Below the pieces are notes generated by a model. That model searched no databases. It saw only the letters and a program-made list of their open reading frames with translations, and was not told the origin of the DNA. This document shows, piece by piece, positions 1-44,887 of a stretch of 44,887 nucleotides of DNA. The first letter of the stretch is position 1. Each line of letters opens with the position of its first letter. The stretch is taken from positions 1 through 44,887 of the forward strand of contig WFWT01000009.1 of the NCBI GenBank assembly GCA_015490995.1, read 5' to 3'. Made by a program: the position numbers and the translations under genes. Source of the stretch: Anaerolineae bacterium (GTDB lineage Bacteria; Chloroflexota; Anaerolineae; JAADDB01).

Positions 1-174
1 CACACTCTTGGCCAGCACCGTCCCAGGCAGAGGCGCAGTCTGGACCGGTGTGGGGGAGGGCATGCTCGGCGGGACTGTAGGGGGAAGGTTAGGAGGTGGG
101 GTCAGGGGGCGACACGCGTTCAATCCAAGCAGTACTACCACGACCCACCCGATGTAGCGGCCTTTGATGTCCAC
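1..174 (-). CDS. Lipoprotein, N-terminal part (cut by window edge)
   Basis: The first 58 codons of a minus-strand gene run off the left edge. It starts with GTG at 174 behind a GGGAGGAA ribosome site. The N-terminus is a classic lipoprotein signal: charged residues, a hydrophobic stretch rich in Val and Leu, then a lipobox LNAC with the lipidated cysteine near residue 21. A Pro/Thr-rich linker follows, like the other lipoproteins in this window. The functional domain lies outside the window, so no function can be given. It has its own promoter-like element at 217-246 and lies 94 bp after the TPK-like gene. Confidence 0.75.
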   Translation of the reverse strand, partial: MDIKGRYIGWVVVVLLGLNACRPLTPPPNLPPTVPPSMPSPTPVQTAPLPGTVLAKSV

Positions 175-216
175 CCTGTTCCTCCCGGTGGGACTGCGTT
201 GAACGCCGGGAATTGC

Positions 217-246
217 ATATTACTTTTATCTTCTCACCGACGTCAA
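217..246 (-). promoter_or_regulatory. Promoter candidate for the left-edge lipoprotein
   Basis: On the minus strand, TTGACG (241-246) and TAATAT (217-222) are separated by 18 bp. This resembles a housekeeping-sigma promoter and would start transcription about 35 nt before the GTG at 174. Its -35 lies just after the hairpin at 251-272. Confidence 0.45.
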
Positions 247-250
247 CTTT

Positions 251-272
251 GTGAACCGGGCGATCGGTTCAC
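251..272 (-). terminator. Hairpin overlapping the stop codon of the TPK-like gene
   Basis: GTGAACCG (251-258) and CGGTTCAC (265-272) form a perfect 8-bp stem with a 6-nt loop. The stem includes the TGA stop at 269-271. There is no U-tract on the minus strand, so it may end transcription weakly or protect the 3' end of the mutase operon mRNA. Confidence 0.4.
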
Positions 273-964
273 CTTGCGTCCGGGGGTTGGACGGATGCTT
301 GGCGTGTGTGAGAGACCAACAGACAACCGGCCCGAATCCACACCTGTGCCGTAGTCGCTACCAGCTGAACCTGCAGGGGCTGGCCAAATTGAAGGGTATG
401 CCCTTGGTATGAAGGATCCAGGCCTCGCGTGGTAACCTCTGTGACCGTTGGAGAAAGGGGAACAAGCATCACCGTCTCGCCGAGGTGTCCTTGAATGTGT
501 GCGGCTTCGCCATGGCGAAGGATGTACCCTCGCTCACAGCCATGTACAACGGTGAGCCGGGCTGCACCCCACTCTGGCCGAGCCAGCAAGGAAAGATAAG
601 CAACCGTTTGGGCCAGCCCTTCCTCTCCGATGCCCAAGATCCAGATATCCCGCGCGCCGGTAGTGATCGCGTAGTTGAGACCCTGGCTCAGGGCCTCCCA
701 CGGGGCCATGGACACCCCGGACAGAAAGCGTACCCCCAAAGCACGCAAGCGTGCCCGTACCGCCGGTTCACACGCGGTGGGTGGACCGCACACCGCTTCA
801 GGGGCAAGTTCGTTGGTCAACAGGTAAGGTATCACCTCCGGAACCCCGATCACGCGACGCACTTGCAACTGAGGCCAATCTTGGGACAGCCAACGGGGTA
901 GAGCGGGGCCGAACAACGCGGCCTGGTAAGGCACCGGAGGCCCTTGTCCTTCCCCTCCGGACAT
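269..964 (-). CDS. Thiamine pyrophosphokinase-like protein lacking catalytic motifs
   Basis: This 231-residue protein starts with ATG at 964 behind GAGGGGAAG. The frame is open further upstream, but that part overlaps meaB and is rejected. From about residue 95 it reads like thiamine pyrophosphokinase (TPK): a helix of the ALERGA type (YAITTGA), a WILG strand, then SLLARP. The C-terminal beta-sandwich pattern LVPLSP-x-VT-x-VTT-x-GL is near residue 165, followed by the final LLVSHT strand. The acidic and Gly motifs that bind ATP, Mg and thiamine in active TPK are absent: ADGG reads GVPE (41-43 region), GDxDS reads CGPPTA, KDxTD reads SMAPW, and GGRxDH reads GEEGLAQ. It is the last gene of the mutase/meaB operon, 17 bp after meaB. 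I infer a TPK-fold pseudoenzyme. A divergent, still active enzyme is less likely. Its role is unknown. Confidence 0.7.
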   Translation of the reverse strand: MSGGEGQGPPVPYQAALFGPALPRWLSQDWPQLQVRRVIGVPEVIPYLLTNELAPEAVCGPPTACEPAVRARLRALGVRFLSGVSMAPWEALSQGLNYAITTGARDIWILGIGEEGLAQTVAYLSLLARPEWGAARLTVVHGCERGYILRHGEAAHIQGHLGETVMLVPLSPTVTEVTTRGLDPSYQGHTLQFGQPLQVQLVATTAQVWIRAGCLLVSHTRQASVQPPDAR

Positions 965-981
965 TGTCTTCCCCTCGTTGT

Positions 982-2007
982 TTAACGGGTAACCGGTTGG
1001 GTCTCTGCTCGCGCGATGAGCTGCTGTGCGGCCGTGTACGGGTCCACCGAGCGGGACGTTACCTGTTGGATAACCTCGTCCAGGCTGGAAGGGGGCAAAC
1101 GCTCCATCAATCGGGATAGGAGGGCATCTTGCAAGATACGATAAAGTTCCCGCCGGATGCGGATTTCCTCCCGACGTTGGCCCTCGTGGGTGGTGCGCAG
1201 GTGTTCCCGGTGCTGTTCCACGGCGTCCACCACGGCGTCCACCCCTTCCCCGCGCGTGGCCACCGTCTTGAGAATGGGGGGCGTCCACGCCCTGTCGGGC
1301 GCAGGCGCTTCCTCGTGGACGGTCATGGTGCGACCGTGGTGTTGGACACGACGAGGGCCCAGGCCCAACATCGTCTGAAGGGCCAGGAAGGTGCGGTCCG
1401 CGCCCTCCCGATCTGCCTTGTTCACGACGAAAATGTCGGCGATTTCCAGGACACCCGCTTTGATGGCCTGGACGTCATCGCCCAGGCCGGGGGCTTCCAC
1501 CACAATAACGGTGTGGGCCGAGGCCGCGATGTCTACCTCGGCCTGGCCTACTCCCACTGTCTCGATGAGAATGCGCTCATATCCCATAGCATCCAGGATC
1601 AAGACCACATCGTCGGTTGCATGGGCCAGTCCCCCCAGGCTGCCGCGCGTGGCCATGCTGCGGATAAACACCCCGGGATCACCCACCAGGTCGCGCATGC
1701 GCACCCTATCGCCCAGCAGTGCCCCTCCGGAGAAGGGACTGGTGGGATCAATGGCGATAATGCCCACCCGGTGCCCGCGTTGCCGGTACACGCGGGCCAT
1801 AGCGTTGACCAAGGTGGACTTGCCGGTGCCGGGCGCGCCGGTGATCCCTACAATGTGTGCCCGGCCGGTATGAGGGAACAGACGTTCCACCACTTGTCGG
1901 GCCTGTGTCCCATCGTTTTCCACCACAGAAATCAACCGGGCCAAGGCGCGCATGTCCCCCTCTCGGGCCAGGGAGATAAGTGTATCCACGGCATCGGGTA
2001 AGTGCAT
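982..2007 (-). CDS. meaB: MeaB/ArgK-type GTPase, methylmalonyl-CoA mutase chaperone
   Basis: This G3E-family GTPase (341 residues, normal length) loads adenosylcobalamin into methylmalonyl-CoA mutase and protects the enzyme from inactivation. The P-loop GAPGTGKST is at residues 57-65. The family signatures DPTSPFSGGALLGDR, SMATRGSLGG and ETVGVGQAE follow, and NKAD gives guanine specificity. The C-terminal helical part carries the dimerisation region. It lies 27 bp downstream of the small B12 subunit in the same operon, which strongly supports the assignment. The cytoplasmic role is known from the family. Nothing unusual is seen in the sequence. Confidence 0.95.
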   Translation of the reverse strand: MHLPDAVDTLISLAREGDMRALARLISVVENDGTQARQVVERLFPHTGRAHIVGITGAPGTGKSTLVNAMARVYRQRGHRVGIIAIDPTSPFSGGALLGDRVRMRDLVGDPGVFIRSMATRGSLGGLAHATDDVVLILDAMGYERILIETVGVGQAEVDIAASAHTVIVVEAPGLGDDVQAIKAGVLEIADIFVVNKADREGADRTFLALQTMLGLGPRRVQHHGRTMTVHEEAPAPDRAWTPPILKTVATRGEGVDAVVDAVEQHREHLRTTHEGQRREEIRIRRELYRILQDALLSRLMERLPPSSLDEVIQQVTSRSVDPYTAAQQLIARAETQPVTR

Positions 2008-2034
2008 GGGATGCTCCTTATGTCCTTTCCCTTT

Positions 2035-2466
2035 TCAGGATTGCGCCGCGGCCATCGCGGGCATGGTTTCCAATCCCAGTTCCCGGCAGATAAAATCGAT
2101 GATGTCTTGGGTCAACGTCCCCGGACCAAACACCCCTTTTACCCCTAACGCCTTCAACTTGGGGACATCCTCATCCGGAATAATGCCCCCTACCAGGACC
2201 AGCACATCGTCCATGCCCCGCTCTTTCAGCAGGCGCATGATCTTGGGCACCAGTGCCATGTGGGCGCCGGAAAGAATGGAAAGGCCGATGACGTCCACAT
2301 CCTCCTGGGCTGCTGCTTCCACAATCGCTTCAGGCGTCTGGCGAATACCGGTGTAAATAACTTCAAACCCGGCATCACGTAACGCCCGCGCGACCACCTT
2401 TGCCCCGCGGTCATGGCCGTCCAATCCCGGCTTAGCTACCAGCACCCGAATCTTTCGGTTGGCCAT
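2035..2466 (-). CDS. Methylmalonyl-CoA mutase, cobalamin-binding small subunit
   Basis: This 143-residue stand-alone B12-binding domain is the partner of the large subunit encoded upstream. The base-off cobalamin motif D-x-H-x-x-G is present as DGHDRG (Asp16, His18, Gly21). It is followed by the GLSILSG loop and the GGIIP segment that line the nucleotide tail. I chose ATG 2466 because GGGGGAAA lies just upstream and the protein then begins directly at the domain. Upstream in-frame ATGs lack a ribosome site. With the large subunit it converts (R)-methylmalonyl-CoA to succinyl-CoA in propionate, odd-chain and branched amino acid metabolism. Confidence 0.94.
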
Positions 2467-2584
2467 GGTGGTTTCCCCCATTTTTGGTGACATTCTTTTA
2501 GCAGGGACTTTTACGCCGTCTCGTTCCCCCCAACCTGACCCGACGCGCGCGGTCACAGATATCGGATGGCCCAGGTACACCGGG

Positions 2585-4264
2585 TTAGAACCATGCCGGT
2601 TCTTCCCATTCCCCAAATTCCTCCCGTAAGACCCCCATGATCTCCCCCAGGGTAGCATAGGCGGCCACCGCATCCAGGATAGGATACATCAGGTTCGTGC
2701 CGTTACGCGCCGCGCGGCGCACTTCCCGCAATGCCTTTAACACCTCGCGGTTGTCACGGGTGCGACGCACTTCCCGCAAGCGGGCCACCTGTCGCTCGTA
2801 CCCCTGGGGATCCATCTCCAACAGGGGAATTTCCATAGGCGTGTCTTCGACGTACTCATTAACCCCAACAATGATACGACGTTTGGCGTCCACCTCCATC
2901 TGATATTGGAAAGCGGCTTCCGCGATTTCTTGCTGGAAGAACCCCTTCTCGATGGCCGGAATGACACCGCCCAAGGCGTCAATTTTGCGGAAGTAATCAT
3001 ACGCCTGGGATTCCATAGTGTTGGTGAGCGACTCCACGTAGAAGGAACCACCCAATGGGTCAATGGTGTTGGTCACTCCGGTTTCGTGGGCGATGATCTG
3101 CTGGGTGCGCAGAGCGATGCGAACGGCCAACTCGGAAGGCAGGGCCAGCGCCTCGTCCATAGAGTTTGTGTGCAAGCTTTGAGCCCCACCCAGCACCGCG
3201 GCTAATGCCTGGATGGCCACCCGGACAACGTTGTTCTCAGGTTGTTGCGCCGTCAGAGTACATCCGGCCGTCTGCGCGTGGAAACGCAGGGTCCAGGAAC
3301 GGGGATTTTTCGCGCCGTATTTTTCCCGCATTTCGCGCGCCCAGATACGCCGCGCCGCCCGGAATTTGGCGATCTCTTCGAAGAAGTCGTTGTGCACGTT
3401 AAAGAAGAACGACAATCTAGGCGCGAAGCTGTCGATGTCGAGCCCGCGTTCCAACGCGGCTTCCACATACGTGAACCCATCCGCCAGAGTGAACGCGAGC
3501 TCCTGGACGGCAGTGGAACCGGCCTCCCGAATGTGGTACCCCGAAATACTGATGGGATGCCATCGCGGCATCTCGTTGGCCGCGAATTCGATCGTATCGA
3601 CCACCAGACGCATGGACGGCTCAGGAGGAAAGATGTACTCCTTCTGGGCAATGTACTCTTTGAGGATATCGTTTTGGATGGTCCCTCCCAACTGACGACG
3701 GGGGATGCCCCGTTTCTCCGCGGCGATAATGTACATGGCCCAGATAACCGCAGCGGGGGAGTTGATGGTCATGGAGGTTGTGATCTTGTCTAGGGGAATA
3801 CCGTCCAGGAGAATTTCCATATCCCGCAAGGACGAGACGGCTACACCACACTTGCCAAACTCACCTTCCGCTTCCGGCGCGTCCGTGTCATAGCCGTACA
3901 AGGTGGGGAGGTCAAAGGCAATGGAAAGCCCCGTTTCCCCTTCGGCCAGCAGGTACTTGAAACGCCGGTTGGTCTCCTCCGCGGTGCCAAAGCCGGCAAA
4001 CATGCGCATGGTCCACAGACGGCCTCGGTACATGGTCGGGTAAGGTCCCCGGGTAAAGGGGTACTCTCCGGGCATGCCCAGGTCACGCAGGTAGTCCATA
4101 TCGGCCACGTCATCGGGGGTGTATAGTCGCCGGATGGGTTGACCGGAGACAGTGGTGAAGGTTTCGTACCGTTCCGGAAAGCGGGCCAGGGCCTGCTGGA
4201 CGGTGGTTTCCTCCCAACGTTCCTTAGCCTCGCGGACGCGGGTGACCTCTTCCTTATCATACAT
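2585..4264 (-). CDS. Methylmalonyl-CoA mutase, large (catalytic) subunit
   Basis: This 559-residue TIM-barrel subunit binds methylmalonyl-CoA and carries out the radical carbon-skeleton rearrangement. Family signatures seen include [54 protein letters not shown] and the Arg/His-rich [19 protein letters not shown] segment. The C-terminus ends after the barrel, as expected when the B12 domain is a separate gene. ATG 4264 is chosen because GGAGGTGA lies 6 nt upstream. The longer open frame reads through the promoter at 4332-4360. It is first in the operon, 118 bp before the small subunit. The methylmalonyl rather than isobutyryl or ethylmalonyl specificity is inferred from the meaB linkage. Confidence 0.93.
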
Positions 4265-4331
4265 GATTCTCACCTCCCTGTGTGTCCCAGGGGTGGGTGA
4301 ACCCAATGCGGTGCGTGTGGCAGGCGCAGCT

Positions 4332-4360
4332 ATTTTACCTTTATAGTCAGATTGGATCAA
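4332..4360 (-). promoter_or_regulatory. Promoter of the methylmalonyl-CoA mutase operon
   Basis: On the minus strand, TTGATC (4355-4360) is 17 bp from TAAAAT (4332-4337), a good housekeeping-type promoter. It lies in the 123-bp gap after the ComEC-like gene and would give a leader of about 60 nt before the ATG at 4264. Confidence 0.6.
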
Positions 4361-4387
4361 ACGACCCTCCAGATATTGCCGCCGCGA

Positions 4388-5140
4388 TTAGGGCCATATC
4401 TCCCAGCGGTAACGTTGACCATCGGTTACAATGTGCAGCCCCTGCTCAGGGGCCATGAAGAAACGGGTACGTGGAGCGGCGAGAATTTGGTGGGGGATGG
4501 CTGTCTTGCCCGGAGGCCAGGCCTGGCGGGTAACCACCAGGGGCGGTAAAGGGGGTGGGTTACCTGAGGGCAGGACACCCACAACCCACAGAGTGGCCGG
4601 GGGTAGAGCGACCGTCTCGCTCGTGTGGGGTGCGTATATTAGGCGAAATCGGCCTATTTGCACCTCTAACTGAAAGGGCGCGGTGCCCAGGACGCGCACC
4701 CGCATATCGCGTGCGTCCCACACACGGCCCACGGTCCAGGGAACGGGAACCTGTACGCGACCACGCCAGGCCTCCAAAGCGGGGAAGCGCTCTGTGTCCT
4801 CAGGGTACCAGCCGGTATGGGCAGGGTACACCGCGAGGACCGCAGCCTGAGCAGCTACCGCAGTTGCCCGCGCCTCGCTCAGCACGACCAAGTCCAGGGT
4901 ACGCTGCCAGAAGGGTATGGTCTGTCCCAGCAGGGCCCGAGTGTAAACCGCGTCCATCCCCCCGTCGAGGAGCATCAACCGCCCGCGGGACGTCATCACC
5001 AGTAAGCCGTCACCGCGAGGAAAGAGCCACAGGTGGACCTGGCCACGGGGCCCTTGGCGGCTCAGCAGAAGGGCCAGCCCGTTCAGAACAACCAGGGTGA
5101 TCAACACCCACCGTCGCCATCGCGGGGCCAGACCCTGCAT
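4388..5140 (-). CDS. ComEC-C-like metallo-beta-lactamase-fold protein without metal ligands
   Basis: This 250-residue protein starts with ATG 5140 after GGGAGGGGG. One N-terminal membrane anchor is at residues 11-27. The rest follows the beta-lactamase-fold domain found at the C-terminus of ComEC/Rec2: a GD-x-LLV strand (43-49), MLLDGG (56-61), then IPFWQRTLDLVVL (75-87). In active relatives the next residues are THPHADH, which bind zinc. Here they read SEARATAV (88-95), with no histidine or aspartate. Later segments keep the ATLWVVGVLPSG and PLVVTRQAW pattern of the fold. I infer an anchored, probably extracytoplasmic domain that no longer hydrolyses anything. It is last in a likely operon with the PII/CBS gene and permease, 45 bp after the permease. 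Confidence 0.6.
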   Translation of the reverse strand: MQGLAPRWRRWVLITLVVLNGLALLLSRQGPRGQVHLWLFPRGDGLLVMTSRGRLMLLDGGMDAVYTRALLGQTIPFWQRTLDLVVLSEARATAVAAQAAVLAVYPAHTGWYPEDTERFPALEAWRGRVQVPVPWTVGRVWDARDMRVRVLGTAPFQLEVQIGRFRLIYAPHTSETVALPPATLWVVGVLPSGNPPPLPPLVVTRQAWPPGKTAIPHQILAAPRTRFFMAPEQGLHIVTDGQRYRWEIWP

Positions 5141-5185
5141 TGCCCCCTCCCAAAGCCCAGGACCGCGAGGGAGGCTTCCAGCCCG

Positions 5186-6448
5186 TTACAGGTATCGCCA
5201 CCACAGCCACAAGGATGAGATCATTAAGGAGATAAGCACGGTCATTAAACCGTAACGGAGAAACTGGCCAAAGGTCAGCCGGTGACCGCTGCGTTCGGCA
5301 ATACTGGCCACGACCACGTTCGCCGATGCGCCCACCAGGGTCAGGTTGCCCCCCATGTCTGCCCCCAAGGCTAAGGCCCACCACAGGGGCTCTACCGGCA
5401 TCACCTCCCCCATGCGTTCGATAATGGGTAACATGGTGGCAGTGTAAGGGATGTTATCCACTACACCGGAGGCCAGCGCCGAGAACCACAGGACGAACAT
5501 AGTGGTAATGCTCTGATTCCCTCCGGTGAGGAGGAGCATTTGTTGGGCCACCCACTCAATAATACCCGCTTTGACGATACCCTCTACCGCGATGAAGAGG
5601 CCCACGAAGAACATTAGGGTGGACCACTCCACATGTTGGAGGGCATGATGAGGGTCACGACGGGTCCAGATCAACAACAGCGTGGCACCGGCCAAGGCAA
5701 TGGTGGCCGGCGCCAGGTGCAACTGGCTATGAAAAAGAAAGCCTACAAGCACAAAGCCCAAAACCACCAGAGATTGGACGAGCAGTTCTGGCTGGGTGAT
5801 GATCCCACGGGTTTCCAGCCGCATGACTACTTCACGGCGCTCCGGCGGCACGTGCATGACCTCTCGGAACTGTATCGCCATCACGCCCACATATGCCACC
5901 AGAATGACCAAGGAGGGCGGCCCCATGTTGACCAGAAAGCGGATGAAATCGATGTTGGCCCGGCTGGCAATAAGGATGTTGGGCGGATCGCCGATCAACG
6001 TGGCCGCGCCGCCGATGTTGGAGGCCATAACCTGTGTAATGAGAAAGGGGATAGGGCTGACACCCAGCGTGGAGGCGACGTACAACGTCACCGGTGCCGT
6101 GAGCACCACCACGGTAACGTTGTCCAGCAGGGCAGAGGCGACGGCCGTAATACACGCCAGGATCACCAGGATCAACAACGGGTGACCACGACCGAGGCGG
6201 ACCGCCTGTACGGCCAACCACTGGAACACACCGGTCTCGCCCAGATAATGAGCGATGATCATCATCCCTGTCAACAGGAAGATCACGTTCAAATCAATGG
6301 CCCGAAAAGCCCCCTCCTGGGAAAGCACCCCGCTGAGAATCATCAGGAGCCCCCCCATCAACGCCGCGGTGGTGCGGTGTAGCCGTTCGCTGACGATGAT
6401 CGCGTAGGTCACCAGGAAGATCAGGGATGCGATGACCGGAGTGCTCAT
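5186..6448 (-). CDS. ArsB/NhaD/SLC13-superfamily permease
   Basis: This 420-residue inner-membrane transporter has about 11 hydrophobic segments. Two inverted halves carry the hallmark helix-break motifs: SALLDNVTVVVLTAPV then NIGGAATLIGDPPNI in the first half, and SGVVDNIPYTATMLP then GADMGGNLTLVGASANV in the second. These are typical of the ArsB/NhaD/CitMHS ion-transporter superfamily. The substrate (arsenite, Na+/H+, or an organic anion) cannot be read from the sequence. The start at 6448 is behind GGGGAGG and overlaps the stop of the PII/CBS gene by 4 bp (ATGA), so the two are probably translationally coupled. Confidence 0.85.
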   Translation of the reverse strand: MSTPVIASLIFLVTYAIIVSERLHRTTAALMGGLLMILSGVLSQEGAFRAIDLNVIFLLTGMMIIAHYLGETGVFQWLAVQAVRLGRGHPLLILVILACITAVASALLDNVTVVVLTAPVTLYVASTLGVSPIPFLITQVMASNIGGAATLIGDPPNILIASRANIDFIRFLVNMGPPSLVILVAYVGVMAIQFREVMHVPPERREVVMRLETRGIITQPELLVQSLVVLGFVLVGFLFHSQLHLAPATIALAGATLLLIWTRRDPHHALQHVEWSTLMFFVGLFIAVEGIVKAGIIEWVAQQMLLLTGGNQSITTMFVLWFSALASGVVDNIPYTATMLPIIERMGEVMPVEPLWWALALGADMGGNLTLVGASANVVVASIAERSGHRLTFGQFLRYGLMTVLISLMISSLWLWWRYL

Positions 6449-7338
6449 GCTTCCTCCCCGTTAGGCTGTACCGGTTCGTGCGAGCGCAAGCAGAGGCCCA
6501 TGAGTTCCAGGAGATTGATGTACCCAACGACACGATAATGCTCATCCACCACAGGGACGCCGGGCAATCGGTGCTTGTGTAACACGTGAAAGGCATATTG
6601 CACCGTGTCCTCGGCCCGTACCCATACCGGCTCGCGCATGATGTCCGACGCCCGCCGCATCCCGGTGCGCTGTGCGAATTCTTCTACCTCCGACAGTTCG
6701 GAGAGCTCTCCCAGGAACTCCTCGGGAAAAACCGAAAGGAGGAAGGCGTTGGCGAGGGTTACCGTGTCGATGAGTCCGACAAGCCGTTTTTCCTCGTTAA
6801 CAACGCACGCAACAAAGACCTCAGGCTCCTGTAACATGGCCGAGACGATCTCTTCCACCGAGGCATGGACCGGCACGGTGACGGGGGTGAGCTCGAGGAC
6901 CTGCATGAGTTCGGCCACGGTCTGAGTTCGTTCCACGTGAGACAATCGCCCGCGCTCACCCGGGGTTTCACCCACAGCAATGGATGCACTTTCCGCCGGC
7001 CATTTTTTGAGGCCCAGGGCACGGGAAACCGGCAGGACAAACAGGATCCCACTATGGGGGCGATCAAACCCCTCCACGATTTCATCGGCTTCGGCGATAG
7101 CCTGTTCCAGCAGCTTTTCATCGTCGATCAAACTCAACAGCGTACGTTGTTTGATCTCTCCCCGTTCCAGGAGTCGACTCAAGCCACTCAAGCCGACACG
7201 GGCCAACCACGTTTCGGCGCGATACCCCCCCACGCTGTGCAGCAATGTCACACCGGGCACGCCGATGCGCTTCCACGCGCTGAGCAGCGCGGGCAATCGT
7301 TCCAGGTCCTCTAAAATCACTACCAGCAAATAAGTCAT
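6445..7338 (-). CDS. PII-like domain fused to a CBS-domain pair, permease regulator candidate
   Basis: This is a 297-residue cytoplasmic sensor. Residues 1-110 follow the ferredoxin-like PII/PII-like pattern: VVILEDLERLPALLSAW, then PGVTLLHSVGG, LLSLIDDEKLLEQAI and the final GILFVLPVSRALGL. Two CBS motifs follow at about 140-210 and 223-287. The second contains the typical DIMREPVWV and LPGVPVVDEHYRVVGYI segments. CBS pairs bind adenine nucleotides, and PII-like domains often bind nucleotides, bicarbonate or small metabolites and regulate transporters. Its 4-bp overlap with the permease gene supports such a role here. The ligand is unknown. A perfect TATAAT lies about 240 bp upstream. Confidence 0.75.
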   Translation of the reverse strand: MTYLLVVILEDLERLPALLSAWKRIGVPGVTLLHSVGGYRAETWLARVGLSGLSRLLERGEIKQRTLLSLIDDEKLLEQAIAEADEIVEGFDRPHSGILFVLPVSRALGLKKWPAESASIAVGETPGERGRLSHVERTQTVAELMQVLELTPVTVPVHASVEEIVSAMLQEPEVFVACVVNEEKRLVGLIDTVTLANAFLLSVFPEEFLGELSELSEVEEFAQRTGMRRASDIMREPVWVRAEDTVQYAFHVLHKHRLPGVPVVDEHYRVVGYINLLELMGLCLRSHEPVQPNGEEA

Positions 7339-7713
7339 GGTGGACCTCCTGTACCGAAATCCTACCTTCCGGAACCCTACACCGTTACGTCTTGAGCCAA
7401 GACGAGGTGAAGGGAATCCCCCGTTACAGCGCAGTGCCCATCACCAGCGGGGAGGACCGGGGCAAGGCGTTGGAAACAACGGACAACACATCTCCGAGCC
7501 CATGTGATCCGTACCCGGCGGTATCCAGGAAGGTGAACGCCTCTAACAAAACGCATATGCTCTTCCTATGGTCCCGCGTATTATACTGTGAGCAGGGCAT
7601 TTTTTCTGAATATGACAGTAAACCCCGAGCGTGATAGCGGGCCGTTCCTAGTGGTCGATGAACGGTTAACCTGCCAGCCCGCGGAGAAGTGTCAGGAGGG
7701 AGGAGGTGAAACC
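7339..7713. other. 375-bp gap between divergent genes
   Basis: This region separates the PII/CBS gene (minus) from the isochorismatase gene (plus). It holds the back-to-back -10 elements near 7580-7587 and the strong ribosome site AGGAGGTGA at 7701-7709. I see no convincing small ORF, tRNA or terminator. Confidence 0.6.
7580..7610 (-). promoter_or_regulatory. Divergent -10 elements between PII/CBS and hydrolase genes
   Basis: On the minus strand, TATAAT is a perfect -10 (7580-7585) with a weak -35, TTCAGA (7605-7610), 19 bp away. On the plus strand, TATACT (7582-7587) overlaps it. The -35 for the plus direction is not recognisable. The overlap suggests the two directions compete. Confidence 0.4.
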
Positions 7714-8346
7714 ATGACGCGGCTGTTGGAAGCACCCACCTATCCGGTAGCCGAAAAGGTGGCGTTGGACCCGCGGCGCACGGCGGTAGTGGTTGTGGAC
7801 ATGCAGAACGACTTTGTGAAACCGGAGGGAAAATTATACGTGCCCGCGGCACAGGAGGCCATTGAGCCTATCGCCCGTCTGCTGGCCAAAGCACGAGCTG
7901 CGGGGGCCCTGATTATCTACACCCAGGATCTGCACGGCGAAGATGATCCGGAATACCAAATCTGGGGTGAACACGTGAAAGCCGGTACGTGGGGGGCGGA
8001 GATCGTTGATGAGTTGGCCCCTCAACCGGGGGATGAGATTGTGCCCAAGCCCCGGTATGACGCCTTTTACGCCTCCAGAATGGAAGACGTACTCCGCACA
8101 CGGCCTGAGATCGACACCCTCATTATCACGGGGACGGTCACCAACATTTGCGTGTTGCACACGGCGGGCAGCGCAGCCCTGCGGTGGTACAAGGTGATTG
8201 TACCCAAGGACGCAGTGGCCGCCCTCTCCGAGTTCGACCAGGAGGCCGCTCTGCACCAGATAGACTTCCTGTACAAGGGTACCATCACAACGGTAGACGC
8301 GATCACCTTTGTCCCGGAGAAGGTGGTAGAGTCCCCCACGACGTGA
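7714..8346 (+). CDS. Isochorismatase-family cysteine hydrolase
   Basis: This 210-residue protein has the complete cysteine-hydrolase triad: Asp29 (VVVDMQNDF), Lys112 (PKPRYDAF) and Cys146 (TNICVL). The cis-peptide GTVTN precedes the cysteine. Members hydrolyse amides such as nicotinamide, biuret or ureidoacrylate, or isochorismate. The closest look is to nicotinamidase/ureidoacrylate-type enzymes, but the substrate cannot be fixed. ATG 7714 is chosen for the perfect AGGAGGTGA at 7701-7709. The open frame starting at 7588 is rejected. It appears to be transcribed alone, divergent from the PII/CBS operon. Confidence 0.88.
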   Translation: MTRLLEAPTYPVAEKVALDPRRTAVVVVDMQNDFVKPEGKLYVPAAQEAIEPIARLLAKARAAGALIIYTQDLHGEDDPEYQIWGEHVKAGTWGAEIVDELAPQPGDEIVPKPRYDAFYASRMEDVLRTRPEIDTLIITGTVTNICVLHTAGSAALRWYKVIVPKDAVAALSEFDQEAALHQIDFLYKGTITTVDAITFVPEKVVESPTT

Positions 8347-8399
8347 ACGCTCCGTTGAACGCCGGCTCTGTCCCCTTGCACCGCGTTTGAGCTATTCCC

Positions 8400-8428
8400 T
8401 GACGTCGCGGAGGGGAACAGAGACGTCA
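8400..8428. repeat. TGACGTC/GACGTCA inverted repeat after the hydrolase gene
   Basis: TGACGTC (8400-8406) and GACGTCA (8422-8428) are perfect inverted repeats separated by 15 bp. They lie between the 3' ends of the hydrolase and the response regulator. They could form a 7-bp hairpin or bind a dimeric protein. No U-tract follows. Confidence 0.35.
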
Positions 8429-8579
8429 AGATGATGTCATAGGGTCCTGCAAGGGGGGCATGTGTCCTCGCGCGTGTGAGGGCCTGCCCGCTCCGCCGGG
8501 TGGACGTTTCATCACCGCCACCGGAAGTACTGTGCCGATGTACCGGCCGATCGGCCCGGTGGTCGGCTGTGCGGTTCCC

Positions 8580-9299
8580 TTATTCGGCTACCGGGGACAG
8601 TTCGGTCAGCGGGTTGGGATTCATGTAATACCCTACTCCGGGTTGGGTGAGGATGTACCGTGGGCACTGCGGATCCGGTTCAATTTTCTGGCGCAAGCGA
8701 CGAATGTAGGCCCAGAGGTACTCGGTCTCACTCCCATATTCCGGCCCCCACACCGCCTGCAAGAGCGCTCGATGGGTGAGCACCCGACCGGCGTTCAACG
8801 CCAGGGTGACCAGAAGCTCATACTCTGTGGGAGTCAAGTGAACATCCTGGCCTCGCATGGTCACCCGGCGTTCGCCAAAGTCAATGACCAGCTCGCCGAT
8901 GTGAACGGGCGGTCGCGGGGTATATGTGGCGCGGGTCGTGCGTCGCAAGACAGCTTGCACACGCGCCAACATCTCCTCCACTCCGAAGGGCTTGGTCAGG
9001 TAATCATCCGCGCCCAAATTGAGCGCTCGCACAATGTCCTTTTCTTGCCCCCGCGCGCTCAGCATGATGATGGGAACGTCGGACACGCGTCGCAGGGCCT
9101 GACACACCTCGAACCCGTCCGGTCCGGGCATCATGATGTCCAAGATAATGAGATCCACGGGAGTCTCTTGAAACAACTTTAATGCTTCCCGACCATCCTG
9201 CGCGGTGAGCACGTCATAGCCCCGCGCGCGCAGGTTGGCTGCTACGTACTTCAACGTCTGAGGTTCGTCATCCACGACTAAAACCCGTGTTTTCTTCAT
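8580..9299 (-). CDS. OmpR/KdpE-type response regulator
   Basis: This 239-residue regulator has a receiver domain (residues 1-118) with acidic pair DDE near 10-12, phospho-acceptor Asp in LIILDIMMPGPDG (near 54), Ser/Thr in MLSARG and Lys in LTKPFG. A winged-helix DNA-binding domain (about 132-228) carries LTPTEYELLVTLALNAG and the GSETEYLWAYIRRLRQKIEPDP recognition region, which is KdpE-like. No kdp potassium transport genes are nearby, so it should not be named kdpE. It starts at ATG 9299 behind GGAGGCG, 106 bp downstream of the histidine kinase, and probably forms one two-component system with it. Confidence 0.92.
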   Translation of the reverse strand: MKKTRVLVVDDEPQTLKYVAANLRARGYDVLTAQDGREALKLFQETPVDLIILDIMMPGPDGFEVCQALRRVSDVPIIMLSARGQEKDIVRALNLGADDYLTKPFGVEEMLARVQAVLRRTTRATYTPRPPVHIGELVIDFGERRVTMRGQDVHLTPTEYELLVTLALNAGRVLTHRALLQAVWGPEYGSETEYLWAYIRRLRQKIEPDPQCPRYILTQPGVGYYMNPNPLTELSPVAE

Positions 9300-9405
9300 G
9301 GTATGCGCCTCCAGGCTCTATACACCTCGCCACAAGTTGCTCGACCTACAGCCCCTTAACGAACCGACTCCTCAAACGGAACACCTTTACCTCCCGCCAT
9401 GACCT

Positions 9406-11313
9406 TTATGATGGCGACGTGTCAGGGGGTGGTGTGTTAGCGTGCTGTGCTCCCAGGACACCCGTGTCGGGAGCGCAGGATCCATCAGCGGGGGTAGGCC
9501 CTAAGGGAGGGTGGACCAAGGGCAGGGTGAAGTGGAAACAGGCTCCTCGCGGCGATGCGCTCTCCACCCAGATGGTACCGTTATGGGCTTCTACAATGCG
9601 CTTGCAAATAGCCAGCCCTAGGCCCGTCCCCGGCGTATGACGACGATCTCGATGTCCCCGATAGAAATGTTCAAAGATGCGCTCCCTGTCCTCGGGCGGG
9701 ATACCCGGTCCTTGGTCCGCCACCCAGACGTGGAGTCGGCCGGCCTCATGGCGTATGCCCAAGGTGATGGGCGTATCCGGCGGGGAATATCGAGCCGCGT
9801 TTTCCAGCAAGTTGCGCAACACAATTTCGATCTCTCGGCCGTCCACAAAGATGGGAGGCAGGTTCTCAGGCACGTCCAGGTGAACGTCGCGGCGGTACAC
9901 TCGACGGTGGTGCTGCAGCGCGGCCTCCACAATGTCGTGAACGGACCACCAGGTTTTCTCCATCGGCATCACGTTGGATCGCAACCGCGAGAAGTGGAGG
10001 ATTTTGTCCACCAGGTCGGCCAGGCGATCGGCTTCATGGTTGATACTTTCCAGGAAATCCCGCTGGGTCTCAGCATCCCACCGGACATCTGGCTGAAGCA
10101 GGGTGGAAGCGAACCCTTTGATGTGATGAAGGGGCGTGCGCAGTTCGTGGGATACCAGAGAGAGGAACTCATCTTTAAGCTGTTCCACCTCTTTGTGTTC
10201 GCTCAGGTCATGCACGATGTGAACCACACCGTTAATGTTGCCATCCTTGTCCTGCACGTAACCGTACGTGATCTCCACCCACGCTTCTTTTCCACCCGCT
10301 GTGGGCATACACCCTGCCACGCGGCCATCGGGACGATCGGAACGCAGGAAGGGACAGGTCACATCGCAAATGGAACGGCCATCGTGCAGGCGTACGCCGA
10401 AGAGATACCGACATGTCTGGCCTATGAGCTCCTCACGAGAGCGGCCGGTCATGCGTTCCAAGGCTTCGTTGACCATCACAATGCGTCGATGGGCATCGCT
10501 AACCCAAATGGGATTTCGAGAGGCCTCAATCGCTGCGGCCACTTTAGCCTGTGCGTCCTGAAGCTGTGTGTACATCCGGTGCAGACGGTCAGCCATGCGA
10601 TTGAACTCTGTAGCCACGGTCTCAAACGCGTCTCCGGTGCGAAGCTCCAGGCGATAGTTCAAGTCACCCCGGCTGAGGGCCATAACACCTTGCTGGATCA
10701 CGTGCAGGGGCCGTAGTACGGTCAGACGAAGGCCGTAGAACGTAAGTACCCCCAAGGTTAACAGGCCACTGGCAATAACGGCCAGCAGAACATTGCGACG
10801 CCACTGGAGCGCACGGTCGTATTGCGCCAGCGAAATTTCGGTAGCAATGGCGCCGTTAATTTCCCCCACTCGGGCCTGGTGGCATTGCTGACACTCCGGT
10901 TGCACGTAGAGCGGAGTCACATAGCGGATGACCCGGTAATCCCCTTCCCAACGAATTTCCCGCACCACCTCGCCCTGCAACGCGCGACGTTCCACTCCAT
11001 CACGGGGAAGTTCGTCGGGCAGAGCACCAAACTGACGGATTACCGGCGGCCCTTTAATGACCCGTAGTTCCCGAAAGGCCCCCACTTGTTGTAACCGGGC
11101 GATGACCTCTAGGTTGCCCTCACGTCCCCCGCCCTCGCGCATCGATGCGTACAGGGCCTCAAAGGCGAGACGGTTCAACGTGTCCGCGCGGTTGAGCCCT
11201 TCCACCTCGATCTGACGGCTGCCGGAAATGTAGACGAAGATAACCATGGTGGTGGTGATAATCAGGAAGAGCCCCCCAATAAGCAGCAGGGTGCGCAGGT
11301 ACAGGCGTTGCAT
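9406..11313 (-). CDS. Membrane histidine kinase with extracytoplasmic CxxCH motif
   Basis: This 635-residue sensor kinase has TM1 at 7-29, an external domain at 30-173, TM2 at about 174-197, HAMP at 195-247, PAS at about 257-370, HisKA with phospho-His389 (SHELRTPLHH) and a HATPase domain with N box (LLENAARYS), DQGPGIP and GTGLGLAICK. The external domain contains CQQCH (141-145), a c-type heme site, in a layout like Tll0287/DUF3365 heme or redox sensors. The PAS domain carries four cysteines (301, 316, 320, 335), which might form a disulfide or bind metal. A Pro-rich 35-residue tail follows the kinase. It likely phosphorylates the downstream OmpR-type regulator in response to a redox or gas signal. 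The signal is inferred. Confidence 0.9.
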   Translation of the reverse strand: MQRLYLRTLLLIGGLFLIITTTMVIFVYISGSRQIEVEGLNRADTLNRLAFEALYASMREGGGREGNLEVIARLQQVGAFRELRVIKGPPVIRQFGALPDELPRDGVERRALQGEVVREIRWEGDYRVIRYVTPLYVQPECQQCHQARVGEINGAIATEISLAQYDRALQWRRNVLLAVIASGLLTLGVLTFYGLRLTVLRPLHVIQQGVMALSRGDLNYRLELRTGDAFETVATEFNRMADRLHRMYTQLQDAQAKVAAAIEASRNPIWVSDAHRRIVMVNEALERMTGRSREELIGQTCRYLFGVRLHDGRSICDVTCPFLRSDRPDGRVAGCMPTAGGKEAWVEITYGYVQDKDGNINGVVHIVHDLSEHKEVEQLKDEFLSLVSHELRTPLHHIKGFASTLLQPDVRWDAETQRDFLESINHEADRLADLVDKILHFSRLRSNVMPMEKTWWSVHDIVEAALQHHRRVYRRDVHLDVPENLPPIFVDGREIEIVLRNLLENAARYSPPDTPITLGIRHEAGRLHVWVADQGPGIPPEDRERIFEHFYRGHRDRRHTPGTGLGLAICKRIVEAHNGTIWVESASPRGACFHFTLPLVHPPLGPTPADGSCAPDTGVLGAQHANTPPPDTSPS

Positions 11314-11714
11314 ACCGGTTTCCCCCCGTTGCTATGCCACACCGCCCTCCCGGTCACACGACGACGGCCCTTAAGGAGGGCGCTCTGTATACCGTACCAT
11401 AATGCGATGTGCTTATCCTTGATCCGGCTCAAATTGCTCCTGCCGTGCGCGGTGAGGGGCAACGATAGCTTGCCGCCGGAGATACAGGGATGACGTCGCA
11501 GGCTGCACACCTCACCGTGACGGGCCTGACGACGAGGGCTCGCTTGGGATGACGTACAATGATGAAAGACCATCTCATCCGTTATACACATGTTTGACCG
11601 GGCGGGGGGTTCAGGTATACTAAATCCAGCTCATGCGCCTGCATGTACTCTGTGCGAGCTCTCCCCGGGCCTCAAGGAGAGACCATTTAAACTCGTGACA
11701 CGAGGAGACCTGAC
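11314..11714. other. 401-bp gap between divergent kinase and thioredoxin genes
   Basis: The right part holds the thioredoxin promoter at 11594-11621. Upstream of the kinase I find only -10-like AT-rich words (near 11388-11403) without a matching -35. No small gene or structured RNA is convincing. Confidence 0.5.
11594..11621 (+). promoter_or_regulatory. Promoter of the thioredoxin gene
   Basis: TTGACC (11594-11599) is 16 bp from TATACT (11616-11621), five of six matches in each box. It is one of the best housekeeping-type promoters in the window. Transcription would start near 11628, giving a leader of about 85 nt. Confidence 0.65.
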
Positions 11715-12125
11715 ATGGGATGGTTAGACACCTTCAAGCGGCTGTTGGGGGAATCTGGAACCGAACGTGACACAGAACCTCCTCGGCCGGAAGATTTTGA
11801 AGCGCCTGAGCCCCGTCACATTGATGCCGCTGAGTTTGAAGCGTTGAAACAAAACGGTGTGCTGGTGGTGGACTTCTGGGCTGAGTGGTGTCAGCCGTGT
11901 CACTTACTGGCACCTGCCATCGATCGCCTGGCCGGAGAATATGGCGACGTTGCAGTGATTGCCAAGTTGAACGTCGACGAACAGCCCCAGGTGGCCAGTG
12001 CGCTGGGCATCATGGGCATCCCCACCGTGATTGTGTTTAAGGACGGCCAAGAGATACAACGCTTTGTAGGCGTTCAACCTTACGAGCGACTGGCAGAGGC
12101 GGTGGAGAAAGCCCTCGCGCAGTAA
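11715..12125 (+). CDS. Thioredoxin-fold protein with WCQPC active site
   Basis: This 136-residue protein has a full thioredoxin domain from about residue 34: VVDFWAEWCQPC (redox cysteines 59 and 62), the KLNVDEQP strand, and the cis-proline in GIMGIPTVIVFKDG. The active site has Gln where ordinary thioredoxin has Gly (WCGPC), which changes redox potential or partner choice in known variants. An extra N-terminal stretch of about 32 residues starts with an amphipathic MGWLDTFKRLL helix and an acidic/Pro linker. It has no signal peptide, so a peripheral membrane contact is possible. The ribosome site is GAGGAGA. It acts as a cytoplasmic disulfide reductase, by family inference. Confidence 0.88.
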   Translation: MGWLDTFKRLLGESGTERDTEPPRPEDFEAPEPRHIDAAEFEALKQNGVLVVDFWAEWCQPCHLLAPAIDRLAGEYGDVAVIAKLNVDEQPQVASALGIMGIPTVIVFKDGQEIQRFVGVQPYERLAEAVEKALAQ

Positions 12126-12206
12126 GCGCCTGTGCCCAAGCATGGTTCGGATCCCTGAAGGTACAGGGAAGCGACTCTTCCGCACGCAGGGGAAGGAGAC
12201 AACTTC

Positions 12207-13109
12207 ATGCGACGCTCCTGGACCGGTATATACTGGAGCATCGGGTTGATTATCCTCGGAGTGGTGTTTCTGCTCTTTAGCATGGGGGCACTGGCCCCTT
12301 ACACGCAGATGGTGGTCCTGGGCACCGTGACCGTATTGGCCCTGGGAGGGGTGGCCTTTCTGGGAGGTGCCCTGCTGCGCCATGGTTCATGGTGGCTGGT
12401 CCTGCCGGGCTTCTTCCTTTTGGGCATTGCAGCCCTGGTGTATCTGAGTGTACTGGCCCAAGCCAACGGCACCCTGCAAGCGGCCGTGCTTTTTCTGACC
12501 CTAGGTTTAGGATACTTGGCCCTGTTTGTCACCGACCGTGAAGCGCGGTGGTGGGCCTGGTGGGTTGGAGGTACCTTCCTGGTGCTCGCACTCCTGTTAT
12601 GGGTAGGCCTTTCGTTCCGCAGTCCACTTATCGGCGTGGCCTTGCTGAGCGGTCTGGGTGTGGTTGTCGGGTTAGGGGGAGTTCTCATGCCCCGTACAAT
12701 GCCTCGCTGGTGGGCGTTAATGCTCGCGGTTCTCTCACTGGTAGCGGCCGGTTTCATCCTCACCGCTGTGGCCAGGGAGCAAAGCATATGGGTTCGCATC
12801 TGGCCCGTGGGGATCATCGCGCTAGGCCTGGGTGTGCTCATTTGGACTGTTGCCCGGTGGAGTGCGGGGGCCCCCGAACGACCCGTGATGGTCTCGCCGG
12901 CACCGGTGGCTGAAACGCCGATAGGCAGTGTGATACCGGTGTCCGGGGAGGATACCGGGGTACCGCCACCAATATCAGAATCCCACCCCGCACCCTCCAC
13001 AACCTCACCGGCCGCGGAGGAGCAACCGGAGGAGCCAGACATCTCGGCCGGGGAATCTCCGATCTCCGACGTTTCATCCCCACCCCCACCCCCTCGGGAA
13101 TCGAACTGA
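12207..13109 (+). CDS. Multi-pass membrane protein with Pro/Glu-rich C-terminal tail
   Basis: This 300-residue protein has about eight hydrophobic segments between residues 8 and 215, arranged in close pairs with short charged turns. A soluble tail of about 80 residues rich in Pro, Ser and Glu follows. It has no signature I can assign to a transporter or enzyme family. Start ATG 12207 is behind GGAAGGAG. It lies 81 bp after the thioredoxin and 8 bp before a glycosyltransferase, so the two are probably cotranscribed. A role in envelope or polysaccharide work is only a guess from that neighbour. Confidence 0.7.
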   Translation: MRRSWTGIYWSIGLIILGVVFLLFSMGALAPYTQMVVLGTVTVLALGGVAFLGGALLRHGSWWLVLPGFFLLGIAALVYLSVLAQANGTLQAAVLFLTLGLGYLALFVTDREARWWAWWVGGTFLVLALLLWVGLSFRSPLIGVALLSGLGVVVGLGGVLMPRTMPRWWALMLAVLSLVAAGFILTAVAREQSIWVRIWPVGIIALGLGVLIWTVARWSAGAPERPVMVSPAPVAETPIGSVIPVSGEDTGVPPPISESHPAPSTTSPAAEEQPEEPDISAGESPISDVSSPPPPPRESN

Positions 13110-13117
13110 GCCTTGCC

Positions 13118-14182
13118 ATGCGCGTGGCCATTCTAACGCGAGAATTTCCCCCCACGGTGGGGGGTATTGCGGAGTACATCGGTCAGGTAGCGCAACGCCT
13201 GGGCACCCGACACACTGTAGGGGTGTGGGCGCCCCCTCCCGTTGAGGGAAGCCCCCCTGCCAATGGCAGGACCTATGAGTGGCACCTGCTCCCACGCACG
13301 ATGTGGGGGGTAGTACGTCAGGTGCGCCGATGGCAACCAGACCGGGTGATCGTGGGCCACGCGGATGTCCGGCTTCTCATCGCGGCGCGTCTGGCCGCGC
13401 CACGGGCGTATTTCGCCATCGCGTACGGAAACGACTTCCTGGGCGCGCAGCGGCTCTGGTATCGTCCCCTTGTAAATCACCTGCTGGCCCAGGCCCGACC
13501 GGTCATCACCGTCTCCCAAAGCAGCGCGCGTCGCCTGCAACGGCTGGGTATCCCTAATCCTGTGGTCATTTACCCCGGCACCGATCCCTGTCGCTTCACC
13601 CCTCCGGATACCCCCCCTTCACCTCCGTGGACCTTGTTAAGTGTGGGACGGTTAGTGCAACGCAAAGGGCTGGACGTGGCCATTCGAGCCATGGCGCGCC
13701 TGCGGGAACACCACCCACATGTACAGTACCTGATTGTAGGGCGAGGACCGGAACGGCTACACCTTCAACGTCTGGCACGTGATCTCGCCCTGGAGGACCA
13801 TGTGCACTTCTTAGGAGCAGTCGCACCGAAAGATTTACCGGCCGTGTATCGCCGGGCACACGTCTTTGTGCTCCCTTTGCGAGAAGAGGGGGTGGCCAAC
13901 AGCGTCGAAAGCTTCGGGATGGTCTTCCTGGAAGCGGCTGCCACTGCCGTCCCCGCGGTAGCCGGTGACAGCGGCGGCGCTGCCGAAGCGGTACGTCACG
14001 GGGAAACCGGGTTGGTCGTCGCCCCAGGGGATGAGGAAGCGGTTTACACCGCGGTACACCGCCTGCTGGACGACGCCCCCTGGCGGGAAGATCTAGGCCG
14101 TAACGGTCGTCGGTGGGTTGAGGAGGAAATGAACTGGGACCGGGTAGTGCGCGATATCGAAATATGGCTGCAGGCACAGTGA
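13118..14182 (+). CDS. GT4-family glycosyltransferase
   Basis: This 354-residue GT-B enzyme transfers a sugar from a nucleotide donor, probably to a lipid or polysaccharide acceptor. The N-terminal half begins with REFPPTVGGIAEYI, the typical acceptor-domain loop. The C-terminal donor domain has LLSVGRLVQRKGLDVAI, the LIVGRGPER strand and ESFGMVFLEAAA, the E-x7-E motif that binds the nucleotide sugar. DSGGAAEAVRHGETGLVV completes the fold. The protein has no membrane segment and probably acts at the cytoplasmic face. It starts at ATG 13118, 8 bp after the membrane protein gene. The exact sugar and product are unknown. Confidence 0.88.
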   Translation: MRVAILTREFPPTVGGIAEYIGQVAQRLGTRHTVGVWAPPPVEGSPPANGRTYEWHLLPRTMWGVVRQVRRWQPDRVIVGHADVRLLIAARLAAPRAYFAIAYGNDFLGAQRLWYRPLVNHLLAQARPVITVSQSSARRLQRLGIPNPVVIYPGTDPCRFTPPDTPPSPPWTLLSVGRLVQRKGLDVAIRAMARLREHHPHVQYLIVGRGPERLHLQRLARDLALEDHVHFLGAVAPKDLPAVYRRAHVFVLPLREEGVANSVESFGMVFLEAAATAVPAVAGDSGGAAEAVRHGETGLVVAPGDEEAVYTAVHRLLDDAPWREDLGRNGRRWVEEEMNWDRVVRDIEIWLQAQ

Positions 14183-14207
14183 AGGATACCGTCGACACGG
14201 TGGTAAG

Positions 14208-14221
14208 ACGTGACGTCACGT
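14208..14221. promoter_or_regulatory. 14-bp perfect palindrome upstream of the double-GAF gene
   Basis: ACGTGACGTCACGT is a perfect 14-bp dyad about 85 bp upstream of the GAF gene start. It lies in the 124-bp gap after the glycosyltransferase. This looks like a binding site for a dimeric regulator. No clear -35/-10 pair is visible beside it. Confidence 0.4.
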
Positions 14222-14306
14222 TGGTGCGGTTCAACAGAACGGGCCCTGACCAGGGTGGAGGATGGCGATTCTCTTTGGTGGCGGTGGAAATATAGGAGGC
14301 AAAACC

Positions 14307-15359
14307 ATGACAGGGACAAGCGCAGCATCATATTTAAGTGTCATTCGCGAAACGGCACACGATCTCAGCCGCACCTTGGACGAACAAGACGTGGTGCGCA
14401 TCCTCCTGAGCCGGGTGGTCGAAATGTTGCACGGGCAAGGCGCGATTATGCGGATGTTGAACCCCGACGGCACCGAACTGGTCCTTATGGGTGCCGTGGG
14501 TCTAAGTGACACATACCTACGTAAAGGGGTCGTTCGCCTGGCAGAAAGCCGAATTGACCAACAGGTGCTTCGGGGCGAGACAGTGATCATTCCCGATGTG
14601 ACCTGTCATCCGGGTTTCCAATATCCGGAAGCCGCTGCGGAGGAAGGGTTAAAGGGCATGTTGGCGGTGCCTATGACCGTGCGCACTCGGGTCGTCGGCG
14701 TGTTGCGAGTGTACGTGGAGCACACTGACGCGCTCAGCGAGGCGGACGTGCGACTTGTCGAGGCCATGGCCGACATGGGCGCGCTGGCTCTGGAAAAGGT
14801 ACGTTTACACCAGAGCCTGTACGCTATCGCCGCCGCGCTCAACAGCTCCCCCAAGCTGGACGAAATGCTTCCCCAAGTGCTGGAAGCAACGGTCCGTGAG
14901 ATGGGCCTCAAAGCCGCCTCCATTCGCCTGTTGGACGCCGAACAGGGCATCTTACGTCTGGTGGCCGCTTACGGGTTGAGCCAGCGCTACCTGAGCAAAG
15001 GGGAGGTACACGTGGATAAAAGCCCTGTGGACCAGAAAGCGCTGGCCGGAGAGCCGATGGTCTTATACGATGTCGAACAACAACCCGGCTTCGAGTATCC
15101 GGAAGAGGCAGTAGCTGAGGGCATCCGATCGGTGTTGGTGGTGCCCCTGCGATTGCACGACAAGGTGCTGGGTGTGATGCGGGTGTACTCCGCGCAACCC
15201 CGCCACTTCACCGAAGTGGGAATTCACTTCCTCACTGCCGTGGCCCATCTCGTAGCACTGGCCATTGAAAAGGCCGAACTGTACGCGGCCCTGGAGGCCA
15301 AATATGAGGACTTAAAGGTCGACCTCACAGAACTGTACCGGTTCCTTGCCCTGGGATAA
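14307..15359 (+). CDS. Protein with two GAF domains and no output domain
   Basis: This 350-residue cytoplasmic protein consists of two tandem GAF domains (about 15-170 and 172-335) and a short C-terminal helix. Both repeats share matching segments: GLSDTYLRKGVVRLAESRIDQQVLRGE and GLSQRYLSKGEVHVDKSPVDQKALAGE, each followed by a PGFxYPEEAxxEG motif and a VPL strand. They therefore arose by internal duplication. No kinase, cyclase or helix-turn-helix is present, so it may be a sensor partner for another protein. ATG 14307 is chosen for AGGAGG at 14294-14299. An earlier in-frame ATG at 14262 has a weaker context. Confidence 0.82.
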   Translation: MTGTSAASYLSVIRETAHDLSRTLDEQDVVRILLSRVVEMLHGQGAIMRMLNPDGTELVLMGAVGLSDTYLRKGVVRLAESRIDQQVLRGETVIIPDVTCHPGFQYPEAAAEEGLKGMLAVPMTVRTRVVGVLRVYVEHTDALSEADVRLVEAMADMGALALEKVRLHQSLYAIAAALNSSPKLDEMLPQVLEATVREMGLKAASIRLLDAEQGILRLVAAYGLSQRYLSKGEVHVDKSPVDQKALAGEPMVLYDVEQQPGFEYPEEAVAEGIRSVLVVPLRLHDKVLGVMRVYSAQPRHFTEVGIHFLTAVAHLVALAIEKAELYAALEAKYEDLKVDLTELYRFLALG

Positions 15360-15403
15360 CCCCTCTCAAGATCGCCAGGAGGCCGGGAGCAGCATCTGTG
15401 CGT

Positions 15404-15409
15404 TATACT
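15404..15409 (+). promoter_or_regulatory. -10-like element upstream of obg
   Basis: TATACT lies 79 bp before the obg start in the 128-bp gap after the GAF gene. No recognisable -35 is present at the right distance, so this is a weak candidate. Confidence 0.3.
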
Positions 15410-15487
15410 ATTTACAAAAAGGGAGCTGCTGGACGTTAAGGAGATGGGCGTGGTCAGTTGCGCGCGGCGACAAAGTTAGGTTCAGCC

Positions 15488-16786
15488 ATGAAAGGGATGC
15501 TGTACGACGAAGCCAAAATCTACGTGAAGGGCGGAGACGGCGGCAATGGTGCCGTCGCATTTCGGCGCGAGAAATTCGTCCCCCGCGGTGGGCCGGCCGG
15601 GGGCAATGGGGGAAAAGGCGGGGATGTGTACCTGGTGGTGGACCCTCACCTGAACACCCTCTTGCCCTTCCGTAAGCAGATCCACTTTAAAGCGGAGAAC
15701 GGCCGGCACGGTCGCGGCAAAAACCAGCACGGCCGTGCCGGAGAGGACTTGTACGTGCCGGTGCCGCCGGGTACTCTGGTCTACGACGCGCACACCGGTG
15801 AACTACTGGCCGACTTGACCACGCCGGGCCAGAAGGTCCGGGTAGCCCGCGGGGGACGGGGCGGCCGAGGAAACGCGGCCTTTAAAAGCAGCGTACGACA
15901 GGCCCCACGCATCGCGGAGAAGGGAGAACCCGGGGAAGAACGGTGGCTACGTCTGGAACTCAAACTCCTGGCCGACGTTGGCATTGTCGGCGTTCCCAAC
16001 GCCGGTAAATCGACCCTGCTCTCGCGAGTGAGTAACGCCCGGCCCAAGATCGCGGATTATCCCTTCACCACCCTACAGCCCAACCTCGGGCTGGTGGAAG
16101 TGGACGGTCGCGATTTCGTCATGGCAGATATTCCCGGCCTAATCGAGGGCGCGCATGCCGGCGCAGGGCTGGGACACGCTTTCCTCCGCCACGTGGAACG
16201 GTGTCGGGTGCTGATCCACCTCCTGAACGGCGATAGCCCCGACCCGGTGGGCGACTTTGACGCGATCAACCAGGAATTAGCCCTCTTCAACCCGGCCCTG
16301 GCCGACAAGGCCCAGCTGGTGGTGTACAACAAGATAGACCTGCCCCACGCCCGGGAACGATGGCCTGACGTGGCCGCCGCGTTACGCGCACGGGGTGTAA
16401 GAGACCCGATGGCGATCTCCGCTGTGACGGGTGAAGGAGTACATGACATGCTGCGTCGGGTGGTGAGCATGCTGGACAGCACCCCTGTCGAAACGGCCCA
16501 ACACGCCACACCCACCCGTGTGTGGCGTCTGGAGGAAGATGAAGATCACTTCACCGTCGAACGGGACCCGGCCACCGACGCGTGGATAGTGCGGGGCAAG
16601 AAGGTGGAACGGCTGGCGCGCATGACCAATTGGGATTATTACGACGCCATCCTCCGCTTCCAGCGCATCCTCGACCGGATGGGCGTGACCGACGCCCTCA
16701 TCAAGGCCGGTGTCCAGGAAGGGGATACGGTGCGCATCGGTGATGTAGAACTCGTCTGGTCCGATGCGGTGAGGGGGAATGTATGA
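15488..16786 (+). CDS. obg: Obg/CgtA GTPase
   Basis: This essential GTPase acts in 50S ribosome assembly and stress response. It has 432 residues. The N-terminal glycine-rich Obg fold is obvious ([29 protein letters not shown]). The G domain follows with [15 protein letters not shown] (P-loop near 167-174), [22 protein letters not shown] and the NKID guanine motif. A C-terminal OCT domain (about 345-425) contains [15 protein letters not shown] and [16 protein letters not shown] 15488 is used because TTAGG sits before it. ATG 15497, giving the more usual [10 protein letters not shown] start, is also possible. The stop overlaps the nadD start by 4 bp. Confidence 0.95.
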
Positions 16787-17412
16787 CCCTACGCCGGGTG
16801 GGCATCCTGGGAGGCACGTTCGACCCTCCCCACATGGGACACCTCATCCTGGCCGAGGAAGCGCGAGACCAGCTGGCCCTGGACCGGGTTATCTTCGTGC
16901 CGGCCGGTGACCCACCACACAAGCGAGACCGCCGTCTCTCCCCGGTAAGACACCGGGTAACCATGGTGTCTCTGGCCATTGCGGATAACCCAGCCTTTTA
17001 CCTCAGCCGGGTGGACGTGGACCGCCCCGGCCCCCATTACACTGTGGACATGGTGCGTTTGCTGCGGGAACAATATCCTCCCCCCGTTGAACTGTATTTC
17101 TTGATGGGATTCGACTCGCTGGCGGATCTGCCCAACTGGCATCAAGCAGCCGAGCTGATCGCCATGTGCCAGTTGGTAGCGCTAACCCGCTTCAACGTGC
17201 GCATTGACTGGCATTACCTGGAGAAACAGTTGCCGGGTATCCGGCAACGCGTTCGTATCCTGGACATGCCGGAGTTGGAGCTGGCCTCTCACGTCATTCA
17301 GCAGCGTGTACGAGAAGGGCGCACGATTCGGTACCAGGTTCCTCCCGCAGTGGAGGCTTACATTTACAAACATAACTTGTACATGGACAATGTCACCCCG
17401 TCGGATCCTTAG
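16783..17412 (+). CDS. nadD: Nicotinate-nucleotide adenylyltransferase
   Basis: This 209-residue enzyme adenylates nicotinate mononucleotide to deamido-NAD, a core step of NAD synthesis. The nucleotidyltransferase signature [12 protein letters not shown] (residues 10-21) contains the HxGH ATP motif. Further family segments are [24 protein letters not shown] and ISxR-like VPPAVEAYI near the end. Its start overlaps the obg stop by ATGA, so translation is coupled, a common obg-nadD arrangement. The usual downstream ribosome silencing factor gene is missing here and an alpha/beta hydrolase follows instead. Confidence 0.94.
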
Positions 17413-17488
17413 ATGAACGCCGGCGGGTCGTCGGCCTGCGGTAGGGGCCAAAAGGTATTATGACTCAGGGCAGGAGAAGGACAAGACC

Positions 17489-18265
17489 ATGCCATACATC
17501 ACGTTGAACGGGCAACGGATGTTCTACGCGGCCCATGAGCCTGTGCCGCGCCCACGTACTCCCCCCCTCGTGCTGGTGCACGGGGCAGGAGGTACTCACC
17601 TCCACTGGCCGCCCCAAATACGCCGCCTGGCCGGCCACACAGTGTACGCCTTGGATCTACCCGGCCACGGCCGATCCGCCGGCGAAGGGTGTAAGACCAT
17701 CAGCGCGTATCGCGATGTGGTGCTTCGGTGGGCAGACGCAGTGGGCTTATCCCGGTTCGTCCTATCAGGACATTCCATGGGTGGGGCAATTGCTCAGGAA
17801 CTGGCCCTGACGTTTCCCCATCGCCTGGCAGGTCTGATCCTGGTGGCCACGGCCGCGCGGCTACGGGTGCATCCTCGAATTCTGGACGGATTGCGCCACG
17901 CTCCCGAGGCAACGGCCCGACTGCTGGCCGAGTGGGCTTACGGCCAACACCCTTCGCCCAACCAGTTGCGACTGTATGTCCGCCGCCTGCTGGCCACACC
18001 CCCGGAAGTAATCCTGGGGGACTTCCTCGCCTGTGACGCGTGGGATCGAATGGCGGACGTACACCGCATTTCCGTGCCCACGTTAATTATTGCCGGCGAA
18101 GCCGATCGTCTCACCCCCCCGAAACACGTTCGGTACTTGGCCGAGCACATCCCCACCGCCCGCTGGATGCTCATCCCCCGAGCAGGCCACATGGTCATGT
18201 TGGAAGCGCCCGAGGTGGTCGCCCGAGCAATAGCCACGTTTCTCGAGGAACGGGCAGAAACGTGA
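17489..18265 (+). CDS. Alpha/beta-fold hydrolase
   Basis: This 258-residue soluble hydrolase has the full triad: Ser96 in the nucleophile elbow GHSMGG, Asp206 in GEADRLTP and His234 in RAGHMVML. The oxyanion loop HGAGGTHLHW is near residue 31. A helical lid lies between about 125 and 185. The layout resembles MhpC/BioH-type esterases or C-C bond hydrolases, but substrate cannot be deduced. ATG 17489 has AGGAGAAGGA upstream. It lies 76 bp after nadD and ahead of a promoter region for the sigma factor, so it closes the obg-nadD operon. Confidence 0.88.
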   Translation: MPYITLNGQRMFYAAHEPVPRPRTPPLVLVHGAGGTHLHWPPQIRRLAGHTVYALDLPGHGRSAGEGCKTISAYRDVVLRWADAVGLSRFVLSGHSMGGAIAQELALTFPHRLAGLILVATAARLRVHPRILDGLRHAPEATARLLAEWAYGQHPSPNQLRLYVRRLLATPPEVILGDFLACDAWDRMADVHRISVPTLIIAGEADRLTPPKHVRYLAEHIPTARWMLIPRAGHMVMLEAPEVVARAIATFLEERAET

Positions 18266-18291
18266 TGCCGATGTCCTTATAGCCGAGAACT

Positions 18292-18320
18292 TTGGTCTCT
18301 GCCGAGGAGATGTTTATACT
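18292..18320 (+). promoter_or_regulatory. Promoter of the sigma factor-DegV operon
   Basis: TTGGTC (18292-18297) is 17 bp from TATACT (18315-18320). Transcription would start near 18327 and leave a leader of about 165 nt before the GTG at 18491. The 225-bp gap holds no other obvious element. Confidence 0.5.
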
Positions 18321-18490
18321 AGAAAGCTGTCTTAACCGCTTGCCCGAAACAGTGGACCTCCTTCACCAGCAGACGCGATGTGCTACTCCGGAACGGCTTG
18401 TGATGGGTTGGCGCGTACATTCAGGGGCAACGAAAGGAGCATCCCGGTGTTATTTCCTGGTGCACCGGGCTCTCAATTGGGAGACACGGT

Positions 18491-19081
18491 GTGACACGGC
18501 GTCGGCAGAACGGCTATAGCACAACACAGCCCTACGCGGACCTGAGTGATAACGAGCTCATCGTACAGGCGCGGCGTGATCCTGAAGCCTTCGGCGAACT
18601 GTACGAGCGCTACGTGGATCGGATTTACGCGTACTTTTATTACCGAACGGGCAACCACGAGGACGCAGAGGAGCTGACCGCCCGTTTCTTTCACCGGGTT
18701 TTGGAACGCTTACACCTGTATGAGGATCGAGGTGTACCGGTGGCCGCCTGGCTATATCGCGTCGCGCACAATATGCTGGCCAACTGGCGCCGTGATCAGG
18801 CCCGACGCACCGAAGTGCCCTTGGAGGCAGTGCGCATCAACGGCGAAATGAACGTACAGCCCGAGGAAATCGTCGTTACCCGAGAGGCCCAGGAAGCGGT
18901 GATGGACCTCATTCGGGAACTGCCGGAGGATCGACAGACGCTCCTGTACATGAAGTTCGTGTTGGGGGCCACCAACGCGGAGATAGGCCAGGTGCTTGGC
19001 CGTACCGAGGGCGCAGTAAAATCCCTCTATCACCGGACATTGGTCACACTCCGCCGAAAAATGCGGCAACGAGGGTGGTGA
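18491..19081 (+). CDS. Sigma-70 family (ECF-like) RNA polymerase sigma factor
   Basis: This 196-residue sigma factor has region 2 at about 20-95 (ELYERYVDRIYAYFYYRTGN, then EELTARFFHRVLERL and a VAAWLYRVAHNMLANWRRD core-binding helix) and region 4 at about 135-192. Region 4 includes LPEDRQTLLYMKFVLGATNAEI and the recognition helix GRTEGAVKSLYHRTLVTLRRKM. Regions 1.2 and 3 are absent, as in ECF sigmas. The start is GTG 18491 with GGGAG upstream. The degV start lies one base after its stop, then a small membrane protein follows, which suggests an unusual control cassette. The promoters it recognises cannot be read here. Confidence 0.88.
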   Translation: MTRRRQNGYSTTQPYADLSDNELIVQARRDPEAFGELYERYVDRIYAYFYYRTGNHEDAEELTARFFHRVLERLHLYEDRGVPVAAWLYRVAHNMLANWRRDQARRTEVPLEAVRINGEMNVQPEEIVVTREAQEAVMDLIRELPEDRQTLLYMKFVLGATNAEIGQVLGRTEGAVKSLYHRTLVTLRRKMRQRGW

Positions 19082-19082
19082 G

Positions 19083-19943
19083 ATGTGGCGTGTGGTAACC
19101 GATTCCACCATGGATTTGCCGGAAACGTTGACCCGTTCTCTGAACATTACGGTGGTACCTATCCACATCCACTTCGGGGAAGAGACGTACTTAGACCGAC
19201 AGACGATCGACGAAGCGACCTTCTATCATCTTATCGAAACACGAGGGGAAATCCCCAAAACATCGCAACCATCGGTAGGTGAGTTCGTGGAAGTGTATCG
19301 TGACCTCGCCCGAGAGACAGATGCCATCCTCTCCTTGCACATTTCCTCCCGGTTGAGCGGCACCCACGCGTCCGCGCTGCAGGCAGCAGCCTTGGTGGCC
19401 GAGGACGTGCCCGTAACCGTCTTCGATAGCCAATCGGGGTCCGCCGGTTTAGGATTTATGGCCATGGAAGCCGCACGCATGGCCCAAGCAGGCGTGCCCC
19501 TGCCCGAAGCGGTGGAACATCTCTCCTGGATGCGCCAGGCTATGCGCATCTACCTGATGCTGGACAACCTCAAGTTTGCCCAGATGAGCGGTCGTGTGAC
19601 CTTTGTACAACACATGATGGCCTCCATGTTACGGCTCAAGCCCATTGTCACCGTACGGGATGGCCTTTTGGAACCGGCGGACCGTGTCCGGACTCGCCAG
19701 CGGGCGATGGAGCGCCTGGTAGACTTGGTCGCTGCCGAGTACGGCCATGTTCCTGTCCACATCGCGGTGGTCCACGCGCGGGCCTCCGCGTGGGCTGAGG
19801 AGTTGTTGCGCCATGCCCAGGCACGGTTGAACGTTGCCTCTCACCTGATCACGCCCCTTTCCACCGCGGTAGCCGTACACCTGGGACCAGGCACGGTAGG
19901 CATCGTGGCATATCCGGCACAGAAGGGAGGAGACAAAACATGA
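19083..19943 (+). CDS. DegV-family fatty-acid-binding protein (FakB-like)
   Basis: This 286-residue two-lobe protein belongs to the DegV/FakB family, which binds a single fatty acid and presents it to the FakA kinase. The start VVTDSTMDLP, the KTSQPSVGEF loop (TSQP motif), LHISSRLSGTHASA and FDSQSGSAGLG are all characteristic. The second lobe has LDNLKFAQMSGRV and LKPIVTVRDG. No fakA gene is in the window. It sits between the sigma factor (1 bp upstream) and a membrane protein whose start overlaps its stop by 4 bp. That position hints at a lipid-sensing role in sigma control, which is inference. Confidence 0.9.
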   Translation: MWRVVTDSTMDLPETLTRSLNITVVPIHIHFGEETYLDRQTIDEATFYHLIETRGEIPKTSQPSVGEFVEVYRDLARETDAILSLHISSRLSGTHASALQAAALVAEDVPVTVFDSQSGSAGLGFMAMEAARMAQAGVPLPEAVEHLSWMRQAMRIYLMLDNLKFAQMSGRVTFVQHMMASMLRLKPIVTVRDGLLEPADRVRTRQRAMERLVDLVAAEYGHVPVHIAVVHARASAWAEELLRHAQARLNVASHLITPLSTAVAVHLGPGTVGIVAYPAQKGGDKT

Positions 19944-20299
19944 GTGACCCCATGGAATGGACGGACCTGTTGGACATCCACGCCCGGGCCTTAGCCCAGG
20001 GCGACGATGCCATGCGGCAACAAGCGCGCTCCCGCGCAGCAGCCAGAAAGGACATCCTCGCCCTCATGGACCTGGCCGAACGGGTACACGCCGCGTACAC
20101 AGCGGTGCGCCCTCACCCTGCCTTCCGTCGTCAACTGCGGGAAGCCTTACTCCATTCCCGCGGTCATCGGTGGGTATGGCGTTGGTGGGGACGTCCGGTG
20201 TGGCGACGCTACTGGGTGTGGGGTGCGGTCGCGTCCGTCCTATCGGTAGCGGGCGGTGTCGGGTACTTCTTCTTCATGCGCCGATCGCAAGCCGCCTGA
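19940..20299 (+). CDS. Small single-pass membrane protein, anti-sigma candidate
   Basis: This 119-residue protein has a charged helical N-terminal part (1-75), including VRPHPAFRRQLREALL (near 56-71), a Trp/Arg-rich juxtamembrane stretch and one membrane helix at about 92-112, ending in MRRSQAA. The N-terminus is probably cytoplasmic. The PHPAFRRQLREAL segment resembles membrane-proximal regions of Chloroflexota anti-sigma proteins, which fits its operon with a sigma factor. No zinc-binding HxxxCxxC motif is present. Its ATG overlaps the degV stop (ATGA). The anti-sigma role is a hypothesis. Confidence 0.65.
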   Translation: MSDPMEWTDLLDIHARALAQGDDAMRQQARSRAAARKDILALMDLAERVHAAYTAVRPHPAFRRQLREALLHSRGHRWVWRWWGRPVWRRYWVWGAVASVLSVAGGVGYFFFMRRSQAA

Positions 20300-20386
20300 C
20301 CCCCGCTCGTGTTTCCACTGGCTTGAAATCCGGAGGATAGATACAATGTAGGGCTGGTGGGCGTCAGTACGTCACGTACGGGCGAA

Positions 20387-20507
20387 AAGAACCGAGCCGG
20401 GAGGGTGTGGTTCGGCACTTCCGGTGATGTCAGAAAAATACGTTTCTCCATCAATGGTGCCTCAGCACATCCTGGAGAGGGGGTGATGGTATAGCGCCTA
20501 CCCCCTC
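20387..20507 (+). ncRNA. Structured leader region upstream of fabH
   Basis: The 241-bp gap before fabH contains two predicted hairpins. One pairs CCGAGCC with GGTTCGG (about 20392-20415). The second pairs GAGGGGGT (20477-20484) with ACCCCCTC (20500-20507), a perfect 8-bp stem with a 15-nt loop, ending 20 nt before the ribosome site at 20527-20533. A TACAAT word at 20342-20347 could be the -10 but lacks a well-spaced -35. I do not recognise a known riboswitch class. Confidence 0.35.
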
Positions 20508-20540
20508 GCAGCACGCGGTGGGCGTGGAGGAGGCAGATTG

Positions 20541-22959
<2,419 letters not shown>

Positions 22960-23013
22960 GAGCACCCTGAACCAAACTACACACACATCACCCCACAAGG
23001 AGGCTGCAGGTTA

Positions 23014-23814
23014 ATGAGCTGGTGGCAAGCATTGGTGTTAGGGGTATTACAAGGGGTTACAGAATTCCTCCCCATCAGCAGCTCGGGACACCTGGTCATC
23101 GTTCCGTGGCTGCTGGGGTGGACAAATGCCAGCTTGGTCTTTGACACGCTGGTACACTGGGGCACGCTGGGCGCAGTGGTGTTGTACTTCCGGCAAGAGG
23201 TGAGTTTTTACCTCAGAGCAGCCCTTCACAGCCTGCGCTCTCGTTCGTTGAACGTCCCGGGCGCACGGGTGGCATGGGCCATCGCGGTCGGCACCATACC
23301 CGGTGTGTTAGCAGGAATGCTCCTGGAAGCTCAGTTTGAGCAATTGTTTCAATCCCCTCGGGCTGTGGGTGGTTTCCTCTTGGTCACCGCGTTTCTCCTG
23401 ACCATGAGCGAACGCATGGGACGGCGAGTCCGGCCGCTGGAGAGTGTTCAACTGCGCGATGGGTGGATCGTGGGCCTGGCACAGGCATTAGCCATTACCC
23501 CGGGCATCTCCCGCTCCGGGGCCACCATCGCGGCCGGACTGTTGCGCGGTCTGGAACGGGAGGCTGCAGCCCGTTACTCCTTCCTGTTGGGCATTCCCCT
23601 CATCTTCGGGGCAGGCTTGCTCCAGGTGGCCCAGCTTATGACGGGCGTTGAGCAGGCCGAGCCAGCTACCTTCCTCTTAACCGGGTTTGTGGCCGCGTTT
23701 GTCAGCGGCCTAGCTGCTATCCACGCCCTGTTGCGCTTTGTGCGCCGCTACCCACTATATGGGTTTGCCGTGTATTGCTTTCTCCTGGGAACAATGGTGC
23801 TGGTTGTTGGGTAG
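23014..23814 (+). CDS. uppP: Undecaprenyl-diphosphate phosphatase
   Basis: This 266-residue integral membrane enzyme recycles the undecaprenyl carrier for peptidoglycan and other wall polymers. About eight membrane segments are visible. The active-site motifs are intact: GVTEFLPISSSGHLVI (residues 11-26) and GISRSGATIAAGLLRG (near 166-181). ATG 23014 follows AAGGAGG. It confers bacitracin tolerance in other bacteria. The gene lies 54 bp after tgt and ends 83 bp before a lipoprotein gene on the same strand. Confidence 0.95.
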   Translation: MSWWQALVLGVLQGVTEFLPISSSGHLVIVPWLLGWTNASLVFDTLVHWGTLGAVVLYFRQEVSFYLRAALHSLRSRSLNVPGARVAWAIAVGTIPGVLAGMLLEAQFEQLFQSPRAVGGFLLVTAFLLTMSERMGRRVRPLESVQLRDGWIVGLAQALAITPGISRSGATIAAGLLRGLEREAAARYSFLLGIPLIFGAGLLQVAQLMTGVEQAEPATFLLTGFVAAFVSGLAAIHALLRFVRRYPLYGFAVYCFLLGTMVLVVG

Positions 23815-23897
23815 ACATGTCGACACCAAGCGCACAGGAGCAAAACCGGCAGGCAGGTCAAGCGTGGACACCGGCCCAAAATGTAAGGATGTCGACC

Positions 23898-24719
23898 ATG
23901 GGCAAGGGATGGTTCTGGATCACCGTACTGTGGGTGATGCTGACCGCGTGCGTGCCGACGCCGACCCCTATGCCGGTTACTACCCCCACGGTAATACGGG
24001 TGGTGGGCGCGAGCGACCTGGTTCCCCTGGCAGAAACGGTGCAGGATGCTCTGGCAAACACGGCCGAACCGGTTGAGGTGCTGTTCACACCTGCCAATTC
24101 AACGGTAGGATGGCGCCAACTGCGGCAAGGCAAAGCCGATGTTGCCCTCCTCTCCTGGCCACCGGAAGCCGTCCCTCAAGGCTTTACACTGTTCCCCGTG
24201 GGCCAGGATGGTATTGCCCTCATTGTGCATCCACGAGTGGGCGTGACCTCCCTGTCCGTAGAAACAGCTCGCCGGCTCTTTACCGGTCGGTACCTTTCCT
24301 GGGCCGACCTGGGAGGACAGGACGTACCGGTACGGTTGGTGAGCCGGGAGGAAGGCTCAGGCACACGTCAGGCTTTTGAAGCCCTGCTCATGGCGGACAT
24401 GCCTATCGCTCTGACCACGCGAGTGGTCCCTTCCGGACAGGACATGGTGGCGTTCGTGGCACGTCGGGAAGGGGCGGTAGGATATGTGAGTATGGGGCTG
24501 GTTGACCGACGGGTACAGGTGCTGGCCCTGAACGGTGTCCTTCCCACACCATCAAACGTTCGAACAGGCACTTATCCCCTGGTGCGCACCATGTACGTGG
24601 CCACGGCACAACCGCCAACCCTAGCCGCGCAGGTGTGGCTGGCAGCGTGGCGCACACCGGCAGTACAAGCTCGCTTGGCACAGCTGTATCCCTCCCTGAC
24701 GGTAGCGTCACAGGAGTGA
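23898..24719 (+). CDS. PstS-like substrate-binding lipoprotein
   Basis: This 273-residue protein has a lipoprotein signal (GKGWFWITVLWVMLTAC, lipidated Cys18) and a Pro/Thr linker. It then has a type II periplasmic-binding fold like phosphate-binding PstS: GASDLVPLAETV at the start, a KADVALLSW strand, SVETARRLFTGRYLSWADLGG, VSREEGSGTRQAFEALL and an AVGYVSMG hinge. The SGTR motif binds phosphate in PstS. ATG 23898 is chosen because AAGGA lies 8 nt upstream. The frame is open to 23775 but overlaps uppP. No permease or ATPase genes are adjacent, so it may be an orphan or have another anion ligand. Confidence 0.8.
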   Translation: MGKGWFWITVLWVMLTACVPTPTPMPVTTPTVIRVVGASDLVPLAETVQDALANTAEPVEVLFTPANSTVGWRQLRQGKADVALLSWPPEAVPQGFTLFPVGQDGIALIVHPRVGVTSLSVETARRLFTGRYLSWADLGGQDVPVRLVSREEGSGTRQAFEALLMADMPIALTTRVVPSGQDMVAFVARREGAVGYVSMGLVDRRVQVLALNGVLPTPSNVRTGTYPLVRTMYVATAQPPTLAAQVWLAAWRTPAVQARLAQLYPSLTVASQE

Positions 24720-24774
24720 AATAACTTCGGGCGTGGATGGGTTGAAAGTGCCCGACACTGGAGGAGGTCAAGCC

Positions 24775-25716
24775 ATGGGTGGCGTTTCATCACGTCCCCT
24801 CTTCGCCCTTTCTACTATGTACTGGCAGCACAAAGGATGGTCCCTACAGGCATTTTGGGAGATTGCCCAGTCCCTAGGATGCGAGGGCATCGAAATCAGC
24901 CACATTGTCCGTGAGGAAGACGTACAAGACCTACGGCCGGATGAGGTGCCCATCGTGGCCGTGCACGCGCCCGCTCCCAAGCGCGATGGCCCTGCAGGGT
25001 GGGACGCCATGCGCCTTATCAGCACTCCGGACGAATCCGCCCGTCAGTGGGCGGTAGCCCAGGTGGAACACTCCATCCGCTGGGCCGCAAGGATGGGAGC
25101 ACCGGTCGTGTGCGTACACCTGGGCGTGGTGGAGCACGTTGCCAGGGAGGTGTGGGTTCTGGAACAACGGTATTTGGCCGGACAACGTGGCCAGCCGGTG
25201 TACGAAGCCCACCGCTCGCGAGTAGAGGCCATCCGACGCCGGTGGGCTGCCCCGTACCTGGAAGCTGCCCGCCGAAGCCTGGACACGCTGGCTGCTTGTG
25301 CCGCGCGCGAGGGTGTGCGGTTAGGGCTGGAGTCCCGTCGTTACTTTCACGAGATCCCCACGCTGGCAGAACTGGAGTACTTGTTGGCCAACAGTGATCC
25401 CGCCGTGGTGGGTTTCTGGTACGATGTAGGGCACTGTCAGGTCCTGTCCAACCTGGGGATGATTCCCCATGACGCGTGGTGGCACCGTGTACCCGATCGT
25501 TTGGTGGGCGTACACGTCCACGATGTGATAGGCTTGCGCGATCACTTAGTGCCGGGCACGGGAGATGTGCCCTGGCACCAAGCAGCAACATTTATGGCCA
25601 CCGCCACGGTAATCACCTTTGAAGTGGACTGGTACTTCACCGAAGAGGAGGTCCGCCGTGGCGTCACCTTCCTCCGAAAACACCTCCGAGAACACGGGCG
25701 TATCCACGGGAAGTAA
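24775..25716 (+). CDS. Sugar phosphate isomerase/epimerase-like TIM-barrel protein
   Basis: This 313-residue xylose-isomerase-like barrel has the metal ligands expected for the family: Glu in LGLESRRYF, Asp and His in FWYDVGHCQV, His residues in GVHVHDVIG, and Glu in TFEVDW near the end. The segment LRDHLVPGTGDVPW is typical of these enzymes. Members isomerise sugars or inosose derivatives or act as AP endonucleases. This protein looks like the sugar group. ATG 24775 follows GGAGGAGGT. An IolG-like dehydrogenase occurs at 38389, so inositol metabolism is conceivable but not shown. Confidence 0.8.
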   Translation: MGGVSSRPLFALSTMYWQHKGWSLQAFWEIAQSLGCEGIEISHIVREEDVQDLRPDEVPIVAVHAPAPKRDGPAGWDAMRLISTPDESARQWAVAQVEHSIRWAARMGAPVVCVHLGVVEHVAREVWVLEQRYLAGQRGQPVYEAHRSRVEAIRRRWAAPYLEAARRSLDTLAACAAREGVRLGLESRRYFHEIPTLAELEYLLANSDPAVVGFWYDVGHCQVLSNLGMIPHDAWWHRVPDRLVGVHVHDVIGLRDHLVPGTGDVPWHQAATFMATATVITFEVDWYFTEEEVRRGVTFLRKHLREHGRIHGK

Positions 25717-25739
25717 CACGTGGCCGCCAGGATGAGGAT

Positions 25740-25769
25740 TTGCAACATCTGGCCAACAGGATGTACACT
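25740..25769 (+). promoter_or_regulatory. Promoter candidate for the SPFH gene
   Basis: TTGCAA (25740-25745) is 18 bp from TACACT (25764-25769), four of six matches in each box. It would start transcription about 45 nt before the ATG at 25822. Confidence 0.35.
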
Positions 25770-25821
25770 TTAATCGTTAAACCCGCCGTCCATGCCGGTG
25801 TGTCTATCCGGGAAGGGAACC

Positions 25822-26691
25822 ATGGATTCCCAGCGTTTGCGTCACCTGGCCATCCTTACCACCGGAGTAGTGTCCTTCATGGCCGGTTTAGTAGGGGTAG
25901 GGGTGGTCGTTCACCGGTTGGTGAACGCGGTACTCCTGGCAGGAATTCTCTCCTTTGTGTTGACGGTCCTGGTGTTGGGAAGCGTCTACATGCTGGTGGT
26001 GTATTCCCCGCCTCGGGGACGGGTAGCTATTTACCGGCGAGGCGATCACCTGCAATGGGTGCCACCCCAGGAGGTAGTGTGGGTTATACCCTTCCTCTGG
26101 CGAATAGCGCGGGAAATTCCCCTGCACACGTGGGATGTGCCTGTGGGTGTGAACAGTGCCACCACGCGGGACGAGGTTCAGGTACGCTGTCTGGTATATG
26201 TGCGATGTCGGTTAGCGCCTCACGAGTTGAACGTGGCTCCGGGCACGTTCATGGGATTTAACGAAGAGAACTGGCAGCGACAGATCCAACAGATCGTGCA
26301 CGATACGCTGCTGCGGTGTGTGCGCGACAAACGCTGGCGCGATGTGCGGGACCGGGAAGGGCTGGAAGCCCTAGAGCAGGAGATACTGGCTCAAGCACAG
26401 CCCGCCCTGGCCACTTTGGGCGTTATCGCCGAAACCCTGTACTGGCATTACTTCGAACCGTTGCCTGCTGTTTGGGACACGCTAGAACAGGTACAGGAGG
26501 CCACCGTAGAAGGTGAGGCCCTCTACCGGCGATTGCGGGAACTCAGTCGCCGGTTTCGCATCCGGCCCCACACGATGAATGAGCTGTTCCTCCTGGCGCT
26601 GACCGCGGCCCTTGGGCGGGAAGGAGAGGGCGGACCTACGATTCAGCTTTCCCTGCAGTTGCCACCTGATGAGGCGGAGCCGAAGCACTAG
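25822..26691 (+). CDS. SPFH/Band 7-domain membrane protein
   Basis: This 289-residue protein has two N-terminal membrane segments (about 10-31 and 36-60). An SPFH domain follows: RGRVAIYRRGDHLQWVPPQEVVWVIPFLWRI, then IPLHTWDVPV, TRDEVQVRCLVYVRCRL and a QIQQIVHDTLLRCV segment. These are the usual strands and helices of Band 7 proteins, which form large membrane rings or scaffolds. The coiled-coil arm of flotillins is short here. ATG 25822 follows GGAAGGGAA. Its last 56 bp overlap the convergent HD-domain gene. The precise role is unknown. Confidence 0.75.
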   Translation: MDSQRLRHLAILTTGVVSFMAGLVGVGVVVHRLVNAVLLAGILSFVLTVLVLGSVYMLVVYSPPRGRVAIYRRGDHLQWVPPQEVVWVIPFLWRIAREIPLHTWDVPVGVNSATTRDEVQVRCLVYVRCRLAPHELNVAPGTFMGFNEENWQRQIQQIVHDTLLRCVRDKRWRDVRDREGLEALEQEILAQAQPALATLGVIAETLYWHYFEPLPAVWDTLEQVQEATVEGEALYRRLRELSRRFRIRPHTMNELFLLALTAALGREGEGGPTIQLSLQLPPDEAEPKH

Positions 26692-27268
26692 CACCTGCCA
26701 GACCCAGCACATCTGCCGCAGCCTGCATGGCTTCTAACACGAACCCCACGTGTTCCCACAGGTCCACGCCCAATTCGCGCACAGCTTCCTCGATTTCAGC
26801 CCGGTCGACACCTGCGGCGAAACGCTTATCCTTCCATTTCTTCTTGATGCTCTTTACCTTCACATTGCGGATATCCTTGTCCGGTCGCACAAGGGCCACG
26901 GCAATGATCAGACCGGTGAGTTCGTCCACTGCGTAGAGAGTTTTGGCCAGGAGGGTACGCCGGGGCACTCCCAGAAAGGTGGCATGGCCGGCCACCGCGT
27001 CGATGAGCTCTTCAGGCCAGCCCAGCTCCCGAAAGAGACGAAGGGCTGTGCGCGGGTGCCCGTGTTCAGGATCGTTCATGTCCGGATAGCGCTCGTAGTC
27101 CAGATCGTGGACCAAACCAGTGATGCCCCATAGGTCTTCGTCCTCGCCAAACCGGCGGGCATAAGCCCGCATGGCTGCTTCCACGGCCAGGGCGTGACGC
27201 CGCAGGTTCGGGGAATGGACCCACTCACACAGCAGCTGCCAGGCCTCTTCACGGGTAGGTCGAGTCAT
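26636..27268 (-). CDS. HD-domain metal-dependent hydrolase
   Basis: This 210-residue protein starts with ATG 27268 behind GGAGGT. The HD motif is clear: His25 (LRRHALAVE), His54-Asp55 (GLVHDLDYERYPD) and later histidines in EHGHP and GHATFLG. Such proteins are phosphohydrolases, often acting on nucleotides. The conserved DELTGLIIAVALVRP segment and a basic KVKSIKKKWKDKRFAAGVDR stretch match a widespread conserved HD family of unknown function. The longer frame to 27352 is rejected for lack of a ribosome site. The 3' end overlaps the SPFH gene on the other strand. Confidence 0.85.
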   Translation of the reverse strand: MTRPTREEAWQLLCEWVHSPNLRRHALAVEAAMRAYARRFGEDEDLWGITGLVHDLDYERYPDMNDPEHGHPRTALRLFRELGWPEELIDAVAGHATFLGVPRRTLLAKTLYAVDELTGLIIAVALVRPDKDIRNVKVKSIKKKWKDKRFAAGVDRAEIEEAVRELGVDLWEHVGFVLEAMQAAADVLGLAGASASAPPHQVATAGKAES

Positions 27269-27327
27269 TGGTCTACCTCCAATCTCGCTATCCGGTACAG
27301 TGACCTCCGGCCATAATGATGTTTGTG

Positions 27328-27361
27328 GCGGGGGCGCCGGGAAGACCCGCAACGCCCCCGC
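27328..27361 (-). terminator. Strong hairpin between small membrane protein and HD gene
   Basis: GCGGGGGCG (27328-27336) pairs with CGCCCCCGC (27353-27361), a 9-bp GC stem whose loop can form a further CGGG/CCCG stem. It lies 10 bp after the membrane protein stop. No U-tract follows, so it may attenuate rather than end transcription into the HD gene. Confidence 0.45.
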
Positions 27362-27371
27362 ACGTCCGAGA

Positions 27372-27836
27372 TTAGCCTAGGCGGAAGAGGGGCCGCCCAT
27401 ACGGCATAAAGGGCCAGGGAATGGATGTCAACACGATCACTGCTGCCAGACCGAAGAAAACCAGCACGCGTCGGTGGCGGGCCAGGTCATCCTGTCCGCG
27501 GCGAACGAAGACATGACCTACGTGGATAAGGAACACGGCCAGGATCATCGGAATGCCGTGTTCCATGACCCAGTACGCGGTGGCTGGGTCCTCAAGGGCA
27601 TCTCGTCCTTCCCGAAAGACCCGAGAGGCCTGCGGGCTCAAGAAGCCCATCAGCAGGATGCCTAGCAGCAGCTGGATATCGGCAAGGCCTAGCAACCAGG
27701 CCAGCAGTTTACGATCTTGTGTGGTCCAAGGGAGGCGGCGCCGCCAGGCCCACAATGCCCGTCCGAGAACGAGGAGCAACACACCGATGAACAACCAGCG
27801 TAGCCACGAATGAAGGATAAGGGTTGCCACATACAT
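27372..27836 (-). CDS. Four-helix membrane protein with conserved histidines
   Basis: This 154-residue protein has four membrane helices (about 6-24, 44-64, 92-108 and 126-143). Histidines and acidic residues sit in or near them: LHSWLRW in helix 1, LADIQLLLG in helix 2, and MEHGIPMILAVFLIHVGH in helix 3. This pattern matches a conserved family of small membrane proteins of unknown function. The paired histidines might hold heme or metal, but that is not established. It lies 55 bp downstream of lon on the same strand. Confidence 0.65.
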   Translation of the reverse strand: MYVATLILHSWLRWLFIGVLLLVLGRALWAWRRRLPWTTQDRKLLAWLLGLADIQLLLGILLMGFLSPQASRVFREGRDALEDPATAYWVMEHGIPMILAVFLIHVGHVFVRRGQDDLARHRRVLVFFGLAAVIVLTSIPWPFMPYGRPLFRLG

Positions 27837-27891
27837 GGTTGTGTCACCTCCTGCATTATGACTGAATTATGGGGCAGTGGGGGTGGGCACG

Positions 27892-30411
27892 CTACACAAC
27901 GACCTCTTCCAGCTCTTCTTCATCCCTCGGCGCGTCAGAGAGTAGGGTTTCTTCTGATGGGTGAGAGGTGTCTTTTCCGGAAGATTTGTCCAGCAACGCC
28001 AGGGCCAGGGCCTGATCTACATGATCCACCAGCACAATCTCCAGCCCCTTCCGAATGTGTCGCGGGATCTCCGCCAGGTCTTTTTCGTTTTTACGAGGGA
28101 TGATCACCGTGGTGATGCCGGCGCGCTGGGCGGCGATCAGTTTTTCCTTGAGACCGCCCACCGGCAGCACACGGCCCCGAAGGGTAATTTCCCCGGTCAT
28201 GGCCACGTCGGCCCGCACCGGACGTTCGCTGAGCGCGGAGACCAGGGCCACCAGCATGGTAACACCAGCACTGGGGCCATCCTTGGGAACGGCCCCTTCC
28301 GGCACGTGGATGTGGATGTCCACTTTTTCAAAATCCAGATCGCCGTAGCCAAAATCTTCCGCATGGGCACGCGCGTAGGAAAGGGCCGCTTGGGCCGATT
28401 CCTGCATCACCTCGCCCAGCTGGCCCGTAAGGATCAGATTGCCCTTCCCGTCCATCACCATAACCTCTACCAGCATGATGTCCCCACCAGCTTCCGTCCA
28501 GGCAATGCCCGTGGCCACACCGATTTGAGGCTCCTTTTCCACTTGCAGGTGGACATTTTGGGGAGGCCCCAGAAATCGCTCCAGCATGGACGGGGTAATA
28601 CGTCTGGGAGGACGTTTGCCCTCTGCAACCCGTCGGGCAACCTTGCGGCAGATGTTGGCAATGGCGCGTTCCAAGTTGCGAACCCCTGCCTCATAGGTGT
28701 ACTCGCGAATCAGGCGTAACAGAGTGGCCTGGGGGAAAGTTATCCCCTGGTCTTCCAGACCGTGGGATTCCAGCTGTCGCGGGATCAGAAAACGCCGCGC
28801 GATCTCCAGCTTCTCACTTTCCACGTAGCCTGGAAACTCTATTATCTCCATCCGATCGAGCAGGGCAGGGGGAATGCTGTACAGTGTGTTGGCGGTGGTG
28901 ATGAACATCACCTTGCTAAGGTCATAAGGAATATCCAGGTAATGGTCTAGGAAGGTGTGATTTTGTTCCGGGTCCAGAACTTCCAGGAGCGCGGCAGCCG
29001 GGTCCCCGCGAAAATCCATCCCCATTTTGTCGATCTCGTCCAGCATGAACACGGGGTTGGAAGTGCCAGCTTGGCGCATGGTCTGGATAATACGGCCGGG
29101 CATCGCACCGATGTATGTGCGGCGGTGTCCACGAATTTCGGCTTCATCCCGCACGCCGCCCAGGGAGAGACGGACGAACTTGCGCCCCAGCGCGCGGGCG
29201 ATGGACTTCCCCATACTGGTCTTACCTGTACCCGGAGGTCCCACAAAACAGAGAATGGGCTGACGCATTTTGTCCGGGGCGAGCTTGCGCACGGCAATAT
29301 GTTCTAGGATGCGTTCTTTGGCCTTTTTCAAGCCATAGTGCTCCTCATCCAGGATGCGGGCCGCATGTTCAATATCCATGTTATCTTCGGTGTACGTGTT
29401 CCACGGGAGGTTAAGGATCCAATCCAGGTATGTGCGAATGATGGCCACTTCGGGTGCAGCAGCAGGCATAGCGGCCAGACGATTCAGTTCTCGTTCCGCC
29501 TTCTCCCGTGCGGCGTCCGGCAGGGGGGCTTGAGCGATGCGTTCCCGCAGTTCGTTGATGTCCCGTTGCAGGTCGTCCAGCTCCCCCAGTTCGGCCTGGA
29601 TAGCCCGCATCTGTTCCCGCAGGAAGTACTCCCGCTGGGTTTTGTCCACCTCTCGCTGGACCTGGGCGTGGATCTCGTTCTCCAGCTCGAGCACATCCAG
29701 CTCCTTGCCCAGGAGCACTGCTATCTTATGAAGGCGTTCCACCGGGTCCAGAGTTTCCAGAAGGTCCTGGCGTTCCTCCAGGTCCAAGTCCAGAATGTGG
29801 GCAACGAAGTCCGCCAGCCAGCCCGGCTCGTCCACATTCATGGCCGCGATGTACGCGTCTTCAGGAAGGTTGGGGTTCAAATCCACCACTTTGTTGAACA
29901 GGGAAAGGACCACCCGCATGAGGGCTTCCACCGCGATGCCCTCGGGCTGGCCTTCGATGATGGGCACCCCACGAGCTGTGAAGTAGGGTTGGGTCTGCAG
30001 AAATTCCTGCACCCGCACCCGTTGAATGCCTTGTACCAGGATGCTCATGGTGCCGTCGGGCAGGCGCAGGGTACGGCCGATGGAAATTTCGGTACCGACG
30101 GTGAAAAGGTCCTCCGGTTCCGGTTCTTCGATCTCGGGATCCTTTTGGGCCACGATGAGGAGGGGAGCGTCAAGGCGTAATGCCTCCTCCACTGCGCGCA
30201 GGGAACGCTCACGGCCGATGTAAAGGGGCATTACCATGTTGGGGAAAACGACCGTGTCCCGGGAGGCCAGGACAATGTACGTCTCCTCGTCACCTTCGTG
30301 CGTTTCCGGGTTGCGGATGGCGTGTCGTTCGGCTTTAAAGCGCGCGATGGTCTCCGCCAGGTCCTCATCAAAGTCCAGTTGGTCCAGCCAATCGTTGTGA
30401 AAGTGCTTCAT
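27892..30411 (-). CDS. lon: ATP-dependent protease Lon
   Basis: This 839-residue protease degrades damaged and regulatory proteins. The N-terminal substrate domain (about 40-240) starts with [22 protein letters not shown]. The AAA+ module has Walker [10 protein letters not shown] and Walker [12 protein letters not shown]. The protease domain has the Ser-Lys dyad: Ser714 in KDGPSAGV and Lys757 in GGLKEKL. An acidic C-terminal tail (EEELEEVVV) follows. ATG 30411 has AAGG upstream. A GTG five codons earlier is possible. It lies 45 bp after folC in the same direction. No CIRCE heat-shock operator is seen in that short gap. Confidence 0.96.
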
Positions 30412-30456
30412 AAGGTGCCCTTGCACACCCCTCGGATGGTATCGACGCTGCTTATT

Positions 30457-31878
30457 TTACTTCTCCCTGTCTGAATTGCGCAAAGCCCCGGAAGAGGGGG
30501 CCGCCAGCAGTCGGCGGAGGATGGGGAAATCACTTTGATAAGCCCAGTCGCTCACGGGTAGACGGCCGTACCGGTGAGCCCACAATTCTCGCACCGCCGC
30601 AGCCAGAAAGATCGACCCACACACACAAATAACGTCCTCAGGATCCGCCCAGGCCAGAGCCTCCTGAAGCGCTTCCTCCACGCGCGCATGTACCCGCACC
30701 TCCGGGCCAACTCGGTCCGGCAGGTGGTACAAAATGTGGTCCGGTGAGGCCGCGCGAGGGTGTTCTGAACGGGTGACGAAGAGGGTTTCCACGTGTGGCC
30801 AGAGAATTTCCAGCAGTTCTGTAATGGGTTTGTCCTCGGAAACGCCAAAGAGGACATGCACCCGTCGGCCCACGAACCACCGGTTCAAGCTGTCCACCAG
30901 GAGACGCATGGATTGCAAGGTGTGGGCCGCGTCCAGTAAAAGGGCAGGCCGCTCCTGAAGCAGTTCCGTGCGAGCCGGCCAGTGCACCGTCGCCAACCCG
31001 GCCCGGATGTGCGACTCGTCGATAGGCCAACCGGCTTCAGCCAGAGTGTGCAGGGTCACAATGGCCAAAGCAGCGTTCAGCCCCTGATGCTTACCCCGCA
31101 GGGCGACAAACACCCGACGATACGCAGCTGTGGGCCCTTCCACATCCACCCAAATGCCCTCCGGAAACACATCCTCCACCCGATAGTGCCACTCACGACC
31201 CAGCACAATTAACCGCGCCCCGCGCGCTTCGGCAATGGTCTCCAGGACTTCCATCGCTTCCGGCGGTTGGGGGGCGACCACCACCGGAACGCCGGGTTTG
31301 ATAATTCCACCTTTTTCCCGGGCAATGTGACGTAAGGTTGGGCCTAGAATGGCCGTGTGTTCCAGGTCCAAGGTGGTGATAACACCGATGATCGGTCGTA
31401 CCACGTTGGTGGAATCCAACCGTCCGCCCAGACCTACCTCCACGACGGCAATGGGCACGCGCTGCTCCGCAAAGTATTGATATGCGAGCGCGGTCAACAC
31501 GTCGAAGGTGTTCGGGCGTTCGGGCAGGGCCTCAATACGAGGGCGCATCCAGGTGACAAGGCGCGCCCAATCGTCGCGAGAGATCAACCGCCCATCCACC
31601 CGCACCCGTTCCCGGAAGGTGTGCAGGTGGGGCGAAGTGTACAATCCGGGGCGGAGCCCTGCCGCCCGCAGGACAGCCTCTACCGCGGCCGCGGTGGACC
31701 CTTTCCCCTTTGAACCCGCGATGTGCACCACAGGAAAACGGGTGTGGGGATAATCCAGCGCCGCCATGAGGTGTTGAATGCGATCCAGGTTCCAAGTGCG
31801 TTCCGCGTAAGGAATGTGACGCATAAAGGCCAAGTTGGTGAAACTCAGCACGTACCGCAACGCTTCCGGATAGTCCAT
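30457..31878 (-). CDS. folC: Folylpolyglutamate/dihydrofolate synthase (FolC)
   Basis: This 473-residue Mur-ligase-like enzyme adds glutamate to folates and may also make dihydrofolate. Signatures include FMRHIPYAERTWNLDRI near the start, the P-loop HIAGSKGKGSTAAAVE (near 52-67), YTSPHLHTFRERV, TNVVRPIIGVITTLDLEHTAILG, and the C-terminal domain with LLLDAAHTLQSM and VLFGVSEDKP. ATG 31878 has AGGGA upstream. It is divergent from glucan phosphorylase across a 280-bp region with a dyad operator candidate. The tail after about residue 440 is longer than usual. Confidence 0.93.
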   Translation of the reverse strand: MDYPEALRYVLSFTNLAFMRHIPYAERTWNLDRIQHLMAALDYPHTRFPVVHIAGSKGKGSTAAAVEAVLRAAGLRPGLYTSPHLHTFRERVRVDGRLISRDDWARLVTWMRPRIEALPERPNTFDVLTALAYQYFAEQRVPIAVVEVGLGGRLDSTNVVRPIIGVITTLDLEHTAILGPTLRHIAREKGGIIKPGVPVVVAPQPPEAMEVLETIAEARGARLIVLGREWHYRVEDVFPEGIWVDVEGPTAAYRRVFVALRGKHQGLNAALAIVTLHTLAEAGWPIDESHIRAGLATVHWPARTELLQERPALLLDAAHTLQSMRLLVDSLNRWFVGRRVHVLFGVSEDKPITELLEILWPHVETLFVTRSEHPRAASPDHILYHLPDRVGPEVRVHARVEEALQEALAWADPEDVICVCGSIFLAAAVRELWAHRYGRLPVSDWAYQSDFPILRRLLAAPSSGALRNSDREK

Positions 31879-31907
31879 GATGTGTGTCCCTGGTTGTTTC
31901 TGGAGTG

Positions 31908-31922
31908 GTGGGCTCAGCCCAC
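31908..31922. promoter_or_regulatory. 15-bp dyad between folC and glucan phosphorylase
   Basis: GTGGGCT-C-AGCCCAC is a perfect inverted repeat with a 1-nt centre, located 30 bp upstream of the folC start. It sits downstream of a TACAAT word for folC (about 31931-31936), where a repressor would block transcription. Confidence 0.4.
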
Positions 31923-32033
31923 AAAGGCCATTGTACTCCGCCCACAGGCGGAACGCGAAACATTACGCTCGCAAGGGAAGCGTTACGGTCACCCCCCACC
32001 AGGTGCCCGCGTGTGCCCCGGCGGGGGGCGCTT

Positions 32034-32062
32034 TGGACAAGTTGCCTCCCTTTGCCTACAAT
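32034..32062 (+). promoter_or_regulatory. Promoter of glucan phosphorylase
   Basis: TGGACA (32034-32039) is 17 bp from TACAAT (32057-32062), five of six matches in each box. Transcription would start near 32069, about 90 nt before the ATG. A second TACAAT occurs at 32073-32078. Confidence 0.6.
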
Positions 32063-32158
32063 CCACCCGGATTACAATCGGATGGTGGCCCCCTGAGGAT
32101 GGTGACCCGCCCCTCACCCGACCGGGAGGACCCGATATCACACCGCGGAGGAGAGACC

Positions 32159-34717
32159 ATGCGTGTGCTGGGACAGTTTGCAGTACAACCCACCCTGCCG
32201 GAACGTATCGCCCGGTTGGAAACCCTGGCTTATAACCTCTGGTGGACGTGGCACCCCGAAGCGCAGGAGCTGTTCGCGAAGTTGGACCCAGCCCTTTGGG
32301 AGGCAACGCATCACAATCCGGTCAAGCTCTTACAAACCGTGCAGCAGGATCGGTTGGTCCAAGCAGCGCAGGACCCGGACTACTTGGCCCATTACGACGC
32401 GGTGTGCACCGCGTTCGACGCGTATATGTCGGCCAGTGACACGTGGTTTGCTCAAATGTTTCCTGAGTTCAAAGACCACGTGATCGCGTACTTCTCCGCG
32501 GAGTTCGGCCTGCACGAAGTGCTTCCCATCTATTCGGGAGGGTTAGGTGTACTGGCCGGGGATCATTGCAAGGAAGCCAGTGATTTGGGCATCCCGCTGG
32601 TAGGTGTGGGTTTTTTGTACCCTCAGGGATACTTTACACAGCGCATCGCTGCGGACGGCACCCAGGAGGCGGTATACGAGAAGATCAACTTCGCGGAGGT
32701 ACCGGCTCGACCGGCCCGCACTCCGGACGGCCAGGAGCTCATGGTGTACGTAGACCTGCCCGGTCGGCGGGTGTATGCCAAAGTGTGGGAAATTCGAGTG
32801 GGACGGGTGTCGTTGTACCTGATGGATACCGATGTACCCGAAAACGCGGCAGAGGACCGCACACTGGCAGCCCGCTTATACATTGCCGAGCCCGAACAGC
32901 GCATCGCCCAGGAGATCATTCTGGGTATCGGAGGAGTGCGGGTACTACACGCGCTGGGATTGCGGCCTGCGATGTACCACCTGAACGAAGGGCATTCCGC
33001 GTTTCTGGGCCTGGAACGCATCCGATTGCTCATGCAGGACGAAGGGTTGACTTTCGAAGAGGCGATGGAGGTGGTACGGGCTACTTCCCTCTTTACTACT
33101 CATACACCGGTAGCAGCCGGCCACGACGCGTTCCCCTTCGAGATGGTGGAAAAATATTTCGGCCAGTACCGCCAGGAGCTAGGGCTGGACCGAGAAACCT
33201 TTCTGGCCCTGGGATGGTACGATTACCCCTGGGGGCCTCAGTTCAGTATGACGGTGCTGGCCATCCGACAGTCAGCGTACATCAACGGTGTAAGCCGGCT
33301 ACACGGTCAGGTCTCGCGCCGCATGTGGAAGAACCTGTGGCCCGGGCTGCCAGAAGAGGAGGTACCCATCGGCCACGTTACCAATGGGGTACACCTGGCC
33401 TCATGGTTGGCACCGGAGCTGGCTGCGCTGCTCGACCGCCATCTGCCGTCGGACTGGCGGGAACGGGTGGATGACCCGGAGGTATGGGAAGGGGTACAGA
33501 ACATACCGGATGAGACGCTGTGGGAGGTCCGGCTGCGCTTGAAACGGCGCATGGTGGACTTTGTGCGACGGCGTGTCCAGGAACAGCTGTGGCGACATGG
33601 AGCGTCTCCAGCCCGCATTCAGCGGGTGGCACACCTGTTTGACCCCGAAGCGTTGACGATCGGATTTGCCCGTCGCTTCGCCACCTATAAGCGGGCTACC
33701 CTCATCTTTCGCGACCTGGAACGAGTACGCCGACTGTTGCTGGACCCGGAGCGCCCGGTACAGATCATCTTCGCCGGCAAAGCACATCCGGCCGATGAAC
33801 CCGGCAAGGCCCTCATCAAGTACATTCATCAACTGGCCCAGGAGAACGGCCTGGAAGGGCGTATCATCTTCCTGGAAAATTACGACATGGACATGGCCCG
33901 CTACCTGGTACAAGGGGTCGACGTGTGGCTGAACACGCCCCGTCGTCCGTTGGAGGCCAGTGGTACCAGCGGCCAAAAGGCTGCTATCAACGGTATCCCT
34001 CAGTGCAGTGTGCTGGATGGATGGTGGCCCGAAGCCTTTAACGGCCACAACGGATGGGTGATCGGTGATGAGCGCACGTACCCCAACGAGGAACTGCAGG
34101 ATGAAGCGGATGCACAATCCCTCTACGCCCGATTGGAACAGGACATCGTGCCCTTATACTACGCCGCGGTCAAAGAGGGAGAAGCTCGGCCCTGGCTGAC
34201 CATGGTCCGGGAGGCCATTCGTTCCATCGCGCCCCGATTTAACACCCGGCGCATGATGAAGGAGTACCTGCACATGTACTATTTACCGGCCATGCGCAAT
34301 GCGCGGGCCTTCCAGGCCGATGGGTACCGTCGGGCCAAAGCGTTGGCCGCGTGGCGAACCCGGGTACACGCGGCCTGGCCGGAGGTACGCCTTCAGGCCA
34401 CCGGGCCGGAATGGTGTCATCTGCGCGTTGGGGACACCCTCACCGTGCAGGCCCGGGTCCAACTCGGCTCGCTTTCCCCGGCTGATGTACAGGTGGAGCT
34501 GGTGTGGGGTATACCCGATCCGGAAACAGGCCTGCGCAAGGTGCGCACCCTGCCCCTGCAACAGATAGGCGAAGAAGGGGAGTGGGTCCTCTACCGGGGA
34601 ACATTACAGGTTGATGAAGGAGGGGCGTTTGTGTACGGTGTGCGCGCGTTCCCCTACCATGCCGATCTGCCCGGCAAATTCGACGTAGGACAGGTGACGT
34701 GGGCGGAACGGACATGA
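32159..34717 (+). CDS. glgP: Alpha-glucan phosphorylase (DUF3417 type)
   Basis: This 852-residue enzyme breaks glycogen or maltodextrin with phosphate to glucose 1-phosphate. The N-terminal DUF3417 domain is visible ([23 protein letters not shown]). Phosphorylase motifs follow: [60 protein letters not shown] and FAGKAHPAD. The PLP lysine is Lys607 in [13 protein letters not shown]-terminal beta-rich domain of about 100 residues (near 745-850) is typical of this GT35 subgroup, which lacks the mammalian regulatory region. ATG 32159 follows GCGGAGGAG. It works with the GlgC-type genes at 39536-42190 in glycogen metabolism. Confidence 0.94.
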
Positions 34718-35556
34718 GCGTTGTGGTCTCACATTTGGAGCTACGCCCTTTGTGGGAAGCTTACCGCCAAGGCCGGGAAGAGGCAGTGACCACCCCGGAC
34801 CTCGGTCGCACTCGGGTATCAGTGCGCCTGACACCAAGGGGTATCGTGTACCCCAACAAGGTGTGCCTGTCCTGGGAGGCAGTTCAAGAGATCCTCCGTC
34901 ACGAGGGAGTCTGTTACCGAGTTGACGGGAAGGGCATTCGCCGGTTGCAGGTGTTCTCTCCCGTCACCGGTCGAGTAGTGGCCCTTTATCCCACAGGATC
35001 CGCACCTACCGTGACCCTCTCGGGCGTGCCCATGCACCGCATCAAAGAGGTTGACCCGTGGCAGGATACAGAGGCCAAAATACGCTCGGTGCGCCCCCGG
35101 GGCAGGGTATTGGACACCTGCACCGGGCTCGGTTACACGGCCCTGGCCGCGGCCCGACGAGGGGCGTTTGTGCTGACAGTCGAGTTGGACCCCGCTGTGC
35201 TCGCGCTGGCCCGAGAGAACCCCTGGTCCGAGGAACTCTTCTCCTCCCCTCGGATTTGGGTAATCCAGGCGGACGTGGCCGTGCTCATCCAAGCGCTACC
35301 CCAGGGGACATTTGATGTGGTCGTCCACGACCCACCCATGTTTGCCTTAGCCGGGGAATTGTACAGTTTGACTTTTTACCGAGAAGTATATCGTGTCCTA
35401 CGTCCGGGAGGGCGCCTTTTCCACTACGTGGGGAGCCCGGAGAAAAAGATGGCCCGCAACGTGACGCGAGGGGTGGTTGAACGGTTACGTGCAGCCGGAT
35501 TCCGCGTGCAGAATGTTCCGCGCGCGTTTGGGGTATTGGCGCATAAACGTGCCTGA
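34714..35556 (+). CDS. Class I SAM methyltransferase, archaeal-type (COG2521-like)
   Basis: This 280-residue protein has an N-terminal domain of about 115 residues. A Rossmann methyltransferase domain follows: motif [20 protein letters not shown] (131-150), acidic VELDP, and motif IV HDPPMF near 208. Its final [17 protein letters not shown] and [12 protein letters not shown] segments match a family best known from archaea. The DPP motif suggests methylation of a nitrogen, perhaps in RNA, but the substrate is unknown. The start overlaps the phosphorylase stop by ATGA, so they are translationally coupled although the functions look unrelated. Confidence 0.82.
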
Positions 35557-35630
35557 GGCGATAGCACGGTATATATTGCCCCCTCTCTTCTCGTTTCCTT
35601 CTCAAAGCCACCAGGCCTTGTCAAAGGGCC

Positions 35631-35682
35631 AATCCCAAATAGATTTGGCATAATTTGGGATATTTTGGGATAACTTGGGATA
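35631..35682. repeat. 10-bp phased TTGGGATA repeat array
   Basis: Four units in 10-bp register (atttggcata, atttgggata, ttttgggata, acttgggata at 35643-35682) follow an inverted copy, aatcccaaat (35631-35640). The stretch is AT-rich in a GC-rich region and lies between convergent gene ends. The 10-bp period puts every copy on one face of the DNA helix. Confidence 0.8.
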
Positions 35683-35734
35683 TAGCCCTTCGGATAGCAA
35701 TGCGGGAAAACTCACCCAAGGGAAGAAAGGAGGT

Positions 35735-35759
35735 CGGGGCCCGGTTTTTCCGGGCCCCG
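35735..35759. terminator. Perfect 10-bp GC hairpin between convergent genes
   Basis: CGGGGCCCGG (35735-35744) and CCGGGCCCCG (35750-35759) pair around a TTTTT loop. It lies 8 bp after the stop of the minus-strand lipoprotein and 178 bp after the plus-strand methyltransferase. It may serve both directions, although the flanking U-tracts are weak. Confidence 0.65.
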
Positions 35760-35767
35760 CGTCAGGC

Positions 35768-36736
35768 TCATTTACGCTGGAATTTGAAGTAGAATTCCGC
35801 GCCGGGTGCTTCCGCGCCCCGGTTAAAAGGCACGCGTGGGGAGACTTCCTGTCCACCTTGCACAACAACGATCTGGAACTCTCCCGACGGTGGGTTGAAG
35901 ACTTCCAGCTTGGCATTGTAAGGGAAGTAAAAGCCGTAATCCGGACTGGGACGAGTATAACCGATTAAGGTCGTCGCCGGGCTTTCGGCAATAATGCTAC
36001 CTCCATAATACAAGCGCACCTGCACACCTCCGACAGGTGTTTCGCCGTCAGGCGCGGCAACCAATACCCAGACCGTCATAATAGGGTTAGTGTTTAAAAT
36101 AGGATGCGGCCCAAACACGCGTTCGAAAAGGAACGGTGGTGTGGGCGTGGGGGCCGGTGTAGGTGTTGGCCGCGGCGTCGGTGTAGGCGGTGGCGTAGGA
36201 ATGTTTTGGGCTACAGGCACACCGCTGGTGTCGTTGAACGTCTCCACCACCCAAGAGGCGATCCAAGCCTCCTGGCCGTTAACACAGCAAACCTGCCACC
36301 ATTGTCCTGCCGGGTCCTGGGCAATGATGGGCACCTGGGCGCCTTGAGCCAATTGGCCTACTAGCGGGTACACAACGCCCGGGCCACTACGCACGTTCAC
36401 CCGCGGCCGAGCGACCTCCACATAAGGGGTGGGAGTGGGCGTTGGAGATGGAGTAACCGGGACCGTGGGCGTAGGCATGGGAGTAGGGGAAGGGGGCGCC
36501 GGCGCTGTGGCCTGAGGCGGTGGCACTGTTGCCGGCACCGGTGTGGCCATCGCCTGGAGCGGCGTGGCCGTAGGTGTGGCCGTAGGCGTGAACGTAGGAA
36601 CAAGGGGACGGATAGGGGACGGCGTCGGCGTAGGCGTGGGCGGCGCCACCGCAGGGGCACAACCCACCACCAATACGCTCAGACCGAGCAACACCAAAAG
36701 CCACCGGATGTTCCCAAACCACCAGCGGACGGTCAT
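35768..36736 (-). CDS. SH3b-domain lipoprotein with Thr-Pro repeats
   Basis: This 322-residue surface lipoprotein has a signal sequence ending in VVGC (lipidated Cys26). A low-complexity Thr/Pro region (about 30-108) follows. One bacterial SH3 domain (about 108-170) contains RVNVRSGPGVVYPLVGQL and WWQVCCVNGQEAWI. A second TPTP linker (about 180-205) leads to a C-terminal beta-rich domain of about 115 residues (VFGPHPILNTNPIMTVWVLV onward). SH3b domains usually bind cell-wall peptides. The paired cysteines and the motif VPVAQNIP recur in the lipoprotein at 37821. It is monocistronic, with a promoter at 36866-36895 and a hairpin terminator just after the stop. Confidence 0.85.
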   Translation of the reverse strand: MTVRWWFGNIRWLLVLLGLSVLVVGCAPAVAPPTPTPTPSPIRPLVPTFTPTATPTATPLQAMATPVPATVPPPQATAPAPPSPTPMPTPTVPVTPSPTPTPTPYVEVARPRVNVRSGPGVVYPLVGQLAQGAQVPIIAQDPAGQWWQVCCVNGQEAWIASWVVETFNDTSGVPVAQNIPTPPPTPTPRPTPTPAPTPTPPFLFERVFGPHPILNTNPIMTVWVLVAAPDGETPVGGVQVRLYYGGSIIAESPATTLIGYTRPSPDYGFYFPYNAKLEVFNPPSGEFQIVVVQGGQEVSPRVPFNRGAEAPGAEFYFKFQRK

Positions 36737-36865
36737 TGTTCGTTATTGCCTCCTCTCCGTTCACAGGGTGTTTCAGGTGCTAATAACGTTACCACAGCCG
36801 TCATACCTCGTACGCCACCGGAGGGCACCGAACACCGGACTTCCGGTCTCTTCACAACCGGCGAG

Positions 36866-36895
36866 AGTATAGCACAAGTGAGTTTTCCCTCCCAA
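36866..36895 (-). promoter_or_regulatory. Promoter of the SH3b lipoprotein at 35768-36736
   Basis: On the minus strand, TTGGGA (36890-36895) is 18 bp from TATACT (36866-36871). The leader to the ATG at 36736 would be about 125 nt. Confidence 0.5.
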
Positions 36896-37005
36896 CTGAA
36901 CCCCTGGCCTGACAGGAAAATCAGGGACGTTCCCGGTGAGATTGGCATCCTACTCGACCACGAAGCGGTTGGTAGAAGACGTTCGCCCCCACCCGCAGAA
37001 CGGTT

Positions 37006-37034
37006 TTGCCAGTCCGGATGTTTTTGTGTACCAT
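37006..37034 (+). promoter_or_regulatory. Promoter candidate of rplI
   Basis: TTGCCA (37006-37011) is 17 bp from TACCAT (37029-37034). Transcription would begin near 37041 and include both leader hairpins. Confidence 0.45.
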
Positions 37035-37066
37035 GTTTCGCTGATCTCGTGCCTATTTGCCGATGC

Positions 37067-37181
37067 GAGGGCGTTCGGAAACTTCCGTATCGGTCCTTTG
37101 GCTCCCCCGGATTTCCGAACGCTCTTCGATGCGGAGTTGACCGCAGTCTGACGACGACGAGAACGTATTTCGTCGGGTCGT
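37067..37181 (+). ncRNA. Two-hairpin leader of rplI
   Basis: GCGTTCGGAAA (37071-37081) pairs perfectly with TTTCCGAACGC (37112-37122). Four more pairs, two of them G-U, extend the stem to 37067-37126, with a 30-nt loop. A second hairpin pairs ACGACGACGA (37151-37160) with TCGTC-GG-GTCGT (37170-37181), ending about 25 nt before the ribosome site. It could be an autoregulatory ribosomal-protein leader. I do not recognise a described class. Confidence 0.4.
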
Positions 37182-37218
37182 TACACGCAGGACTTCAAGG
37201 GAAGAACGGAGGATACCG

Positions 37219-37797
37219 ATGCGAGTAATTCTGTTGGAGGACGTGGACAACCTCGGTCGCGCCGGCGATGTGGTGGAGGTAAAGGATGGATACGCCCGCA
37301 ATTACCTGATCCCACGTGGGTTGGTACAACCTGCCACTCGCGGTGCACTGAAACGGATCGAACAAATTCGACAGGCAGTGGAGAAACGTCGCGCCCGCGA
37401 GCGGGGTCATGCGGAAAGCGTGGCCGCGCTGTTGAAGGAAACAGTTGTCGAATTTCGCGTGCGGGCGGGCACGCGCAACCGTTTGTACGGGTCCATTACC
37501 AGTGCAGACATCGCAGCCGCGATTCAGGAGAAGACAGGCGTTGAAATCGATCGCCGCAGCATTCTCCTGCAGCGCCCCTTACGCCAGTTGGGCGAGTATG
37601 TGGTGCCCGTGCGGTTGGCCGCCGGTGTTATGGGTGAGGTGACGGTGCGGGTGTTGAACGAACAGGGAGAATTGCCGGAAATTACGGACTGGGAAGAGGC
37701 GGAAGCAGCGCCCGCGCCCGCCGAGGGAGAAACCGGGGAGGCGACGGTAGAGGCGGAGACCACCGCCACCGATGAATCCACCACCTCCACCACCTGA
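37219..37797 (+). CDS. rplI: Ribosomal protein bL9 with acidic C-terminal tail
   Basis: This 192-residue protein of the large subunit near the L1 stalk has the conserved N-terminal domain (MRVILLEDVDNLGRAGDVVEVKDGYARNYLIPRGLV, 1-35), the long connecting helix and the rRNA-binding C-domain (RAGTRNRLYGSITSADIAAAI, then VPVRLAAGVMGEVTVRVL). Typical bL9 is about 148 residues. Here about 40 residues rich in Glu, Ala and Thr follow. The tail is probably disordered. ATG 37219 follows GGAGG. The usual neighbours rpsF, ssb, rpsR and dnaB are absent from this locus. Confidence 0.95.
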   Translation: MRVILLEDVDNLGRAGDVVEVKDGYARNYLIPRGLVQPATRGALKRIEQIRQAVEKRRARERGHAESVAALLKETVVEFRVRAGTRNRLYGSITSADIAAAIQEKTGVEIDRRSILLQRPLRQLGEYVVPVRLAAGVMGEVTVRVLNEQGELPEITDWEEAEAAPAPAEGETGEATVEAETTATDESTTSTT

Positions 37798-37820
37798 TGA
37801 AGCTACGAAAGGAACACTCA

Positions 37821-38366
37821 ATGAATCGCACACACCGAGCGTACCTGCTGGGCATCGTCGTCGGGATGGTTATCCTTGTGCTGGCCGGATGTGGCGGTGA
37901 CCGTAAACCGACACCGGTACCCACACTGGCCGAAGGGGAGAGGCCACCGGCACAGCCGGCCGTGCCAACCCAACCCGCGCCGCCCAAATATTTGCCTACA
38001 CAGCCCCCTCCCGCCGGACCGGGCGAAGGAGCCGTAGTGCCCGAAACGCCCGTAGTGACGGTGGAGGAGGTGGAAGCCACCCCGACTGCAGGGGACGTCA
38101 TGGTGGAAGTAGTGGTCAGCCAGGCTCCCGGCTACACGGGGCCTGGGGAAAACTACCCACTGGCCGGGTTGGCCTCTGCAGGAGACCAGCTGGTGGTAGA
38201 AGAACGCTCCCCCGACGGACGATGGTTGCACGTGTGTTGTTTCGCGGGTCGGCCGGGGTGGATCTCCCTGCAATATGTGCGCCCCCTCACCAGCCTGGAC
38301 GACGTCCCGGTAGCTCAGGAGATCCCGCCCCTTTCCCCGCTGCCTACCCCCACAGCCGAACCTTAA
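37821..38366 (+). CDS. Short SH3b-domain lipoprotein
   Basis: This 181-residue lipoprotein has a signal ending in LAGC (lipidated Cys24), a Pro-rich linker (about 30-95) and one SH3b domain (about 98-155) with APGYTGPGENYPLAGLASAG and WLHVCCFAGRPGWI. It ends in VPVAQEIPPLSPLPTPT. The adjacent cysteines and the VPVAQ-x-IP motif match the larger lipoprotein on the other side of rplI, so the two are paralogues. ATG 37821 is chosen for AAGGA upstream. An in-frame ATG at 37797 overlaps the rplI stop. It lies 23 bp after rplI and 22 bp before the IolG-like gene. Confidence 0.82.
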   Translation: MNRTHRAYLLGIVVGMVILVLAGCGGDRKPTPVPTLAEGERPPAQPAVPTQPAPPKYLPTQPPPAGPGEGAVVPETPVVTVEEVEATPTAGDVMVEVVVSQAPGYTGPGENYPLAGLASAGDQLVVEERSPDGRWLHVCCFAGRPGWISLQYVRPLTSLDDVPVAQEIPPLSPLPTPTAEP

Positions 38367-38388
38367 ATCCTGTGGAGGCACAACTGTG

Positions 38389-39420
38389 ATGACATCACAA
38401 ATCACGATCGGGGTGTTAGGTGTCGGCCGCATCGGTCGTATGCATGTGCGCCATCTACAACAGTTTGTGCCACAGGCACGTGTGCTGGCCGTGGCCGACA
38501 TTGTGGAGGAGGCAGCCCGACAAGTGGCAGCCCAGTACAATGTGCCTCACGCTTACGGGGACCCCCGCTACGTGCTGGAGCGAAACGACATCGACGCTGT
38601 GTTCATCTGCACCAGTACCGACACACACGCCACCCTAATTGAACAGGCCGCGCAGACAGGAAAGCACATCTTCTGCGAAAAGCCCCTGGACCTGGACGTC
38701 GACCGCATTCGACGGGTGCTGACCGTGGTCCAGGACGCAGGGGTGAAGTTGCAAGTGGGCTTTCAACGTCGTTTTGACCCCAGCTTTCGTCGGGCGCGTG
38801 ATTTGGTCGCCCAGGGCAATATCGGCACGCCGCACATCGTGCGCATCACCAGCCGCGATCCGGAACCACCCCCACTGGAGTACATCAAGGTGTCCGGCGG
38901 CATATTTCTGGACATGACCATCCACGACTTTGACATGAGTCGCTTCCTCCTCGACGACGAGCCCGAAGAGGTGTATGCCACCGGCTCCGTGCTGGTGGAC
39001 CCGGCTATCGGACAAGCGGGTGACCTGGACACCGCACTCATCACCCTGCGGTTTCGTAAAGGAACCCTGGTGACCATCGACAACAGCCGCCGTGCCGTTT
39101 ACGGTTACGATCAGCGGGTGGAGGTGTTTGGTTCCGAAGGGATGGTGGTGGTGGGCAACCGGATGCCCGACCAGGTGGTGCTCGCGGACGGGGAGGGGCT
39201 TCACACGGCCAAGCCGGTGTACTTCTTCATTGAGCGGTACACCGAAGCCTATATCGAGGAGGCGCGGGCCTTTGTGCAGGCGGTTGTAGAGGATACACCT
39301 CCACCGGTCACCGGCCGCGATGGGCTGATTCCCGTGATTATGGGGCACGCGGCGTGGCAATCCTATCGGCAACACGCACCCGTGCGCATCGCGCTGGAAG
39401 AAGGCATGCGCGAGGGGTGA
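38389..39420 (+). CDS. Inositol 2-dehydrogenase-like (Gfo/Idh/MocA) oxidoreductase
   Basis: This 343-residue NAD(P)-dependent enzyme has the N-terminal Rossmann motif GVLGVGRIGRMH, the family EKP motif (HIFCEKPLDLD, catalytic Lys) and the second-domain signature GGIFLDMTIHDFDMSRFLL with catalytic Asp and His. This last signature is typical of inositol 2-dehydrogenase IolG. The start is ATG 38389, or GTG 38386, behind GGAGG at 38374-38378. No other iol genes are adjacent, although a TIM-barrel isomerase is at 24775. The substrate, myo-inositol or another sugar, is uncertain. It lies upstream of the GlgC pair. Confidence 0.85.
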   Translation: MTSQITIGVLGVGRIGRMHVRHLQQFVPQARVLAVADIVEEAARQVAAQYNVPHAYGDPRYVLERNDIDAVFICTSTDTHATLIEQAAQTGKHIFCEKPLDLDVDRIRRVLTVVQDAGVKLQVGFQRRFDPSFRRARDLVAQGNIGTPHIVRITSRDPEPPPLEYIKVSGGIFLDMTIHDFDMSRFLLDDEPEEVYATGSVLVDPAIGQAGDLDTALITLRFRKGTLVTIDNSRRAVYGYDQRVEVFGSEGMVVVGNRMPDQVVLADGEGLHTAKPVYFFIERYTEAYIEEARAFVQAVVEDTPPPVTGRDGLIPVIMGHAAWQSYRQHAPVRIALEEGMREG

Positions 39421-39535
39421 AAGGACCATGGCGTACCGTTAAGCCAAAAGCGCCGGAAACCTGTACCCGACGGACGGTGAATTACTGCCGCGCGGATCGC
39501 AGGTATTTACAACACGCACAGGAGGCGGGCTCGCG

Positions 39536-40825
39536 ATGCGGGTGGTCGCCCTGATCCTGGCCGGTGGCGCGGGAACGCGCTTGAGTGTCCTCACGGAACA
39601 CCGGGCCAAGCCTGCAGTCCCCTTCGCCGGTCGGTATCGCATTATAGATTTTACCCTTTCCAACTGTGTGAACTCAGGCATTTACACGGTCGGCGTGCTT
39701 ACCCAGTACCAGCCCCACTCCCTAATCCAACACATCGGCCTGGGACGACCGTGGGACCTGGACCGCTCGCGCGGGGGCGTGCGCATTCTGCACCCTTATG
39801 TGGGTCGTGAACGCCAGCTCTGGTATCGAGGCACCGCGGATGCCGTCTATCAAAACCTGGATTACATCGCGTCCCAGCGCGCGGACACCGTGCTGGTCCT
39901 CTCGGGAGATCACATTTACAAAATGGACTACCGCCCTCTCCTGCAATTTCACCGGGAAAAGGGAGCCGACCTCACGGTGGCGGTGATGAATGTGCCCCTG
40001 GAGGAAACCCACCGATTTGGCATTTTAAGCACCAACCGCCAGGGACGGGTGGTGGCCTTTCACGAAAAGCCCCAAACACGTGACAAAGGAACCCTGGCCA
40101 ACATGGGCATTTACGTCTTCTCCGCACCTGTGCTCGCAGAGCGCCTGGCCCAACTGCGAGAACAACACGAAGATCTGGACTTCGGACAGCACGTGATTCC
40201 CGCCATGGTTGCCGGCGGTGATCGGGTATACGCGTATCCCTTTGAAGGCTACTGGGTGGACGTGGGCACCATCGCGGCGTATTGGGAGACCAGCATGGCC
40301 TTGCTGGATCCCAACGCGCCTCTACAACTTTACGATCGCCAGTGGATCATCCACACCCGCAGTTATGAACGTCCGGCGGCCAAATTGGGACCTCAAGCAC
40401 GCGTACGCCGGAGCCTCATCTGTAACGGCTGTGTTGTGCGGGGCGAGGTCACGCGTTCGGTGCTTGGGCCGGGCGTTTACGTTTCCCCTGGCGCGGTAGT
40501 GCGTGAGTCGGTGATCATGAACGATACCTGGATCGGCCCCGGAGCGGTGCTGGATCGCGTGATCGTGGACAAGGGGGTGGTCATCGGCGCGGGAGCGATG
40601 GTGGGCTCGGGCAATGAGATGGACATCCCCAACACACAGGAGCCGGACAAGCTGAACACAGGCATCACAGTGGTGGGTCGCAACGCGCACATTCCCGCTA
40701 ACGTGCGCGTGGGCCGCAACGTACTTGTGCGTCCCGATGCCGGGGACGAGGAGTTTGCCCCCTTTGGGGAAACCGTCCCCTCCGGAGAAACGGTCGGCGG
40801 TCGCAGTGCAGCCACCGCACCCTGA
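39536..40825 (+). CDS. glgC: ADP-glucose pyrophosphorylase (GlgC)
   Basis: This 429-residue enzyme makes ADP-glucose from glucose 1-phosphate and ATP for glycogen synthesis. The catalytic N-terminal motif is intact: [23 protein letters not shown], with Arg15 and Lys25. The sugar-nucleotide loop [11 protein letters not shown], the FHEKP lysine and the GYWVDVGT aspartate follow. The C-terminal left-handed beta-helix repeats ([20 protein letters not shown] onward) are complete. ATG 39536 has GGAGG upstream. It is followed 84 bp later by a paralogue lacking the key residues, which suggests a GlgC/GlgD-like heteromer. Confidence 0.94.
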
Positions 40826-40909
40826 TCTGTTCTTCAAAAACCTGGCGGGGATCGGTAACAAGGCTCGAATGCAAGGAAAGTGGCAAAGCACAATGGCGGA
40901 GGCGCATGG

Positions 40910-42190
40910 ATGACAAGCACCCCGGCTCTGGCCCTGATCCTGGCTGGCGGCGCCAGCGAGGCTTTGAGTGTGCTCACGGCAGTGCGTACAGAAGCGGCCA
41001 TCCCCTTTGGCGGGAAGTATCGCATCATTGACTTCGTCCTTTCAAACTGCGTGAATTCCGACATCTACAACGTGGCCGTGCTCACCCAATATCGGCCCCG
41101 TTCTCTGAACGAACACATCGGCACCGGTCGCCCCTGGGACCTGGACCGCACCACCGGTGGGGTGCGTCTCCTCCAACCGTACTTAAAGGACCCACACGAA
41201 AGCGTGCGCTGGCAGGAAGGAACGGCCGACGCGGTCCGTTTTCACATCGACTTCGTGGAAGAGCAGGATGCGGACCTGGTATTGATCCTGGCCGGCGACC
41301 ACGTGTACAAGATGGACTACCGTCCTCTGCTGCACTACCACCGGGACGTGCGTGCGGATGTGACGGTTGCCGTCCACACCGTCGCGCGGCACGACGCGCA
41401 CCGTTTTGGCGTGGTGATAACCGATCCTGAAGGGCGAATTACTTACTTCGAGGAGAAACCACGGCGTCCTCCTAGCACGTTGGCCAGCATGGGAATTTAC
41501 GTGTTCAACCGCACGTTGCTGGTGGACTGGCTGACCGGACCCGGCCGGGAAGATATGGACTTCGGCCGCCACGTAATCCCACGGTTGCTGGAGCAGGGAC
41601 GCCGGGTCTACGCATATCCCTTCTTCGGTTACTGGACCGATATCGGCACAGTGCAGGCGTACTGGGAGGCCAACATGGCCCTTCTCGCGGAAACGCCCGC
41701 ACTCGATCTGGACGACCCGGAATGGGTCATCCATACCCGCAGCGAAGAACGGCCGCCGGTGCTCATGGGGCCAGACGCGATGGTGGCCTCCTCCCTGGTG
41801 TGCGACGGCGCGATTGTGGAAGGGCATGTCGAGCGCTCGGTGATCTCACCCGGCGTTCACGTGGCGTCTGGCGCAGTCGTGCGGGACGCGATAATCCTGA
41901 CCGACGCGGTGATCGGACCAGGCGCGGTGGTAGATCACGCGATTGTGGACAAGACAGCCATCATCGGGGAAGGAGCACAGGTCGGCGTGGACGACGGAGC
42001 CAATCGGCCTAACGCGGAGATGCCGGAAGTGCTGAACACAGGCTTAACCCTGATCGGCAAAGGTGCCGCGGTGCCCCCAGGAACCCTCATCGGGCGTAAC
42101 TGTGTAATATGGCCTTTTACACCCGCCCATCAGTTTCCCAAGGAACCTCTTCCCGCCGGCACGACGCTGGGAAAGCGCCCCCTTCCCTAG
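40910..42190 (+). CDS. GlgC paralogue with altered active site (GlgD-like)
   Basis: This 426-residue protein is clearly homologous to the preceding GlgC along its length, including [41 protein letters not shown] and GYWTDIGT. In the phosphate-binding motif, however, GTR is replaced by SEA (16-18: [13 protein letters not shown]). The lysine-proline of RAKPAVP is replaced by Glu-Ala (28-29: RTEAAIP). Both positions are needed for pyrophosphorylase activity in known enzymes. In Firmicutes the GlgD partner lacks comparable residues and modulates GlgC. I infer a regulatory or structural subunit. ATG 40910 is chosen for GGAGG at 40898-40902. It shares the CTAG stop with the convergent gene. Confidence 0.88.
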
Positions 42191-42636
42191 GGAACAGGGG
42201 CCATCGCCCGCACGACCACCTCAACAACTTGTTCAGGACTGCGCTCAAATTCCAGCACCACAAAAAACCGGTCACCCGGCCGAAGAAGGACCGGACTGTT
42301 GGTCAGAACAGGACATCCCGTGTACGGCGAGCAGGTGACCGTGGTCTCAGGAGGCACGGGCAGCCCCCCTTCCACCGGGACCCAGGTCCTATCAACTTGA
42401 CGGAGAAGGGAGACTCGCGGGGCCAGGTCACTTCTTCCTCCGAGGAGACGGTCGATACGGTTACCCTGGTTCACCAGAGTAAGATAGATCACCACGTCCT
42501 GTCGGCCGTCCGGCCATTGCCACATCTCAGCCCACGCTTCCCGGATGATCACGCGAGGGTAGACAGGAACAGGCGTTGCACACCCACTCAACAACACCGC
42601 AGCGCCGAGGATAACTCCCCATATCTGCCGGGTCAT
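42187..42636 (-). CDS. PCu(A)C-like lipoprotein without copper ligands
   Basis: This 149-residue lipoprotein has lipobox LSGC (Cys19). The mature part follows the copper chaperone PCu(A)C (DUF461) pattern: [48 protein letters not shown], then [15 protein letters not shown] and the final VVEVVVRAM strand. In PCu(A)C the copper ligands are His and Met residues near the LHE and HLML positions. Here those positions read LLR and CPVLT, with no His or Met. Two cysteines (102 and 108) occur instead. ATG 42636 follows GGGAGGGG. It lies 28 bp after the histidine kinase, probably in one operon. Confidence 0.7.
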
Positions 42637-42664
42637 GTCCCCTCCCAGGTCGTGACAGTGTACC

Positions 42665-44836
42665 TCACCGCTCGGTGTAGAAATCCAGTGGCTCACTGAC
42701 CGTGGGCAACTGTTTGGGTAACTCCACATAAAACGTGCTGCCCGCACCAAGCCGACTTTTCACCCAGATGCGTCCGTGATGTCGCTCCACAATGTGTTTG
42801 CAAATAGTTAATCCCAAACCTGCACCTCGATAAGCCCGTCGCTCGCTAGTGTCCACCTGGTAAAACCGATCAAAGATGCGCTCGTGTTCCGATTCCGGAA
42901 TACCGATGCCGGTATCCTGAACCCAGATACGGACGTGATCGACCCTCTCCTCACCACCGATCACGACGCGACCGCCCGGTGGGGTGAACTTAATGGCGTT
43001 CTCCACCAAGTTGGTGAGAACCTGTTCTAGGCGGATGTAATCCCCTTCGATGGGAGGAAACGTATCTGGAAGGCGATTTTCCAACGTCAGGCGTTTTTCC
43101 TCAGCAATAGGCGCGAGCTTCTGGACGACCCGACGGGCAATTTCTGCCAGGGAGATGGTCTCCACCTGCAGGTGAAGCTGCCCGGCCTCCAGCCGAGAGA
43201 AGACCAGCAAATCCTCGATCATCCGTTGCAATACCTGCGTTTGTTCCTTGACGGTGGCCAGAAAGTCCGCTTGGAGTTCCGTCACAGGACCGGCCTTGCC
43301 CATTCGGATGATTTCGACGAACCCTTTGATGGAGTGGAGGGGCGTCTTCAGCTCGTGGCTGACCACCGACAGGAAGTTGCTCTTCATCCGTTCTAATTCT
43401 TTCTGGGCCGTGATGTCCCGCAGCACCGTCACCACCCCCCGTGTCTCCCGGGCGGGGATGCGTACGGCCGAGGCCACACCCTGGTACATTCGGGGACGCT
43501 CATCGGGGAATACAACCTCGACCTCCCGGATATGAACGTCCTCGGGTGCAGCTAACGCGTCGCGAATCAGAGCGACCAGCTGTGCATTGTCCACCACTTC
43601 ACTGAGAGCCCGCCCCGTCACCTTCGAAGGCAAACGGAGTGTACGTCGGGCTACGGGGTTGGCCAGAAGAACATGGAGGGACGCATCGGTGACGATAACC
43701 GCGTCGCCGATGCCTTGCAAGACTGCCTCCAGTTCCTGACGTTGTTCCACCACATTTTCGTACAGCCGTGCGTTTTCGATGGCCGTGGCAGCCAGAAAAG
43801 CAAAGCTTTCTGCAAATTGTTCCTGGCGTTCGTCGAAAGCAGTGTGGGCGGTGGCCAGCAGGAGCAACGCTATCAAACGCCCTCGGGTGACGAGGGGAAT
43901 GGCCACCAGGGATAGGAAACGCCATTCCGGCGGTAGGGCCGTGTATACGGTTGTGGTCGTGTCCTCGGTATCAGGATGAATGATGAACGCAGTAGCGCGG
44001 GTGAAGTGGCGCACGACAGCAGGGGTGACGGGATGAGGGATACCCCAATGTCGCTCCGCCTCTTCCGCGTACAAAGGGCGCCATACCCTATGCACTTCAT
44101 CGTGCAGGAGCAAGGCCACGCGCGAGGCAGCAAAGAACTCCTGCGCCCGACTGATAATGATGTCAATAGCTTCTTCCAGGTGCAAGGACGTGGATAGCTG
44201 GTGGGCGACTTCCTGCAAGGAACGCAGCTCCAGCACACGAGCGCCCAGGTCGCTGGCAGTCTGTTGCAAGACGCGTGTTTTCTCGGCGAGGTCGGCCCGC
44301 TCGCGTACCAGCGTAGCGCTCAGCGTGTGCAGATAACGGGCCAACCCCCAGTTGCCCAACACCCAGGCAAAGAGGAGCGCGTACGTTTGCTGGAACAAGG
44401 GATCCATGACCACGCCCCAGGTCTGGGTTTGCCAGCGAGCACCGGCCAGATACGCGGGCCCGCTAAGGAAAGCCGCTCCATACCATCGCGGGTAAGCGGC
44501 AGCCAACAAAGCCTGCTTAGTAACCCAGAAAGCCAGCAACCATGTTGCCGGTCCGGTAAGACTGTTCGCATGACGTATCACGTGAACAAGAAAAGCGAGG
44601 TCAACCCATTGGGCCAAGGCGGTCCATCGACGTGCGTGGGGAGCGGCCAAGCTCCACAGAGCCACCACACTGATAGCGCCAAACCCCAAGTAGACCCACC
44701 AGCCGGTGAGGCCGGCCCCCTGAAAGGGGGCACGCACATCGTCCTGCCACACCCACACGGCCACCAGGGTGAAGAACACGCGTAACGGTACGCCCACCGT
44801 GCGCTCAATTCGGAGCCACAGCGCCTCTCCCACCAT
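42665..44836 (-). CDS. Membrane histidine kinase with GAF and PAS domains
   Basis: This 723-residue kinase has about six membrane segments in residues 12-168, forming a membrane-embedded sensor. A coiled-coil linker (about 170-215), a GAF domain (about 220-360) and a PAS domain (about 365-475) follow. The HisKA domain contains phospho-His494 (SVVSHELKTPLHS). The HATPase domain (about 595-712) has LVENAIKFTP, DTGIGIP and GAGLGLTICK. ATG 44836 follows GGAGGG. It lacks a cognate response regulator here. The next gene downstream is the PCu(A)C-like lipoprotein. The signal is unknown. Confidence 0.92.
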   Translation of the reverse strand: MVGEALWLRIERTVGVPLRVFFTLVAVWVWQDDVRAPFQGAGLTGWWVYLGFGAISVVALWSLAAPHARRWTALAQWVDLAFLVHVIRHANSLTGPATWLLAFWVTKQALLAAAYPRWYGAAFLSGPAYLAGARWQTQTWGVVMDPLFQQTYALLFAWVLGNWGLARYLHTLSATLVRERADLAEKTRVLQQTASDLGARVLELRSLQEVAHQLSTSLHLEEAIDIIISRAQEFFAASRVALLLHDEVHRVWRPLYAEEAERHWGIPHPVTPAVVRHFTRATAFIIHPDTEDTTTTVYTALPPEWRFLSLVAIPLVTRGRLIALLLLATAHTAFDERQEQFAESFAFLAATAIENARLYENVVEQRQELEAVLQGIGDAVIVTDASLHVLLANPVARRTLRLPSKVTGRALSEVVDNAQLVALIRDALAAPEDVHIREVEVVFPDERPRMYQGVASAVRIPARETRGVVTVLRDITAQKELERMKSNFLSVVSHELKTPLHSIKGFVEIIRMGKAGPVTELQADFLATVKEQTQVLQRMIEDLLVFSRLEAGQLHLQVETISLAEIARRVVQKLAPIAEEKRLTLENRLPDTFPPIEGDYIRLEQVLTNLVENAIKFTPPGGRVVIGGEERVDHVRIWVQDTGIGIPESEHERIFDRFYQVDTSERRAYRGAGLGLTICKHIVERHHGRIWVKSRLGAGSTFYVELPKQLPTVSEPLDFYTER

Positions 44837-44849
44837 CGTGTGCCCTCCT

Positions 44850-44887
44850 CTATCGCTCTGGCGGTGGGCCGGGCGTAGGTGTGGGGG
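44850..44887 (-). CDS. C-terminal end of a Pro/Thr-rich protein (cut by window edge)
   Basis: On the minus strand the last 38 bp read PTPTPGPPPER and a TAG stop at 44850-44852, just upstream of the histidine kinase ribosome site. This matches the Thr-Pro tails of other lipoproteins in the window. Too little is visible to be certain. Confidence 0.35.
   Translation of the reverse strand, partial: PTPTPGPPPER

Follow-up and report, generated by a model that had tools for sequence, protein, structure and literature searches.

In the loading of methylmalonyl-CoA mutase with its cofactor, the usual partner of the chaperone MeaB is an adenosyltransferase of the MMAB/PduO type (PF01923). Human MMAA and bacterial MeaB gate the transfer of AdoCbl between the adenosyltransferase and the mutase (PMC10356863). 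Thiamine pyrophosphokinases (TPKs) are dimers that require four Mg-binding Asp residues and a Lys for catalysis and bind thiamine through an aromatic residue together with a Ser-Asn pair (PMC2515308). A TPK-like domain also occurs in the regulator SteA (PMC12977500), which has in addition an N-terminal domain, a TM helix and, at the nucleotide site, a conserved pocket. The literature search brought up no paper that links a TPK with the mutase.

The window, i.e., the whole stretch of 44,887 nucleotides analysed here, comes from an Anaerolineae genome (G000) and contains a mutase operon in the order mutA-mutB-meaB, with the gene for a TPK-fold pseudoenzyme as its last member, all on the minus strand. 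The features of this region were as follows.

269..964, minus strand: TPK-fold pseudoenzyme gene (231 aa), from its open reading frame and translation, TPK homology and motif losses
971..976, minus strand: Shine-Dalgarno-like site GAGGGG, 6 nt before the pseudoenzyme ATG, from direct reading of the sequence
982..2007, minus strand: meaB, G-protein chaperone of methylmalonyl-CoA mutase (TIGR00750, 368 bits against a cut-off of 241; PF03308)
2035..2493, minus strand: mutB, B12-binding small mutase subunit (TIGR00640, 4.7e-56; PF02310)
2585..4264, minus strand: mutA, catalytic mutase subunit (PF01642, 4e-230)
4388..5140, minus strand: ComEC-C-terminal-like protein gene, a candidate member of the same functional unit, from tblastn and a search of the class

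The pseudoenzyme gene was read from an ATG at 964 to a stop codon at 271-269 (231 codons, minus strand) and starts 17 nt after the end of meaB. Thus, the limits of 269-964 and the 17-bp distance from meaB given in the first-pass annotation were correct, the strand being minus, and its assignment of the gene to the mutase operon agreed with matches of the upstream, co-directional meaB, mutB and mutA to curated families. The gene after that of the pseudoenzyme (approximately 171-1, minus strand) resembles that of a lipoprotein.

Family matches of the window protein as a single sequence were weak and were to TPK only, with a TIGR01378 (TPK) score of 22.8 bits (5e-5) that fell below the cut-off of 76.4 and a PF04265 match of 15 bits. 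Corresponding TIGR01378 scores were 38-58 bits (6e-16, 8.5e-10 and 1e-9) for its three orthologues and 171-178 bits for canonical TPKs from the same family of genomes. Comparison of the four-member family with Anaerolineae TPKs by hhalign gave a probability of 100 and E=7.6e-43 over 211 columns, and a four-sequence profile searched against the PDB matched TPK 3l8m at 1.5e-8. An AlphaFold model of the window protein built from the four sequences (pLDDT 80, pTM 0.76) had TPKs as its 28 best Foldseek matches in the PDB (best TMq 0.71), followed by SteA (9hmz) as the next plausible fold match after the true TPKs. Elements of the TPK fold cover residues 13-220 of 231 in this model, the remainder being low-confidence termini. 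The window protein is a genuine TPK homologue, beyond chance, and the TPK fold that had been proposed from its sequence was borne out by both the profile comparison and the structure prediction.

The catalytic Asp and Lys residues described in PMC2515308 were mapped, by our own assignment, to the bacterial motifs ADGG, GDxDS and KDxTD, and alignment columns were compared with those of canonical TPKs from the class (about 47 sequences), in which the catalytic columns were universal or nearly so. At canonical D42 (ADGG), D61 and D63 (GDxDS), K87 and D91 (KDxTD) and R116 and D118 (GGRxDH/Q), the residues of the window protein were P, P, T, A, A, G and A, respectively, in agreement with the absence of ADGG, GDxDS, KDxTD and GGRxDH that had been noted for it before. 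In the same columns, the four orthologues had PASA at D42, PPPP at D61, TTDD at D63, AHTA at K87, AAAS at D91, GSPT at R116 and AAQA at D118. Thus, Asp61 of GDxDS, universal in canonical TPKs, is an invariant Pro and none of the old ATP/Mg ligands is conserved across all four proteins. The thiamine site is similarly altered, the stacking aromatic residue being replaced by an invariant Pro184 and the SN motif being deleted in all four orthologues. When motif patterns were audited in 75 TPK-like entries of the class, which represent about 65 distinct genes, all five motifs were missing from the four mutase-linked proteins and from none of the other ~61 TPK genes. The motif loss first seen in the window protein therefore extends to its orthologues, with the exception of D63, the second Asp of GDxDS and one of the four Mg-binding Asp residues, which survives in the pair of proteins from genus g2 only. 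Judged by these residues, the pseudoenzyme is presumably devoid of TPK activity. With TPKs (TIGR01378; PF04263 plus PF04265) it shares the two-domain fold over its full length and a demonstrable homology; it differs from them in the five missing motifs and the change of the stacking aromatic to Pro, in its score under the family cut-off and in the place of its gene, an operon that serves a B12 enzyme and is not under TPP control. It is a member of the TPK superfamily by fold and descent and, by the features tested, no TPK enzyme.

Among six genomes of the order, the pseudoenzyme was carried by the two genomes of genus g1 and the two of genus g2, all from one family, and in each of these carriers (G000, G001, G002 and G005) the gene lies directly behind meaB, with spacings of 17, -4, -17 and 3 nt, respectively. 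Order-mate G004 has mutB-meaB without the pseudoenzyme gene, and meaB was not found in order-mate G003. A mutase-linked pseudoenzyme was not seen in any other family sampled. At the threshold used, two TPK-family matches per genome were noted only in G001, G002 and G005 among 199 genomes of the class, with no further genome in this set showing a second TPK-like copy. Genome contigs yielded no related loci in a single-protein search and only the three carriers already found in a search with a four-row profile, while a plasmid collection and, in a search with the TPK alignment, viral contigs gave no match. Conservation beside mcm-meaB, raised in the first-pass annotation, was thus evident as an intact gene in four genomes but extended to two genera only, with G004 lacking the gene. 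In G002, the frame that follows the pseudoenzyme gene (L103, 6501-7730) resembles a 409-aa coiled-coil protein.

In the window, the gene upstream of mutA encodes a protein of 250 aa with similarity to part of the ~800-aa proteins of the class that we take, by recognition, to be ComEC-like. This gene precedes mutA in three carriers and lies on another contig in the fourth, G002, as found by tblastn and the class search; its relatives were located as follows.

G001, contig C258, 4293-5021, minus strand: ComEC-like gene
G005, contig C46, 1526-2272, plus strand: ComEC-like gene
G002, contig C154, 7641-8378, minus strand: ComEC-like gene

The protein encoded at 4388..5140 of the window had no Pfam match, its metal-binding motif appears to be lost and its predicted model (pLDDT 45) was uninformative. 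It may be another degenerate enzyme beside the mutase operon.

In a phylogenetic tree of the TPK family, the four pseudoenzymes formed one clade (100/99) that followed genus lines and joined the tree next to the canonical TPKs from g1 and g2, the exact attachment being less certain than the clade itself because the pseudoenzyme branch is long. These relationships are consistent with one duplication in a common ancestor. Canonical TPK genes were also noted about 9 kb (G034, L172) and about 4 kb (G027, L173) away from mcm genes in members of two other families, and such a neighbourhood may explain why a copy landed behind meaB. The earlier remark that a dead TPK beside a B12 enzyme has no obvious explanation is thereby softened, at least as to history: a duplication of TPK in a lineage that can have TPK and mcm genes close together is plausible. 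At both L172 and L173, the canonical TPK gene is followed by an apparent gene for an ABC substrate-binding protein.

Reading frames were intact in all four carriers, and identity between orthologues at codon positions 1, 2 and 3 was 49-57, 52-64 and 31-39%, respectively. Since positions 1 and 2 were more alike than position 3, the pseudoenzyme is under purifying selection. Its evolution was nevertheless about 2-4 times faster than that of canonical TPK (tip lengths of 0.9-1.6 as opposed to 0.2-0.6), and protein identity between carriers was 33-44% for the pseudoenzyme as opposed to 70-78% for MeaB. Faster evolution than that of MeaB speaks against a tight partner and leaves room for the explanation that the protein is a passenger, i.e., that a TPK duplicate landed behind meaB and persists there with some other function or in slow decay, with no link to the mutase. 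That explanation, which we consider rather unlikely though deserving of weight, would also account for the absence of the pseudoenzyme from most mcm loci and gains from the proximity of canonical TPK to mcm genes in G034 and G027. It fits poorly with intact frames and codon-position constraint in four genomes despite 33-44% protein identity, with starts close to or overlapping meaB in all four carriers, and with N97, T102, P61 and P184, which are invariant in the four orthologues, occur in 0% of canonical TPKs at these columns and point to a specific function.

The distribution of conserved positions along the protein differed from that in its parent family. Thus, pair identity in segments 36-66 and 112-129, which correspond to the old active site, was 31 and 39% as opposed to 69 and 80% in the canonical TPKs of the order, whereas pair identity in segments 88-111 and 130-160 was 67 and 54% compared with 64 and 47% in the same TPKs. 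Constraint has therefore shifted from the old active site to residues 88-111 and 130-160. The helix-strand segment 88-111 contains an invariant N, ITTGA and D, and polar residues newly invariant in the four orthologues include N97, T101, T102, D106, R129, E144 and E153. Although these residues could be taken as the makings of a working enzyme in which the TPK scaffold carries out a different chemistry, no conserved acidic or basic set is present at the old site, where D63 is retained in the g2 pair only, and we regard such an enzyme as very unlikely.

The same conservation pattern bears on the suggestion, made by analogy with SteA, that the TPK fold here binds a nucleotide or phosphonucleotide and reports to the mutase or to another target. 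In SteA, the pocket at the nucleotide site of the TPK fold is conserved, GDP or UDP stabilises the protein (PMC12977500), and the MeaB cycle runs on GTP/GDP (PMC10356863). In the pseudoenzyme, however, the old nucleotide/Mg segments are among the least conserved (31 and 39%), the opposite of the SteA pocket, and a ligand-binding regulator of this type seems unlikely. The likeness to SteA (NF040608), which functions in cell separation in Mycobacteriales, is one of kind, in that a TPK-like domain would serve regulation in both. Neither the window protein nor its orthologues matched NF040608; the window protein, a TPK duplicate of recent origin, has no extra domain or TM helix, and the neighbour of its gene is meaB rather than a gene for a SteB partner.

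Genes for thiamine metabolism were informative about roles tied to the parent enzyme. Canonical TPK is encoded elsewhere in three of the four carriers (G001, G002 and G005) and is preceded in each by a TPP riboswitch, whereas no TPP riboswitch was present at the mutase operon, and membership of that operon in the thiamine regulon was rejected on this ground. Canonical TPK was not found in G000 (a draft genome, 99% complete), and G000 was the only one of the six genomes of the order with a ThiL match above the cut-off. ThiL in G000 lies in what we recognise, from the translated reading frames, as a thiamine salvage cluster, presumably with an ECF transporter, ThiE, ThiM and TenA (G000:C128:8000-20500, L135). 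Plausibly, ThiL replaced TPK in G000 and the pseudoenzyme outlived that change. The presence of the pseudoenzyme in a genome with ThiL but without canonical TPK indicates that it is no TPK subunit. Thus, a heterodimer with canonical TPK, rejected since none was found in G000, and with it a regulatory subunit of that enzyme, is largely refuted, even though TPKs are dimeric and three of the four carriers have one. The sensing of thiamine, which had been offered as a possible function in the first-pass annotation, was not supported either: the stacking aromatic is an invariant Pro, SN is deleted and the operon is without a TPP riboswitch, so a role as thiamine sensor is unlikely. Taken together, a TPK subunit or a thiamine sensor is a highly improbable identity for the protein.

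Comparison with the adenosyltransferase gave a less direct result. None of the four carriers has a PduO-type adenosyltransferase and the two non-carriers in the order each have one, a contrast that represents one split in the tree. Replacement of the adenosyltransferase by the pseudoenzyme was weakened as an explanation by the absence of PduO from 21 of 46 MeaB-positive genomes outside the family and by the presence of CobA in three of the four carriers. Outside the family, each of the 25 PduO-positive genomes sampled also had MeaB. MMAB/PduO is an accessory of the MeaB-mutase system, the same role as that proposed here for the window protein, although the two are unrelated in sequence and the window protein has neither a PF01923 match nor a conserved ATP site. 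The more specific proposal that the pseudoenzyme is a TPK-derived, non-catalytic factor for loading or repair of mutase coenzyme B12, which partly substitutes for PduO/MMAB where PduO is absent and a CobA-type enzyme is present, is in our estimation quite doubtful.

The loss of catalytic residues from a gene that is nevertheless intact at the end of the mutase operon in two genera indicates that a TPK copy was probably recruited for a new, non-enzymatic job in this operon. Our preferred, and tentative, reading of that job is that the pseudoenzyme is a duplicated and neofunctionalised non-catalytic TPK that might serve as an accessory protein of the MeaB/mutase system. What points to the mutase is the position of the gene, in four sequences from two genera. 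According to this accessory-protein reading, a TPK gene would have been duplicated in the common ancestor of the two Anaerolineae genera, one copy remaining a TPK under a TPP riboswitch and the other coming to stand, in close coupling, at the end of the mutA-mutB-meaB operon. The operon copy would then have lost its Mg-ATP and thiamine sites, while purifying selection preserved it as a protein with both domains of the TPK fold but no TPK activity. Made together with MeaB, it may act on MeaB or the mutase, as a regulator or as a scaffold that binds proteins, and segments 88-111 and 130-160 would form the new binding surface. Gating of AdoCbl transfer by MeaB/MMAA means that such a partner would have an obvious place to act.

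The pseudoenzyme offers a recent and clear-cut example of an enzyme of vitamin-cofactor metabolism that has apparently become a non-enzyme. Because close relatives show the active parent as well as the dead copy and the ThiL route to TPP, the change is testable. In humans, the B12 trafficking pathway is disrupted in methylmalonic aciduria. If the pseudoenzyme does serve MeaB and the mutase, it would add a new component to B12 trafficking and would be, next to SteA, a further example of regulation by a protein with the TPK fold.
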